Shown here piece after piece: positions 1 through 64,000 of a stretch of 64,000 bases of DNA; position 1 is the first letter of the stretch, and each line of letters starts with the position of its first letter. The notes beneath the pieces were generated by a model, which was given only the letters and a program-made list of their open reading frames with translations, made no database searches and was not told where the DNA came from. The stretch covers positions 646,517-710,516 of the forward strand of contig SIJG01000010.1 of the NCBI GenBank assembly GCA_023374025.1. Reading direction: 5' to 3'. The position numbers and the translations under genes are program-made. This DNA is from Heterodera schachtii (lineage: Eukaryota; Nematoda; Chromadorea; Rhabditida; Heteroderidae).

Positions 1-54
1 CATTTTGTGATTTGAGATTCCTCAATCAACTAACCATCTTCTGTTTTTTTACAG

Positions 55-413
55 GTGTTGTCGAACTCGCCAAAGTTGCCTACCAGGAAGCGATGGACAC
101 GGCCGGCGACAAAATCCCAGCGACCGATCCGACTCGGCTTGGCCTTGCGCTCAACTTTGCCGTGTTCAACTACGAGATCTTAAATTCGGTGTCCGAGGCA
201 CGCAAAGTGATCCAAACTGTGAGTTTCGGATTTTGATTTTTATGTTTCGTTTTCATGGCCAAATCCCCCCGCTTTTCACAGGCTCTCGACTTGGCCAATG
301 CGGAGATCCCCAAACTCAAGGAGCCGTTGTCTGAGGAGGCCGAAGGCAATTTGCGCGTGATGAAGGAAAACATGGACTTGTGGAAGCCGGAGGACGACAA
401 GCCTCCCGCCTAG
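55..413 (+). CDS. 14-3-3 family protein, last two coding exons (5' part outside window)
   Basis: 14-3-3 proteins are dimeric cytosolic adaptors that bind phosphoserine/phosphothreonine motifs. Exon 55-218 follows an acceptor (TTTTTTTACAG) and ends at a GTGAGT donor; exon 282-413 follows TTTTCACAG and ends in TAG at 411-413, and the phases agree. The first exon carries the family block RLGLALNFAVFNYEILNS (helices G/H, ligand groove) and an upstream AYQEAMDTA matching AYQEAFDIA. The last exon (ALDLANAEIPKL ... VMKENMDLWKPEDD) keeps the helix-I pattern, but it is diverged from the usual DSTLIMQLLRDNLTLW. The protein N-terminus and helices A-F lie to the left of the window. The family call is secure; the paralogue is unclear. 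Confidence 0.9.
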
Positions 414-585
414 AAGAGCTGAGAAGAAAAGGACGGACCAACCGATGGATGAGTGTAAATTGGACAGATCGGATGGATGAACGATATTATACATACAGCA
501 ACGATATTCAGAGATTGTATAAATAATTATTGTATGTGATGTATATATGCCATTGTATTGTATGTATTTGTGTGCTCCTCGTGTT

Positions 586-591
586 AATAAA
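586..591 (+). promoter_or_regulatory. Poly(A) signal AATAAA of the 14-3-3 gene
   Basis: Canonical AATAAA about 170 bases after the stop codon, on the same strand and in AT-rich sequence; a likely 3'-end signal. Confidence 0.55.
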
Positions 592-1579
592 TGCCATAAA
601 TGTGCAGGCCAAGTGCCAAATTCCGTTGTCAAACATTTCTTGATTGGTTGGTAACAAATTTGTTTGGCACTTGTTAACTGTTTGTTTTTGAATAGGGTGA
701 TGCCAAAACAATAGGGTTTATTCAAACAAGAAAAAAATGCGTTTTAAAAGAAATTCGGCAGAAATTTTTCGTACCTGTGAAGGAGACCTAGGGAATTAAA
801 AAAATTTTGCTTAAATTTTCATGAATTTTTTCGTGACTTTTTGTTCTTTTTTATGACCTGTTCGAGTCTGCGATTTCATGACTTTTTTAGTTGACTAAAG
901 ATTTTTCGTGACTTAAATTCCCATCCATAATGATCACGAATGTCACGTTCATTTGGATTAATTCCGAGAGAGTGAAACACCCATTTCAAATATTTGTCGA
1001 ATATATTAATTAAATTAATCTTTTTGTTCATTTTTTTGATAATTTGGTGTAGGAATTGGTCGTGTTTTGGGGATGATGAACGCGACTTGTTTAATAAAAA
1101 TTGTACAACAACTTTTAAAATTTGTTGAATTTGGCGATTTGGCGAAATGTTTTTTTTTGGTAGAGAGTTGGCGAAATGCCCGAATTTGAATTACAAATTT
1201 GTTTGCGAAAATTGTCAATTTGCGAGATATCCGTAGTACACCAATGAAATACCGGTGGAAATTCAGTTCACATGCCCTCCGCTGACTCTAATTTTCATTT
1301 AAATTGCCCATTAATAATTATCCATCCAAATTATGAATTAAATTCATTTAGCAAATTCTCTGATGGACAAACTCAATCCCCCTTAATCCCTTTCTTTTTT
1401 TTTTGGTTTTTCCATTTTTAGCCATTTTTATTCTTGTGAAATGTGCCCTTCCTTCCCCTTCCTTTCCTTTCCTTTGTCATGTGCCTTTGCCGTTTGCCTT
1501 AAATATTTTATTATTTTGCCTTGGGTCATGTGGGAGGAAAGGAGAGAGAATTTTGTTAATGATGCAAATCGATAAACAA

Positions 1580-2200
1580 ATGTTTACAAAGAGAGAGACA
1601 GAGAGATAGAGAAAGAGAGAATTGAAGAAATGACAAAAGAGTGAAGGAAAATTGTGTTGACAGAGAAAAGGAGACGAGTGGGCAGAGACGTGGAAATAAG
1701 AAATGATGAGAGAGAGAAATAGAGGGAACAACAGAGGAGAGGGAAAGAGAGAAAACGAAGAGAGAGGGAGAGAGAGAGAGAGAGAGGAATGAGGAGGAGC
1801 GAGAAGCAGTGAAAATGAGGTAGAGGGAGAGGATGAGGAGGAGCGAGAAGCAGTAAAAATAGGGAAGAGAGAAAACTGGTAAGAAAGAAAGGAAAATTCC
1901 CTTCCTAAAGAGCGAGAGAGAGAGAGAGAGGAAGAAAGAAAGAAAAAATTCTCTTCCCCCCCCCCCCCTATTAAGCTCACATTGCCACTAGAAACACATA
2001 AAGCATAGAAAGAGAAGGAGGGAGAGAGAGAGACGGATGAGCAAGAGAGTGAGAGAGAGAGTGATGGTGAGAGAGAAGAATGAGAGAGCGAAAATGCGGA
2101 TGAGAGAAGAATAAGCAAGAGAGTAGAAAGAGTGAGGGAGAGAGAGAAGGATGAAGGATGAGCAAGAGAGTGAGAGAGAAAGAGAGAGATTGATGATGAG
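1580..2200 (+). repeat. Polypurine (GA-rich) tract
   Basis: About 600 bases almost wholly A and G on the plus strand, with GAGAGAGA runs and near-repeats such as GAGGAGGAGCGAGAAGCAGT twice (about 1790 and 1835). It produces long spurious CT-side reading frames. Confidence 0.85.
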
Positions 2201-3420
2201 AGAAAAATGGGACAGAGAGGCAGGCGGTTGTGGTCCCTCGTCCCCCCCTCCCTTCCCTTCCCTCTCCGTCGTCATTCGATGCGGAGTTTTCGGCTAAAAC
2301 TCTCTTCCCCCAAAATGACATTCGTCGTCATCACATCATTCATTCGATTCGCCTTGCTTTACCGGCTCAAAAGCAGCCCAACCCTTCCTCCCCTGCCGGT
2401 CTCGGCCAACTCAGTCCTGCACCAAATTGAGGCCATGAGAGGCCGGCAGTTTGAAAACACTGGTCTCGGCTGTCCGGCCAACTGTGGCCTTCATGACCCT
2501 AATTAGTGATTGGAAAAACGGAATTTTCAAAATGCTGAATCGATTGGACCTGGGTTTTTTCCTGGATTCATCCCCGGATTTTTTGTTTTGTTTGGCACGC
2601 TTAAATTTCTGATCTGTGCCCAGGTTTCTTCAAACGTCCTGGATTTTTTCTGAGTCTGGGTTTTTATACACCAAACACAGACCCAGGACAATTTGGAAAT
2701 CCAGGCATAGCTTTTTTTCTTTTTATACCAAGCCTTTTATTAAGCACTGATGAAAGCTTTCTTCCCTTCTTTATCCTTTTGGCCATGAAAAAGATTTTTT
2801 AATGACGAGGAATCGGTCGCGGCCAACTGAGTCCCGCTTAAAAAAGAACCAATTAGGAAAATGGAAGGAGGCATTCTTTCTTTATGTTGCGGCACTTCAT
2901 TTATTGTCGCCAAAAATTAATTGGAAAAACATATTTTGTCACAATTTTCCAAAAATAGCCCCGCGGGACTCAGTTTATTTGTTTTCATCCCCGGCGGGGA
3001 TAAGGGAATACGGTATTTTGATGTACATGATGTACAGTATATGTAACCATTGCTAGTACCGTAATGTGCTTGTACAAATTGACCAATTTTTGTAAATTCA
3101 TTCAAAAATTTTAATAAAAATCAATTTATATAATAAGTGCATTCATTTTAATTTAAAAATCACATTTTTGCTTTGATGAGAAAATTCATTCATTCATCAA
3201 TATTAATAATAATAATTTGGTCACCAGCAGAGCTTTAGCAGCTGTGCTGCTGCTGCGTTTGGTTAGCTTTTGGCTTTGGCTTTTTGTACAAAAAAAAGCC
3301 GAAAAGCTTTATTAATAAAGAGGATTTACTATATTAGTGTGGTTGTTGGTACTCATTCATTTTTCAAAAGTCTCATTTTGGCTACCAACAAACAAAAGCC
3401 TCATTTGGGGGGGGGGGGGG

Positions 3421-3537
3421 TCAAGAAGCCTAATTTTCTCAAAAATTATATTTCCCTGGGTCAAGAAGCCTAATTTTCTCAAAAATTATATTTCCCTGGG
3501 TCAAGAAGCCTAATTTTCTCAAAAAATTATATTTCCC
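3421..3537 (+). repeat. Tandem repeat, 40-bp unit x3
   Basis: Three head-to-tail copies starting TCAAGAAGCCTAATTTTCTC. The first two are identical and the third has one extra A. A run of about 12 G precedes it. Confidence 0.9.
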
Positions 3538-4764
3538 CAATGTCCATATGATGCTTTTTTGTATAAATTAGTTGACTTTGTGTTTTTTGTTAAGCGATTT
3601 CCCTCAAAAATCTTTAAAAAAAAAATTCCCAAAAATCATAAAAAAATCCTAATTTTCAAAAAGCCACAAATGGATATGAACAATTAATTAATTACCCATC
3701 ACAGCACATCTGCTCCGAACGCTGCTCATTTGTGATTTTATTCTCCTCCCGCGGGCATTCAATTTCATTAATCCCTCTAAGGAATCTTCTCATTAGAGAC
3801 CGGCAAAATTTGAAAAATCCGGGTCAGCGGGACACCCGAAATTGACCCACCTCAGCAGGGCCCCTGTTTTTACAGGAGATGTTGTATTTCAAAAAACATA
3901 CAGAACCCGCACCAGTCCCTAAAATCGCCCCACATCTCGGTCAATCCCGCCCTGGCTTTAACCCTACGTTTTTGTGTCCTCACTATTGTATTACTCATTC
4001 ATTTGTTAATGAGCCTCTCTATCCCATACTCAATTAGGCAAATCGTCCGCCCCCCCCCCCCCCCCCCCCCCCCGATTTCACAATTTTCCCATTTTTGGGG
4101 ACTCTTTCGTCCAATCACTTTTCGCCTCTCCCTTCCATGTACTCCAATTAAGCTGGCTCTCAATCGTCCCTTCCCTCGCCAATCCAAAAATGAATGTTTC
4201 GCAATTATTTTCCCATTTGCCCACCACCACATCCCATCTCCCCCCCCCCCTTCCCATCCATCCCCACACATTTCCCATTCATCACTCTTTCTTCCCCCCC
4301 CCCCCCCCCAATCCCATCGCTTCTCTTCCTTCTCCTCTTCCTCTTCCTCGTCATCATCCATCACCAGCAGCAAACAGCAGCAGTTTATTGATGCTTACTG
4401 CTTGCTGCTGCTTTTGTTGTTTGTGTTGTGTGTTGTTAATCGTGTCTTTTCCCCCGCTTCTCCTTCTTCTGTTGCTCTGCTCCTTTTTCTCCCCCCCCCC
4501 CCGCTTTTTTGTTACACAAAATTAAAATGGTAACAACAAAAAAATAAATTTATTTATTTATTTGTCCATATGTACACACAGTCAGTCAGTCCATTTACTA
4601 AACACCTCTCCCCCCCCCCCCATTCATTTGTCATTCATATTATTATTCCTATTTAATGGCCGTCTTATTAGTCATCATCCTTCCATCCATCAATCCATTT
4701 GCATTTTGCGATTTGCCCCCCCCCCCCCCGCTTTCGTCCCCCCTCGATATACTTTACAATATTA

Positions 4765-4851
4765 TATTTTTGCATTTTGTTTTTCTGGACGAAACATTGG
4801 GGGCCCAATTTATTTTTGCATTTTGTTTTTCTGGACAAACATTGGGGGCCC
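4765..4851 (+). repeat. Direct duplication, ~41-bp unit x2
   Basis: Two copies of a unit containing GCATTTTGTTTTTCTGGAC and ending ACATTGGGGGCCC, with a 2-base difference, followed by a C-homopolymer. Confidence 0.8.
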
Positions 4852-5799
4852 CCCCCCCCCAACTCCACCCCCCCCCTGCTTCTGAGTACTGTCCAGTGCC
4901 CCCACGTATTGTATCCTACGGTATGTTCCACACATACAGTGGACGAAGAATCATTGAGGGCACAACCCCCTGCTGCTGTGGGGTACTGTCCCGTACTGTT
5001 CTCCTCTCCACCTGGTACCGTATAATCCTACGGTATTCCACACATATAGGGGGTCACACACTCCTGTTTTGGCATTTTCAGCTGCGGCATCCCTCTGCTG
5101 CTGTGCTTTGATGATTTTCATTCAGCAGGAGGGGGCTGCACTTAACTGGATTTTGATTACGGAAATCCGTAACCCTATAATTATGGAGATTCACTTTCAA
5201 TCACGCAAATCCGTAAGCATAATTAAGGGGTCCAAAAAAGCCGTAATTTCCGTCACCCGTAATCCGTAATTGCATGCTTTCATTCCATGAAGGGAGACTT
5301 TAAAATCCAAAATTTTCATTTGCCACTTTCTTGGGTTTGAAATAAAATCCGCTTTTTAAATTAACATAAAAATGGCAATAAATTTGCATTTGGGCTTTGG
5401 TATATTATTTTATAACCTGCGCCTATTCAAACACAGCGCACTTATCTCATTAGTTAACTGCGTCAATTAGTCATCATTAATTGGCCGGTTGAACTTCTCA
5501 CATGTTTTTGGCATGATAATTAGTAGTTTTATTACCATACACACAAATCCCATCCCGTACTTTGTGCCTTTCCATTATTAGAGAGAATCATTTAGAGGAT
5601 AATGGGGCCACCGACTCCAAAGATCTTTGGATAAAATGCCAAAGACTGCCTGCTCCATAAATGGAACGAGGATCATAATGCCATAATTGGCATTAAATTC
5701 CAAGGGATTGAAAAATGGCAAAACGCCTCGGGCAATGTTACTATAAGGCACAAAGTAAATTTGGCACTGTTCTAATGAGTAAATGCCTATTTAACAAAC

Positions 5800-6015
5800 A
5801 AAAAACCGGAAGTGGTGCCATAATTGCGCCAAAAATTCATGGAATGCCAATAGCAATGCCATAATCACTCCGAATAATAAAATGCCAGTGGCATTGACAT
5901 AATTGCCTCGAAAATCCACAAAATGCCAATAGCAGTGCCATAATTGGCCCGATAACCCACAAAATGCCAATGACAGTACCATAATCCAATCAACAAAATT
6001 CCGAGGAAATGCCAC
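5800..6015 (+). repeat. Degenerate tandem repeat with AAAATGCCAATAGCAGTGCC core
   Basis: At least four diverged units of about 50-60 bases, each with AATGCCAAT...AGTGCCATAATT. Looser relatives extend left to about 5630. Confidence 0.6.
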
Positions 6016-7259
6016 TATTGCGCGACAAAATGCCTAATTACCCTTTAATTATCCATTGCACTTACTAAATCTCGCAAAATAGTCCCAGCTTTATAAAACA
6101 AGCCCATTGTTTCTATTTTCTTGAATTTTACAATAAAAAAATATTTTTTTCCCCATTTTAGGCATTTCTCAGCCCACTTTGTACGGTAGTATCGTTACAG
6201 TACACGCAAATTACCATTGTTATTTTCGTGTTATTATTATTCTCATCATTCTCAGCATCATCATCACCACCATCAATTATTATTATTCTTTTTTCGCTTC
6301 AATTCCTTTGATTTTGCCCTCCCTTTTCGTCACCCATCAATTAATTAATTGATCCCTAATTAGTATTCAAAAAACAAAACAAAAAACGACGACAGAAAAT
6401 TGTGACGGCATCAAATTTCTTCACGTGCAAAAACACAGCGAGGCAATTAAGACTTTTTGGTGAGTAACCAAAAAACTCATTAATAAACTGTACTGTTTGT
6501 ACTGTAATTAGGCTGGCTGAGACTCAGCTAAGGTTCACAAATGATCCACTAATTAGGACCATTTTTAGGGGGAAAATGATGAAATTCAAAAAAAAAAAAT
6601 ACTTGAAAACCCACCAAAAACAAAATTTTTCGACAAAAAAAAATTATTTAAATTTTGCTCCAAAGCAACCAAATTTTCATTCTTTTATAATATCATTCGA
6701 TTGTTCAAAAGGTTCAGACCAAAGCAGGTCAAATGTTTTGAAAAACATTTATTCAATTTTATCAACAAATTCCATTAAAATTTCCAAAAATTTACCCGTC
6801 GACGCCTAATGGCACAGCCGGACTCCAATTTTACCATTTTTTTTTTTGGAAATTTGTCACCAAAATGAATTATTTATTCTGCGAAAAAATTGCTAAAAAG
6901 AAAACATACCTAGACAAATCTTTGAAGATTTTACTTTTTTGAAGGGTTTACTTATTTTATTACAAATTCCATTAAAATATCCAAAAATTTACCCTGGCAA
7001 CGCCTATCGGCACCTTAGGGCCCCCCATTTTACCATTTTTTTCTGAAAAATTGACCCAAATGACAAAAATCGGTTCAAATGTCTTTAGGTATCCCTCCCC
7101 TCCAAAAAAATTTTTTTTTCTGGCCTCGGGTGGGCCTGGACCAAAGTACACATACAGTAAGCTTTTGTTTTTCTTAATTATGCTTTTGCGTTATGTGAAA
7201 ATAAATTTTCCCTTTTTGGCATAGCGTAAAACAACAAAAAAAAAACAAATCAAAAAACA

Positions 7260-10256
7260 ATGGCATCGTCAGCAGCCGCCACTGCGGCAACGGCTAAATT
7301 TGGCACGCCCACGCGTTTCTCACCCACCACTTTCTTCACCATGGCAGCGATGACATCGGCAACCGGCACCGGCACCACCGACAACGGTGGCACTACCGTA
7401 GTGGCCAACGGGGCCAGCGGCATCACTCCTCCGGCGTCCTCAATGTTTTTGAATGGCACGGCTGGTGGTGGCACAACGCCAAAGTCGTCATTGTCCTCGT
7501 CGGGAGCGGCCAACAGCAACGGCAACATTCGGCCCAAGAACAGCCTGCGGGCACAGCACCAGCAACGGCAGGAGGCCGCCGCTACGAAAATTGGTGATGG
7601 TGGAAGAGGTGTGTACCCCATTTTTGTGTAGTGCTGTCGAGAAGCGAGTTTCGAGACTGGGTCGCGAGACCTCGAAACCCATAAAAAATTGGGAATTTTC
7701 TCGAGAGCCTTAAAAATTTGAAATTTTCTCGAGACCTCAAAAAATCCGAGATTTTTCTTGAGTTTGAGACTCGAGAACTCAAGAAAATCACGAAATTTTT
7801 TCGAGAAATCAAAAATGCGAGATTTATCTCGAACTTTATTTAGACTCGAGGTCTCAGGAAAAACGGGATTTTATCTAATTGAGACTTGGAATTTGGGATC
7901 CCCAAAAACTGAGGGTTCTTGAGTTTGATATACTCGATACTTCAAAAACGAATCAACACTGAGACTATATAACTAACTATAAATGCCGTGAAAAATTTGC
8001 TCAAAAAGTGCATTTGTGGTAAAATCTTCAGCGCTCAACTGTCCAAAAAGTCCAAACGGCGGCGCTGTCGTGGCCTCAGCGGCGGCAAATGCTTCTTCCG
8101 ACAAATTGTCTTCAAAACGCCAGCAGCAAAGTAGTCGTTCAAAGTGCCAACAACAGTTTGGCGTGTCGCCCGGCACCGCTGTGCCAGCGGCTATCGCCAC
8201 CAATGGCATTTGTGCCACGCCGTCCTCGCGCAACCAGCAACACCGCCGTCGGCACTCAATCCGCCGCGAACAGTCGGCCAGTGCCATCGCGATACCGCCA
8301 CGTCGGTACCACCACTACAGCAACAACAATGGCACGGGCATCAGCAATGGCATCGGCAGCAATTCTTCGTTGTACGGCACCGCGCATCCGTATGCCGGCT
8401 GCTACACACCGCCGAGCGCAATTTTCTACGCCCATGAAGGCACGGCACAATTGAGTCCCGTCCCGACCCCCAGGGCATGGGAATATTGAATAATCGTTGT
8501 CCCCTCTCGGGTTGAATTTTGGGTTGGATAAAAGCCGGATTTCGGGTAAACCGGAACAACTTGAAATGGGCTATATTGTATGCTGCAAAAACCATTGAAT
8601 GGCATATTGTAAAAAACGCAGGAAATGGCATACTGTAACGGAATAACGTGCATACTGTACCAACAAAAAACCCATACAAATTATACTGAAATCAACAATA
8701 TTTGTGTTATGTTCAGCAGCGGATTACGAGGTGTCGCCCATTTTTGCGGGCCCAAAATTCATCGAGTCGCCGTCCGCCAAAAGTTTGCCGTTGCCACCGC
8801 CCCAATGGTTGGAGGCGTACAACGGCGGAAGTGGCAAAAAGAAGGAGGAGGACGGATTGGTGGCAGTGGCATTTTATGTGCCGACGGCATGTGACGAAAA
8901 CAGCGCCAATGCCGCTGACGAGGATGTGGAGACGGAGCTGCAACACAACACCAACAATGGCCGGCACCAATGGTGGGCCGGTGATGGGCGAGGAACGGCA
9001 CTTTGGACGACTGAGCGTTGCCGACAGCAGCCCGGGACGCCGAACTGCCGGTGCGAAATTGCTAACATTCAAACTTTCGCTTGCAAAGGGCCCTCAAATG
9101 GGTGACTCCTTCGTAGCGAGGGGGGCCGGTCTAAAAGAGGGGGGGGGGGGGTGGTCGCTGGCGAAGAGGGAAAGATGAAAAATGTAAAAAAAAAAAAAAT
9201 TTTTTTTAACATAATTCATTAAAATTTCCGGTGACACTCGAACTTTCGCTTGCGCAGCGAAGGGGGGGGGCCGGTGTAAAAGAGGGGGGGGGGATCGTTG
9301 GAGCGAAGGGGGAAAGAGGAAAAAATTAAAATTTTTTAACATAGTTCATAAAATTTCCGGTGCCGCCTGTCCGGCACTGTCCCGGACCTCCCCCCCCCCC
9401 ACAATGTTCCCCAAAATTTTAATGAAAAATTCGTGCCGTAAAAATTTTTGGGATTTATAAGACCCCACAATTTGCCCTCAGGCCATTCCTCATTCTCCGA
9501 GAGCAGCAGCACCAGCAGTGGCACTTCAACAAGCAGTGGTGGCTTTACCAGTAGCAGCAGCGATGGCGAGCAGTACCAGCTGCAACAGGACCAGGACAAT
9601 ACCCATGGCAACGGGGGCAAGCAGTTCAGCTCCATCATTCCGGGCAATTGGTCACCACCAGCGGCGGTGCCGACGACGCCGAAAAGTGCCGTCGTGTCCA
9701 TGCAGCAGCAGAGCGTCATCACCAACAAAACCAGCAGCAGCTGTTACATTCGTGCCGTCGACGACAATGAGAACACCGCCGCGAAGATGGTGGCTGCAGG
9801 TGCCACGGCATCGCCCGTCGTTGGCATTCGCATGGACCCGCTGCATTTGGTAGGGCGGGGCGCCGTTTTTTTTTTTTCATTGAGCTGTGCGAGGGTCTCA
9901 AAATCGAGGGCATTTCTCGGTGCCCTCCCCCCCCCCCCTTTTTTTTTGCCATTCTCGGTCTCGAGTTCGCAAAAAGCACTTTGCTCGACAGTTTCCTAGG
10001 TTAGTTGGGTGCACTATATTTAATTCTCGAGTGTTGTCCCTCATCATTGGTCGGCGGCACGTTTTTCCTTGGCACGGCACCAATTTTTGTAGAGAATTTT
10101 AGGGCCCGAGAGTCTCGAGACTGAAACTCAATATTCTCCGTTACCCGCCGGGGGTTTTCCCTGGAATTTCAATATGTCAATGCCCTCGAGCGCATCCATA
10201 CAATGTTCCATTCTTTTAATCCCTATTTTCCACAGATCCAAGCCTGCTACCCGTGA
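7260..10256 (+). CDS. PNRC-like low-complexity protein (mRNA-decapping coactivator motif), 5 exons
   Basis: Exons 7260-7608, 8032-8454, 8717-8980, 9482-9849 and 10236-10256 join in frame to 474 residues. Most of the protein is Ser/Thr/Ala/Gly/Gln-rich and probably disordered. The only recognisable segment is at residues ~260-289, where FAGPKFIESPSAKSLPLPPPQW matches the PNRC consensus ([22 protein letters not shown]). In vertebrate PNRC1/2 and yeast Edc1-type proteins such a short linear motif binds DCP1 and stimulates decapping; the vertebrate proteins also bind nuclear receptors. I infer a decapping-enhancer role. The start is the first ATG of the open first exon. The exon 2 donor (TTGA^GTCCCG) was chosen because it gives the phase that the motif exon needs; exon 3 could start at 8720 instead of 8717. 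The last exon adds only IQACYP. Exon borders are moderately sure, the motif more so. Confidence 0.6.
7630..7870 (+). repeat. CTCGAG-rich degenerate repeat in intron 1 of the PNRC-like gene
   Basis: Repeated TCTCGAGA/CTCGAGAC words in AT-rich spacers of about 35 bases (GAAATTTTCTCGAGACCTCAA and variants). A second CTCGAGT/CTCGAGA patch lies at about 9890-10130 in the last intron. Confidence 0.6.
9105..9362 (+). repeat. Imperfect tandem duplication (~140 bp) in intron 3 of the PNRC-like gene
   Basis: Two copies each run from GGGGCCGGT(C/G)TAAAAGAGGGGG through a run of A/T to AAAATTTCCGGTG. Both contain G-homopolymers of nine or more. Confidence 0.75.
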
Positions 10257-11369
10257 CACGTGCCACGGCACTCTTCGGCGCCATCCAATGGCACTTTTTG
10301 TCCACCCGTTAATTCATTTTCATTTACCATGTTTTGTCGAACATATTCTCTTTTTTTTAATTTGTGTGTTGTATTAGTTAGTATTGGTGTTGAATATGTT
10401 TTTGAACACATCATCCATTACAATTTTTCTGGGGATTGACCGACCAGGGATGGATTTTCGAGGCCTCAAAATTATACGGAAATCGAAATTCCTCCCTTAA
10501 AAATGCCGGAAAATCGGAAATTCCTCGCCGTCCCTGGTGGCAAATGGACGGGAACATTTTCAAAACGGAAAAGATTGAATTTTCGAAATGTAAAAATTTT
10601 TTTGCCAAAATTTCAAACCGAAAATTTTTGGTTATAAATTCATCAATCAACCGATTTAAAACATATTTTTATTATTTTTTTTTAGAAATTTTCCATCATT
10701 TTTTTGTATTTTTCTCTGTCTGACTGTGTGTTAGAAAAGTCTCTTACATTTTGCACACTTTTTTCTTCTCCACTCACTCATTTCGTGCTCCTTTTACGTA
10801 TTCGGGAAATTGAAAACAATTCGAATTTGGCGTTTTGCAAAACCGAACAAAAAACAGAAAATTGAAATTCCGTTTTTGCTCAGTCCAAAATGTTTTGTCG
10901 GACAAAACGCCAACAATTTTTGTCATTGGCGCTTCTTTTTTCTTAATTGGACCGATCAGTTTTGTTTTACTCATTTTGTCACATAATTTTGATTCCATAA
11001 TTTTGTCTGTTTTAGTGATCAATCAGTAGTACACTGATCAATTAATTGACTTACCTTATGCATTTAACAGTTCAAAATGTCCCCCCCCCCTCTCTCTCTT
11101 TTTTTTTTGTTAATTGATGGCATTTCGCCAATTTTTCCTCTGTGAAAACATTTGAATTTTGTTCGATTCCTCCCTTTTTAATCACTAATCACCTCCTCCT
11201 CTTCTTCTGTTCACTTCTGTTTAAGTTGTTGTACATTTTTTTTTATTAATCAGTTTGTCCATCCCCAACACACTTCCTCACTGATCAGAAATAATTTTGT
11301 TTCCTAGCTTTGAAGTGATTTTTCGTCGATTTTTTATATTTTAATTTAATTTAATTGTTGGCATTTGGC

Positions 11370-11735
11370 CCCTCTGATGATGATAGAGTTGCCGGTGTGT
11401 TTCCGGCACGGTCTGCGCGTCTGATCACGGCATTTTTAAAAAGGAAATGTTGCTGATCACCGAATACGTCTGATCACTACTGATCGGCGCGTTACGGTAA
11501 TGCACAGAAGCATTGATGTACGAGAATTCGTCAAAGTGCCGAAATCGGCGGAACATTTTCTGATCACTTTGGATTGATTTTTTCCGTGATCGTGTCCAAA
11601 ATTATCAATTTTTGCATGGGTTCGTCCCGCAGTTACGGTAATCTGATCAGTTCCCGTATTGACGCTGTAACAGTGACCCGTTTTATTGTGGTGCCGTGAT
11701 CAGATGTCGGCTTCAGATCAAAGGCGTGTAAAATG
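11370..11735. repeat. TGATCA-word cluster
   Basis: Repeated TGATCAC, TGATCGG and TGATCAG words at irregular spacing of about 20-60 bases (for example TTGCTGATCACCGAATACGT, CTGATCACTACTGATCGGCG). The same word recurs in introns and spacers from 46 to 64 kb. Confidence 0.6.
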
Positions 11736-11789
11736 CCGGTGAATTGTGGGCACAATGTCTATGTCTGTCTGTCCACTGTTGTCCCATGA

Positions 11790-12050
11790 ATTCTCTCTCT
11801 CTCTCTCTCACTCCCTCTCAAACACACACATATCTGGTCATGTCTGATCAACTCTCTCCTCTCTCTCTCGCTACAATTCTCTCTACTGTTGTGCTATTCT
11901 TAAAAATGTTTGTCGTCTCCCCCACGCTCTCTCGTCTCATCTCTCACAGAGATCTCTCAAAACTCTCCTCATTTTTCATGTACACTCTAACTTCACTCTG
12001 CTGTCCTTATCTGTGAGCTCTCTCGCTTTCTCCCCTCACTCTCTCCATTA
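11790..12050 (+). repeat. CT-rich simple-sequence tract
   Basis: Dominated by CTCTCTCT with interruptions. Open frames across it have no gene-like composition. Confidence 0.8.
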
Positions 12051-13270
12051 GGCGAACTCCTTCAATGCTCTCAAACACACAAAAAAATGTTTTTTTTTAA
12101 ATAATAATTAATTATATTTAATTTTTATTTTTTAGATAGATTTTTTCTTTTCGCTATCGAACTAAATCCTTTTTTGTAAAATGGACGATGAAAAAGGCCC
12201 GAATTGAGGGGCAAAAAAACGCACTCCATCTGAGAGAAAATTTAAAAAAAATCCCCGATTTCCAGGGAAATTTTTCTTGGGAAATCAAGCGATTTTTTGA
12301 AAATTTGAGCGGGAGCAAATCATCGTTCATTTTTTAATTTTTCATCCATTCATTCCTTTTCTCGTAACATTTTGGACACGGCTCCGCTCATAAACAATTT
12401 GTTCCCATTGAGCGTCCTGTCACAAAAAAACTTTTTTTTTTAAATTTTCTTTTTTCAATGCGCTGAGAATGTGTGACGCCGCCATTCGTCAAAGAGAAAG
12501 ATGCGCAAACAACAAAACGACGAAACAAGAGGAAAATCGATGTTTTGTGATTTTCGAGGAATTTTTTGTAGCAAAAATTGTACTGCCGACAATTTTTTTT
12601 TTTTTGTAACGGCATTTTTGTGTTAATAAAAAAGCGGCGTCCAATCATTTGGATTTGTGATCACAAAAGTTGAAATCGGCACCTCCTCCCTAACAAAAAC
12701 CTAAAATTAGAGACCCCGAAAACCATGGGAAACTGTTTTCATGGCCATAAAATTGTCAAATTTGGGGGAATTACCAAATGGAATTTTTCAACGTTTGCTC
12801 ATTTGACAGTATATAGAGCCGAAAACTATTCAAAAGATCAGTGTAAATTTGCAAAAGAAAATACATATATTTTACGGATGACTCATACGGACACATTTTT
12901 TGCGTTCCTAAACCGCACCGAAAATGACAGCTAAATGTCAACAAAAACTCGACTGTTACACGAGCAAATAATTGTTGTTCACAACAAGAAAAGGGAACGA
13001 ACACCAATAAAAGAAAGGATGAGAGAGTGTGGTGATGATGGATGATGATAATGGTGGATGAGAAGCGCAACACAAACAAACAAAAACAAGAAAAAAAAAT
13101 GCATCATGCCATACTTTTTAAAAAGTGTAACACAAATATGGGTTTAAAAAACCTTTTTCAATTTATAAAAAAAAATCGGAGACCAACAAAAAAAAAGTAA
13201 AATAAATGATGAATTTCGGAGGAAAAGCTGTGGGGTTGTGTTGCGGTGTTGTTGGTCGGTCAGTCACACT

Positions 13271-16200
13271 TCAAAACATGTTCATCGGCATGTCCGAAGC
13301 GAAGTCTTCGCCGCCCCCGCGTCCGCCCCGCTTGGATGCCGGCCCGCCAAAGTCGCCGCCCGCCCTCTTCACACCGCCGCGTGGGCCGCCCGCGCCACCG
13401 CGCTTTCCGCCCATGCCACCACCGCCGCCTCGTCCTTGGCCCGCGCCAGCACTTTTGCCACCGCGTCCGCGCTGAACAGTGCCGCCGAATGCGCCATAGC
13501 CGGCAGCCTGAATTTTAGAGGAAATCCCGGTAAAACGCCATCCAAGTTCCAAATCGAAATCGCCAACTAATTAATCAATTTTTGCCTTACCCCGCCACGC
13601 ATTGCGGCTGGACCGCCCGGGGGACCGCCGGGGCCGGCACCGTACGACCCGCTCGCGTGCGCCGGATGTTGTCCATAGTAAGCGGCGGCCGGGTCAGCGG
13701 GGTAGCCGCCGTACATGTCGTAGCCACCACCGCCGTAGGCACCGTAACCGGAGTAGTACGGGTCGTATGGTGGCGGACCGTAGCCGGCTGGCGGGTAGCC
13801 CGGGTACGGTTGGTGGTAACCCATGTGCATGCCTTGAAAAACAGAATTTTGTTACTATTTTTATTTTATGTATTGGCGCAAAATCTATTCGTGGGTCAAT
13901 GTTGTTGTTGTCCCATTACAAAAGAGGATATGCAAACAATGTTTTTTGAGATAGACTTTTTGGATAAAAATATAGAAATTCCGTATCCAATCCGAAAACT
14001 TTTTTTTACGAATTTCATTTTCGAAATGCCAGTGAAAAAGTTGTTTTTCAGAAAATTTTAGCACTAAAGGGACAATGTGCCATCATTGAACAACCATCAA
14101 CTGACTTGGGCCGGCACCGCCGCGTCCACCACGAAAAGCGCCCATGTACTCGTACCCTTTGCGTCCACGTGGGCCAATGCCGGGGGTAACTGACAAATTT
14201 TTGCAAAAATTAAATTAAAAAAAATAGAAAAATATGGGGAAGAAACGCACCACCAGCGCCGTACTGTTGTGGGTTGAACCGTGACTTGATGGCCAGCTTC
14301 TTCTTCTGGTTTTGGTCTCCTTGCGGTTTGGCCAACGACACTTCCATCGGGGCACCATCAACTTCCGTGTTTTTCAATGCTTCCATTGCCTGTAAAAAAA
14401 ACAAGAAATATAATGCTGATGATTATGAACAGCAATTGGTCAATTTTTTTTGTCTGTTTTATGGAGACGGAACGCCAAGCATTTCATTCATAAGTCTTTA
14501 AAAAGGCATTAAAAATGGGCCGGCAAAAGCACACAGAAAAACCAACAAACAATCAGAGGAGCTGGCCAATACATTTCTTATTATTTGGGGGGGGGGGGGG
14601 AATGGTGTCATGACAACTCGTACTTAAGCTTAGGCTAGGCATCTCTAGGCATGCTTGGGCTTAGACTTAGGCTTTGTTTTTATAAAAATTTTCCCTATAT
14701 TTTGAAACCAAAAAATAAAATTGGCTGTTTTTAAGCAAACAAATCAAAGTTTTTGCTCCACCTGAACAGCGGCTGACCGTTCCTCAAAGTGCACAAATGC
14801 GTAGTCCTTGATCCGTTTGACCTTGTCAACCTTGCCATGTTTCTCGAACACTTCTTGGAGCCGCTCCTCCGTCACTGATTCCTTCAAATTGCGCACGTAA
14901 AGCACCTTGACTTGGGACATTGTCTCCTCGTCCGGCTCGTCCTGCTGCTCGGCCCAGTCCACCACCAAGTCGGTGTTCCAGGGCCGAATTTTGCCCATCG
15001 AAATGCGACGTCTGAAGGCGGGGGATGAGGATGAAAATGAATGACATTTATGAAAACAAGATGAACCAGGTATTCAAACCATTGTTATGAGAAACCAGGG
15101 GGAAAAAGCGGGAATCAATTACGGAAATCCGGTCCAAATCCAATTCATGCAGAGAAAAATTTTAAATTTTTGTTCCAAAAACTTTTTGAAAAACAGTGAG
15201 GGGCCCAAAAAATCTCACACACATGGACGTGAATTAATACAAAACAGATCCATGTTGCCCAAGTTTTCATGCATTTACCAAGATGGGTCAAATCCCTCCC
15301 CCGTTTTTCGGCATTTAACCCCCCCCCCACTCGCCCCATGACTGACTTGGCATCCGATGCCGCCTTGTGGTCCGTGAAGTCGACAAAGCAGAAGCCCCGG
15401 TTCTTGCGGCCATCATTTGAGTCCGGGTTCGAGTAAATAATGCAATCCACAACATTTTCTGCAGGTTAGAGGGAACAATTGTTGGAAGAATGAATGATAA
15501 ATGACACAATGTGAGTAGTAGTACCATGGAAAATATGACAATTTTCATGGGCAATTTCTAATTTTTTCCATGTTTTTCACTCTTTTTTAATTTTCTTTTT
15601 TTTTGTACGTTCGTTACTCGTCTCGTCCACCCCTCACCTGCATGTTTTCTCAACTCTTCGAGAATTTCGTCTTTCGATTTCGATTTGGGGATATTTCCGA
15701 GAAAAAGGCGTGTGTTTGCAACCGAAACGTTCACTTTAAGTGGTTTTCCAGGCAGAATTTCGTGTCCGTCAAACTAAAAAATGTGTGAGTGTGTTTGTTG
15801 GTGGCACAAATTTGTCTGAAAATTTTTTTTAGAAAAATTTTTTTGTTGAAAAATGAAAACAGAAAAGAGAGCCATCAGATTTTATGATGCGCATCTCTCC
15901 ACAAATGAAAATGAATTGTGTTTGTTGTGTTCATTCCATCAAAATGAGGGATGGAATTGGGTTGGGAATTTGGGGGTGTACTCGTCGAAGATGTTGGAAA
16001 TGTGTGAAACGGGGGCGACGGGACGTGGGGAAATGACATGCAAGCCGTACAACATCACAACAAAAAACTCACTGGCAATGGGGTACACATCACTTCAATG
16101 TACCGTATACACAAAACCGTAAAAATAATGCGCCGAAAATAATAGCGAAAATGTCAACAGAAAATAAAAATGCCAAAAATGCATCAAGAAGAGAATAATT

Positions 16201-18962
16201 AAGACAAGATTTGCAATTGTTTGTACCCAAGTGGCTGCCACCAAAAAACGCATTTGTAAAATTATGTCGTGGCATTACTTGTGCCAATTTGGTTATATCA
16301 TGCTATGGCATTATTTGTGCCAAGTTTTAAAAAATTGGGAACTATGTACAATCCTACTGTTTTTCCAATACGTTTTTTGGTGGCAACAAATTGAGTACAC
16401 TGTTGGTTGGTGTAACCATGAAGAAAACATACCTTTTTGGCCGCCTCTTGCGCATGCGTTTTGTCGGTATAGATCAGAAAACCGTAACCACGGCTCTTCC
16501 CATTCACCGGGTCCATCATTATGCCTGAACAAGCCGGGGAAGTAGGGTTCATATCAGAAATGGAAAAAATTGAAGGGGGAGGGGGGAAATTTCGGTATTG
16601 AGGCACGAGGGCCCTCATTCCAAAAAGATTTTTTCAAATTTCCCACGAAAAATGCAAACGAAAAGGGTAGGACACTGAATTTTTGCAAGAATAATTCAAA
16701 AAAAAATGCTTACGAAGATCATGGATGACACCGAGTGGTTCAAACAGTGGGACAAGCATGTCTTCATACACATCCTTTGGGATTTGGCCAATGTATATCT
16801 GCAAAAAATGGGGGAGGAAATGTGTTGTAATTAGTGGTCATTAAAACAGTAGTTGGCCCAAAGTGTAGCAAAATTTTGGCAAATTTTGTCTTACAAATGT
16901 GTCAACCAATTTTTTCCGCTCTTTGTATAAATGTACATAATTGTTGCTTGACTTACACATCCGCCGTCCGTTTGGTTCGGGTCCGGCCCCTCGTAGCCGG
17001 GCGGTGAGTGGTATTTGCGCTGGCCAACAGTCACTTCCAATTGGTAACCGGATTTGGCTAAAAAGCGCCAAATATGGTGTTATCTATGCACTATACAACC
17101 AAAAAAAGGGATGAAACAAACTCAATGTTTTACAATACGATCGAAAACCCATTGTTTGTTCGTTTTTTTGCGTCCCCTGTACCATGAAAGAGTCCCAGGG
17201 AAAATGTATTACACCATATATCTTTGTATGGTGCGGTGGGAGGGGGTCATTTCGTATCACACTCACTATCAGCCAAGTTCGAAAAGCACAACTTTTTGTT
17301 GAGCAAATCTAACAAATTTGGTATCATTTGAAAACCGTGGATGATGCGGTCGCTTGAAACCCGTAAAAAGCCACAATTTTGTAATGCATTTTTTTTGTTT
17401 TGTTTTCACTTTGACTATTCTTTATACTTACAATTAAACGAAACCCAGGACCGGGTACACCCAAGCCAAAAGTCTGAGTATTCGTGGGAGGTTTAAATGC
17501 CGTTTTTTTTGTTGATAAGTCGCATAATGGCACACCAAATGCGCCATCCACCCAACCAACTCACTTATTAATGTCTTGATGCTTTCCGGGTCCGGGCCGG
17601 GGATCAGTGGCAATTCCATCGCTTGTTGGACGCCCATTGTTCGAAGTCGTTCACGGAAGTTGCGCATGACGGACATCAAATATTGTGGTTTGTTCTGCAC
17701 ACCGAACAGTTGCGAGTCCTGACAACAAAGAAAATTAAATAAATGAAGGCTTTTGCCAAGACGAATAGAGCAATAATGCCACAACATGGAAGGCCAAGGG
17801 CCCGAACAACATTTACCATTGACTGACTAACTTGGTGCTTTTTGTTGGGTAATGTAAAATCCGGTTTTGGTTAACCCTCGTAATCATGACAATGTGTAGG
17901 AGAGCCTGGACGGTTCGGGATCCCTTCCGTGATTTGCCGGGATCCCGACAAAAAAAAATCGGGATTTCAATCCGAATACTCATGTCCCGGCCTGATGCCA
18001 ATCTCGGCTTCTTTTTCAAAATATCAGCCTCTGGTGCCAACCCAGGTAAAACAAAAAAAAAGTGCACAACAAGCAAAACCTTGAGCTCTTTGAGGATGAA
18101 ATTGGCCTGCTCAAAGGGGAATGTGGCCAGCATTTCCACGGCACGCTCATCAAACTCGTCCGTGTTCAGGCCAAGCTCGTCGAACATGCGCATCAGTATG
18201 ACGGCCACCGGTTTGGACAAACTCTTGCCCATGAACATTTTGAATGTGTCAGTGTCATCATAGGTGGTGTCGCTTTCCAACTCCTAAAAAGTTCAATTGT
18301 TTTTAAGTTGACGATACTAAACATTTGTCTTAAGCCGGGCTTTCACAAAAGAGACAATTTTTGGGTCATTTTGCATTATATTTTTGATACAAATTGCGAC
18401 TCTAATGCATTTATGAGTCGAATTTTTACAAGTCCATTGACCAGAGTCATTCAAATGACGAAAAAATTGGAAGTTGTTCCTCAATTCTTGTATAGGATAC
18501 GGCTTTAGTTTCAGTTTATGCGTCCAATCAACTTTTTTGGCCGCCCTTTCCACTAGGCGTCTTCGTAAGTTTTACCGACTTTCACGGGAGACGGACCCAT
18601 TTTGGACTACCGCGGTTTGAATGAAACCAAATAAGTTTCCAAGAAACTGGATTTGGATATTGACTGTGTCAAGGAAACTTTGAATGGACTAATATTGCCT
18701 TAGAGTCAGAAAAAAACGTTTCCTTTTGGAGTGGTATCGTGTTGTTCACAGGGCTTGGCTTTTGCTCTGTTTCTGTCGGTGCTGTGCCGTCTTGGCCGGC
18801 CTCTGCCCCTCCGCCGTCCTCATCGTTCTTCACCAAATCGTTCGGTTGTTTCTGCTCTTGATGTTGTTGTTGTTGCTGCTGCTGCACCTCTTCAGAAACA
18901 TCATGTTTGAAGTCACCATTTTGTGGCACCATTTTCATGTCCAAATCGGATGGTGATGCCAT
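13271..18962 (-). CDS. hrp-2: hnRNP R/Q (SYNCRIP)-type RNA-binding protein, complete, 13 exons
   Basis: A nuclear/cytoplasmic pre-mRNA-binding protein acting in splicing, mRNA stability and transport (known for the family). Exons: 18962-18750, 18283-18080, 17718-17565, 17057-16957, 16798-16714, 16524-16433, 15773-15638, 15458-15347, 15011-14762, 14389-14251, 14189-14106, 13832-13591, 13507-13271. They total 2049 nt, exactly 682 codons plus stop, with every phase matching. Order: acidic poly-Gln N-terminus (1-71), NURR domain (~75-210, FDELGLNTDEFDERAVEML), RRM1 (~224-300, IYIGQIPKD), RRM2 (~302-385, RLFLGNIPKSK and GFCFVDF), RRM3 (~400-470, VLYVRNL and DYAFVHF), then a Gly/Tyr-rich RGG tail to 682. 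Human hnRNP Q is 623 residues. A TTTGTTTTTAG about 30 bases before the ATG could be a trans-splice acceptor. The symbol follows the C. elegans relative. Confidence 0.93.
14589..14600 (+). repeat. Poly-G run in an hnRNP intron
   Basis: About 12 consecutive G within the intron 14390-14761; one of many long G or C homopolymers in the window. Confidence 0.7.
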
Positions 18963-20190
18963 GATTAGGAAACTTTTGCAATTTTCTATTTTGCTAAAAA
19001 CAAATTGAATGAATAGAACAAAGAGATCCGACAAATTTTTAGGTAATTGTACAAAGGAAATGTCGAGAAATGCATTGAAAAATAAAGAATTAAATTTAAA
19101 GATTTTATTTTAAAAAGTAATGGCCGACGAAGGGATGGGACAATAGAAGAAAGGGAACGAAAGAAGTGAGCAGACAAACGCAAAAATCAATTGAAATGTA
19201 TGGCAGTTGGAAAGAAAGGCGAGAGAAAGAGAAAGAGGAGAAATATGTAATCTATGGAAAAGGAAGGGAAAAAAGAGAGCAGAAAGATGAAGAATAGAGA
19301 AAAGAAATTGCGTTGGAGAAGTGAGTGAGACAAATAGAGAGTGAGAAACAGAGTAAGCGAGAGTCGGAGTGAGAAGGGAAAAATAGGGAAAGAGAAAAAA
19401 CAAAGAGATACACCTAGACGAGAAAGAACCGAGAGAGAGAAAGGGAGAAAGGAAAAAATGGATGCTAGAGAAAACATAAAGACAAAAAAGAGAAAGTCAA
19501 GAAAGGAGCGAGGGAGAGGGGAGGGTAGGAGAGAGAAAATGGAGAAGAAAAAAATGAGGACATTTTAATCGGTTAATCGTTAATTACGGAGCAAAATTGC
19601 GGCTTTTCCAAAGTCAACCAACAAAATCAAACGAATTTGGTATCATTCGGAAGCTGTCATATTTGGAAACAATTTTAACATTTAGAAAAAGGAAAAGCGA
19701 ATGATCGTGGAAATGAAATACGCAAATTAAAGGCATTGGCATCAGTTCAACTGTATCATGTTGGAAATTTCCAGACTCAAATAAAAAGTGAATTTTTTGG
19801 CATTTGGACTATTCCCCGATTCATTGCCACGGATTTTCCGACCCCGAAAACCCTTAAAATATGATTTTGTCTCGGAGAAAAATTGGAAATATTTTCACCC
19901 AAAAACTCATGGATGGACCCCCAATTCTCCAGTATTCTCTTGGATTCGGACTCTTTTCTCAGAGAGAAATTGAATAGGCAAATATGTACAAAAAAAAACA
20001 AATGAATTATGGGTTTATTGCCATTTATTTACAAGACGACTAATATGAACATACAATGCAATACAAATACAATACATATTGTACAGAGCATACACAGAGA
20101 TACACACACAATAATATCACTTGGACTTCGAGTTCATCCGCTTGTAGACACACAATAATATCGCTTGGCTTTCGAGTTCATCCGCTTGTA
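18963..20190. other. Spacer between hnRNP and USP-A: GA tract and USP 3' flank
   Basis: A GA-rich low-complexity stretch fills about 19130-19563. Sequence from about 19690 to 20190 is repeated 5.8 kb to the right (about 25400-25974) as the shared 3' flank of USP copies A and B. No gene seen. Confidence 0.6.
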
Positions 20191-20220
20191 TCACTTGGCA
20201 TTCGAGTTCATCCGCTTGTA
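20117..20220 (-). repeat. Repeated terminal-codon cassette at the end of USP-A (x3)
   Basis: The last 27 coding bases plus stop (TACAAGCGGATGAACTCGAA...AAGTGA) occur three times in a row. The first is the real C-terminus (stop 20191-20193); the other two fall in the 3' UTR, spaced by ATATTATTGTGTGT. Confidence 0.85.
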
Positions 20221-22220
20221 GTACAGAAGGAATGCGCGCTTGCTCTAAAAGGAGGAAAAAACAAATTATTATTATTTTTTCATTTGAATGGCTGGAAACG
20301 GTTCTCACAGTGGGCGATGGAGCGGTGCCGCACGGAATGCATGATTCATCGTCGAAACTCAGCCACTCCCGATCAGTGCTGATCAAATTGATCACGGACG
20401 ATGTGTAATGGCCACTGTTCAGCCGACCGCTGTGATCCTGAAGGGGAAATGGGGAAAGAAAATTAGTGTGATTAGTGACAATTTTAACCAAATTTGATCA
20501 CCCACCGTTATGCCGTAGAGACTGAGTGCTGCGTTGTGATGCGTAGACTTCTCGTGAAGAAAGGGCGCCAGGTCCAACTCGGCCACATCAAACGTCACTT
20601 CGACCTGAAAATTGTTTAAAAAATCAGTCAAAATCACGCTCAAAAAAAACCCCAACGGAAACTTACGTCATTTTTGACGTAGTGTCCATCAATCAGCGAA
20701 AATCTCTTCAAATGGACGATCAGCACCTTCGGAATCTCCCAAATTTTTGTGCTCCGTGTCGCCGGCTGTTTGCTTTTGCACTTCGGACAATCCCATTTAT
20801 CCTCGAGACTCTGAAAAAGGGAGGGGAAAATGAGATCAGACACAAATTCAGGCTGTGGTGCTGCTCACTGCTGATGAAAAGTGCGCCTCCAGGCAGTCCT
20901 TGAGCGTCAGGCAGTCGGTGTTGGTCGGCAATTCGAGGCTGAAAAAACAAAGGGAAATTCAAATTAGGGAATTTTTTTTGGGTCTGTAAAAAACCCACCT
21001 TAGTTGGTTGACGACCTCGAAGCGAACACTCTTCGTATTGCACGTGCTGCATTGGACCACGGAGATGTTTGTCAGCTGAAACAAAGGGGAAATCATTAGA
21101 ATTGGTAGACAAAAGAAAATGAATGACTCCTCCAAACTCACGTTGAACAGATCGTTGACCGGCGACGAAGAGAACAGTTTCGACCTCTCATTGAAATCCG
21201 AAGCGCTGGCGCCCAAATCGGTGTCGTCGTAGTTCTGTTCAAACGATTGTCGCTTGTTGACCTGAAAATGGGGAGGGGGGAGGGTGAAAAATGGCACATA
21301 AAATGGCAAAACTCACCCGGTTGGTGTCCTCGTGAAGCGCGTCCAGCAGATAGAGTTGAAATTCTTGTGCGTCGTGCTGCTGTCGGTCGGCCATTTCGGT
21401 GTTGACACGGCGAGCGAAGAATTCCTGGGGGAAAAAAGGCAAAAATTTGATTAGAATGGATGATCAAAGGCACAGACAGATTCACTCACCAGGAAGATGC
21501 CGGGCCGAAGAGCGTTGAACTTGCCGGACCAGATCAGGTCGATGAGCGCGGAGAATGAGCCGGAGATCACCCCATTCGTGCCAAACGAGTTGTTCCTGGA
21601 AAAGGGAAACAAAAAATGAATTTTATGAAAATTCGAAGACGGCGCTCGGCTCCCCCTCCTGACGCACCCATTGACGAATTGCTGCGCGCTCTTTTCTTGG
21701 AACAGTTGAGAAAATCCGGGCGTATGGAACAGTGGCTGAAGAGTGGCGTTCATGAAGCACGTATTTCCCATATTGAAGAGGCCAGTTTGTCCGAGGGGCT
21801 GAAAAAATGAAAGAATGAATTTTAAGCCGAAAAAGGTTTTTTCCGGCCAAGTCAGTCCCCCGAAATCCCACCGTTTTCTTCCACTCCGAATCGCTGGCGA
21901 TCCTCTGCGCTGACATTGCATATGCGCTCAGGAAGAAGTTGCCGGTGCCGTCATCAGTGCTGAAAGAGGGGAAAGGGACGCGATTCATCAGTGACTTAAA
22001 CACAACAACAAAATGGGGAGTGCATGCAATTCACTGACAGAGGCTGCGCTGGTTGTCGAGTTGGAACAAATGGCGCTGGTGACATGGTCGGATGAGTTGT
22101 TGGCTGTTCCGTCACGTCGTCCGAAATGGGCATCGCCTTTCGTCTGCGCGGATGGGGAGGGCCTGCATGGTTGCCAAAGTTGCCGTCCGGAAGCGGTCGC
22201 CCTTGACTCGAGGCAGTCAT
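20191..22220 (-). CDS. Ubiquitin-specific protease, copy A (intact, cytosolic form), 12 exons
   Basis: A cysteine protease that cleaves ubiquitin from proteins. Exons 22220-22039, 21959-21872, 21798-21668, 21595-21490, 21424-21317, 21261-21142, 21075-20999, 20938-20869, 20810-20667, 20604-20506, 20437-20309 and 20244-20191 total 1308 nt, 435 residues. The Cys box is GLFNMGNTCFMNATLQ (Asn99 oxyanion side, catalytic Cys104). The zinc ribbon uses CSTC (254-257) and CPKC (302-305). The His box is HSGRLNSGHY (His385), with FDDES (Asp404). A compact catalytic core follows a ~61-residue Pro/basic leader. In size and layout it resembles USP2/USP21-type enzymes, but the subfamily is not certain. ATG at 22218-22220 lies 10 bases after TTTTCTGTAG, a good trans-splice acceptor. 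An H2A gene lies upstream on the same strand. Confidence 0.9.
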
Positions 22221-23956
22221 GTCTTATTGGCTACAGAAAATGTGAAAAAAATGCGTTACAAATACACAACAATTGGAGTTGAATGTAAAGCAGCAATAGG
22301 TAAGAATGAAACATGGAGAGTTTGAATTGCAGCGAAAGGAGGGCGCGCCGGAGGGAGGGGGGAGGGGATCGGTAGGGGTAAACGGCATCTGGCCAACAGC
22401 GATTCTGATACAACTTTAAGAAGCCATCACTTTTTTCTTAAGGTCTTTAGAATGATGCCAAGTTTGTTTGATTGGATCAACAAAGAAAAAAGTTATGGAT
22501 TCTTGAAGTTGTCACAGACGCGCAGTCGCACGATTCTGGAGGAGGGGGGGGGGGAGAAGTGAATAATTAGGTAATTGGTAAAACAGCGGTGTTTTCAGAG
22601 TGGAAAAATGAATGGGAAGAATTTTAGACAGCAGCGAATTGTCGAATGTTTGGAATAGGTAAATGAGAAGAATGGTAAAGAAAGGGAAAAAACAGCGCAT
22701 TTATAAAGGAAAATCGTGGAAAAAAAGGAGATAAAACTGACAAAAAAAAAATTTTTTTTTTTTTTGAGGGGAGAAGGATTATAAAAGGTCGACTCATGAT
22801 CAAACCATCGCCATTATATTCTGTACACTACAGTATTAAATAATTCGTCCGGGTACCGATTTGTCCGTTCTGCCAAGCCAGAAATTTACAAATGTACCGA
22901 AATTTCGGTGTCGTAAGTCGGGATTCATTGCCCAAAATGTCGAAGTAAATCGAAAATCATTGAACCAAAGCTCAATAACAAAACGTTAATGCGAGCTAAG
23001 AAGACCGAAAAACGCATTTCTAACTTGGTGTGAGGCTTCCAAGGCCCAACCGCATAAAATTTTCTAAAATCTTCCCATAGAGCCTTCGGCATATCCTGCT
23101 CCAAATCCTAATTTTAATTTTAGCGCAAAATTCTGTTAAAAAACAAAAAAGGTCCTTATTTTTGACACCATAATCATGCTTTTTGTCCTGCAATGTCTTT
23201 ATTTTGGAAAATTTTCGACCATAAACTCTGTAATGCTCTCTTCCTCTGTTGCTGTTGCAAATTGCCTCTGATCCATCAAAACGTCGATTCGGTCCGTCTG
23301 TCAATGGGGGGAGCAGGAAAATTGGACACTGACCTAATATGTATTGGACACAAATTCGAGTAAAGCGAAAATTCGATATCATAACTCCATGCCAAATTGC
23401 AATTTAGATAGCATTAATTGTTAGACTGTTTACTAGTGTGCCACGGGACCGGGACCTGGTACTGAAAAAAGCGGGACAACTGAGTACCAAGGTCCCGGTT
23501 TTGACCGGGAAATTCCCGGTTTTCCCAGCCAAATTTATAAACCTTTAATCATTTTTGTGAGGGAAAAGGCACACATTTTGCTGTTGATGGCGCCGCGAAA
23601 AATTTTACAAAAAAAGTCGGGGGCACCGACATCAAAAGAAAGTGCCAACAACAAATTTTAAACTTCATTTTGCACGTAAAGCACACTTGTAGCGCGAATA
23701 CTCTTAGATATAACGTCATTAACTGCACTAAAAATCACTAATTTGGACCGGCATTTTATTACATAAAAGGCACAAACAATTCAAAAGAAAGGCACAACAA
23801 TATTACTCAAAAAAAGAGAGAGAGGACACAATTTAAACAACAAAAGGAATATTCAATCATCGGAAAAAAATTTGTGGGGAACAAAATGTTGGCACATTAG
23901 AGGAGAGATATTTGGGATCATTCATTTTCTATCCGTCCAGTTTCTTCTTCCACCGT
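22221..23956. other. Spacer between H2A-A and USP-A
   Basis: No gene seen. Most of it is duplicated at 28004-29794. It contains AT-rich sequence, purine patches and an accession-specific insert at about 22821-22905 that is absent from unit 2. Confidence 0.55.
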
Positions 23957-24640
23957 TCACTGACTGTCGTCGTTCTGCTTCTTCTGCTGCATCTTCGACA
24001 AAAGGATCGTGTGAATGTTGGGCAACACACCGCCACGAGAAATGGTGACCTCCGCGAGAAGCTGAAAATTTCAAATGGATTTTCAAAAAATCCAAAAACC
24101 ACGACGGCCTCTGACCTTGTTCAACTCCTCGTCGTTGCGCACAGCCAATTGCAAATGGCGCGGGGTGATTCGCAACTTTTTGTTCTCCTTCGCCGCGTTG
24201 CCGGCCAACTCGAGCACTTCGGCCGCCAGGTATTCCAACACCGATGCCATATAGACAGGCGCTCCGGCCCCAATGCGCTGAGCATGGCGACCTGTGAATG
24301 GAAAATTCAGAAAATTTCATTGAAAACCCTCTCCCCTCTCGAAAACTGTACCGTGGCGCAGCAAACGATGGATACGTCCGACGGGAAATGCAACGCCAGC
24401 ACGAGCAGAGCGCGTGCTGTACGTTCCGCTCGCAGCAATCTTCACTTTTCCACCCTTTCCGCCCGCCTTCTTCGCCCCTTTTCCGCCCGCCTTCACTTTT
24501 CCGTCCGCCTTCGCTTTGCCGCCCTTTCCGCTAGCCGTCGTCTTCGTAGCTTTTCCGGCTTTCACTGGAGACGCCACTTGAGACTCCTGACTGTTGGTCG
24601 TACCGGTCGAAGCAACGGAGGCACCACGATTGTCAGACAT
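23957..24640 (-). CDS. Histone H2A variant with long N-terminal tail, copy A, 3 exons
   Basis: A core-histone component of nucleosomes. Exons 24640-24352, 24291-24116 and 24061-23957 give 189 residues. The histone fold starts at [20 protein letters not shown] (residue ~76); acidic-patch and docking segments follow ([48 protein letters not shown]). Canonical H2A has about 15 residues before SRSxRAG. Here ~75 residues precede the fold: a Ser/Thr-rich start, then Lys/Gly/Ala repeats resembling linker-histone tails. The protein ends QKKQNDDSQ, and the terminal SQ recalls H2A.X but lacks the usual acidic-aromatic end. Two introns and an AATAAA-type 3' end suggest a replication-independent gene. 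Confidence 0.92.
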
Positions 24641-25974
24641 TGCGTTGTTGTTGTTGGTTGAGATAGAGAGAGATAAAGCAAAATATCAGTGAGATGAGCT
24701 AAGAAAGAAAGAAACTTTAAGTTAGTGTGATCATGGAAAGGAGGGTGGGGGGGGGGAGGCAGAAAAATGGACGCAATTTGAAATGACACGAAAGTGTCGC
24801 GTAAAAAGATACGCGGATGCGATTTGAAATGACATGGACATGATACGCGCAAAAAGAAGGGGATGCGACGCGCGGTACCATTACATCACTGTTGGGTGAC
24901 CTATGTTTCCCAAACGGTAACAATTTTTTGAGAAATTCCCATTTTTCAAATGATTAAAAGAGAATCCGAGATCCCTACTTTTCTATGTATGTACAAAGAA
25001 AGGATACAATAAATGTTTAATTCATTTGTAGCAGTTTAGAATTTAGTTTTAACAATAAATGTGTTACTCTATTAAAATAGAAACCATAAGAGGGAGTTCA
25101 TTAGAAACTCTGCATATTACTACCTAATTTAACTGCGACTAAAAAAGAAGCATTTTTCATTGTCAAGGGTGGGAGGAAGCACTTTCGAAAAAGCTATGTT
25201 CACGGATCACGAAAAAAGAAATGAAATTCACATTCGCAGTTTGCACTGACGCTGTTTCAGTTTGGGGGAAAAAAATGGTGCGAGGCGAATGAGAAATTCA
25301 GTGAGAAAACTGTTCTTTTATGCAGTCGGTTCCAAATCAGAGCGCCAAAAAGCGAATTTTTGAAAATTTGGATTTTCGACTTTTTGTTCGAAGTCGAGCA
25401 AATGATCGTTGAAATGAAATTTGGAAGGTAATAGTTTAGATGGTTCCCCCCCTTTTTTGGTAGAAAATTTTTTTGTTTTATAAAGCCGTGAAAACATGTT
25501 TCTAAGGGTTTTGTGGGTCGCTGATTACGAATATTGCATTCATTTAGACCAATTTCGAACCCCGGACCCGAATTCGAGCAAAAAGTCAAAATTGCAATTC
25601 CTAAAAATTTTTTCGACCCTGAAAACCCTTAAAATAAGGTTTCTCTTGGAGGAAAAAGCTTTGTTTCACCAGGAAATTCATTGATGAACCCCTAATTCTC
25701 CAATATTGCCTTGGATTCGGGTTTTTCAACCTTGAAAATGTTTTTCTCGGAGAGAAATTGAATAGGCAAATGCATAAAAAAACAAATGAATTATGGGTTT
25801 ATTGCCATTTATTTACAAGACGACTAATATGAACATACAATGCAATACAAATACAATACATATTGTACAGAGCATACACAGAGATACACACACAATAATA
25901 TCACTTGGACTTCGAGTTCATCCGCTTGTAGACACACAATAATATCACTTGGCTTTCGAGTTCATCCGCTTGTA
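24641..25974. other. Spacer between USP-B and H2A-A: H2A upstream region
   Basis: No gene seen. About 24772-24870 carries one to two diverged units of the ATTTGAAATG...CGCGTAAAAAGATACGCGG repeat found in more copies upstream of H2A-C (40013-40146, opposite strand). About 25140-25390 recurs at 31010-31170 and, inverted, at 39530-39740. Confidence 0.6.
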
Positions 25975-26004
25975 TCACTTGGCTTTCGAGTTCATCCGCT
26001 TGTA
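25901..26004 (-). repeat. Repeated terminal-codon cassette at the end of USP-B (x3)
   Basis: Same cassette as behind USP-A: three copies of TACAAGCGGATGAACTCGAA...; the first ends the gene (stop 25975-25977). Confidence 0.85.
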
Positions 26005-28003
26005 GTACAGAAGGAATGCGTGCTTGCTCTAAAAGGGGGCGGGGAAACAAATTATTATTTTTTCATTTGAATGGTTGGGAACGAAGAAACTCACAGTGGG
26101 CGATGGAGCGGTGAGGCACGGAATGCATGATTCATCGTCGAAATTCAGCCACTCCCGATCAGTGCTGATCAAATTGATGACGGACGCTGTGTAATGGCCA
26201 CTGTTCAGCCGACCGCTGTGATCCTGAAGGGGGAATGGGGAAACCAAAATTAGTGTGATTAGTGACAATTTTAATCAAATTTTGGTAACCCACCGTTATG
26301 CCGTAGAGACTGAGTGCTGCGTTGTGATGCGGAGACTTCTCGTGGAGAAAGGGCGCCAGGTCCAACTCGGCCACATCAAAAGTCACTTCAACCTGAAAAT
26401 TGTTTAAAAAGCAGTGAAAAACAGACGCAAAAAAAAACACGACGGAAACTTACGTTATTTTTGACGTAGTGTCCATCATTCAGCGAAAATCTCTTCAAAT
26501 GGACGATCAGCACCTTCGGGATCTCCCAAATTTTTGTGCTCCGTGTCGCCGGCTGTTTGCTTTTGCACTTCGGACAGTCCCATTTATCCTCGAGACTCTG
26601 AAAAAGAGAGGGGAAAATGGGATCAGACACAAATTCAGGCTGTGGTGCTGCTCACTGCTGATGAAAAGTGCGCCTCCAGGCAGTCCTTGAGCGTCAGGCA
26701 GTCGGTGTTGGTCGGCAACTCGAGGCTGAAAAATTCAAAGGGAAATTCAAATTAGGGAATTTTTTTTGGGTCAGTGACTCAAACCCACCTTAGTTGGTTG
26801 ACGACCTCGAAGCGAACACTCTTCGTATTGCACGTGCTGCATTGGACCACGGAGATGTTTGTCAGCTGAAACAAAGGGGAAATCATTAGAATTGGTAGAC
26901 AGAAGAAAATGAATGACTCCTCCAAACTCACGTTGAACAGATCGTTGACCGGCGACGAAGAGAACAGTTTCGCCCTCTCATTGAAATCCGAAGCGCTGGC
27001 GCCCAAATTGGTGTCGTCGTAGTTCTGTTCAAACGATTGTCGCTGGTTGACCTGAAAATGGGGAGGGGGGAGGGTGAAAAATGGAACATAAAATGGCAAA
27101 ACTCACCCGGTTGGTGTCCTCGTGAAGCGCGTCCAGCAGATAGAGTTGAAATTCTTGTGCGTCGTGCTGCCGTCGGTCGGCCATTTCGGTGTTGACACGG
27201 CGAGCGAAGAATTCCTGGGGGAAAAGGCAAAAATTTGATTAGAATGGATGATCAAAGGCACAGACAGATTCACTCACCAGGAAGATGGCGGGCCGAAGAG
27301 CGTTGAACTTGCCGGACCAGATCAGGTCGATGAGCGCGGAGAATGAGCCGGAGATTATCCCATTCGTGCCAAACGAGTTGTTCCTGGAAAAGGGAAACAA
27401 AAAATGAATTTTATGAAAATTCGAAGACGGCGCTCGGCTCCCCCCTCCTGACGCACCCATTGACGAATCGCTGCGCGCTCTTTTCTTGGAACAGTTGAGA
27501 AAATCCGGGCGTATGGAACAGTGGCTGAAGAGTGGCGTTCATGAAGCACGTATTTCCCATATTGAAGAGGCCGGTTTGTCCGAGGGGCTGAAAAAAAGTG
27601 AATTTTAAGAAAAAAAAAATTTTTTTCCGGCCAAGTCAGTCCCCCCAAACCCACCGTTTTCTTCCACTCCGAATCGCTGGCGATCCTCTGCGCTGACACT
27701 GCATATGCGTTCAGGAAGAAGTTGCCGGTGCCATCATCAGTGCTGAAAGAAGGGAAAGGGACGCGATTCATCAGAGACTTAAACACAACAACAAAATGGG
27801 GAGTGGATGCAATTCACTGACAGAGGCTGCGCTGGTTGTCGAGTTGGAACAAATGGCGCTGGTGACATGGTCGGATGAGTTGTTGGCTGTTCCGTCACGT
27901 CGTCCGAAATGCGCATCGCCTTTCGTCTGCGCGGATGGGGAGGGCCTGCATGGTTGCCAAAGTTGCCGTCCGGAAGCGGTCGCCCTTGACTCGAGGCAGT
28001 CAT
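25975..28003 (-). CDS. Ubiquitin-specific protease, copy B (intact, cytosolic form), 12 exons
   Basis: Exons 28003-27822, 27742-27655, 27587-27457, 27383-27278, 27214-27107, 27051-26932, 26865-26789, 26725-26656, 26597-26454, 26392-26294, 26223-26095 and 26028-25975 give 435 residues, the same length as copy A exon by exon. The Cys box GLFNMGNTCFMNAT, the CxxC pairs of the zinc ribbon and the His box HSGRLNSGHYTASV are all kept. Differences from copy A are few (for example AQRFVNG for AQQFVNG, and NQR for NKR before QSFEQNY). The same trans-splice-like TTTTCTGTAG precedes the ATG. Copies A and B look like recent duplicates under constraint, both lacking a signal peptide. Confidence 0.9.
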
Positions 28004-29794
28004 GTCTTATTGGCTACAGAAAATGTGAAAAAAATGCGTTACAAATGCACAACAATTGGAGTTGAATGTAAAGCAGCAATAGGTAAGAATGAAACATGGA
28101 GAGTTTGAATTGCAGCGAAAGGAGGGCGCGCCGGAGGGAGGGGGGAGGGGATCGGTAGGGGTAAACGGCGTCTGGCCAACAGCGATTCTGACTACAACTT
28201 TAAGAAGCCATCACTTTTTTCTTAAGGTCTTTAGAATGATGCCAAGTTTGTTTGATTGGATCAACAAAGAAAAAAGTTATGGATTCTTGAAGTTGTCACA
28301 GACGCGCAGTCGCACGATTCTGGAGGGCGGGGGGGGGAGAAGTGAATAATTAGGTAATTGGTAAAACAGCGGTGTTTTCAGAGTGGAAAAATGAATGGGA
28401 ACAGTTTTAGACAGCAGCGAATTGTCGAATGTTTGGAATAGGTAAATGAGAAGAATGGTAAAGAAAGGGAAAAAACAGCGAATTTATAAAGGAAAATCGT
28501 GGAAGAAAAGGAGATAAAACTGACAAAAAAAAAAAAAAATTTTTTTTGTGGGGAAAAGGATTATAAAAGGTCGACTCATGATCAAACCATCGCCATTATA
28601 TTCTATACTCAATTGGGCGCCGGCACGTTTGGTCGCCAGCATGTTTTTGGCTATAACTTTTTTCTTTATCAACCAAATCCAACATTGTTGGTGTCATTCG
28701 AAAGCCCTAAGTGTCCTCTATTAGCCTGAAAAATTTTGAAAAATTTCTCATTAAGGTTCAAAAAAGTTATGCCCAGAAGAATTCAAAAAACCAAATTCGG
28801 TGTCGTAAGTCGGGATTCATTGCCCAAAATGTCGAAGTAAATCGAAAATCATTGAACCAAAGCTCAATAACAAAACGATAATGCGAGCTAAGAACCGAAA
28901 AACGCATTTCTAACTTGGTGTGAGGCCTCCAAGGCCCAATCGCATAAAATTTTCTAAAATCTTCCCATTGGGCCTTCTGCATATCCGCCCAAAATCCTAA
29001 TTTTAATTTTAGCGCAAAATTCCATTAAAAAACAAAAAGAGCAATCCTTAAATGGTAAAAATATTGAAAATTGGCGAAAAACAAAAAAGGTCCTTATTTT
29101 GTCACCATAATCATGCTTTTTGTCCTGCAATGTCCTTATTTTGGAAAATTTTCGACCATAAACTCTGTAATGCTCTCTTCTTCTGAAATTCGTGTAAAGC
29201 GAAATTCGGTCTCAAAACTCCACGCCAAATCGCAATTTACATAGCATTAATTGTAAGCTGTTTACACGACGACATCCCACGGAAATTAATGCTATTTTTC
29301 GAGATATATTCCGACCCGGACGCTCCGCACCCCGAACCGTCACCTGAGTCGGGACCAACAGGGTTACACCCCCCTAAGAATGGCATTTCATTTTTGTGAG
29401 GGAAAAGGCACACATTTTGCTGTTGATGGCCCGCGAAAATATTTTACAAAAAAAGTCGGAGGCACCGACATCAAACAAGTGTCAATAACAAATTTTAAAC
29501 TCATTTTGCACGTAAAGCACACTTATAGCGCAAAGACTCTTAGATTTAACGTCATTACTTGCCATTAAAATTCACTAATTTGGATCGGCATTTTATTACA
29601 GAAAAGGCACAAACAATTCAAAAGAAAGGCACAACAATATTACTCAAAAAAGAGAAGAGAGGACACAACTTTAAACAAATAAAAGGAATATTCAATCATC
29701 GGAAAAAAATGTTGGGGAACAAAATGTTGGCACATTAAGAGGAGAGATATTTGGGATCGTTCATTTTCTATCCGTCCATTTCTTCTTCCACCGT
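28004..29794. other. Spacer between H2A-B and USP-B
   Basis: No gene seen. It is a duplicate of 22221-23956 with replaced segments. 28604-28798 includes one arm of the dispersed TATAACTTTTTT...TTGGTGTCATTCG element. Confidence 0.55.
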
Positions 29795-30478
29795 TCACTG
29801 ACTGTCGTCGTTCTGCTTCTTCTGCTGCATCTTCGACAAAAGGATCGTGTGAATGTTGGGCAACACACCGCCACGAGAAATGGTGACCTCCGCGAGAAGC
29901 TGAAAATTTCACATGGATTTTCAAACAATCCAAAAACCACGACGGCCTCTGACCTTGTTCAACTCCTCGTCGTTGCGCACAGCCAATTGCAAATGGCGCG
30001 GGGTGATTCGCAACTTTTTGTTCTCCTTCGCCGCGTTGCCGGCCAGCTCGAGCACTTCAGCCGCCAGATATTCCAACACCGATGCCATATAGACAGGCGC
30101 TCCTGCCCCAATGCGCTGAGCATGGCGACCTGTGAATGGAAAATTCAGAAAATTTTATTGAAAACCCTCTCCCCTCGCGAAAACTGTACCGTGGCGCAGC
30201 AAACGATGGATACGTCCGACGGGAAATGCAACGCCAGCACGAGCAGAGCGCGTGCTGTACGTTCCGCTCGCAGCAATCTTCACTTTTCCACCCTTTCCGC
30301 CCGCCTTCTTCGTCTCTTTTCCGCCCGCCTTCACTTTTCCGTCCGCCTTCGCTTTGCCGCCCTTTCCGCTCGCCGTCGTCTTCGTAGCTTTTCCGGCTTT
30401 CACTGGAGACGCCACTTGAGACTCCTGACTGTTGGTCGTACCGGTCGAAGCAACGGAGGCACCACGATTGTCAGACAT
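29795..30478 (-). CDS. Histone H2A variant with long N-terminal tail, copy B, 3 exons
   Basis: Exons 30478-30190, 30129-29954 and 29899-29795 give 189 residues. The copy is nearly identical to copy A: the tail has [10 protein letters not shown] where A has [10 protein letters not shown], and the fold and the NDDSQ end are the same. It is part of tandem unit 2 and upstream of USP-B on the same strand, 1.8 kb away, so independent promoters are more likely than one transcript. All phases close. Confidence 0.92.
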
Positions 30479-31701
30479 TGCGTTGTTTGTTGTTGATTGA
30501 ATGATAGAGAGATAAAAGCAAAATATCAGTGAGATGAGCTAATGAAAGAAACTTTAAGTTATTGTGAGTCATGGAAGGAAGGGGGACAAAAAATGAACGC
30601 GCGATTTGAAATGACACGGAAGAAACGCTCAAAAAGATACGCGGATGCGATTTGATTTAAACGACAATAATGCGCGAAGCGAAAATGATGCGCAACAATT
30701 GATGAGGTGAAACAAATGACGCGGAAAGCGTTTGCGCAAAAAACGCAGCGATACAAAAACTGAAATTTCGCAATTGGAACTTCGAGTCTTTTAAATCGGT
30801 CAATGGCATGTCTAACGGATCGCCTCCCATCCCCAGTGCTAATTTGTCGAAAAACAAACAATTTTTGAAGATGTACATTGAGTGGAAACACGGTGTTTCA
30901 ATTCTGTTGTAGTTTTGAAATTTCGAATTTTGAAAAATAGTGTGTATGAAACGAGAAACCCTAAGGAGTTCATTAGAAACTCTACTCCTTACTAGCCAAT
31001 TTAAAGAATGGGGTGGTGGGACGCACTTTCGAAAAAGCTATGATCACGGATCACGAAAAAAGAAATGAACAGTCACGTTCGCAATTTGCACTGACGCTGT
31101 TTCAGTTTGGGGGAAAAAATGGTGCGAGGCGAATGAGAAATTCAGTGAGAAAACTGTCCTTTTATGCAGTCACTATGGGTCAAGCCCAGTGTTAGACAAA
31201 AAAGCTCATAACGCCAAATAGAGTTATTGGCGTAATTTTTTCGCGCTAATTCAAAATTTATATTGCTGAATGCCTTTTTTGGATTGTTTATTTTGATCAG
31301 CCATAACTCGCTTCTTTCCCAACTAAACTGAACAAAATTGGTATCTAAAAAAACTTTTTGAACAGGAGAATTTTTATCCAAGACGAATGCTAAAAAATTT
31401 GTCATCTCAGAAAAAAGTTATGAGTTTAAAATTTTTTTTCAGGTTATAACTCAAGTACTAGGCCGCTGTTTTTAACCAAATGCGAAAATTAGTCATTTTT
31501 TATTATATTCTTACCCTATCCATACTTAATTACCACATTCACACTAGGCTTTATCATAACATACACAAATGACATTTTAAACAAACAGAAAGGCAACAAC
31601 AATAATGAGATGCTTGTTTAGAACAATACACAACAATGGCATAAATAATCCTATCTTTGTCACGCCTTAGGCTTAACATTTTGTACATGTCCTTCTCAAC
31701 A
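30479..31701. other. Spacer between gene X-A and H2A-B
   Basis: No gene seen. About one ATTTGAAATGACACGG unit of the H2A upstream repeat sits at 30598-30660. 31010-31165 matches 25140-25330. About 31195-31480 holds diverged copies of the GCTCATAAC / TTGGTATC element. Confidence 0.55.
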
Positions 31702-32128
31702 TTAAATTGGCGGAAGCGGCGCGTAATTTTCCTTTTTTCCCGTGCCGTAGCGAGCCGATTTCTTTGGTGGCGCGTCCATGTCATCTGTTGGCATCGGTTT
31801 CTTTGGTGCAGATTTAGGCCTTGCGGTTCCAGCAACGAGTATCAAACGTCCGCTGCCGCTGCCCTCGTCCGACCCGTCCGAGCGCAACGATTCCGGCACT
31901 TCCACTCCGAATTTATGCGCCATCGTCACATCATTTCTTGACGCGTCCGAGCGCTCTGATTCCGGCACTTCCACTCCAAATTTGGATGCGATCATCGCTT
32001 TCCTGATTCCAACGCGTCCGCTGTCGTCCCTGTCCGAGAGCAATGATTCAGGCACTTCCACACCGAATTCAGATGCCCTTGCCGTATAGCCTGTGAAATG
32101 CATTGATGAATGAGAAATTTCTCCAAAT

Positions 32129-32227
32129 CCCGTATTTACTCGATTAGAACCCCCCTCTCGAATAAAGCCCCTCGTCTGTGGAGGGTGAACAATAGAGCCC
32201 CAGGGGGCTCTAATCGAGTAAATACGG
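32129..32227. mobile_element. Short inverted-repeat element (MITE-like), family 1, left copy
   Basis: About 99 bases with terminal inverted repeats CCGTATTTACTCGATTAGA / TCTAATCGAGTAAATACGG and a C/G-rich internal part. It sits in the last intron of X-A; the same site in X-B carries a copy (38546-38651), so insertion predates the arm duplication. Confidence 0.75.
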
Positions 32228-32698
32228 TATTCAAATCGTATACGACGAATCACCTTCGTGTGACATTTGACTCAGATTTCCCCCCGCTGCTGATTGCCCC
32301 ATACAATTGTGCACCACAATTCTCGTTGCAGCTGCTGGTCTCTCCATTTTCTTCTTCTCCCATTTGTCATCGTCACCCGTAACTGTATGAGAAGCAGACT
32401 TTTTTTGTCGACGAACCACCAGCACAATCACAATTGTCAGGACGGTAGCCAAAATGAGGAGACCACCTCTGAAAGTGGGGGATTTCAAGAGCAAACAGCG
32501 GAAGTTGGCACGCACCCGAGGAGGCCGTAGAAAAGCAAATCCTTCGTGTTCAAAATGCCACCGCCCTTTTGCCAACATTGTTCAACCAACAATTCAGGAC
32601 CGCTTTCCGCCTTGTTCAGAAGAACCACGACATCGTCCTTAAAAATAGGGAAATTGCCAATTAAAAATCAAAAGGAAATTTCGATAGTTCCTTGATTT

Positions 32699-32887
32699 GG
32701 TACCCCCCTCGAAATATTTTAAAATTTCAAAAAAGCATAGATATTTTTTAAATCTATGACCAGCAGGTGTCATCAGCAGATTTCAAACTAACGCCATATT
32801 CGTGTGATTGATCAGACCTTGAAAAATCCAAAATATGAATTTTTATTATTTTCGACGGGGGGGGGGGGTAGCAAAACACAGAGGTAC
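32699..32887. mobile_element. Short inverted-repeat element (MITE-like), family 2, left copy
   Basis: Ends GGTACCCCCCTCGAAAT...ATTTTCGACGGGGGGGGGGGGTAGCAAAAC...GTAC, inside intron 3 of X-A. A partner is at 37895-38089, and the terminal layout is shared with the element at 45529-45744. Confidence 0.65.
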
Positions 32888-33828
32888 TGAAATGACACGC
32901 ACAATAAACGCTTTCCATCCGCACTGAACCAATTCCTCATCATCATCATCCGAAATGTTTTTCCATAAAGACATTGTGAAATGACGCGCATTCGGCAAGC
33001 CATCGACCGGAGTCATTTGAAGAAGGTTGCACTGTGACATTCAGAAACGCACATTTGCCTTGACCACAGTTCTCTCCGAAGCGATCTTGACCCTGAAAAA
33101 CAATTAGGAATTGTTAGTACATAATTAACACACATTGGCAACACGAAAACATTGACTGACCGCACGTCCCTCGAGGGCAACAACGCGCTCATCAACGGCA
33201 CAACCGGTTGGCATTTGAACACGAGAAAGGAAGGATGTTTTGCAATTGATGCCGCCACCATTTGGGAACAGGACCGACATCACCAAGCGTTTGTCCGCAG
33301 CGTCGTCCAAACGAAGCGCATCAATTTTTGCGTTGCCTTCATTGGTTGTCAGTTGCGATGGATCAACACGACTGAAAAATGCCAAAAAACTTAGACCAAA
33401 AATGGAAAAATTTGAATTTTCAACTTTTGTTCGAATTCGGGTTTCGAAATTGGTCGAAATGAATGGCATGTTGGTGATCAGAGACCCTCAAAACACCATA
33501 AAACGTGTTTTCGCGACTTTTTAGAAGAAAAAATTTTCTTCCAAAAAATGGGGGGGGGGGCATCAGCGTTCACTATTACCAAAAACAATTTACACGTTAA
33601 TTTGAGTAAAACTCACAGCCGCTTATCTCCAACAACAGTGAACGTGCCGCCGTGCACTGCGGCATCTTTCTTCGCACAGGCAAAGCCGCGCAATGAAAAA
33701 CTGCTGCTGTTGGCATCCGCCGATTGGGAGCAGCAACGGGCGAAGAGCAGGACGAAGACGAACACTGACAAAACAGAAGAAGCAGAAGCAGACGAAGGCC
33801 ACGGTTGAAGAGGCAATGAATAAGCCAT

Positions 33829-34370
33829 ACGATAGAAGAAGTTGTTGGCAATTCAACAAGAAAATATGTAAAAGCGAATGATGGAAATGTGTTGGCCAAC
33901 ACGCGCTTTTATACCAACGACCGCGCACAACAAAATGACAACGAAAAAGAGACAATGGCAATGGCAACGGCCCAGCAGAGTGCAGAGAGAGAGAATTAGG
34001 AAAAGATAAATATGTAATGTCTAACAAATTATAGAAAAAAACAACAAGAGAAATAGTGTGTAACATCGTGCCGTTTTTCTTTCTTTCTTAGCTCTGTTTA
34101 TAACCCATCTCTTAATGGGTTTCTTTTTCAATAAGATTACACTTTTTTTTTTTACCATTTTCAAATGATGCAAGCGCCGGAAGTACGCCGCCGAACTGCT
34201 AATCCTAACCTGAAATGGGAATAATTTTTGGAACGCCCCTCTTTGAGGGGTTAAAATTCACAAAAAAAATTTCTAAATTTGATTCCGACATTCTGTCTCT
34301 TCTGTCTCTTTCTTGGCCTGGCCAATATTTTCCACAAATGTCCACTGTGTTTATTTTGTGTATTTAAGCA
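33829..34370. promoter_or_regulatory. Divergent intergenic region between X-A and USP-C
   Basis: About 540 bases between the X-A start (-) and the USP-C start (+). It contains the X-type TATA box, matched by GGTATAAAAGCGC before X-B at 36868, and the inner edge of the left arm near 34271. 34272-34370 is outside the inverted arms and so is private to USP-C. Confidence 0.45.
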
Positions 34371-34466
34371 ATGCTTTTCACTTTTCTCTCCGTTCAATTG
34401 TTCATCATTATCGTTGCTTCTGCACTCACACTCGTCGGCCAATGTTGTGGCTTTTGTAAGAAAAAA
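34371..34466 (+). other. Signal-peptide-coding first exon of USP-C
   Basis: Not homologous to exon 1 of copies A/B and outside both inverted arms. It begins with an ATG after GTATTTAAGCA and runs uninterrupted for 32 codons: short N-region, ~20 hydrophobic residues, then a Cys/Lys-rich end. Its origin within the window is not visible. Confidence 0.55.
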
Positions 34467-36291
34467 GTAAATAAATCATTTATCAACTTCTTAATTAGGT
34501 AATTAAATTTTTTTTTTTTGTCGACAGAAAAAGCCAAAGGGCAACTTTTTCCTGAGCGCATATGAAAAGTCAGCGCAGAGGCTCGCCAACGAATCGGAGT
34601 CGAAGAAAACGGTGGGTTTTCGGAGGACTGACTTGGCCGGAAAAAAAAATTTTTTTTTTCTTCAAATTCACTTTTTTCAGCCCCTCGGACAAACTGGCCT
34701 CTTCAATATGGAAAATACGTGCTTCATGAACGCCACTCTTCAGCCACTGTTCCATACGCCCGGATTTTCTCAACTGTTCCAAGAAAAGAGCGCGCAGCAA
34801 TTCGTCAATGGGTGCGTCAGGAGGGGGGAGCCGAGCGCCGTCTTCGAATTTTCATAAAATTCATTTTTTGTTTCCCTTTTCCAGGAACAACTCGTTTGGC
34901 ACGAATGGGAGAATCTCCGGCTCATTCTCCGCGCTCATCGACCTGATCTGGTCCGGCAAGTTCAACGCTCTTCGGCCCGGCATCTTCCTGGTGAGTGAAT
35001 CTGTCTGTGCCTTTGATCATCCATTCTAATCAAATTTTTCATTTTTTTCCCTTCAGGAATTCTTCGATCGCCGTGTCAACGCCAAAATGGCCGACCGACG
35101 GCAGCACGACGCACAAGAATTTCAACTCTATCTGCTGGACGCGCTTCACGAGGACACCAACCGGGTGAGTTTTGCCATTTTATGTGCCATTTTTCACCCT
35201 CCCCCCTCCCCATTTTCAGGTCAACAAGCGACAATCGTTTGAACAGAACTACGACGACACCGATTTGGGCGCCAGCGCTTCGGATTTCAATGAGAGGTCG
35301 AAACTGTTCTCTTCGTCGCCGGTCAACGATCTGTTCAACGTGAGTTTGGAGCCATCATTCATTTTGTTTTGTCCGCCAATTTCTAATCATTTCCCCTTTG
35401 TTTCAGCTGACAAACATCTCCGTGGTCCAATGCAGCACGTGCAATACGAAGAGTGTTCGCTTCGAGGTCGTCAACCAACTAAGGTGGGTTTGAGTCACAG
35501 ACCCAAAAAAAAAATTTCCTAATTTGAATTTCCCTTTGAATTTTTCAGCCTCGAATTGCCGACCAACACTGACTGCCTGACGCTCAAGGACTGCCTGGAG
35601 GCGCACTTTTCATCAGCAGTGAGCAGCACCACAGCCTGAATTTGTGTCTGATCTCATTTTCCCCTCCCTTTTTCAGAGTCTCGAGGATAAATGGGATTGT
35701 CCGAAGTGCAAAAGCAAACAGCCGGCGACACGGAGCACAAAAATTTGGGAGATCCCGAAGGTGCTGATCGTCCATTTGAAGAGATTTTCGCTGAATGATG
35801 GACACTACGTCAAAAATGACGTAAGTTTCCGTTGGGGTTTTTTTTGAGCGTGATTTTGACTGATTTTTTAAACAATTTTCAGGTCGAAGTGACGTTTGAT
35901 GTGGCCGAGTTGGACCTGTCGCCCTTTCTCCACGAGAAGTCTACGCATCACAACGCAGCACTCAGTCTCTACGGCATAACGGTGTGTCACCAAAATTTGA
36001 TTAAAATTGTCACTAATCACACTAATTTTGGTTTCCACATTCCCCTTTCAGGAATCACAGCGGTCGGCTGAACAGTGGCCATTACACAGCGTCCGTGATC
36101 AATTTGATCAGCACTGATCGGGAGTGGCTGAGTTTCGACGATGAATCATGCATTCCGTGCGCCGCTCCATCGCCCAATGTGAGAACTTCGCACAACAATT
36201 CATTACACAATGAAAAAAAGTTTTTCCCCCTTTTTAGAGCAAGCACGCATTCCTTCTGTACTACAAGCGGATGAACTCGAAAGCCAAGTGA
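34371..36291 (+). CDS. USP copy C with a new signal-peptide exon; altered catalytic region
   Basis: Proposed exons: 34371-34466, 34528-34611, 34681-34811, 34885-34990, 35057-35164, 35220-35339, 35407-35483, 35549-35618, 35677-35820, 35883-35983, 36052-36178, 36238-36291 (405 residues). Exons 2-12 match copies A/B. Exon 1 does not: it encodes 32 residues with the hydrophobic core LFIIIVASALTLVG, a typical signal peptide, then QCCGFCKKK. It joins exon 2 in phase 0 through AAAAAA^GTAAAT, creating KKKKKPK, which resembles a nuclear localisation signal. An alternative GTAAGA donor 10 bases earlier would give an immediate stop. Changes: Gly to Glu at residue 71 (FNMENTC, catalytic Cys74), and one extra A beside the His box. 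Moving the exon 10 donor 2 bases downstream (ACGGT^GTGTCA) restores ITVNHSGRLNSGHY; the ancestral donor gives a truncated protein without the His. It is either a pseudogene or a new secreted form. Confidence 0.6.
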
Positions 36292-36321
36292 TACAAGCGG
36301 ATGAACTCGAAAGCCAAGTGA
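36262..36321 (+). repeat. Repeated terminal-codon cassette at the end of USP-C (x2)
   Basis: The 30-base unit TACAAGCGGATGAACTCGAA(AGCCAAGTGA) occurs twice, back to back. The first contains the stop at 36289-36291. Copies A and B have three. Confidence 0.9.
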
Positions 36322-36954
36322 TATTATTGTGTGTGTATCTCTGTGTATGCTCTGTACAATATGTATTGTATTTGTATTGATTGTATGTTCATATTAGTCG
36401 TCTTGTAAATAAATGGCAATAAACCAGCGTCTTCATCGATTGTTAATTCTTTTAACGTTGATAAATGATTCATTTAAAGAAAGAGACATAGCACTGTCAG
36501 AATTCAATTAAAACAAATTTTTTTTTTTTGTGAATTTTAAACCCTCAAAGAGGGGCGTTCCAAAAATTATCCTTTTAGGATTATCCCTTTGGTGGCGTAC
36601 TTCCAGCGCTTTCCAATTTGAAACCAGTAAAAAAAAAAGTGAACTCTTATTGAAAAAGAAAACCAATAAGAGATGGGTTATAAACAGAGCTAAGAAAGAA
36701 AGAAAAACGGCACGATGTTACACACTATTTCTCTTGTTGTTTTTTCTATAATTTGTTAGACATTACATATCTATCTTTTCCTAATTTTCTCTCTCTACCC
36801 TCTGCTGGGCCGTTGCCATTGCCATAGTCTCTGTTTCGTTGCTCATTTTGTTGTGTGCGGGGGAGTTGGTATAAAAGCGCGTGTTGGCCAACACATTTCC
36901 ATCATTCGCTTTTACATATTTTCTTGTTGAATTGCCAACAACTTCTTCTATCGT
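36292..36954. other. USP-C 3' flank and gene X-B promoter region
   Basis: Homology to the USP-A/B 3' flank stops after GTAAATAAATGGCAATAAAC (about 36424). The right arm begins near 36515. GGTATAAAAGCGC at about 36868-36880 is a TATA box about 85 bases before the X-B ATG. Confidence 0.6.
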
Positions 36955-39071
36955 ATGGCTTATTCATTGCCTCTTCAACCGTGGCCTTCGTCTGCTTCTG
37001 CTTCTTCTGTTTTGTCAGTGTTCGTCTTCGTCCTGCTCTTCGCCCGTTGCTGCTCCCAATCGGCGGATGCCAACAGCAGCAGTTTTTCATTGCGCGGCTT
37101 TGCCTGTGCGAAGAAAGATGCCGCAGTGCACGGCGGCACGTTCACTGTTGTTGGAGATAAGCGGCTGTGAGTTTTACTCAAATTAACGTGTAAATTGTTT
37201 TTGGTAATAGTGAACGCTGATGCCCCCCCCCCATTTTTTGGAAGAAAATTTTTTCTTCTAAAAAGTCGCGAAAACACGTTTTATGGTGTTTTGAGGGTCT
37301 CTGATCACCAACATGCCATTCATTTCGACCAATTTCGAAACCCGAATTCGAACAAAAGTTGAAAATTCAAATTTTTCCATTTTTGGTCTAAGTTTTTTGG
37401 CATTTTTCAGTCGTGTTGATCCATCGCAACTGACAACCAATGAAGGCAACGCAAAAATTGATGCGCTTCGTTTGGACGACGCTGCGGACAAACGCTTGGT
37501 GATGTCGGTCCTGTTCCCAAATGGTGGCGGCATCAATTGCAAAACATCCTTCCTTTCTCGTGTTCAAATGCCAACCGGTTGTGCCGTTGATGAACGCGTT
37601 GTTGCCCTCGAGGGACGTGCGGTCAGTCAGTGTTTTCGTGTTGCCAATGTGTGTTAATTATGTACTAACAATTCCTAATTGTTTTTTCAGGGTCAAGAAC
37701 GCTTCGGAGAGAACTGTGGTCAAGGCAAATGTGCGTTTCTGAATGTCACGTGCAACCTTCTTCAAATGACTCCGGTCGATGGCTTGCCGAATGCGCGTCA
37801 TTTCACAATGTCTTTATGGAAAAACATTTCGGATGATGATGATGAGGAATTGGTTCAGTGCGGATGGAAAGCGTTTATTGTGCGTGTCATTTCAGTACAT
37901 CTGTGTTTTGCTACCCCCCCCCCCCCCTCGAAAATATTAAAATTCATATTTTGGAGTTTTTCAAGGTCTCTGATCACACGAATATGGTGTTAGTTTGACA
38001 TCTGAACACCTGCTGGTCATAGATTTCAAAAATATCTATGCTTTTTTGAAATTTTTCGAGGGGGGGGGGTAGCAAAACAAGGAAGTACCGAAATTTCTTT
38101 TTGATTTTTAATTGGCAACCGCAAATTTTTTAAGGACGATGTCGTGGTTCTTCTGAACAAGGCGGAAAGCGGTCCTGAATTGTTGGTCGAACAGTGTTGG
38201 CAAAAGGGCAGGTGGCATTTTGAACACGAAGGATTTGCTTTTCTACGGCCTCCTCGGGTGCGTGCCAACTTCCGCTTTTTGCTCTTGAAACCCCCCACTT
38301 TCAGAGGTGGTCTCCTCATTTTGGCTACCGTCCTGACAATTGTGATTGTGCTGGTGGTTCGTCGACAAAAAAAGTCTGCTTCTCATACGGTTACGGGTGA
38401 CGATGACAAATGGGAGAAGAAGAAAATGGAGAGACCAGCAGCTGCAACGAGAATTGTGGTGCACAATTGCATGGGACAATCAGCAGCGGGGGGAAATCTG
38501 AGTCAAATGTCACACGAAGGTGATTCGGCGTATACGATTTGAATACCGTATTATTACTCGATTAGAGCCCCCTGGGGCTCTATTGTTCAACCCCCTCAGA
38601 TGGGGGGCTTTATTCGAGAGGAGGGGGGGGGTTCTAATCGAGTAAATACGGTATTTGGAGAAATTTTTCATCCATCAATTCATTTCACAGGCTATACGGC
38701 AAGGGCATCTGAATTCGGTGTGGAAGTGCCTGAATCAATTGATCTCGGACAGGGACGACAGCGGACGCGTTGGAATCAGGAAGGCGATGATCGCTCCCAA
38801 ATTTGGAGTGGAAGTGCCGGATTCAATTCGCTCGGACGCGTCAAGAGATGTGACGATGGCGCATAAATTCGGAGTGGAAGTGCCGGAATCGTTGAGCTCG
38901 GACGGGTCGGACGACGGCATCGGACGCTTTCAACTCGTTCCTGCAACCGCAAGGCCTAAATCGGCACCAAAGAAACCGATGCCAACAGATGACATGGACG
39001 CGCCACCTAAGAAATCGGCTCGCTACGGCACGGGAAAAAAGGAAAATTATGCGCCGCTTCCGCCAATTTAA
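36955..39071 (+). CDS. Gene X, right-arm copy (X-B): unknown type I membrane protein
   Basis: Exons 36955-37166, 37411-37621, 37691-37879, 38135-38519 and 38691-39071. No family recognised. Seen: N-terminal hydrophobic signal (about residues 18-30), then a ~230-residue ectodomain with about ten Cys and N-glycosylation sites (NVTC, NISD) and an acidic DDDDEE patch. One membrane span follows, GGLLILATVLTIVIVLVV (~262-279) with RR behind it. The cytoplasmic part is basic, then carries the FGVEVPES repeats. The tail exon has an extra base (GAATCAATTGATCTC against GAATCATTGCTC in X-A), so the spliced frame ends at 38866 with a changed tail instead of 39071. If the last intron is retained, the protein ends SAYTI at 38542. 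The ectodomain and membrane part are open throughout. Confidence 0.65.
37895..38089. mobile_element. Short inverted-repeat element (MITE-like), family 2, right copy
   Basis: GTACATCTGTGTTTTGCTACCCCCC...CTCGAAAAT at one end and ATTTTTCGAGGGGGGGGGGTAGCAAAAC...GTAC at the other. It fills most of intron 3 of X-B and is orthologous to 32699-32887. Confidence 0.7.
38546..38651. mobile_element. Short inverted-repeat element (MITE-like), family 1, right copy
   Basis: CCGTATTATTACTCGATTAGA ... TCTAATCGAGTAAATACGG in the last intron of X-B; internal GGGGCTCTA / TAGAGCCCC half-sites. Confidence 0.75.
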
Positions 39072-40289
39072 TGTTGAGAAGGACGTGTACAAAATGTTAA
39101 GCCTAAGGCGTGACAAAGATAGGATTATTTATGCCATTGTTGTGAATTGTTGTAAACAAGCGTCTCATTATTGTTGTTGCCTTTTCTGTTTGTTTAAAAT
39201 GTCATTTATGTTGTGATAAAGCCTAGTGTTGAATGCGTTAATTAAGTGGGGAAGGGTAAACTAGCAAAACATACAATTTAGAATTTTTTCCTGATCAAAT
39301 ACATAGGTATCCTGGATTTCTAAAATAAACAATACAAAAAAATATGGAATTTGTGAAAAAAAAAACCCCAAGTTTCCACAATGTATCGCGCATTTTCTCA
39401 TTTTGTCAAATTTCTCAACAGCGGTGTCGCATTTGGGGTCGTTGATCACGAATTGTCATTCATTTTGGCCAATTTCGAACAATAGAACAGAATTTGAAAA
39501 CAAAAAGTCGAAAACCCAAATTTTTAAAAATTCGCTTTTTGGCGCTCTAACTTGGAACCGACTGCATAAAAGGACATGTTTTCTCACTGAATTTGTCATT
39601 TGCCTCGCACCATTTTTCCCCAAACTCAAACTGCGTCAGTGCAAACTGCGGATTTGACTTTTCAATTGTTTTTTCTGATCTGCGATCATACATAGCTTTT
39701 TCAAAAGTGCTTCCTTCCCCCCACCCTTGACAATGAAAAATCATTCTTTTTTAATAGCAGTTAAATTAGGTAGTAAATATGCAGATATTCTGATGAATTT
39801 AACTTTTATGATTTCGAGCTAAATTCTAAACTGCTACAAATGAATAAAAACATTTATTGTATCCTTTCTTTGTACATACATAGTAAAGTAGGGATCTCGG
39901 ATTCTCTTTTAAACATTTATGACCATGACTGTACATAGTTCACCCACCACCCAACAGTGATGTAATGGTACTGCGCGTCGCATCCGCTCTTTTTTACGCG
40001 TCTCGCATCCGTGGCATTTCAAATCCCTTCGCGTATCTTTTTGCGCGTCGCTTCCATGGCATTTCAAATCCCTTCGCGTATCTTTTTGCGCATCGCTTCC
40101 ATGGCATTTCAAATCCCTTCGCGTATCTTTTGCGCGTCGCTTCCGTGCCATTTCAAATTTCATCCATTTTTTCATGTCCCCGTTCCATTCCATGACTCAC
40201 ACTAACTTAAAATTTCTTTCATCTTAGCTCATCTCACTGATATTTTGCTTTTCTCTCTCTCTATCATTCAACCAACAACAAACAACGCA
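39072..40289. other. Spacer between gene X-B and H2A-C
   Basis: X-B 3' UTR to about 39258, then sequence related in reverse complement to 24640-25400. No gene seen. Confidence 0.55.
40013..40146 (+). repeat. Tandem repeat upstream of H2A-C, 45-bp unit x3
   Basis: Units of 45, 45 and 44 bases starting GGCATTTCAAATCCCTTCGCG and ending TGCGCGTCGCTTCCAT, with partial units on both sides. The array ends about 140 bases before the ATG. The equivalent regions of H2A-A and H2A-B hold only one to two diverged units. Confidence 0.9.
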
Positions 40290-40976
40290 ATGTCTGACAA
40301 CCGTGGTGCCTCCGTTGCTTCGACCGGTACGACCAACAGTCAGGAGTCTCAAGTGGCGTCTCCAGTGAAAGCCGGAAAAGCTACGAAGACGACGGCTAGC
40401 GGAAAGGGCGGCAAAGCGAAGGCGGACGGAAAAGTGAAGGCGGGCGGAAAAGGGGCGAAGAAGGCGGGCGGAAAGGGTGGAAAAGTGAAGATTGCTGCGA
40501 GCGGAACGTACAGCACGCGCTCTGCTCGTGCTGGCGTTGCATTTCCCGTCGGACGTATCCATCGTTTGCTGCGCAAAGGTACAGTTTTCGAGAGGGGAGA
40601 GGGTTTTCAATGAAATTTTCTGAATTTTCCATTCACAGGTCGCCATGCTCAGCGCATTGGGGCCGGAGCGCCTGTCTATATGGCATCGGTGTTGGAGTAC
40701 CTGGCGGCCGAAGTGCTCGAGTTGGCCGGCAACGCGGCGAAGGAGAACAAAAAGTTGCGAATCACCCCGCGCCATTTGCAATTGGCTGTGCGCAACGACG
40801 AGGAGGTGAACAAGGTCAGAGGCAGTCGTGGTTTTTGGATTTTTTTGAAAATCCATTGAATTTTTCAGCTTCTCTCCGAGGTCACCATTTCTCGTGGCGG
40901 TGTGTTGCCCAACATTCACACGGTCCTTTTGGCGAAGAATCAGCAGAAGAAGCAGCAGAACGACGACAGTCAGTGA
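40290..40976 (+). CDS. Histone H2A variant with long N-terminal tail, copy C, 3 exons
   Basis: Exons 40290-40578, 40639-40814 and 40869-40976 give 190 residues, one more than copies A/B because the C-terminus reads [11 protein letters not shown]. Other differences: RLLRKG (the usual H2A form) instead of RLLRHG at the exon 1/2 junction, EEVNKLLSEVT for EELNKLLAEVT, and [10 protein letters not shown] for [10 protein letters not shown]. The Lys/Gly/Ala tail equals that of copy A. It is the most diverged of the three copies but intact. AATAAA at 41180-41185 is its probable poly(A) signal. Confidence 0.92.
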
Positions 40977-41179
40977 ACGGTGGAAGAAGAAAGACGGACG
41001 GATAGAAAAATGAATGATCCCAAATATCTCTCCTCTTTAATATGTGCCAACATTTTGTTCCCCAACAAATTTTTTCCGATGATTGAATATTCCTTTTGTT
41101 TGTTTAAAGTTATGTCGTCTCTTCTCTTTTTGAGTAATATTGTTGTGCCTTTCTTTTGAATTGTTTGTGCCTTTTATGT

Positions 41180-41185
41180 AATAAA
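41180..41185 (+). promoter_or_regulatory. Poly(A) signal of H2A-C
   Basis: AATAAA about 200 bases after the stop; no classical histone stem-loop was noticed before it. The intron-containing copies A/B have the same ATGTAATAAAA-like end. Confidence 0.5.
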
Positions 41186-41343
41186 ATGTGTCATTTGAAA
41201 CCAAAAAATTCGGTCTCTATTTATAAAATGCTATTCTATAAATTGTTAAAAATGAGTTTTTTTACTTTTCCGTAATTTTTCTTTTTATTGCTTTTTTTTT
41301 TGACATTTTTGTAACTTTTGCATAGGTCAAAAGTCAATTTTCA

Positions 41344-43519
41344 ATGTCACCGCCTGTCGAAAAAAAGCAAAAACTTTTATCCGCCATTGAAAATCAACAG
41401 CAATCGCTGGGTTCAGTTGTGACACCATTTGGAAAACGGCGAAGTGTTCGCTTACCAACGAAGAAAACTAAGCGAACTTTGATGAAAATGTAGCAAAACC
41501 AATTTTTGATTTAAAATTAATAATTTCATAAAAATGTCAGCTGGATTTGCAACGACGTTTTGATGGACATTCTTCCGTTTCTTGACCATACCCAACTCGG
41601 TCTCAAAATGGCACTGATTTCGCCACGTTTTGATGCCTTGGTGGACACGCATTTTGGTGGCAAAACGGAATTGACAATTTGGAAATGGATAACAATTTAC
41701 AAGGACAATGGACCAAAAGCGAAATTATCAATATGCACCGATGATGACTATGACAAATTTGAGGAATTTCCATTGCCGGACCATGCGCTGCCCAACAAAA
41801 TCCGCTTTAGGGACCTTCGGATTGAGTAATTTTAAACTTTTGTTCATGCATGCACAATGGGTGTCTCAGGATTGGTGACCGAATTCTCAACAAAGGCCCA
41901 AATTTTTATGCATCTCGACTTTTTTTTGTGAATTTTCCACATTGCTTTTGTGCGGCACTCTTTCAAAAAAAAAAAATTTTTTTTTTTTTTGAAAAACGGT
42001 GGAGGGGGGGGGGGGGGAGGGGGGGTCAGGCGATGCCGAAAGGCGCCGCGCCGCCGAGGAAAAATTTGAATGGAGTGAAATTTGTTTATTAGGTTTTCAC
42101 CATAAAAGTGACAAATTTTTTTAATAGGGCTAAGGTTTTTAGGGGGTCTGTGATGCCGATAGGGGTAGGGGTCGTTTTTGCGTGGTCCGTTTTCGCGTGG
42201 AGCGAATTTTTGAACTATGTATAACATTTTTTCATTGTCAACCAAATCCAACATTGTTGGTATCATTCGGTAGCTCTATGTGTCCTCTATTAGCATGCAA
42301 AATTTTGAAAAATTTCGTTAAAGTTCAAAAAGTTATGGCCAGAAAACTTAAAAAAACTGGTTTTCTAAACATTTTTGTCCATAACTTTTTTGAACCTTAA
42401 CGAAATTTTTCAGCATTTTGCATGCTAATAGAGGACACGTGGAGCTATCGAATGATACCAAGATTGTTGTATTTGGTTGACAATGAAAAAAAAGTTATAC
42501 TTCCCAAACTCCCCCACGCGAAAAGGGCCTGGTCTGGCCGATAGGTGCTGGGGAAAATTTTTTTAAATTTTTTATGTGTGTGTTGACTGATCCTTTTTCC
42601 AGGTACATTGACCATTCCGTGATCACATTTCTCCGTTCGAACAAGCAAATTTTTGACAGAAATGCCACCTATTTGGAGTTGGATTTGTTTTCAGACGAAA
42701 TTGAAAATGATGACCATCCGGTTTGGGAACTTTTTGCCCGTCAAATTTGGCCCATTTTTGCGACAAACATTCACTATTTGCACTTTGCCCATGACGAACA
42801 TTTGGAAATTTTGTGTCGCCGCATTTCACTGACAATTCTCACCGATCTTGATCAATTGAATGCAATCGCTTTTGATGTTATGTATCTTGGTGAAAGTGTT
42901 GATGAAATTTCTACTGGTGGCCAATTGTTGTCCGAATGGTTGCACATTTTGAGCAAAAATGGTAAACCGAAGCAATTGTATTGCGGCAAAAAATTTGACG
43001 TGGAAGGAAACTTAGTTTGGATCGACAGTTTCGAGGAGGTGCGTTTGGTCAAGTTCTCATAAAATTTTGGCTTAACTACCGATCGTAACCCTCTTTTTCC
43101 GAAATTTTTATTTTTAAATTTCGAAAAAAAATTATCGGGGGGGCGGGGAACTGAGCTGTTGGGTGGGGAAACGTAATGCACCCGGTCACGTTCTCATAGA
43201 ATTTTGGCTTAAACTACCGATCGTAACCCTCTTTTTCTGAAAATTTTTATTTTTTTTAAATTTCGAATGGATGGCCGGCGCCTATTTTTGTTAAACGACT
43301 GACTAATTGATTTGATTGCCTTTAATTTACGCTTCCTTTTACGTTGCTTAGACATTTCTCCGTGCCACCGCTTCTGCCAGCTATGAAATTAAATTTGGAG
43401 TTTGCATGTCAACAACAACATCAATTGAGCCATTTGAATTGGTGAATGGACGGACCAATGAGAAGCTGACACTGACAATGAGTCTGAGCCAAGACAAAGA
43501 AGAAGATTATAAATGGTAG
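41344..43519 (+). CDS. F-box protein of nematode type, 4 exons
   Basis: F-box proteins link substrates to Skp1-Cullin ubiquitin ligases. Exons 41344-41489, 41541-41825, 42603-43038 and 43352-43519 close to 344 residues plus TAG. A basic N-terminus (KRRSVRLPTKKTKRT) precedes the F-box at ~49-90 (WICNDVLMDILPFLDHTQLGLKMALISPRFDALV). A C-terminal half of the kind linked to F-boxes in nematodes follows: YLELDLF, IWPIFATNIHYLHF, then a beta-rich end with FELVNGRTNEKLTLTM. Such genes are strongly expanded in several plant-parasitic nematodes (known); function and target cannot be inferred here. Intron 2 (777 bases) carries a fold-back element. The ATG is the first in the open frame, and the AT^GTAGCA donor joins AAAT to CTGG to give the conserved IWICNDVL. 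Confidence 0.8.
42183..42531. mobile_element. Fold-back (hairpin) element in intron 2 of the F-box gene
   Basis: Outer half-sites TTTTCGCGTGG / CCACGCGAAAA enclose two ~115-base inverted arms (about 42219-42332 and 42375-42497). The arms contain GTGTCCTCTATTAGCATGC and TTGGTATCATTCG. Single-arm relatives occur at 28640-28790 and in pieces near 19640, 31310 and 43820. Confidence 0.75.
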
Positions 43520-44394
43520 GGATCGGAATTTAAGTCACGAAAAATCCCAAAAAAGCCGACTTAAAAAGTCATGAAAAAACGCCAAAAAGTGGCGAAAAGT
43601 CAGGAAAAAACGCAGAAAATTCAGGAAAGAAATGCAGGCTCTTATATGGTTTGTCCCCCATAATTTTTTTGAAAAAAATTTAATTTATAAAGAGTCGGGT
43701 AGAACACAGGTTTCCTTAGGTTTTCGGGGTCGTTGACTAAAATTTTTTATGAGTCCAATCAACTGACAATACCTGATTTTTATACAATACTTTGTTCATG
43801 TTTGAACCAAACCCTATCTTTTTGGTAGCATTCGAAAGCACAAAACTTAAAGAAGCTAAAATGTATAAAATCTCAGCGTTTAGGCAATTATAAAAAACGA
43901 TTTGGTTACTTACTTTGGACTCATACAACTCGATTGGACTCATAAAAGTCGATTGGACTCATAAAGTGCATTAGAGCCAAAACCTTACCTTAAGTGTTGT
44001 TGGAAATTAAATTTTTGGTTTTTGTTCGAGTTTGGGTTCGGGGCTCCAAATGTGTCGACGAAATAGATGCCGGATTCCATGATCAGCGACCTCGAAAACA
44101 TAAGAAAAGGTGTTCTACCCGACTGTTTATTAATTATAATTTTTTCAAAAAATTTATGGACGACAAACCATCATAGGTGTTCAAGGGGGGGGTCAAGGGG
44201 GGGGGGTCAATTTCGTAAATCGTACGGGGGTCCGAGGCAATTTCGTAAAAATTTCGGCCAAAATCAAAAAAGCACTGGTAAAGATGGGAAAATTTTACGA
44301 AATTGAAAAAAAAAAATCTAAATTTTGTGCCAAAAACTTAAAATTTTTACGATTTTGAATTGCATTTCGTTAAAATTTCCATGAAATTCTATTT

Positions 44395-44545
44395 CATCTT
44401 TTCCTATTTCGTAAATTTTTTACGAAATTGAATTTCATTTTTCTTTTTCGTAAATTTTTTACGAAATTGAATTTCATTTTTCTTTTTCGTAAATTTTTTA
44501 CGAAATTGAATTTCGTTTTGTCTATTTCGTTAATTTTTAACGAAA
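44395..44545 (+). repeat. Tandem palindromic repeat, ~48-bp unit x3
   Basis: Each unit holds TTTCGTAAATTTTTTACGAAA, itself an inverted repeat, followed by TTGAATTTCATTTTTCTT. A diverged fourth unit (TTTCGTTAATTTTTAACGAAA) follows. Confidence 0.85.
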
Positions 44546-45528
44546 TTTTACACTTTTTAGTGAAAATTTGTTAATAAAATTTTTTGAAGATTGTCTAAAA
44601 ATCGCAAAAAACGGTCGGTTTTTACACAAAAACTGTTAACAAATTGCACTGAAATTAAAAAAAGTTTCCGACGGCGCCTATCGGCACCGTCGGACCCCCC
44701 CCCCCCCCCGTTACCCAAAAGTTTTTGTTTGAAAAAACGTCGCAAAAAATGTGATTAAAAAAAGGGAAAAGGAAAAAAAATTGGACTGAAAAGCAAAAAA
44801 AAAAAAAAAGGTCGTCAGAAAAAATTTTTGAGCGTTTTTTTCAATTTCGTAAAAATTTTGGCCTCTGAGGGGGGGGGGGGTGGGGGGGTATTTCGTATTT
44901 CGTAAAGGCAAATTTCTGACCCCCCCCCTTTTCCATGTATGCAAACCATACAAGAGCCGAAATGCAAAAGATTTTGAAAAATTAGGCAAAATAATCAAAA
45001 AAAAAAAGAAAAGTCATTTGACTTAAACACCCATCCCCCATCCCTAGTAATTGGCTGTTGAAGCGGTGCCCAATTGGGGAGACGGCGGCTCATTGTCATT
45101 GTGAATATGGAATTTCGGGCAAAAAGTTTAACAATGTGCTATTTTATTTGTGGGGTGAATGCATTGGGTGAGCGGAGCAGCAGCAACGGAATTTGATTTT
45201 TTGTCGTAAATTTGAAAAAAAAAATAATAATATTTTTAGGCCATTGTCTCCACCAACGGCGGCGGAAGAAGAAAAAGCCGGATCAAAGCAATGAAAATAT
45301 TTGAGGAAATTGGTCGATCTCACCATTTTTGATTTGATGCTCTCTCTCTCTCTCTCTCTTATTTTCTCTTAGAAATGCACTCTCTCTCACTTTCATTTTT
45401 TGTTGATTCTTTCGTTCAATTTTGCATTTTTTTATTCTTTTGCTTTGGTAAAAAACATTCTTGAGTTTGGATTAACGATTGACGACTAAATGGGCTTACA
45501 ATTAGCCGGGTCCAAGGCGTCGGATTTG

Positions 45529-45744
45529 CGGTACTTATCCCTTTTGTGACCCCCCCCCCCCCTCGAAAATTTTTTTACATTTGTTTCATGGATAATTTTA
45601 GGCGCTAAAAACTGATCTACTGTTTATAACTGCATGCAATCTTAAAATAAACAGCTTATCCGCTTTCAGCGCCTAAAATTATCAAAGAAAAAATGTTTAA
45701 AAAAAATTTTCGGGGGGGGGGGGTCACAAAAGGGATAAGTACCG
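45529..45744. mobile_element. MITE-like inverted-repeat element with apparent 6-bp target duplication
   Basis: Inverted ends CGGTACTTATCCCTTTTGTG...CTCGAAAATTTT and AAAATTTTCGGGG...CACAAAAGGGATAAGTACCG, with an inner second inverted pair GATAATTTTAGGCGCT. GATTTG flanks both sides (45523-45528 and 45745-45750). No internal coding frame. The C/G-run termini resemble the elements in gene X intron 3. Confidence 0.8.
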
Positions 45745-46490
45745 GATTTGATATGGTTGGCAAAAATGAAAGGAAATTGACGCCTCGATTTTTTGGAGAT
45801 TTTACGTGACTTAAATTCCCAGCCCTAGCAATAAAATGTCATTTGAATTCTTCTTTTTTAATATTTTTCGCTGATGAATCAAATTCTTCGAGTGGGAGGC
45901 TTTAGATGAATTTTTCTTGTAAAAATTAGAAATTCAGACTCCTTTTCGAATTATTTCAAAATCCATGAACCCAATTCGAACAAAATTCGAATTTTTCCCA
46001 AAAAATGTAAGAACAAAATTTATTAAGTATGTATTCCCAAGTTGAAAAAGGTTAAAGCTCTTAAAAAGTGTTTCTGGGAAGTTTTATGTTCGCTGATCGC
46101 AAATATTTACATTTCAATTCGACCGTTTCTGTGGCCTCCTAATCACAATTCGTCGTAATTCCAAAAGTTTTCACAAATAGGGTTCAAAGTTTTCGATTTT
46201 TTGTTTGTTTTCGGGATAGCAGTCCGAAATTGATCGATTAGATCTTGAATTCGTGATCACTGATCAGTAATACAACGTTGCTGGACTTCAATCTGATTTT
46301 GATCATTTCGTCGTATACACTGAATTCCATTAAAAAGCTCGAAAAATTTTAAACAACGGTGTCGAACGAATAATTTTTTCCCAAAAAATCAAAAATTTAC
46401 GAAAAATTTTAAAAATTATAAAATATGACAATTTTTTAAGTGGTAAGCTCTGTAAATTTGGGCACATTAAGGATCATTTTGTTGCATTTT

Positions 46491-49400
46491 TCATGCAAAA
46501 AGCAACGCCTTCCAATTCAGTCCGATCAGCCACCGTTGGAATTTGCGCCACAAATTTTCCGTGTCGCGCAATGTGTCCAATTCCGTCACATTGGCACTTT
46601 CCATCGGACGAATGCCGCCGGGCGTCGACTCAACCAAATGAAAACTGAAATTTAAATATTTGTTTTAGCCAAGGCTTGGCCATAATATTTGCATAATTAT
46701 GGTATGAGGCCCAATTATGGGGGGCTTTTTCCGGCCCAGACACTTTTTGATCATGAGAATTAAGCCATAAATGGAGAAATGAATTCAAATTTGACACCGC
46801 TAATTGACTCTGAGTCAAGAGCGACAAATCAGTAATTGACTCCGAAAGTCAATTTGAAAGAAGTGACCCTAAGAGTCTCAAACAGGCACTCCCATTAACC
46901 AAAGAGTCAAACATTAAAAACTGAATCCGAAAGTCGAGATGGATAATTGGCCCGAGAGCGGAATCAATAATTAACCCAGAGAGTCGAGAATGACTGCAAT
47001 AGTCGATACTTTAATTAACCCTTAATTGAGACCGATAAATCGAGAATTGACTCCGAAAATGCTAGTGGACAATATGAGCCCGAGAGTCTCGAACAAATGC
47101 CAAAAGTGCCGAACTCACGTGCACCCGTTGATGCTCATCAATGTTGCACGGTTTGTCGACTGCTCCTTGCGCAGCTTGAGCCCGCTGGTGCTGTTGATCA
47201 CCACGTCATACACACGCTCACGGCGTACAGTCGGCGCAGATGCCATCATTTTTGTGCCGCTTCCGTCGGCACCGCCAAAGAATTTGTCGCCTATGGCACA
47301 AAAAAAGGGCAATTTTTATTGGAAAATTTGTAAATTTTTTACAATGTGCAAAGTTCAAGGAAAATTCATTAAATTCGTAACATTGTTACGGAAAGTATAA
47401 ATTCTATGTCTTCGAAAAATTTCCAAAAAATCGGATTTAATCCCCCCAAATTTTGCAAAATTTCGTCAAATTTCTTTGGCAATAATTTTTACTATATTTT
47501 TTTTTTGGCATTTCTTACGAATGTTTGGCATCAGTCGAGAGTAAACAATGTTTTCGGCCTTGTAAATGACCAAAATGTTGTTGGTTTGGTTCCGATGAAG
47601 CACTTTCACAAAGCCGTTCAGAAAGGAGATTTGTTCGGACAAATGAAGAGCTTCGATGCAAAAGTTAACCTTCAAAAAATTCAAATTAATTAAAAAAATT
47701 ATTACAGTAACCCAAAATATTTTACAGTATAATTAAACAAATTTCCTTTGGGGATAATTAGTTTTAAGCATTGAACTCCACAATTGTTAAATTATTATTT
47801 TTCAAAAACCACTTAAAATTTAGTTGCGAGCAAAAGAATTAAAAGGATTTTAAAATTAAAAAATTTTAATTAAAAAATACGGTACCCAAAAATAATTTAC
47901 AGTATAATTAAACAAATTTTTGATTTTTAATATTCTTTTTGAGAGTAAGTTAAGCTTTGAACTATGAAATTTTCAAAGAAAAAACTCAAAACAAACAGAA
48001 TTAAATGGATTTTTTTTAATTGAAAAAAAAAAGTATTTTTAAATAAAAAAATACTGCCAATTTTATTAAAAATAAATTTTCATCAGGCAATTGTAGTAAT
48101 TCTAATTTGAAATTTAATTAATTTTGAATTTCACTTCGAATAAAATTTGGGAAAATAATTAATAAATTTCGAAATTTCACTTCGTAAGGACCTATTAAAA
48201 AAAAAATTTTTTTTTTTGGCTAACTCTGAAAATCAAATTCCCCCAATTTTTTTCCAATTTTCAAAAGTTTTCAAATTTTTTTTTTTTGAAAAATTTATGC
48301 TATTTGTCCCACTTTGATTCGCAACATTCGCTCCTCCGCGTTCATTCGCAATTCGTTGACGTCGCCGACCGCCAGCGACACCATCAAATTCATCAGCAGA
48401 ATGACGGTGATGATTTCGAAAAGAATCAGCAAAAAGTTGGCCACCCACGCCTTACGGCCCAAAATGTCGTTGGCCTCAACCTCGCCGATCATCTTCAAAG
48501 GGAAAGGCGGCAAAAAACAGTGATCAGAAAATGGAAAGTTGAGAAAAAGTGATCAGAAAGTGGGGAAGTAGGGCAGCGACACATACACTGATCGGAAAAG
48601 TGATCAAAATTTTAAAAATCGATAATAGGAATTTTTGAAGGTTCACTGATCAGTATGGGACTCTATCTAATCATAAAGTGATCAGAGCTATAAATTGGGA
48701 ATGTAATAATGGTTTTCGGGCTGATCTCGTTAAAAAGTGATTAGAGTAAATTACTTTGGGATTTATTGATCAGAAAGTGTTAACAAATAAAACAAACACA
48801 TTTATTGTCTGATCAGAACAAAATTTGATTGGCTAATTTCTCTGATCATAGAATGATCAGAACCAAAACATTTACGGGAGTTTGATTTGGTCGGAACCAA
48901 AAATTTGGGAGATCTTTGATCAGATCCCTCCCTGAATAATCATAATCATGCCGACCCAACCGACCATTGCCGATGTTTTGGTGAACGATTGGAACAGTGC
49001 CATCAGCACAGAGCTGGTGTTCCCAAAGTCCTGATCATCCCACGGCGCGGTGCCCGAATCGCGCATGATCAGCATGAAAGCGAACGCGAAAGTGGCAAGG
49101 GTTGGGATCCAAATGATGGTGGTCTTAAATGGGATGCTGATCAAATTGGCGCGATCGGAAAATGATTTTCAATATTGATCAATACGGCTCAAAATTATAT
49201 GGATATAAAATCGCAAAATATGGCGCCATAAAATATCGATCAAAAAGCGCGAAAAATTGACAAAAATGGCAAAAACATGGACATAAATTTTTCCAAATTG
49301 AGGAATAATTTTAAAAATTTCTTCAAATTCGCTAAATGTACAGTAAAACTTTCAAAAATGGCTAATATGGTCTAATCATTTTAACATAAAAATAGTAATA

Positions 49401-52400
49401 AAGTTCAAATTTGCTAATTTTTTGCGAAAAAACGATCAGAAAAGCGAAATTTTCCATATTTTTACTAAAATTTAATTTAGATAATACTATTTTCGAGAAA
49501 ATTTCGTAAAAAAATGATTTTTTCGCAGAATTTTCCGACTTCAACGGTCAAAAAGGCCATTTAGCTGATGGTTGCTGAACATACATTGAGGAAGGAGAAC
49601 AGAATTTTGGACATCATCAAAATGTACGAGCCGCAGGGCGCCTTGCGCAGCACGTACAAGCAGTTGATCCAGGAGGCCAACGTGGCCACAATGGGCAAGA
49701 ACCAGCCAATTGTGCGCTGAAAAAGTGAGTACTCTAAACCGGGGATGACATTCCTCCGAGAACCCAAAAAATTTTCGGAAAAAATCGGAATTCCGAGGCC
49801 CAGAATTTTTAAGTCTGAATTTCGACGCCCAAAAATGACAGAAACCGGAATTCAAACGGAAAAATTAGTTTAATGAAAAGTGGGGAATTTTTTTTTAAAT
49901 TTTCTTATAAAATGCTACCAGCAGAATTATCGTACTCTCTACAATTCAAAAAATTTAAAATAATTTCGGCACTTCATATACTAAAATAATATTTAATGCT
50001 ACAGTAAATTATTCGAAAAATACTGTATTACTGACGCATTTTCTCGTGGCCCTTTTTTGCCGTTTGATTTTGTAGCTTGGTACTGTAAATCAAACCATGA
50101 AATCGGTCCAACAGTACCAAAAGATCAGGGCTTTCCAACTGTCCTTATTTTTTAAGGTAAAAGTGTCGTTAATTTGAATTTTTTAAATTTTAAATTGCGC
50201 TGTTGAATTGAAATTTTTCGAGTTTTTCGGTAGAAACTCGAAATTTTGAAAAAAAAATTCTGATCACTTTAAGCTCCTCGTTGTAGTCGTCGAAGCTGAA
50301 CAGGTGCCAACTCCAAATGTAAAGCAAAGTGATGGCGTAAGTGATCAGAGACCATGTGTAGGAGATCAGAAACCAGGCGGACACGGCACCGATGCCAAAT
50401 TGCAATTTAAGCGCCGCTTTCACCAACTTTTAAATGCAAATTTATATTTAAAATTGTAAATAAAAAAATAAAATTAATTAAACAAAATTGTCTATTTTAA
50501 TCGATGAATGGGAGACTGATCGGGGGATTCTTTTTTGGGATTGATCAGAGCAAGGAGGCGGAATCGAGATCAGGGAACAAGACCAATCAAATATTAATTC
50601 TCATATTTATCCTTTTTTTTTGAATGGATCAGTGTGCCGTGCCGTACGATTGGTTCAATTCGGAATGGCATTTTGGACAATCCATCAAAATCTTTTTTTA
50701 GGACAAATGATCAAGTTTTCTTCGAATGTTATTTTAAAATTATGAATTTTTTGGGTTTTTTGAAAATGAATGGCATATATAGACAGATTTTTGTCCAAAA
50801 TTGAATTGAATTTTTACATTTTAAATTTTAAATTTTCAAAATTTACCATGAAAAACACGAAGAACAACAAAATTGTGGACACCAAAAGGTTTTTGGCCAC
50901 CGATGGAGGACCATTCACGTAGGAGAAGAGCAATGCCAAGAACAGAAAATAGAGCAAAATGTGCACAACGTAAAACAGGGCACAGGAGAGCAGCTGAAAA
51001 GCGCAGTGATCAGTGATCAGCAGAGTTTATTAGTGATCGGAAATATTTGAGTGAATTTTGATCAGATTCGACAGTTGTGATCAAAATGGAAATTCTTTTT
51101 TTACCTTTATCCTTTTATTCTTTTTTTAAATATTCTTTTTTTTAATTTTTATTTATTTTGTTTCTTTGAACAGATTAGGGAATAAAGAGTATATGACTGA
51201 TGAGAAGTGATCGCGAAATCTGATCAGCAACAGGGACCAGTAAAAAGGTTATAATAGATTAGAATGAGTTGTAATCATTGGGAAAAAGCGGAGACTAAAA
51301 AGCGACTGAATCAGCAGTGATCAGGAAAAATGTGAGTGAATTCCCTGTCAGTACAGTAATCAGAAAAAGGGCGATCAAGTGTAAATGATTCAATGATCAA
51401 AATGAGATTGGCATGCTTAAAGAGATTTGTTGAACTGACTAATTGATTCGAGACTCGAAAATTGATCGGAAATAAATCGGTGGGCTGATCACTTAAAAGC
51501 ATGACGAATTTTTTTTGGCCAATAATCAGAATATGATCATGGCAGTAGTAACCTGGCACTTTAATTACCTTTTCGTTGACAAAATTGAGCACCAACGGAT
51601 GACGGATGACGCGCCATTGGCCACGGTCCTTCAGCGTCTTAAGCACCACCCGGTTGATGATCTCTCCACGTGAAGCGGCACCTGGAAAAAATTCCGACTG
51701 AAAAATATTGAGAAAATTGGAAAATTTGATCAAAAAACATAATGCCAAAATTAGTATAAATGCCGTTTTTTCAAGATTTGAACTGCTGATCGAAGAGGAA
51801 AAACACACGTAGACTAATTGTTATACACAAAGTGTACATACGGTAACTAATCAACAGTGATCAAAGAATCGAATTTTAAACACACAAATCATAGTCAGAT
51901 TTAATTTGATCAATCGATGATTGATCACAGCCAATAACCAGTGATCAAACACAAAAAAAAAGGTGGACAAAATCATGAGCTGAAAAAATGTTGCCAATTT
52001 CATTAAAATTTTTCTTAGGGTTAAAAGCCGAGGCTTAAGCAAAATTTTCAGAAATGATTAAATGGAAAAACGCACCTTTGACGTAGTCGAACAGAAAGAT
52101 CATCTTAATAAAATTAATAAAAATTTATTTTATAAAATTAAAAATAAAATTAAATTAAATAAATATTTTTATTTTGAGAAAAATTGAAAAATTTCAAAAA
52201 TTTGTCATTTTGTAATTGATACTTTTTTTTGTTTAGTTAAAAGGTGTGTTGATGACTAATCATCCTTCATTTTGCGCCACAAATTGCCTCCTCACCTTTT
52301 CCTCGTCTTCCCACACCAGCGAACGTTCGTTGAACAAATCCAACAATTCCCTCAAAAAATTAATTAATTAATTTCAAAATTTTGATTAATTAAATTTCGA

Positions 52401-52910
52401 TCACATAGGAGAGCAAGTTCTACAAAAATGGTAGGAGGCTACTGTACAACAATTTTGAACCAAAAAGTTTGGATTTAAATATGCCCCCTAATAGGGGTGG
52501 TATGGAATTCCGATTTCTGAAAAATTTTTAGGCCTATCTATGAATTCCGGTTTTCCGAGACATTGTCGAGCCTCAGAATTCCGCTTTCCAATTTTCGAAA
52601 AATTTTGGGACCATGGAATTCCGATTTCCGAAATTGTTTGGCGCTTCGGAATGTCATCCCTGTCCCCTACCCCAAAAAAATGAAAACTAAAGCCTAAATC
52701 ACGGGATAATCCGAATTCCCTCGAGAAATTCTCGAGCAGGAAAAGGCAGGGGGGGCGGCACAATTTATCCGATCGAATGTGTTTTTTAATGTGATCGCAA
52801 TTGTTGGCACACATTTTGCCCATTTGTTTGCCCACTCACTGCGCTTTGGCATTTTCGCCGCTCAACGGTTTGCGATGTTCCGCATCAATTGATCCGGGAG
52901 TTGCCCTCAT
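46491..52910 (-). CDS. TRPA-type cation channel lacking ankyrin repeats, 12 exons
   Basis: Exons 52910-52840, 52350-52296, 52103-52076, 51681-51569, 50993-50847, 50426-50268, 49716-49585, 49123-48965, 48492-48313, 47669-47519, 47290-47119 and 46644-46491 give 506 residues with all phases closed. A HPLVLNFVNEK pre-S1 motif (~80-89) precedes several membrane helices (~90-235) and S5 (CGSYILMMSKILFSFLN). The pore has a TSAMMIGEVEAND motif matching the MMLGD(I/E) of TRPA channels (~286-297). S6 and the gate follow, ILLMNLMVSLAVGDV (~318-332), then a cytosolic coil/TRP-like region. Known TRPA proteins carry about 16 N-terminal ankyrin repeats. Here an in-frame TAA lies about 75 bases before the first ATG, with no acceptor between, so the protein starts just before the channel part. 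The acceptor at 49124 (TTTAAG) was preferred over CAG 13 bases upstream because only it keeps phase and alignment. Confidence 0.8.
46795..47095. repeat. GACTC/GAGTC degenerate repeat in the last TRPA-like intron
   Basis: Repeated (A)ATTGACTCCGAAAGTCGAGAA-like words about every 25-40 bases; several are partial palindromes (GACTCTGAGTC). Confidence 0.6.
48520..49150. repeat. TGATCA-word cluster in TRPA-like intron
   Basis: A dozen or so TGATCA(G/C) words spaced by 20-60 bases in the intron between the S6 and pore exons; more follow in the 50.5-52 kb introns. Confidence 0.6.
52500..52655. repeat. GGAATTCCGATTTCCGAAA degenerate repeat
   Basis: Three to four units of about 55 bases with (A/G)GAATTCCG(A/G)TTTCCGA; a similar patch lies at about 49760-49855. 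Located between exons 1 and 2 of the TRPA-like gene. Confidence 0.5.
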
Positions 52911-55900
52911 AATTGGCGCGCCAGCAGCAGGACAACAATCGCAAATTAATTGTGCGCCAAAATTTGGCGCAAATCGCCACAATTAAAAATTGGCAATTCT
53001 CTCTTGGGGCACGGGATTTAAATATTTAATTTAATATTTGGCATTTTGCCAAAGAGGGAAGAACATGACATGGATTTTTGGGATTTGCTCCCAATTTAAA
53101 TGTGTCAAATTTCGAAAAATTTTCGGGAATTAGCCCAAAGTCTATGGATACAAATTTTTTGGCCTTGGTTGACGAGGCTTCAAAATCCCGACAGGTCCAC
53201 TCATTATGAGACAAATTTACAATTTTAAAATTCGTGAAATTTCGAGAAATTTATAATTTTTCAATTGCAAAATAAATGGGAGAAGAAATGGCCACAGTCC
53301 GCACACGGCCGGAGGATTGGGCATTTTGTTTTGGCATAGTGTAACGAGAAATTAGAAAATTGACGAAAGGGGACGGGGAGGGGTGGGAGAGGCGAGAGGG
53401 GGGCTAAAATTCATTCATTCCCACACAAAGCAAAGGATGGAATGGGCCCCGGGGGGAGGGGCGGGGCGGAAGGATTCATCCGTCCCCCGCCGGGGCCACC
53501 GCTACGCTCCGCGTCGTCCATAGAAAAGGGGAGGCGGGCGGACGGTGGGGCCCGGGAAAAACGCCGGGGGGGGGGGGGGAAGGGATCAATAACCAGCAGC
53601 AGCAGCACACATCTGTGGCTGCTAATGGAGCTGTTGGTGCTGTTGTGGCCACGCCTGCTCTGGCGACATTTGTGCCCGGAGGGGACCAATAATGGAGGCA
53701 AAAGTCCAATTCAGTACTCTCGCGCCGCGTCGGGGATGACTCATTTGTCAGCAGCGCTGGGGCTGTCCGAAGAAGTCGAAATTTGATGATGCATTTGGCA
53801 TGAGTAATAGGAGAGAGAGAGGCCACTGATTAAATTGCAAATTTGGCAACATTAAAAAGTTTGGCCATGAATGATCGTGAATATGGGTGCCAACAAAACT
53901 TTGCCCGATTCAGTACTACCAGGTAAAACAAAAATTCAGCGCCACGGTGGGCTGGTATTGGCAAAAATCTGCAAGTATCTGTTTGCCATGGTTTTGATCA
54001 CTTACATGTCTGATCAGCCAGATTTGGCCAAATTTCAGTAACAGGACAACTCAGCGCTGTTGATCAGTAAATATTTTCGTTTAATCAACAGATCAGTGAT
54101 CATAGGTCGGAACGAATGGTCGGTCAGTTTTTCTGTAAAAAAACCGAAAAATGCCGAAATCGAAAGACGCCGAAAATCCAAGGATTTCGTCAGTTTTTTC
54201 GGATAATAAAACAAAAGCGCAAAAAGTCGAAAAACCCGGAAAAAATGACTGCGCCTATCAGTCTAATAGAAATGCTTTTTCACCGGTACCAAATGTCCGG
54301 CGCTCAATTCTTTCGATTTGTCGCTCGGATGGCCCAACCAAATCTCAGCGCGACCATCGACTGTTTACGCATATCACAATTGGCTGTTTTGTTGTGCCCC
54401 AATGTTTGTGCGCATTTGCGCTATTATTGTTGATGAATAATAATGGTGAAGAGGGGACCGATCTCTCCCCCCGTCCCCTAAGGGTGTGAAAATGGAATAA
54501 TTGTGGTAAATGGACAAAATGATCCCCCGCAGGGACGAAAAATTTTGCAAAATTTTTTTCACTCTGCGTGAAATCGTAACTGTGCGGAGGTGTGAAATTC
54601 CCCCCCCCCCAACTTTTGCTCGTCCCAAATTCCTTTTTTCTCGTCCCGATTTATCGTCCTGAATTCTATGTTCTCGTCACGAATCCCTGGCCGTCTCTAG
54701 CCGAATCCCGGATTTTTTTCTCGTCCCAAACTCCGTTTTTACTGTGTCATGAATCCCGCCCGAAAATTTTACCAACCCAATTTTTATTCCCCCCCCCCCC
54801 CCCGAGTCTTGAACTCCATTTTTTCTCGTCCCACATCTCCGGACATCCCTACCTTAATCCCGGTTTTTTCTCGTCCTGAATCCCAACCCGGAAAATTTTG
54901 CCGTCCCGCTTTTATCGTCTTGAATTCCCTGTTCTCGTCACGAATCCCTGGCCGCTAGCCGAATCCCGTAAAATTTTCTTGTCCCGAACTCCGCATTTTA
55001 TTGTTTCACGAATCCCGACCAAATTATATAAAACACCGTTTTTTTATCGTCCACAGTCTCGAAGCCACTTTTTAACGTCTCACATCCCCGTCACTACCTT
55101 ATGCATGCACTTTTATCGTCAGAAAATCCCGAACTGGAAAAATTGCCGGCCAAGATTTTTGTATTATTGTTCGTAACAACTATAAATTTCCAGCAGGGGA
55201 AGGGTAAACTGACGTCCATTCGAGAAAATCCCAAAAAACAAACAAATGTATACAGAAAATCATCGCTAAATCTTGACCGATAAAAATCGATTGTTTTAGT
55301 TAATTAAATATTTTATTCCAAAATAATTAAATAAAATTTATATAAAAACGATTTTTCTTTTGTGCCACAGATTTTTTGGCACTTTTAACAGCTTCAATCG
55401 GTTCACACATTATGCATGTACACAAATCGTCAAAGAAACAGCCCGTCAAAATTGGTCTAAAGAAAAGAGGGAAAAATTTGTGTAAAAATTTAATTTTGGC
55501 AAAATGTTTCACTGCAAAATTCAAATTCAAAACGAATTACTCTCTAAACGAATTTTATCTAAAAATGTTATTTGGAAAGCATAAAAAAACAATTATGTAT
55601 AATTAAATATTTAAATGTATGTATAATTATAATTTACATAAAATGGCAATTTGTTAGAGGGAAGGAAAAACAATGGACGGACGAGAAGGGAAGAGAAGCA
55701 CAGAGGGGAGAGGGACGTGAATAAATGATGAGACCCTTTTGTTTGGCGAGAGAAGCTGGGGTGTGGAAATAGTGTAACAAATGGAGAGAGAGACAGAGAG
55801 AGAGCGGAGGACAGAGACGGACAAAAGAAGGAAAAAATAGTGTGTTTTTGGTGTTAAATGTTATGTGACAGAGAAAAAAAAATAGTGCGTTAAATGATGA

Positions 55901-56355
55901 GAGTGATATACAAAGAAAAAAACGGCAAAAAACAATCAATTGTTAAACAAGAATCAACCAGCAATGCTTCCAAAAGTGATCAGTCTAATATTGATTGATC
56001 GGCATAAACTGATCAAAGAGAAACAGCGTAGATTTCCCGAAAAAAAAGATTGATGATCAGAAACCTAGGGTCTGATCAGCATTGATCAAATCCATCAAAT
56101 TAAGTTTGCGATCAGCAGGTTGATCATTGAATGCAAACATTGATCAGATCACTACTGATTGAGGCAATCCTTCAATACCGGATCAGGTATTAAGCCTGAT
56201 CACTTGACCATGAAAATTACATAAGGACTGATCAGTTTGTTCATTTTGGAAGCATTGTCACACATAAAAAACAAAGACAAAGAAATGTGAAACAGAATGT
56301 GTACGAATTGGGTTGGATGGGTTAGAGAACACAGAGGGAAAGAGAGAGAAAAAAA
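52911..56355. other. Non-coding region between TEP-like and TRPA-like genes
   Basis: No supportable gene and no ankyrin-like reading frame on either strand. It holds a GC-rich patch (about 53440-53760), the 54640-55060 repeat, a GA tract (55650-55830) and a TGATCA cluster (55975-56240). Confidence 0.55.
54640..55060 (+). repeat. CTCGTCC(C)GAATCCC-type degenerate repeat, including a ~262-bp duplication
   Basis: Many short units (CTCGTCACGAATCCCTGGCCG...TAGCCGAATCCCG). A longer block starting TTTATCGTC(C/T)TGAATT recurs at about 54650 and 54912. Confidence 0.7.
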
Positions 56356-59300
56356 TCAGTGAGACGACGAAACACAACGCCAAAATGGAGCGGCAGACAG
56401 TGAAGACGATGACAACAAATACAACTGCAACCCGACAGAGAAAAACAGCAGGAACAACACGGCGGACGGAGTTGTAGCAGCACCACCTGTAGATGAGCCG
56501 GCGCCAGCCGTGACGGATGGGCGCGCGGCTTGCGCGCGCGACGCGTGCGCGCCCGGGTCGGGCCAACAGTCGGGGCACGACTCCTCCAGCGAGCGGGTCT
56601 GGCGGGCCGAGTAAGTGGACTTCATCTGAGCGATGGGGAATTTAAAATTTGAATCTTGGCGTATGCGGCAAAACGCCAAAAAATGGCGGGCGCTATTTTT
56701 GGCATTATCTGTTGGAGCAGCAACCTGCTGTTGTGGATCGTAGTAATCGTAGAGCAACAGTTGGGCATCTGGAGACAGTTGTTTTTTAAAATTCAAAATG
56801 AGAAAATAAATTAATTTATGAAAATTTCGGGGATTTAAAAAATGCATAAATTTTATTTTTCTTATGGGACGTCGGCACGGCATTTTCGGTTAAAAATTTC
56901 AGTTCGATTGGTTCACAGGAAGTGGTCAAATTAGAGTAATTTTTCCTCTGAAATCGCCCAACTCCCCCAATAAAGCCACCCCCCCCCTAATTTTTGAGGG
57001 CGGGGGGGGGGCAGTCCATGGGCATTACGGTATTACAGTACAAAAGTTGCACGCCCCGCCCCCTCTCGTCAATTAGCATTTTTAATTATCATAGGATTGA
57101 TAAGCAGATTAAGAGCTCCAACCCCGCTGGTCCGCAATTTGGTAGACCAGGTCCGTGTTCATCGACAAACAAACGGGCACATCGCCAAGCTAAAAAAAAA
57201 TTTAAAATTTAAATTCATTTAAATTTTTTGTGTGAGTGGACGAACAGCGTTGAAGTAGATGTTCAGCTTGCTGTCCTCCTTGTCCAGCTCAACGCGTTGC
57301 AAATCGGCGATGCCGGTCAGACGACGGACGTCCTCCTTGAAAATGAGGGGGGAAAGTGGTGATGTCAATTAAAGTAGGAGAATGGCACAACTAACCCCCC
57401 CCCCCCCCCCCCCGGCATCTAATGGGCTTGGGCTCCCTAATTTGTGTTCTCGACCCTTGTGAATTTTGGCACCCGTTCCCGAGTAGACTCTCGACGGGAG
57501 GAGGGGTCGGAAGAAATTCGACTAAGAGTGCCAACAAAGACTCAAATTCTCTCAATTACGAATGGCACCCCAAAATTGGTAAAATGCATGGCATTTTCAA
57601 TTCAAGGAATTGCTTCGGCCTTTGACCTCCTCGGTCTCGAAACAAGAAACTTGAGGCGCACACAATTCCGTTATTGGTCTCGGTTTTGGCACACAATTAA
57701 AACACAAAAATCACCTCGTCAAAGCGGTACCCACTGAGCGCGTCCACCTCCGCAACGGCCATGTTTGAGCGGGCACCGGCACGCGTGTAACTGAAAAATG
57801 GGAAAAAAAAACTTAATTAATTAATTAAATAAAATTCATGTGTGATTTCATTCTTTTTAATAGAAATAATAATTAAATTCAATTAAAAAAAAAAGAAAAA
57901 GTTGGGACTTGGCAAGAAATTCCAAAAAAAAAAAAAAAAAAAAAAATCAAAAATTTTTTGAATTCTTTTTGATCAGATTCATTTTTTTTTTGTTCATTTT
58001 TTGACCAGAATTCAATTTTTTCTGATCATTTTTTAATCAGAATTCAAAAATTTTTTTGACTATTTTTTGATTAGAATCATTTTTTGATCCTTTTTTTTTG
58101 ATCAAAATTCAATTCAAATTTGGCAGTGCCAAAAATGTTCTGTTTTACGCACTTGCAGCACAGCTCCAACTGCAGTCGGTTGCCGTTGCGCACCTCGCGC
58201 ACTTCTTTGGCACAATAAAATGGCACGTCCTCCCGCAGGGTTTGGCGATGGTAGGAGTATTGGACCTGCACAAATGCCATCGATGTGCCGACCGCCTCCA
58301 GCTCGACCGGTGCGTCCAAATTTGGCAACGAAAAAAAAAATGGAAAAATTAATGAATTAAAAAAATTGCAAAATGCCAAAAACAGGGGGCAATTGAGCAA
58401 AATCATTGCTTTTTGTACAAACACATTGGTTTATCAAAAAATGCGCTGATTAGAAAAAATTTTTAGGGAAACATTATCGAAAAAATCACTGCTTTATCAA
58501 TGATCTTTAAAACCAAGTGATAAAAAAATGAGGAAAATTATTGAAAAATAAAACCAAAAATTTTGTTTAAATATTGCAACAAAAAAATGGCGCCATGGAA
58601 AATTTTACCTATGATTTTTTAGACAAAATCATGGGCAAAATTGAAGCTTTGACTTTTAAAGAACAATAATTAAAAAATTAAGACTAGAATTTTAAACCAA
58701 ATAATGGATAAAATCTCAATGGTATTTAAATTTTAAAGTTGAATTTTCAAAATGCAGAAATTCCCGTTAATTTCCTTAAAAAAAATCAAAAAATTTGAAT
58801 GCCATTCAATTCGGCACCTAGAAATAAAATAAATGAAAAATTTAAAAATTTGGTGCCATTTAAAACCATCGCCACCACAACCACACCTCGTAACTCTGCA
58901 GAACAAGTGCGTTCTGTGCGTTGATGGTGAACAAATGTGTGTCCTGCTGTCCATTCTGCACTTTGATGCTCAGGTTGAAGGAGGGCGAGTAGGCCTTTTC
59001 GGCATATGCCCCCAGGGATTGGAGTGCCATCACTGTGTCCTGGGCGGAGGGGGGGGGGGGGAAGAAGCGGTTTTTTTTATTAAAAGCAAGATTGACGATC
59101 ATTGGTTGATTGATCAATGAATTATTGGGATTAAAAATCATATGGATTTAGGCTTGATCAGTAAAAAACAAAAAGATTGATCATTGACTGATTGATCAAT
59201 GAATTATTTGGATTACAAAATGGCGGTGGCCTGGCCCTAAATCATACGGATTGAGGTTTAATCAGCCTGATTGCAGTTTTGGTTTGATCAATGCTTTTTT

Positions 59301-62300
59301 TAAAACCACGGCATGCGATAAAACCCAGCAATTAAACACACGGAATGATCAGGCCGATCCCGAATATTTCGATCTGTTCTATGACCTTGGTCAGATTCTG
59401 CTGACAATTCTGCCGTAAATGTTAAGCGGACGGGCTCATTTTTATTGGCATTTTAGCGCCAATTTGAATTTTGAACAAATGGTTGGCCACCTGTGTGGAT
59501 GAAAAGCCGCCCAGGGAATTGCGCTGCGCGGTCAGCCAACGGACAATTGGCAGCGCATGCTCTTTGTTGTCCAGCAGCATGTAAGTGAGCAGAGCATAAC
59601 TGTAAACAAAAGTGGCATTTTCTTTTTTGGCATTTTTAAATGAAAATTTGAAAGCCAAAAAATTGAATACGAGGGACTCTCTCCCTCTCTCTTTATCTCT
59701 CTTTCTATCTCTGTGTCTCTCCCTCTCTTTCTCCCACCCCCTCGCTCTCTCCCCTCTCTCTCTCTCCCTCTATCTCTGTGTCTCTCCCTCTCTCTTCTCT
59801 CTGTCTTTCTCTCTCTGTCTCTCTTTCTCTGAAAAAAAGTCGTCCCCGCGGGGACTCAAACGTACGCGCTCATCTCAACGTCGGCCGGCTGGGGTTGGAA
59901 GAAGTACTGGTTGGTGTCCCGGGCGACACCGCCACCGTTTTTTGCTGCTCCACCAGTGCCATCTTTGGCACCGTTTGACACCTTCGTCGTCCAATGGACC
60001 ATGCCATCTGATCAGAGTGGAGACAAAGTTCGGTATTTTGATGATTGAACGGAGAGAGTTATACCAAAGCACAAAATGCTATTATATAAATCAAGATCAG
60101 CAGCAGATGGAATCAAAACTTCGGATTATTTTCTACAATTATATTAGCTAATCAGTTAATATCCAGGGGGGGGGGCGGATAATCCCGAACTCCGACCATA
60201 AGATTTCAAAAATCTCGGCCCATGGATTAGTTACAATAGCACTGATCAGTATGCTGCTGTGGTTGATAAATTTGGAAAGCCAATTACATGAAAGTGATCA
60301 GTCAGAATCAATCTATAGGTGATCAGAATCAGCCAAGTCCAAGCAAGAGGAATGAACCAATCCGATCAAACTCATTTGGGTTGATCAGGAGGAACCATTC
60401 ATTTTCCTGGTCATATAAAATGCCATTTTTGCCCCACCTGTTGTGCCGGTGATTTGAAGGCCTTCCTAGCATCTTGAGCACGTCACCCTTTTTCGGACTG
60501 TTCGCCAAATGCAGCCTTAAAAGGGCGCGAAAATTTGGGATTTGAAAATTGTTTTGGCAATTTTTACACGTAAGTGCACAACGCCAACGCGTAAGGGTCC
60601 TCCTTGAAGTCGGATAGGTGTGACTCCAAATAACTTCGTGCCAATTCCGTCACTCTGTGTAGTAAAAGTTATGGGTTAAAAATTTATTTTTAATTTAAAA
60701 AAAAAATCCAAATTTTTTTTGGGTATTGAATTTTTAAATTTGAATTTTTAAATTTTGAATTAAAAAATTAATTTTCCGCACTTGTTCTGCACGTGGTTCT
60801 CCAGCAGTGCAACCAGCACATAAGCAGTCAATGTGAAGCCGCCCTCCGACGCGCCGCCCTGCATCAATTTGTGGTGCACTTCGCCACGCTTTAAAAAATT
60901 TATATAAATTTAAAAAATCATATTCTCGGGCCGTGGGTTTCGGTTTAGAAATCAATGAGTGATTCTCGATTTTGAGAGTCGCGAGCCCAATGCTCAAACG
61001 ATTTCAAGAAAAATCAAAGTCCTGCTTGATCAGGCTTATTTATTGATTGATCAGACTTATTTATTGTTTGATGAGGCTTATTTATTGATTGATCAGAAAA
61101 TGTTCCATAAAAATAATCTGCTCAGCTTAACTTGAAAAATTTGCTGTTCTCATTCCAAAAATTTACCTCAACAAAGCGCCGTTGTCCAGTTGTTGCGAAA
61201 TCAGGAAGGCAATGGAATCCTTGAAATTAAAAAAAAATTTTTTTCTTTGGCATTTTGTGCCATCCTTGCCTCGAGCACTCGGTCGTCCACAAAAATGTAC
61301 GCCTGTGCCTGCTTGAAGGAGCGGAGCACAAACGCGGTCAGCCACGTGGAGCCATGTTGATCGGACTCGCCGAAAGCGGAAAATGAATTGTCGGAACGCC
61401 TGGGGGTGTAAAAATTTTTGAAAAATTTTGCGAAAAACCAGGCCCTAACTCCTTACCGGTAAGTGAGCTCACGCTGGTAGCCCGACTCCATGTACTTCTT
61501 GGCCTTGAGCTCCAGCGACGGGTTGACACGTTGGGTGGCACGCAGGTAACGCATGACGACAATGTTCGGCACCAACTGTTTGGGAGGGGTCGGGCTTCGG
61601 TAAGGAGGGGTTGAAAATTTTCATAATTTTTAGGAAAATTATAAACAAATTCGAATTCTAGGCGACCCAAAATTTTATAGGGGGTTCAAAATTAAAATTT
61701 TTGAATTTTCTTGAAATTTTGTTGAATCGTGGGAAAAATTGCCAAACTTAAATTTTGCCAAATTTTCAAAAAAAAAAAAAAAACTTTGTGAGCCTTTTTT
61801 GAGGTTAAATTTCAGGTATCCTATGTAAATCTTAAAATCCGCTAAATCTAATTTTTCTCATTTACAATTACAAATTTTTAATTCTAAAATGAATTCTGTC
61901 CGCCAAGAAATTTGAATGTACCATAATCGTACACCTACCGTAACCATGTTCTGCTCCCCGCAACCGTATGGCATTCGAACCAAACCCTCCACGTTTGACA
62001 ACACAGGACCCATAATGTCGCCTGTGATCAAACAAAATTACAGGCAAAATGAAAAATGGGAATGATGATCGGAAAAGTGATCAAAAGGAGACGCTGATCA
62101 GTTCAATGTTTGTGACATCGATCAGTCTTATCCGCAAAAAAATCCTTGGAAACTTTTTCCTAGCCCGATCAAACAAATGTCGAAATGTCGTTTTTGTGCT
62201 CACCGATCACGTCCACTCGTGCTTTCCGCGATCTGAAACAAAAAAGTCATTTTGATCAACGTGGGTGGGTCGTGATCAATTTACCCCCTGCCTTTTCCCG

Positions 62301-63722
62301 GAAAATTAAAAAAAAAAAATTCGCAATTTAAAAAAAAAATTTTTTAAAGAAAATTTATGAAAGTACAAATTTTTCTTTTGGTCATCATACCCAAGCACGT
62401 GATCAGCAGGGAACTGAAGATCAACCACTTTGCGGTACGGCGCTGAAGCGGCTGTGGCCATCCCACCGCTGCCGTTTGAGGCCTGCGGTTGGCTGCTTTC
62501 CGAAGCGTGGGTTGGTGAAGGTGTCTGGAATTGAAAGCAATGAGTCAGAACAGCAGAACCAAAATCAGTCACAATTAGAACATGGGATTTGGTTACACCA
62601 TAATAAATTATTGCCCGATCAATGCATTATGATTAAGATGATCTTGATCAGTGTAAAACATAATGATTAACTATCCTGATCAGTGCCCGATAGCACGATC
62701 AAGACTATCCTGGTCAGTGTAAAAAATTTTAACTATCCCGATCAGACCAGCATTATGATTAAGACAGGCCTGATCAGTGTAAAAAATAAGATTAACTATC
62801 CCGATCAGTAGCAAAATATATGACCAAGACTTTCCTGATCGGTTCACAACATCATAATCAAGCCTATCCTGATCAGTGTCCGATATTATGATTAAGGATT
62901 CCTCCGATTAATATCCAATATCTTGATCAAGAAATATCCCTCGATCAATGGCCCAGCTGATCGTGATAACGAAAGACTACCGTCGCGCCGCTGCTCAGGT
63001 CCACAATCAGTGGCACGTTGCGGTCCACGCGGTACCCTTCCGGCTCGACGCGCAGCGTTTGCTCCAACGCGTCGCTGGCCTGGTCCGCCTGGGCCACCAC
63101 GTTCAGCCGCAGTTGGCCAACATCCGTGAACACAATTGGGAAGTAAACGGCACGGGACACACCGCCGCCGGGCACCGACAAAAAGCGCACATTGTACGAC
63201 TTGTCCGCCTTGCTGCAAAAAATGTGGCACTTTTTTTACAGGGTTTGGCATTTTTTGGAATTTAGAGTTTTTCTAATAAAAAATCTAAAATTTTTTTTCA
63301 ATTTGCAAAAATGGCGGCACTTTTTACAGGGTTTGGCATTTTTTGGGGGACTTTGTTTGGCCCACTGTTTCCGTCACCCCTCCGCGCCGTCCCCTGAATT
63401 TTTTTTTTTAATAAATAATGAAATTAGAGGTTTTTTCGAAAACCTAAAAAATTTTTTTGATTTTTTTTAAATTGTAAAATAATAATAAAAAGAATTGTTA
63501 GGACTTTTTAATTGCTTACTATAAGGTTTTATAGGATAAATTTGGCATTTTAACATTTATTTTTGGTTGGCACTTTTTTTTTTTGTTTTATTCCCGGAAA
63601 CTTCGGCGCTTTTTTAGGCATTTTACTAAACTTTAGGGAAGCAAAAGTTACCCTTTCTTAATGCTGGAGCCGTCCTTTTGCAGGAAATCAAAGCCGGGCT
63701 GGTGCTTCAGTGTTACGGTGAC
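56356..63722 (-). CDS. Alpha-2-macroglobulin / TEP (CD109-like) thioester protein, 5' end outside window
   Basis: A secreted or GPI-anchored protein of the complement/TEP family (protease trapping, opsonisation). Exons seen: 63722-63652, 63212-62981, 62524-62391, 62232-62204, 62021-61939, 61575-61457, 61399-61270, 61219-61167, 60888-60782, 60654-60570, 60515-60438, 60007-59866, 59599-59491, 59039-58887, 58328-58153, 57790-57715, 57335-57246, 57189-57123, 56768-56725, 56625-56356. A macroglobulin-type domain ([21 protein letters not shown]) precedes the thioester [10 protein letters not shown]. Then come the helical thioester domain ([31 protein letters not shown] with a His in the C3-like position), [14 protein letters not shown], the receptor-binding domain, YDYYDPQ and ESCPDCWPD. 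The end is hydrophobic ([17 protein letters not shown]), fitting a GPI signal. Frames do not join at 61167/60888 or on either side of 60438-60515. The acceptor before 58328 lacks AG. Confidence 0.8.
59680..59833 (+). repeat. CT-rich simple-sequence tract in a TEP-like intron
   Basis: CTCTCTCCCTCTCT with interruptions, next to exon 60007-59866. It creates a spurious Leu/Ser-rich frame. Confidence 0.85.
61024..61103 (+). repeat. Tandem repeat, ~27-bp unit x3, with TGATCAG
   Basis: GGCTTATTTATTGATTGATCAGA-type units in a TEP-like intron; one copy has TGATGAG. Confidence 0.75.
61261..61269 (-). other. Probable GC-AG intron donor in the TEP-like gene
   Basis: Exon 61399-61270 ends CTCGAG followed by GCAAGG, and no GT in range preserves the frame. 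Joining GAG to the next exon (after TTTCAAG) gives [13 protein letters not shown] in phase. GCAAGG fits the known GC-donor consensus. Confidence 0.6.
62590..62945 (+). repeat. TGATCAGTGTAAAA-type degenerate tandem repeat
   Basis: About seven diverged units of 40-55 bases in a TEP-like intron, each with AACTATCC(T/C)GATCAGTGTAAAA and an ATTATGATTAAG-like part. Confidence 0.75.
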
Positions 63723-64000
63723 CTGTAATACAAGTTTTGGTACGGTAATTACAGTAGTAATACAACACAAAAGTTGAGGATTAAGCCCTGGAGACGAATT
63801 TTCTGATCAATTTCCGGTGTAATTTTAAAGAACCTTAGACAAATTTTCAAAAGAACCCTGATTTTGTTAAAATTTTTAGCGAGAAATTTGTAAAAATATG
63901 GCATTGATCAGTGAAGGGCAGAAATTTTCCGATCAATTATTGGTTGTCGCTTTGATCTATTTCCGATCACTTTTGTTTTTTCCTAATTCATTTTGCCTAC
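63723..64000. other. Intron of the TEP-like gene at the window edge
   Basis: AT-rich with TGATCA words; no exon recognised before the edge. The upstream (5') exons must lie to the right. Confidence 0.5.

Follow-up and report, generated by a model that had tools for sequence, protein, structure and literature searches.

How does one copy of a deubiquitinase gene in the genome of Heterodera schachtii come to begin with a hydrophobic N-terminus, and is its product a secreted effector? We analysed a window of 64,000 nucleotides containing three copies of a ubiquitin-specific protease (USP) gene. Copies A (20191..22220) and B (25975..28003) lie on the minus strand and are intact, each with 12 exons encoding 435 residues; copy A carries PF00443 (E 5.9e-50) and its residues 93-433 align to the solved USP15 chain 6crn (E 1e-56). 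Copy C lies on the plus strand, and an earlier note had proposed that it became a new secreted protease by replacement of its first exon. That note had copies A and B start with the same leader exon (22220-22039 in A and 28003-27822 in B); the 182-nt leader is indeed shared but is not identical, one residue differing between A and B. Copy C is without this leader as claimed, the longest match to the leader of A within 33500-34540 being 10 nt. A fourth copy (L008, G000:C56:918905-921976; hereafter the C56 copy), which has an indel in exon 10 relative to A and may be broken too, keeps the last 21 nt of the A/B leader at 95 % identity. Since the old leader is common to A and B and its end survives in the C56 copy, the head of copy C represents the derived state.

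The exon structure described for the 5′ end of copy C is present in the sequence, with exon 1 at 34371..34466 (96 nt), GT..AG borders and a phase-0 exon at 34528-34611, and the residues CKKK|KKPKG read across the 34466/34528 junction as reported. Exon 1 encodes MLFTFLSVQLFIIIVASALTLVG-QCCGFCKKK, a 23-residue hydrophobic stretch followed by the QCCG and lysines. A Pfam search with exon 1 returned nothing beyond a chance match (E 0.38) and exon 2 of copy C matched no Pfam family. We searched 34371-34611 against the whole genome (178.5 Mb in 356 contigs) at an E of 0.001 and obtained nine matches: the query region, three USP copies (A, B and the C56 copy) and five loci on contig C1. The five C1 loci, referred to here as donors, align to query positions 6-166 (34376-34536) at 77-80 % identity, a stretch of exon 1 and intron 1 that runs nine bases into exon 2, while A, B and the C56 copy align to positions 170-241 (34540-34611). 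Exon 1 had been described as unrelated; the five relatives on C1, which share this whole stretch, together with a wider family of similar exons, contradict this, and an origin as random or de novo sequence is ruled out by the same five relatives.

Exon 2 of copy C is itself a hybrid. Its start (34528..34536), coding for KKP, is identical in 5/5 donors, its remainder (34540..34611) is homologous to A, B and the C56 copy, and the codon between them (34537..34539) is ambiguous as to parent and falls in the gap between the donor and USP alignments. Judged by these alignments, copy C is a chimera whose parents meet at 34537-34539 inside exon 2. The exon replacement suggested earlier does not fit an exon that is donor-type to 34536 and USP from 34540, and a clean exon swap is likewise ruled out by a breakpoint inside exon 2. 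Intron 1 (34467..34527) is homologous to intron 1 of the donor family and follows the head in phase 0 as in the donors, intron phase having been compared for copy C and the C1 donors. The codons for KKKKKP lie entirely on the donor side of the breakpoint and CCKKK plus AAAAAGCCA (KKP) is found at the corresponding place in every one of the five donors, so the lysine run is ancestral to the head. A new gain of a nuclear localisation signal (NLS) at the junction is therefore rejected. Scored against a profile of the 22 A/B splice donors, which themselves score 6.12-11.89, the exon-1 donor at 34467 reaches 1.65, making the copy C junction weaker than those of A and B.

Homology to the donors extends upstream of the ATG. 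A promoter-side segment (34319..34370, +) is common to copy C and four of the five donors (blastn blocks to L003-L006, longest in L004), and it includes a TATTTAA at 34361-34367 that is conserved with the donors and separated from the ATG of copy C by three bases. The donors have an extra upstream ATG preceding their own start by 47 nt in four of them and by 48 nt in L002. Measured from this ATG, a codon common to all lies 56 nt away in 4/5 donors, 57 in the fifth and 6 in copy C, from which we infer a deletion of about 50 nt in copy C relative to the five donors; by this deletion the upstream ATG would have become the in-frame start of copy C. If TATTTAA acts as a TATA box, transcription would start within exon 1 and the ATG would be lost from the transcript; there would be no such distance problem if the start of copy C is instead made by trans-splicing.

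The head exon belongs to a dispersed family. Three head exons used as queries gave 31, 43 and 41 matches (E up to 10) in overlapping lists, and we examined a set of 50 loci, copy C included. A nearly uncharged hydrophobic stretch of about 23 residues or more, followed by QCCG and lysines, characterises the head: a hydrophobic stretch and then QCC occur at 49/50 loci, 44 of these reading QCCG, and the exception (L060) reads QCV. The residue before the Q is small in 49/49 (S 29, T 15, A 4, G 1) and the 19-residue Kyte-Doolittle maximum has a median of 2.81 over the 50 loci. Charge is distributed unevenly around the stretch. Lysine or arginine precedes QCC in 3/44 loci that have a Met 16-36 residues upstream, or in four if the furthest Met is used, and copy C has none ahead of its hydrophobic core. 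In the 12 residues from the Q onwards at least two K/R are found at 45/49 loci and at least one at 49/49, a count that includes intron read-through in some rows. A hidden Markov model of ten heads, built without the C1 donors, was run on 2063 open pieces of the window; the sole significant piece was 34368-34499 (E 1.6e-6; next best 0.24).

Example loci that share the QCCG first exon across very different bodies are L004, L015, L018, L026, L050 and L065. The last of these (G000:C24:233000-236500) has an 854-codon open frame with a QCCG head, and the tandem repeat of this locus contains no stop in any of the three frames on its strand. The contig that holds the window also has L053 and L054 (G000:C10:849600-858900), a divergent DUF236-like pair with QCCG heads about 4 kb apart. 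Possibly, the QCCG exon is a shuffled membrane-anchor exon.

The positive-inside rule and juxtamembrane acylation underlie the expectation of a membrane anchor for such heads. What had been called a classical signal-peptide core is hydrophobic as stated, but copy C has no basic n-region and QCCGFCKKKKKPK comes directly after the core. The neutral flank before and basic flank after the stretch, its 23-residue length and the cysteines at its end lead us to expect an N-terminal anchor with a cytosolic body, a topology argued from charge and length only. We think it likely that the head is an uncleaved anchor; that it is cleaved is less likely, and the small residue before the Q would also fit signal peptidase. 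Since a USP acts on cytosolic or nuclear ubiquitin, a fusion serving the worm itself is also easier to understand with an anchor.

Among the bodies that follow these heads the best recognised are DUF236-like. A DUF236-like motif was found downstream in the fetched DNA of 22/49 head loci other than copy C, a 23rd match (L033) having been left out as it contains a stop. Two head genes pass the Pfam DUF236 cut-off of 25 bits (L017 with 27.9 and C3:2873326 with 27.4), and of the 36 DUF236 places listed for the genome the majority stay below it. Elsewhere the head precedes bodies whose tails are acidic, rich in lysine and threonine, or otherwise of low complexity. In the C1 donors a diverged DUF236-like motif, YSTLADINKEIF, is present. 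Pfam did not reach DUF236 on the repeat exon of the two of five donors searched, and against the genome's own repeat profile all five give E values of 0.37-2.0, among chance matches of the window; membership of the C1 donors in DUF236 is therefore likely by their head and not shown by their repeat. In the 64-kb window a search of both strands with the DUF236-like pattern gave one loose match, away from copy C, and the motif is absent from the plus strand. DUF236 is a nematode family reported from sperm regions in C. elegans and P. pacificus, where a role in sperm is put forward as the authors' hypothesis (PMC8480184). As the C1 donors fall below the DUF236 model, sperm expression is carried over to them from the wider family. 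In C. elegans, ubiquitination has been described on sperm membranous organelles (PMC3972651) and the palmitoyltransferase SPE-10 has been located at the fibrous body-membranous organelles (PMC4192757).

The remainder of copy C is altered, with a changed Cys box and an exon 11 out of frame, a point on which the earlier note is silent. Exons 3-6 (34681-34811, 34885-34990, 35057-35164 and 35220-35339) and 7-10 (35407-35483, 35549-35618, 35677-35820 and 35883-35981), all on the plus strand, are nearly identical to their A and B counterparts; no stop interrupts exons 1-10, which have GT-AG borders, and the UCH profile gives two copy C matches above its cut-off (34693-34797 and 35380-35826, the second spanning introns). 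The Cys box in exon 3 keeps its cysteine and reads ENTC in copy C versus GNTC in A, B and the C56 copy. This G-to-E change adjoins what we take to be the oxyanion Asn. Further downstream, equivalents of exon 11 (36052..36178, +), with the His and Asp region, and of exon 12, the last USP exon (36238..36291, +), are present. When the A-type donor at 35982 is used exon 11 is out of frame and soon reaches stops. This donor scores 8.19 on the A/B profile; a GT two bases on, which would leave exon 11 open, scores -4.6, and with it exons 10 and 11 of copy C would total 228 nt, the same as in A. The frame suggests that the natural product of copy C is more likely to be truncated than active. Mis-assembly among near-identical copies could also account for the shift of exon 11.

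Copy C occupies the spacer (about 34270-36521) between the arms of an imperfect palindrome, in agreement with the large inverted duplication reported by the earlier note. The left arm (31589..34269; inverted repeats I4, I5, I8, I11 and I21) and the right arm (36522..39184) were delimited by inverted repeats and by blastn, and consist of inverted gene copies that are largely 90-100 % identical; two pieces of them searched against Pfam gave no match. A histone gene present in three copies adjoins the USP genes at 24116-24640 (-), 29804-30517 (-) and 40251-40964 (+). Exon 2 of the first two matches PF00125 (1.9e-12), the third being assigned by inverted repeat, and the first has a long lysine/glycine-rich N-terminus. 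Six other pieces of the window yielded no Pfam family at E 0.01.

Synonymous divergence between C and A is 0.024. Compared with A, B and the C56 copy, eight codon changes are private to copy C, of which seven, including five in exon 2, alter the protein; in B four of five private changes do so, and A has none. Divergence is higher in exon 2 than in the remaining exons when C is compared with A (7/72 vs 17/1035, p 5e-4) and with B (9/72 vs 23/1035, p 1e-4), and the control comparison of A with B gives 2/72 vs 25/1038 (p 0.69). Several introns of copy C are identical to those of A and others carry private differences, and exon 1 differs at 13/90 nt from each of the five donors. The diverged exon 2, the mixed introns and the distance of the head from its donors make gene conversion among the copies likely, and by this sequence comparison the fusion may be older than the body of copy C looks.

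We consider it probable that copy C is a chimera of a QCCG-head front and a leaderless USP body, with a product tethered by the anchor and an enzyme that is weakened or dead. By alignment, everything from the promoter side through exon 1 and intron 1 to the opening codons of exon 2 stems from a QCCG-head gene and the rest from a USP15/USP8-like gene. Recombination inside exon 2 would have made the join, and the loss of about 50 nt after it would have supplied the in-frame start. The N-terminus of the anchor would lie outside or in the lumen, with the lysines and probably fatty-acylated cysteines on the cytosolic face, and the product would be a membrane-tethered, cytosol-facing USP fragment. 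Expression would be expected where the donor family is expressed, most likely in the male germ line. The Cys box and the frame of exon 11 suggest a weakened or dead enzyme, which would make copy C either a binding-only decoy or an incipient pseudogene.

The strongest rival to an expressed chimera holds that copy C is an unexpressed pseudogene, a recombination scar kept in the palindrome that gives no product, and we regard this as a serious possibility though not the expected outcome. The Cys-box change and the shifted exon 11 would both be at home in such a relic, as would the weak exon-1 donor (1.65) and a deletion of about 50 nt that may have taken out the transcription start. The dN/dS ratios point the same way, being 0.92 for C-A and 0.88 for C-B vs 0.49 for A-B, but are based on 20 to 28 differences per pair. 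Exons 1-10 are nonetheless open with GT-AG borders, and the head keeps the family pattern despite its 13/90 changes, both of which speak against a mere scar.

That copy C encodes a tethered and catalytically active USP appears unlikely. Such a protein would require use of the second exon-10 donor, leaving exon 11 open, and would act at a membrane much as USP30 does. In its favour are the retained Cys, a largely preserved body and the length of exons 10 and 11 with the later donor (228 nt, as in A), but that donor scores -4.6 when the lowest A/B donor scores 6.12, and the G-to-E change lies beside the presumed oxyanion Asn. A more specific reading of the chimera, grounded in the sperm reports on DUF236, organelle ubiquitination and SPE-10 cited above, is a sperm-specific tethered (pseudo)deubiquitinase whose acylated cysteines would hold it on the membranous organelles, where it would bind or trim the ubiquitin described there in C. 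elegans; in this precise form we rate it as quite unlikely.

The secreted effector envisaged by the earlier note, in which a cleaved signal peptide exports the USP to the host plant and CKKKKKPKG serves as its NLS, is improbable. Copy C does gain a hydrophobic N-terminus, and the small residue before the Q at 49/49 loci could be a cleavage site. A survey of C. elegans counts DUF236 among its large secreted-protein families, most of the proteins (10/13 members) having a predicted signal peptide (PMC3534327), and there is precedent for a housekeeping enzyme in the GS-like effectors, which are reported to have gained a signal peptide and gland promoter elements (PMC5919673). Secretion is, however, unsupported by the charge pattern of the head family, in which, as in copy C, a basic n-region is missing and lysines come right after the core, and the proposed localisation signal was already in the donors. 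The relatives of the head point to a family reported from sperm regions (PMC8480184) and not to gland effectors. The DOG box is described in 82 % of H. schachtii GLAND5 genes, with CLE effectors cited as being without it (PMC10946958). Counting ATGCCA on both strands we found 0 in the 500 bp upstream of copy C and 3 in 1000 bp, for a window background of 1.47 per kb, and the absence within 500 bp weighs weakly against an effector. The exon with the His and Asp, moreover, is out of frame by the better-scoring splice.

It is very improbable that the fusion or the exon-11 shift arose by mis-assembly of the palindrome. Near-identical arms and copies are generally hard to polish, but here the arms vary from about 90 to 100 % identity and copy C has private differences in several introns, which rules out A or B read as a fold-back, and its head differs at 13/90 sites from each of the five known donors.

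The chimera that we favour can be set beside several known systems. Many QCCG-head genes carry DUF236-like repeats (PF03057) and the 5′ end of copy C comes from such a gene, but along the strand of copy C the window contains no DUF236-like motif. With the USP15/USP4/USP8-type proteases it shares the exons of A, which aligns to the USP15 chain, and departs from them by its foreign head, by ENTC in the place of GNTC and by a His/Asp exon that is in doubt. N-terminal membrane anchors are a feature of USP30 and of yeast Ubp1. Copy C would similarly pair an N-terminal membrane segment with a cytosolic USP domain, whereas its QCCG-K head comes from another gene family and its activity is in doubt. 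Like copy C, the GS-like effectors of cyst nematodes involve a housekeeping enzyme copy that gained a hydrophobic N-terminus, but those are described with dorsal-gland promoter elements, gland expression and signal peptides (PMC5919673). The aphid cassette effectors also place one conserved N-terminal coding region on different bodies; they share signal-peptide exons (PMC7495047), whereas the QCCG exon looks anchor-like and its best-known bodies (DUF236) are reported from sperm regions. In the literature that we searched on nematode deubiquitinase effectors and chimeras, no such fusion was found.

A shared first exon of this kind can easily pass for a new effector, and here the signature of the family argues for an anchor and a non-gland tissue. 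Its occurrence at about 50 loci, on several kinds of body, indicates a possible route by which nematode genes come to be placed at membranes. Expression of the chimera in sperm, if it occurs, would link a young fusion gene to the ubiquitin marking of sperm organelles. Should the reading of a sperm (pseudo)deubiquitinase prove true, copy C would offer an early view of gene birth of the 'out of testis' type, with the QCCG head serving many unrelated bodies as a shuffled anchor exon.
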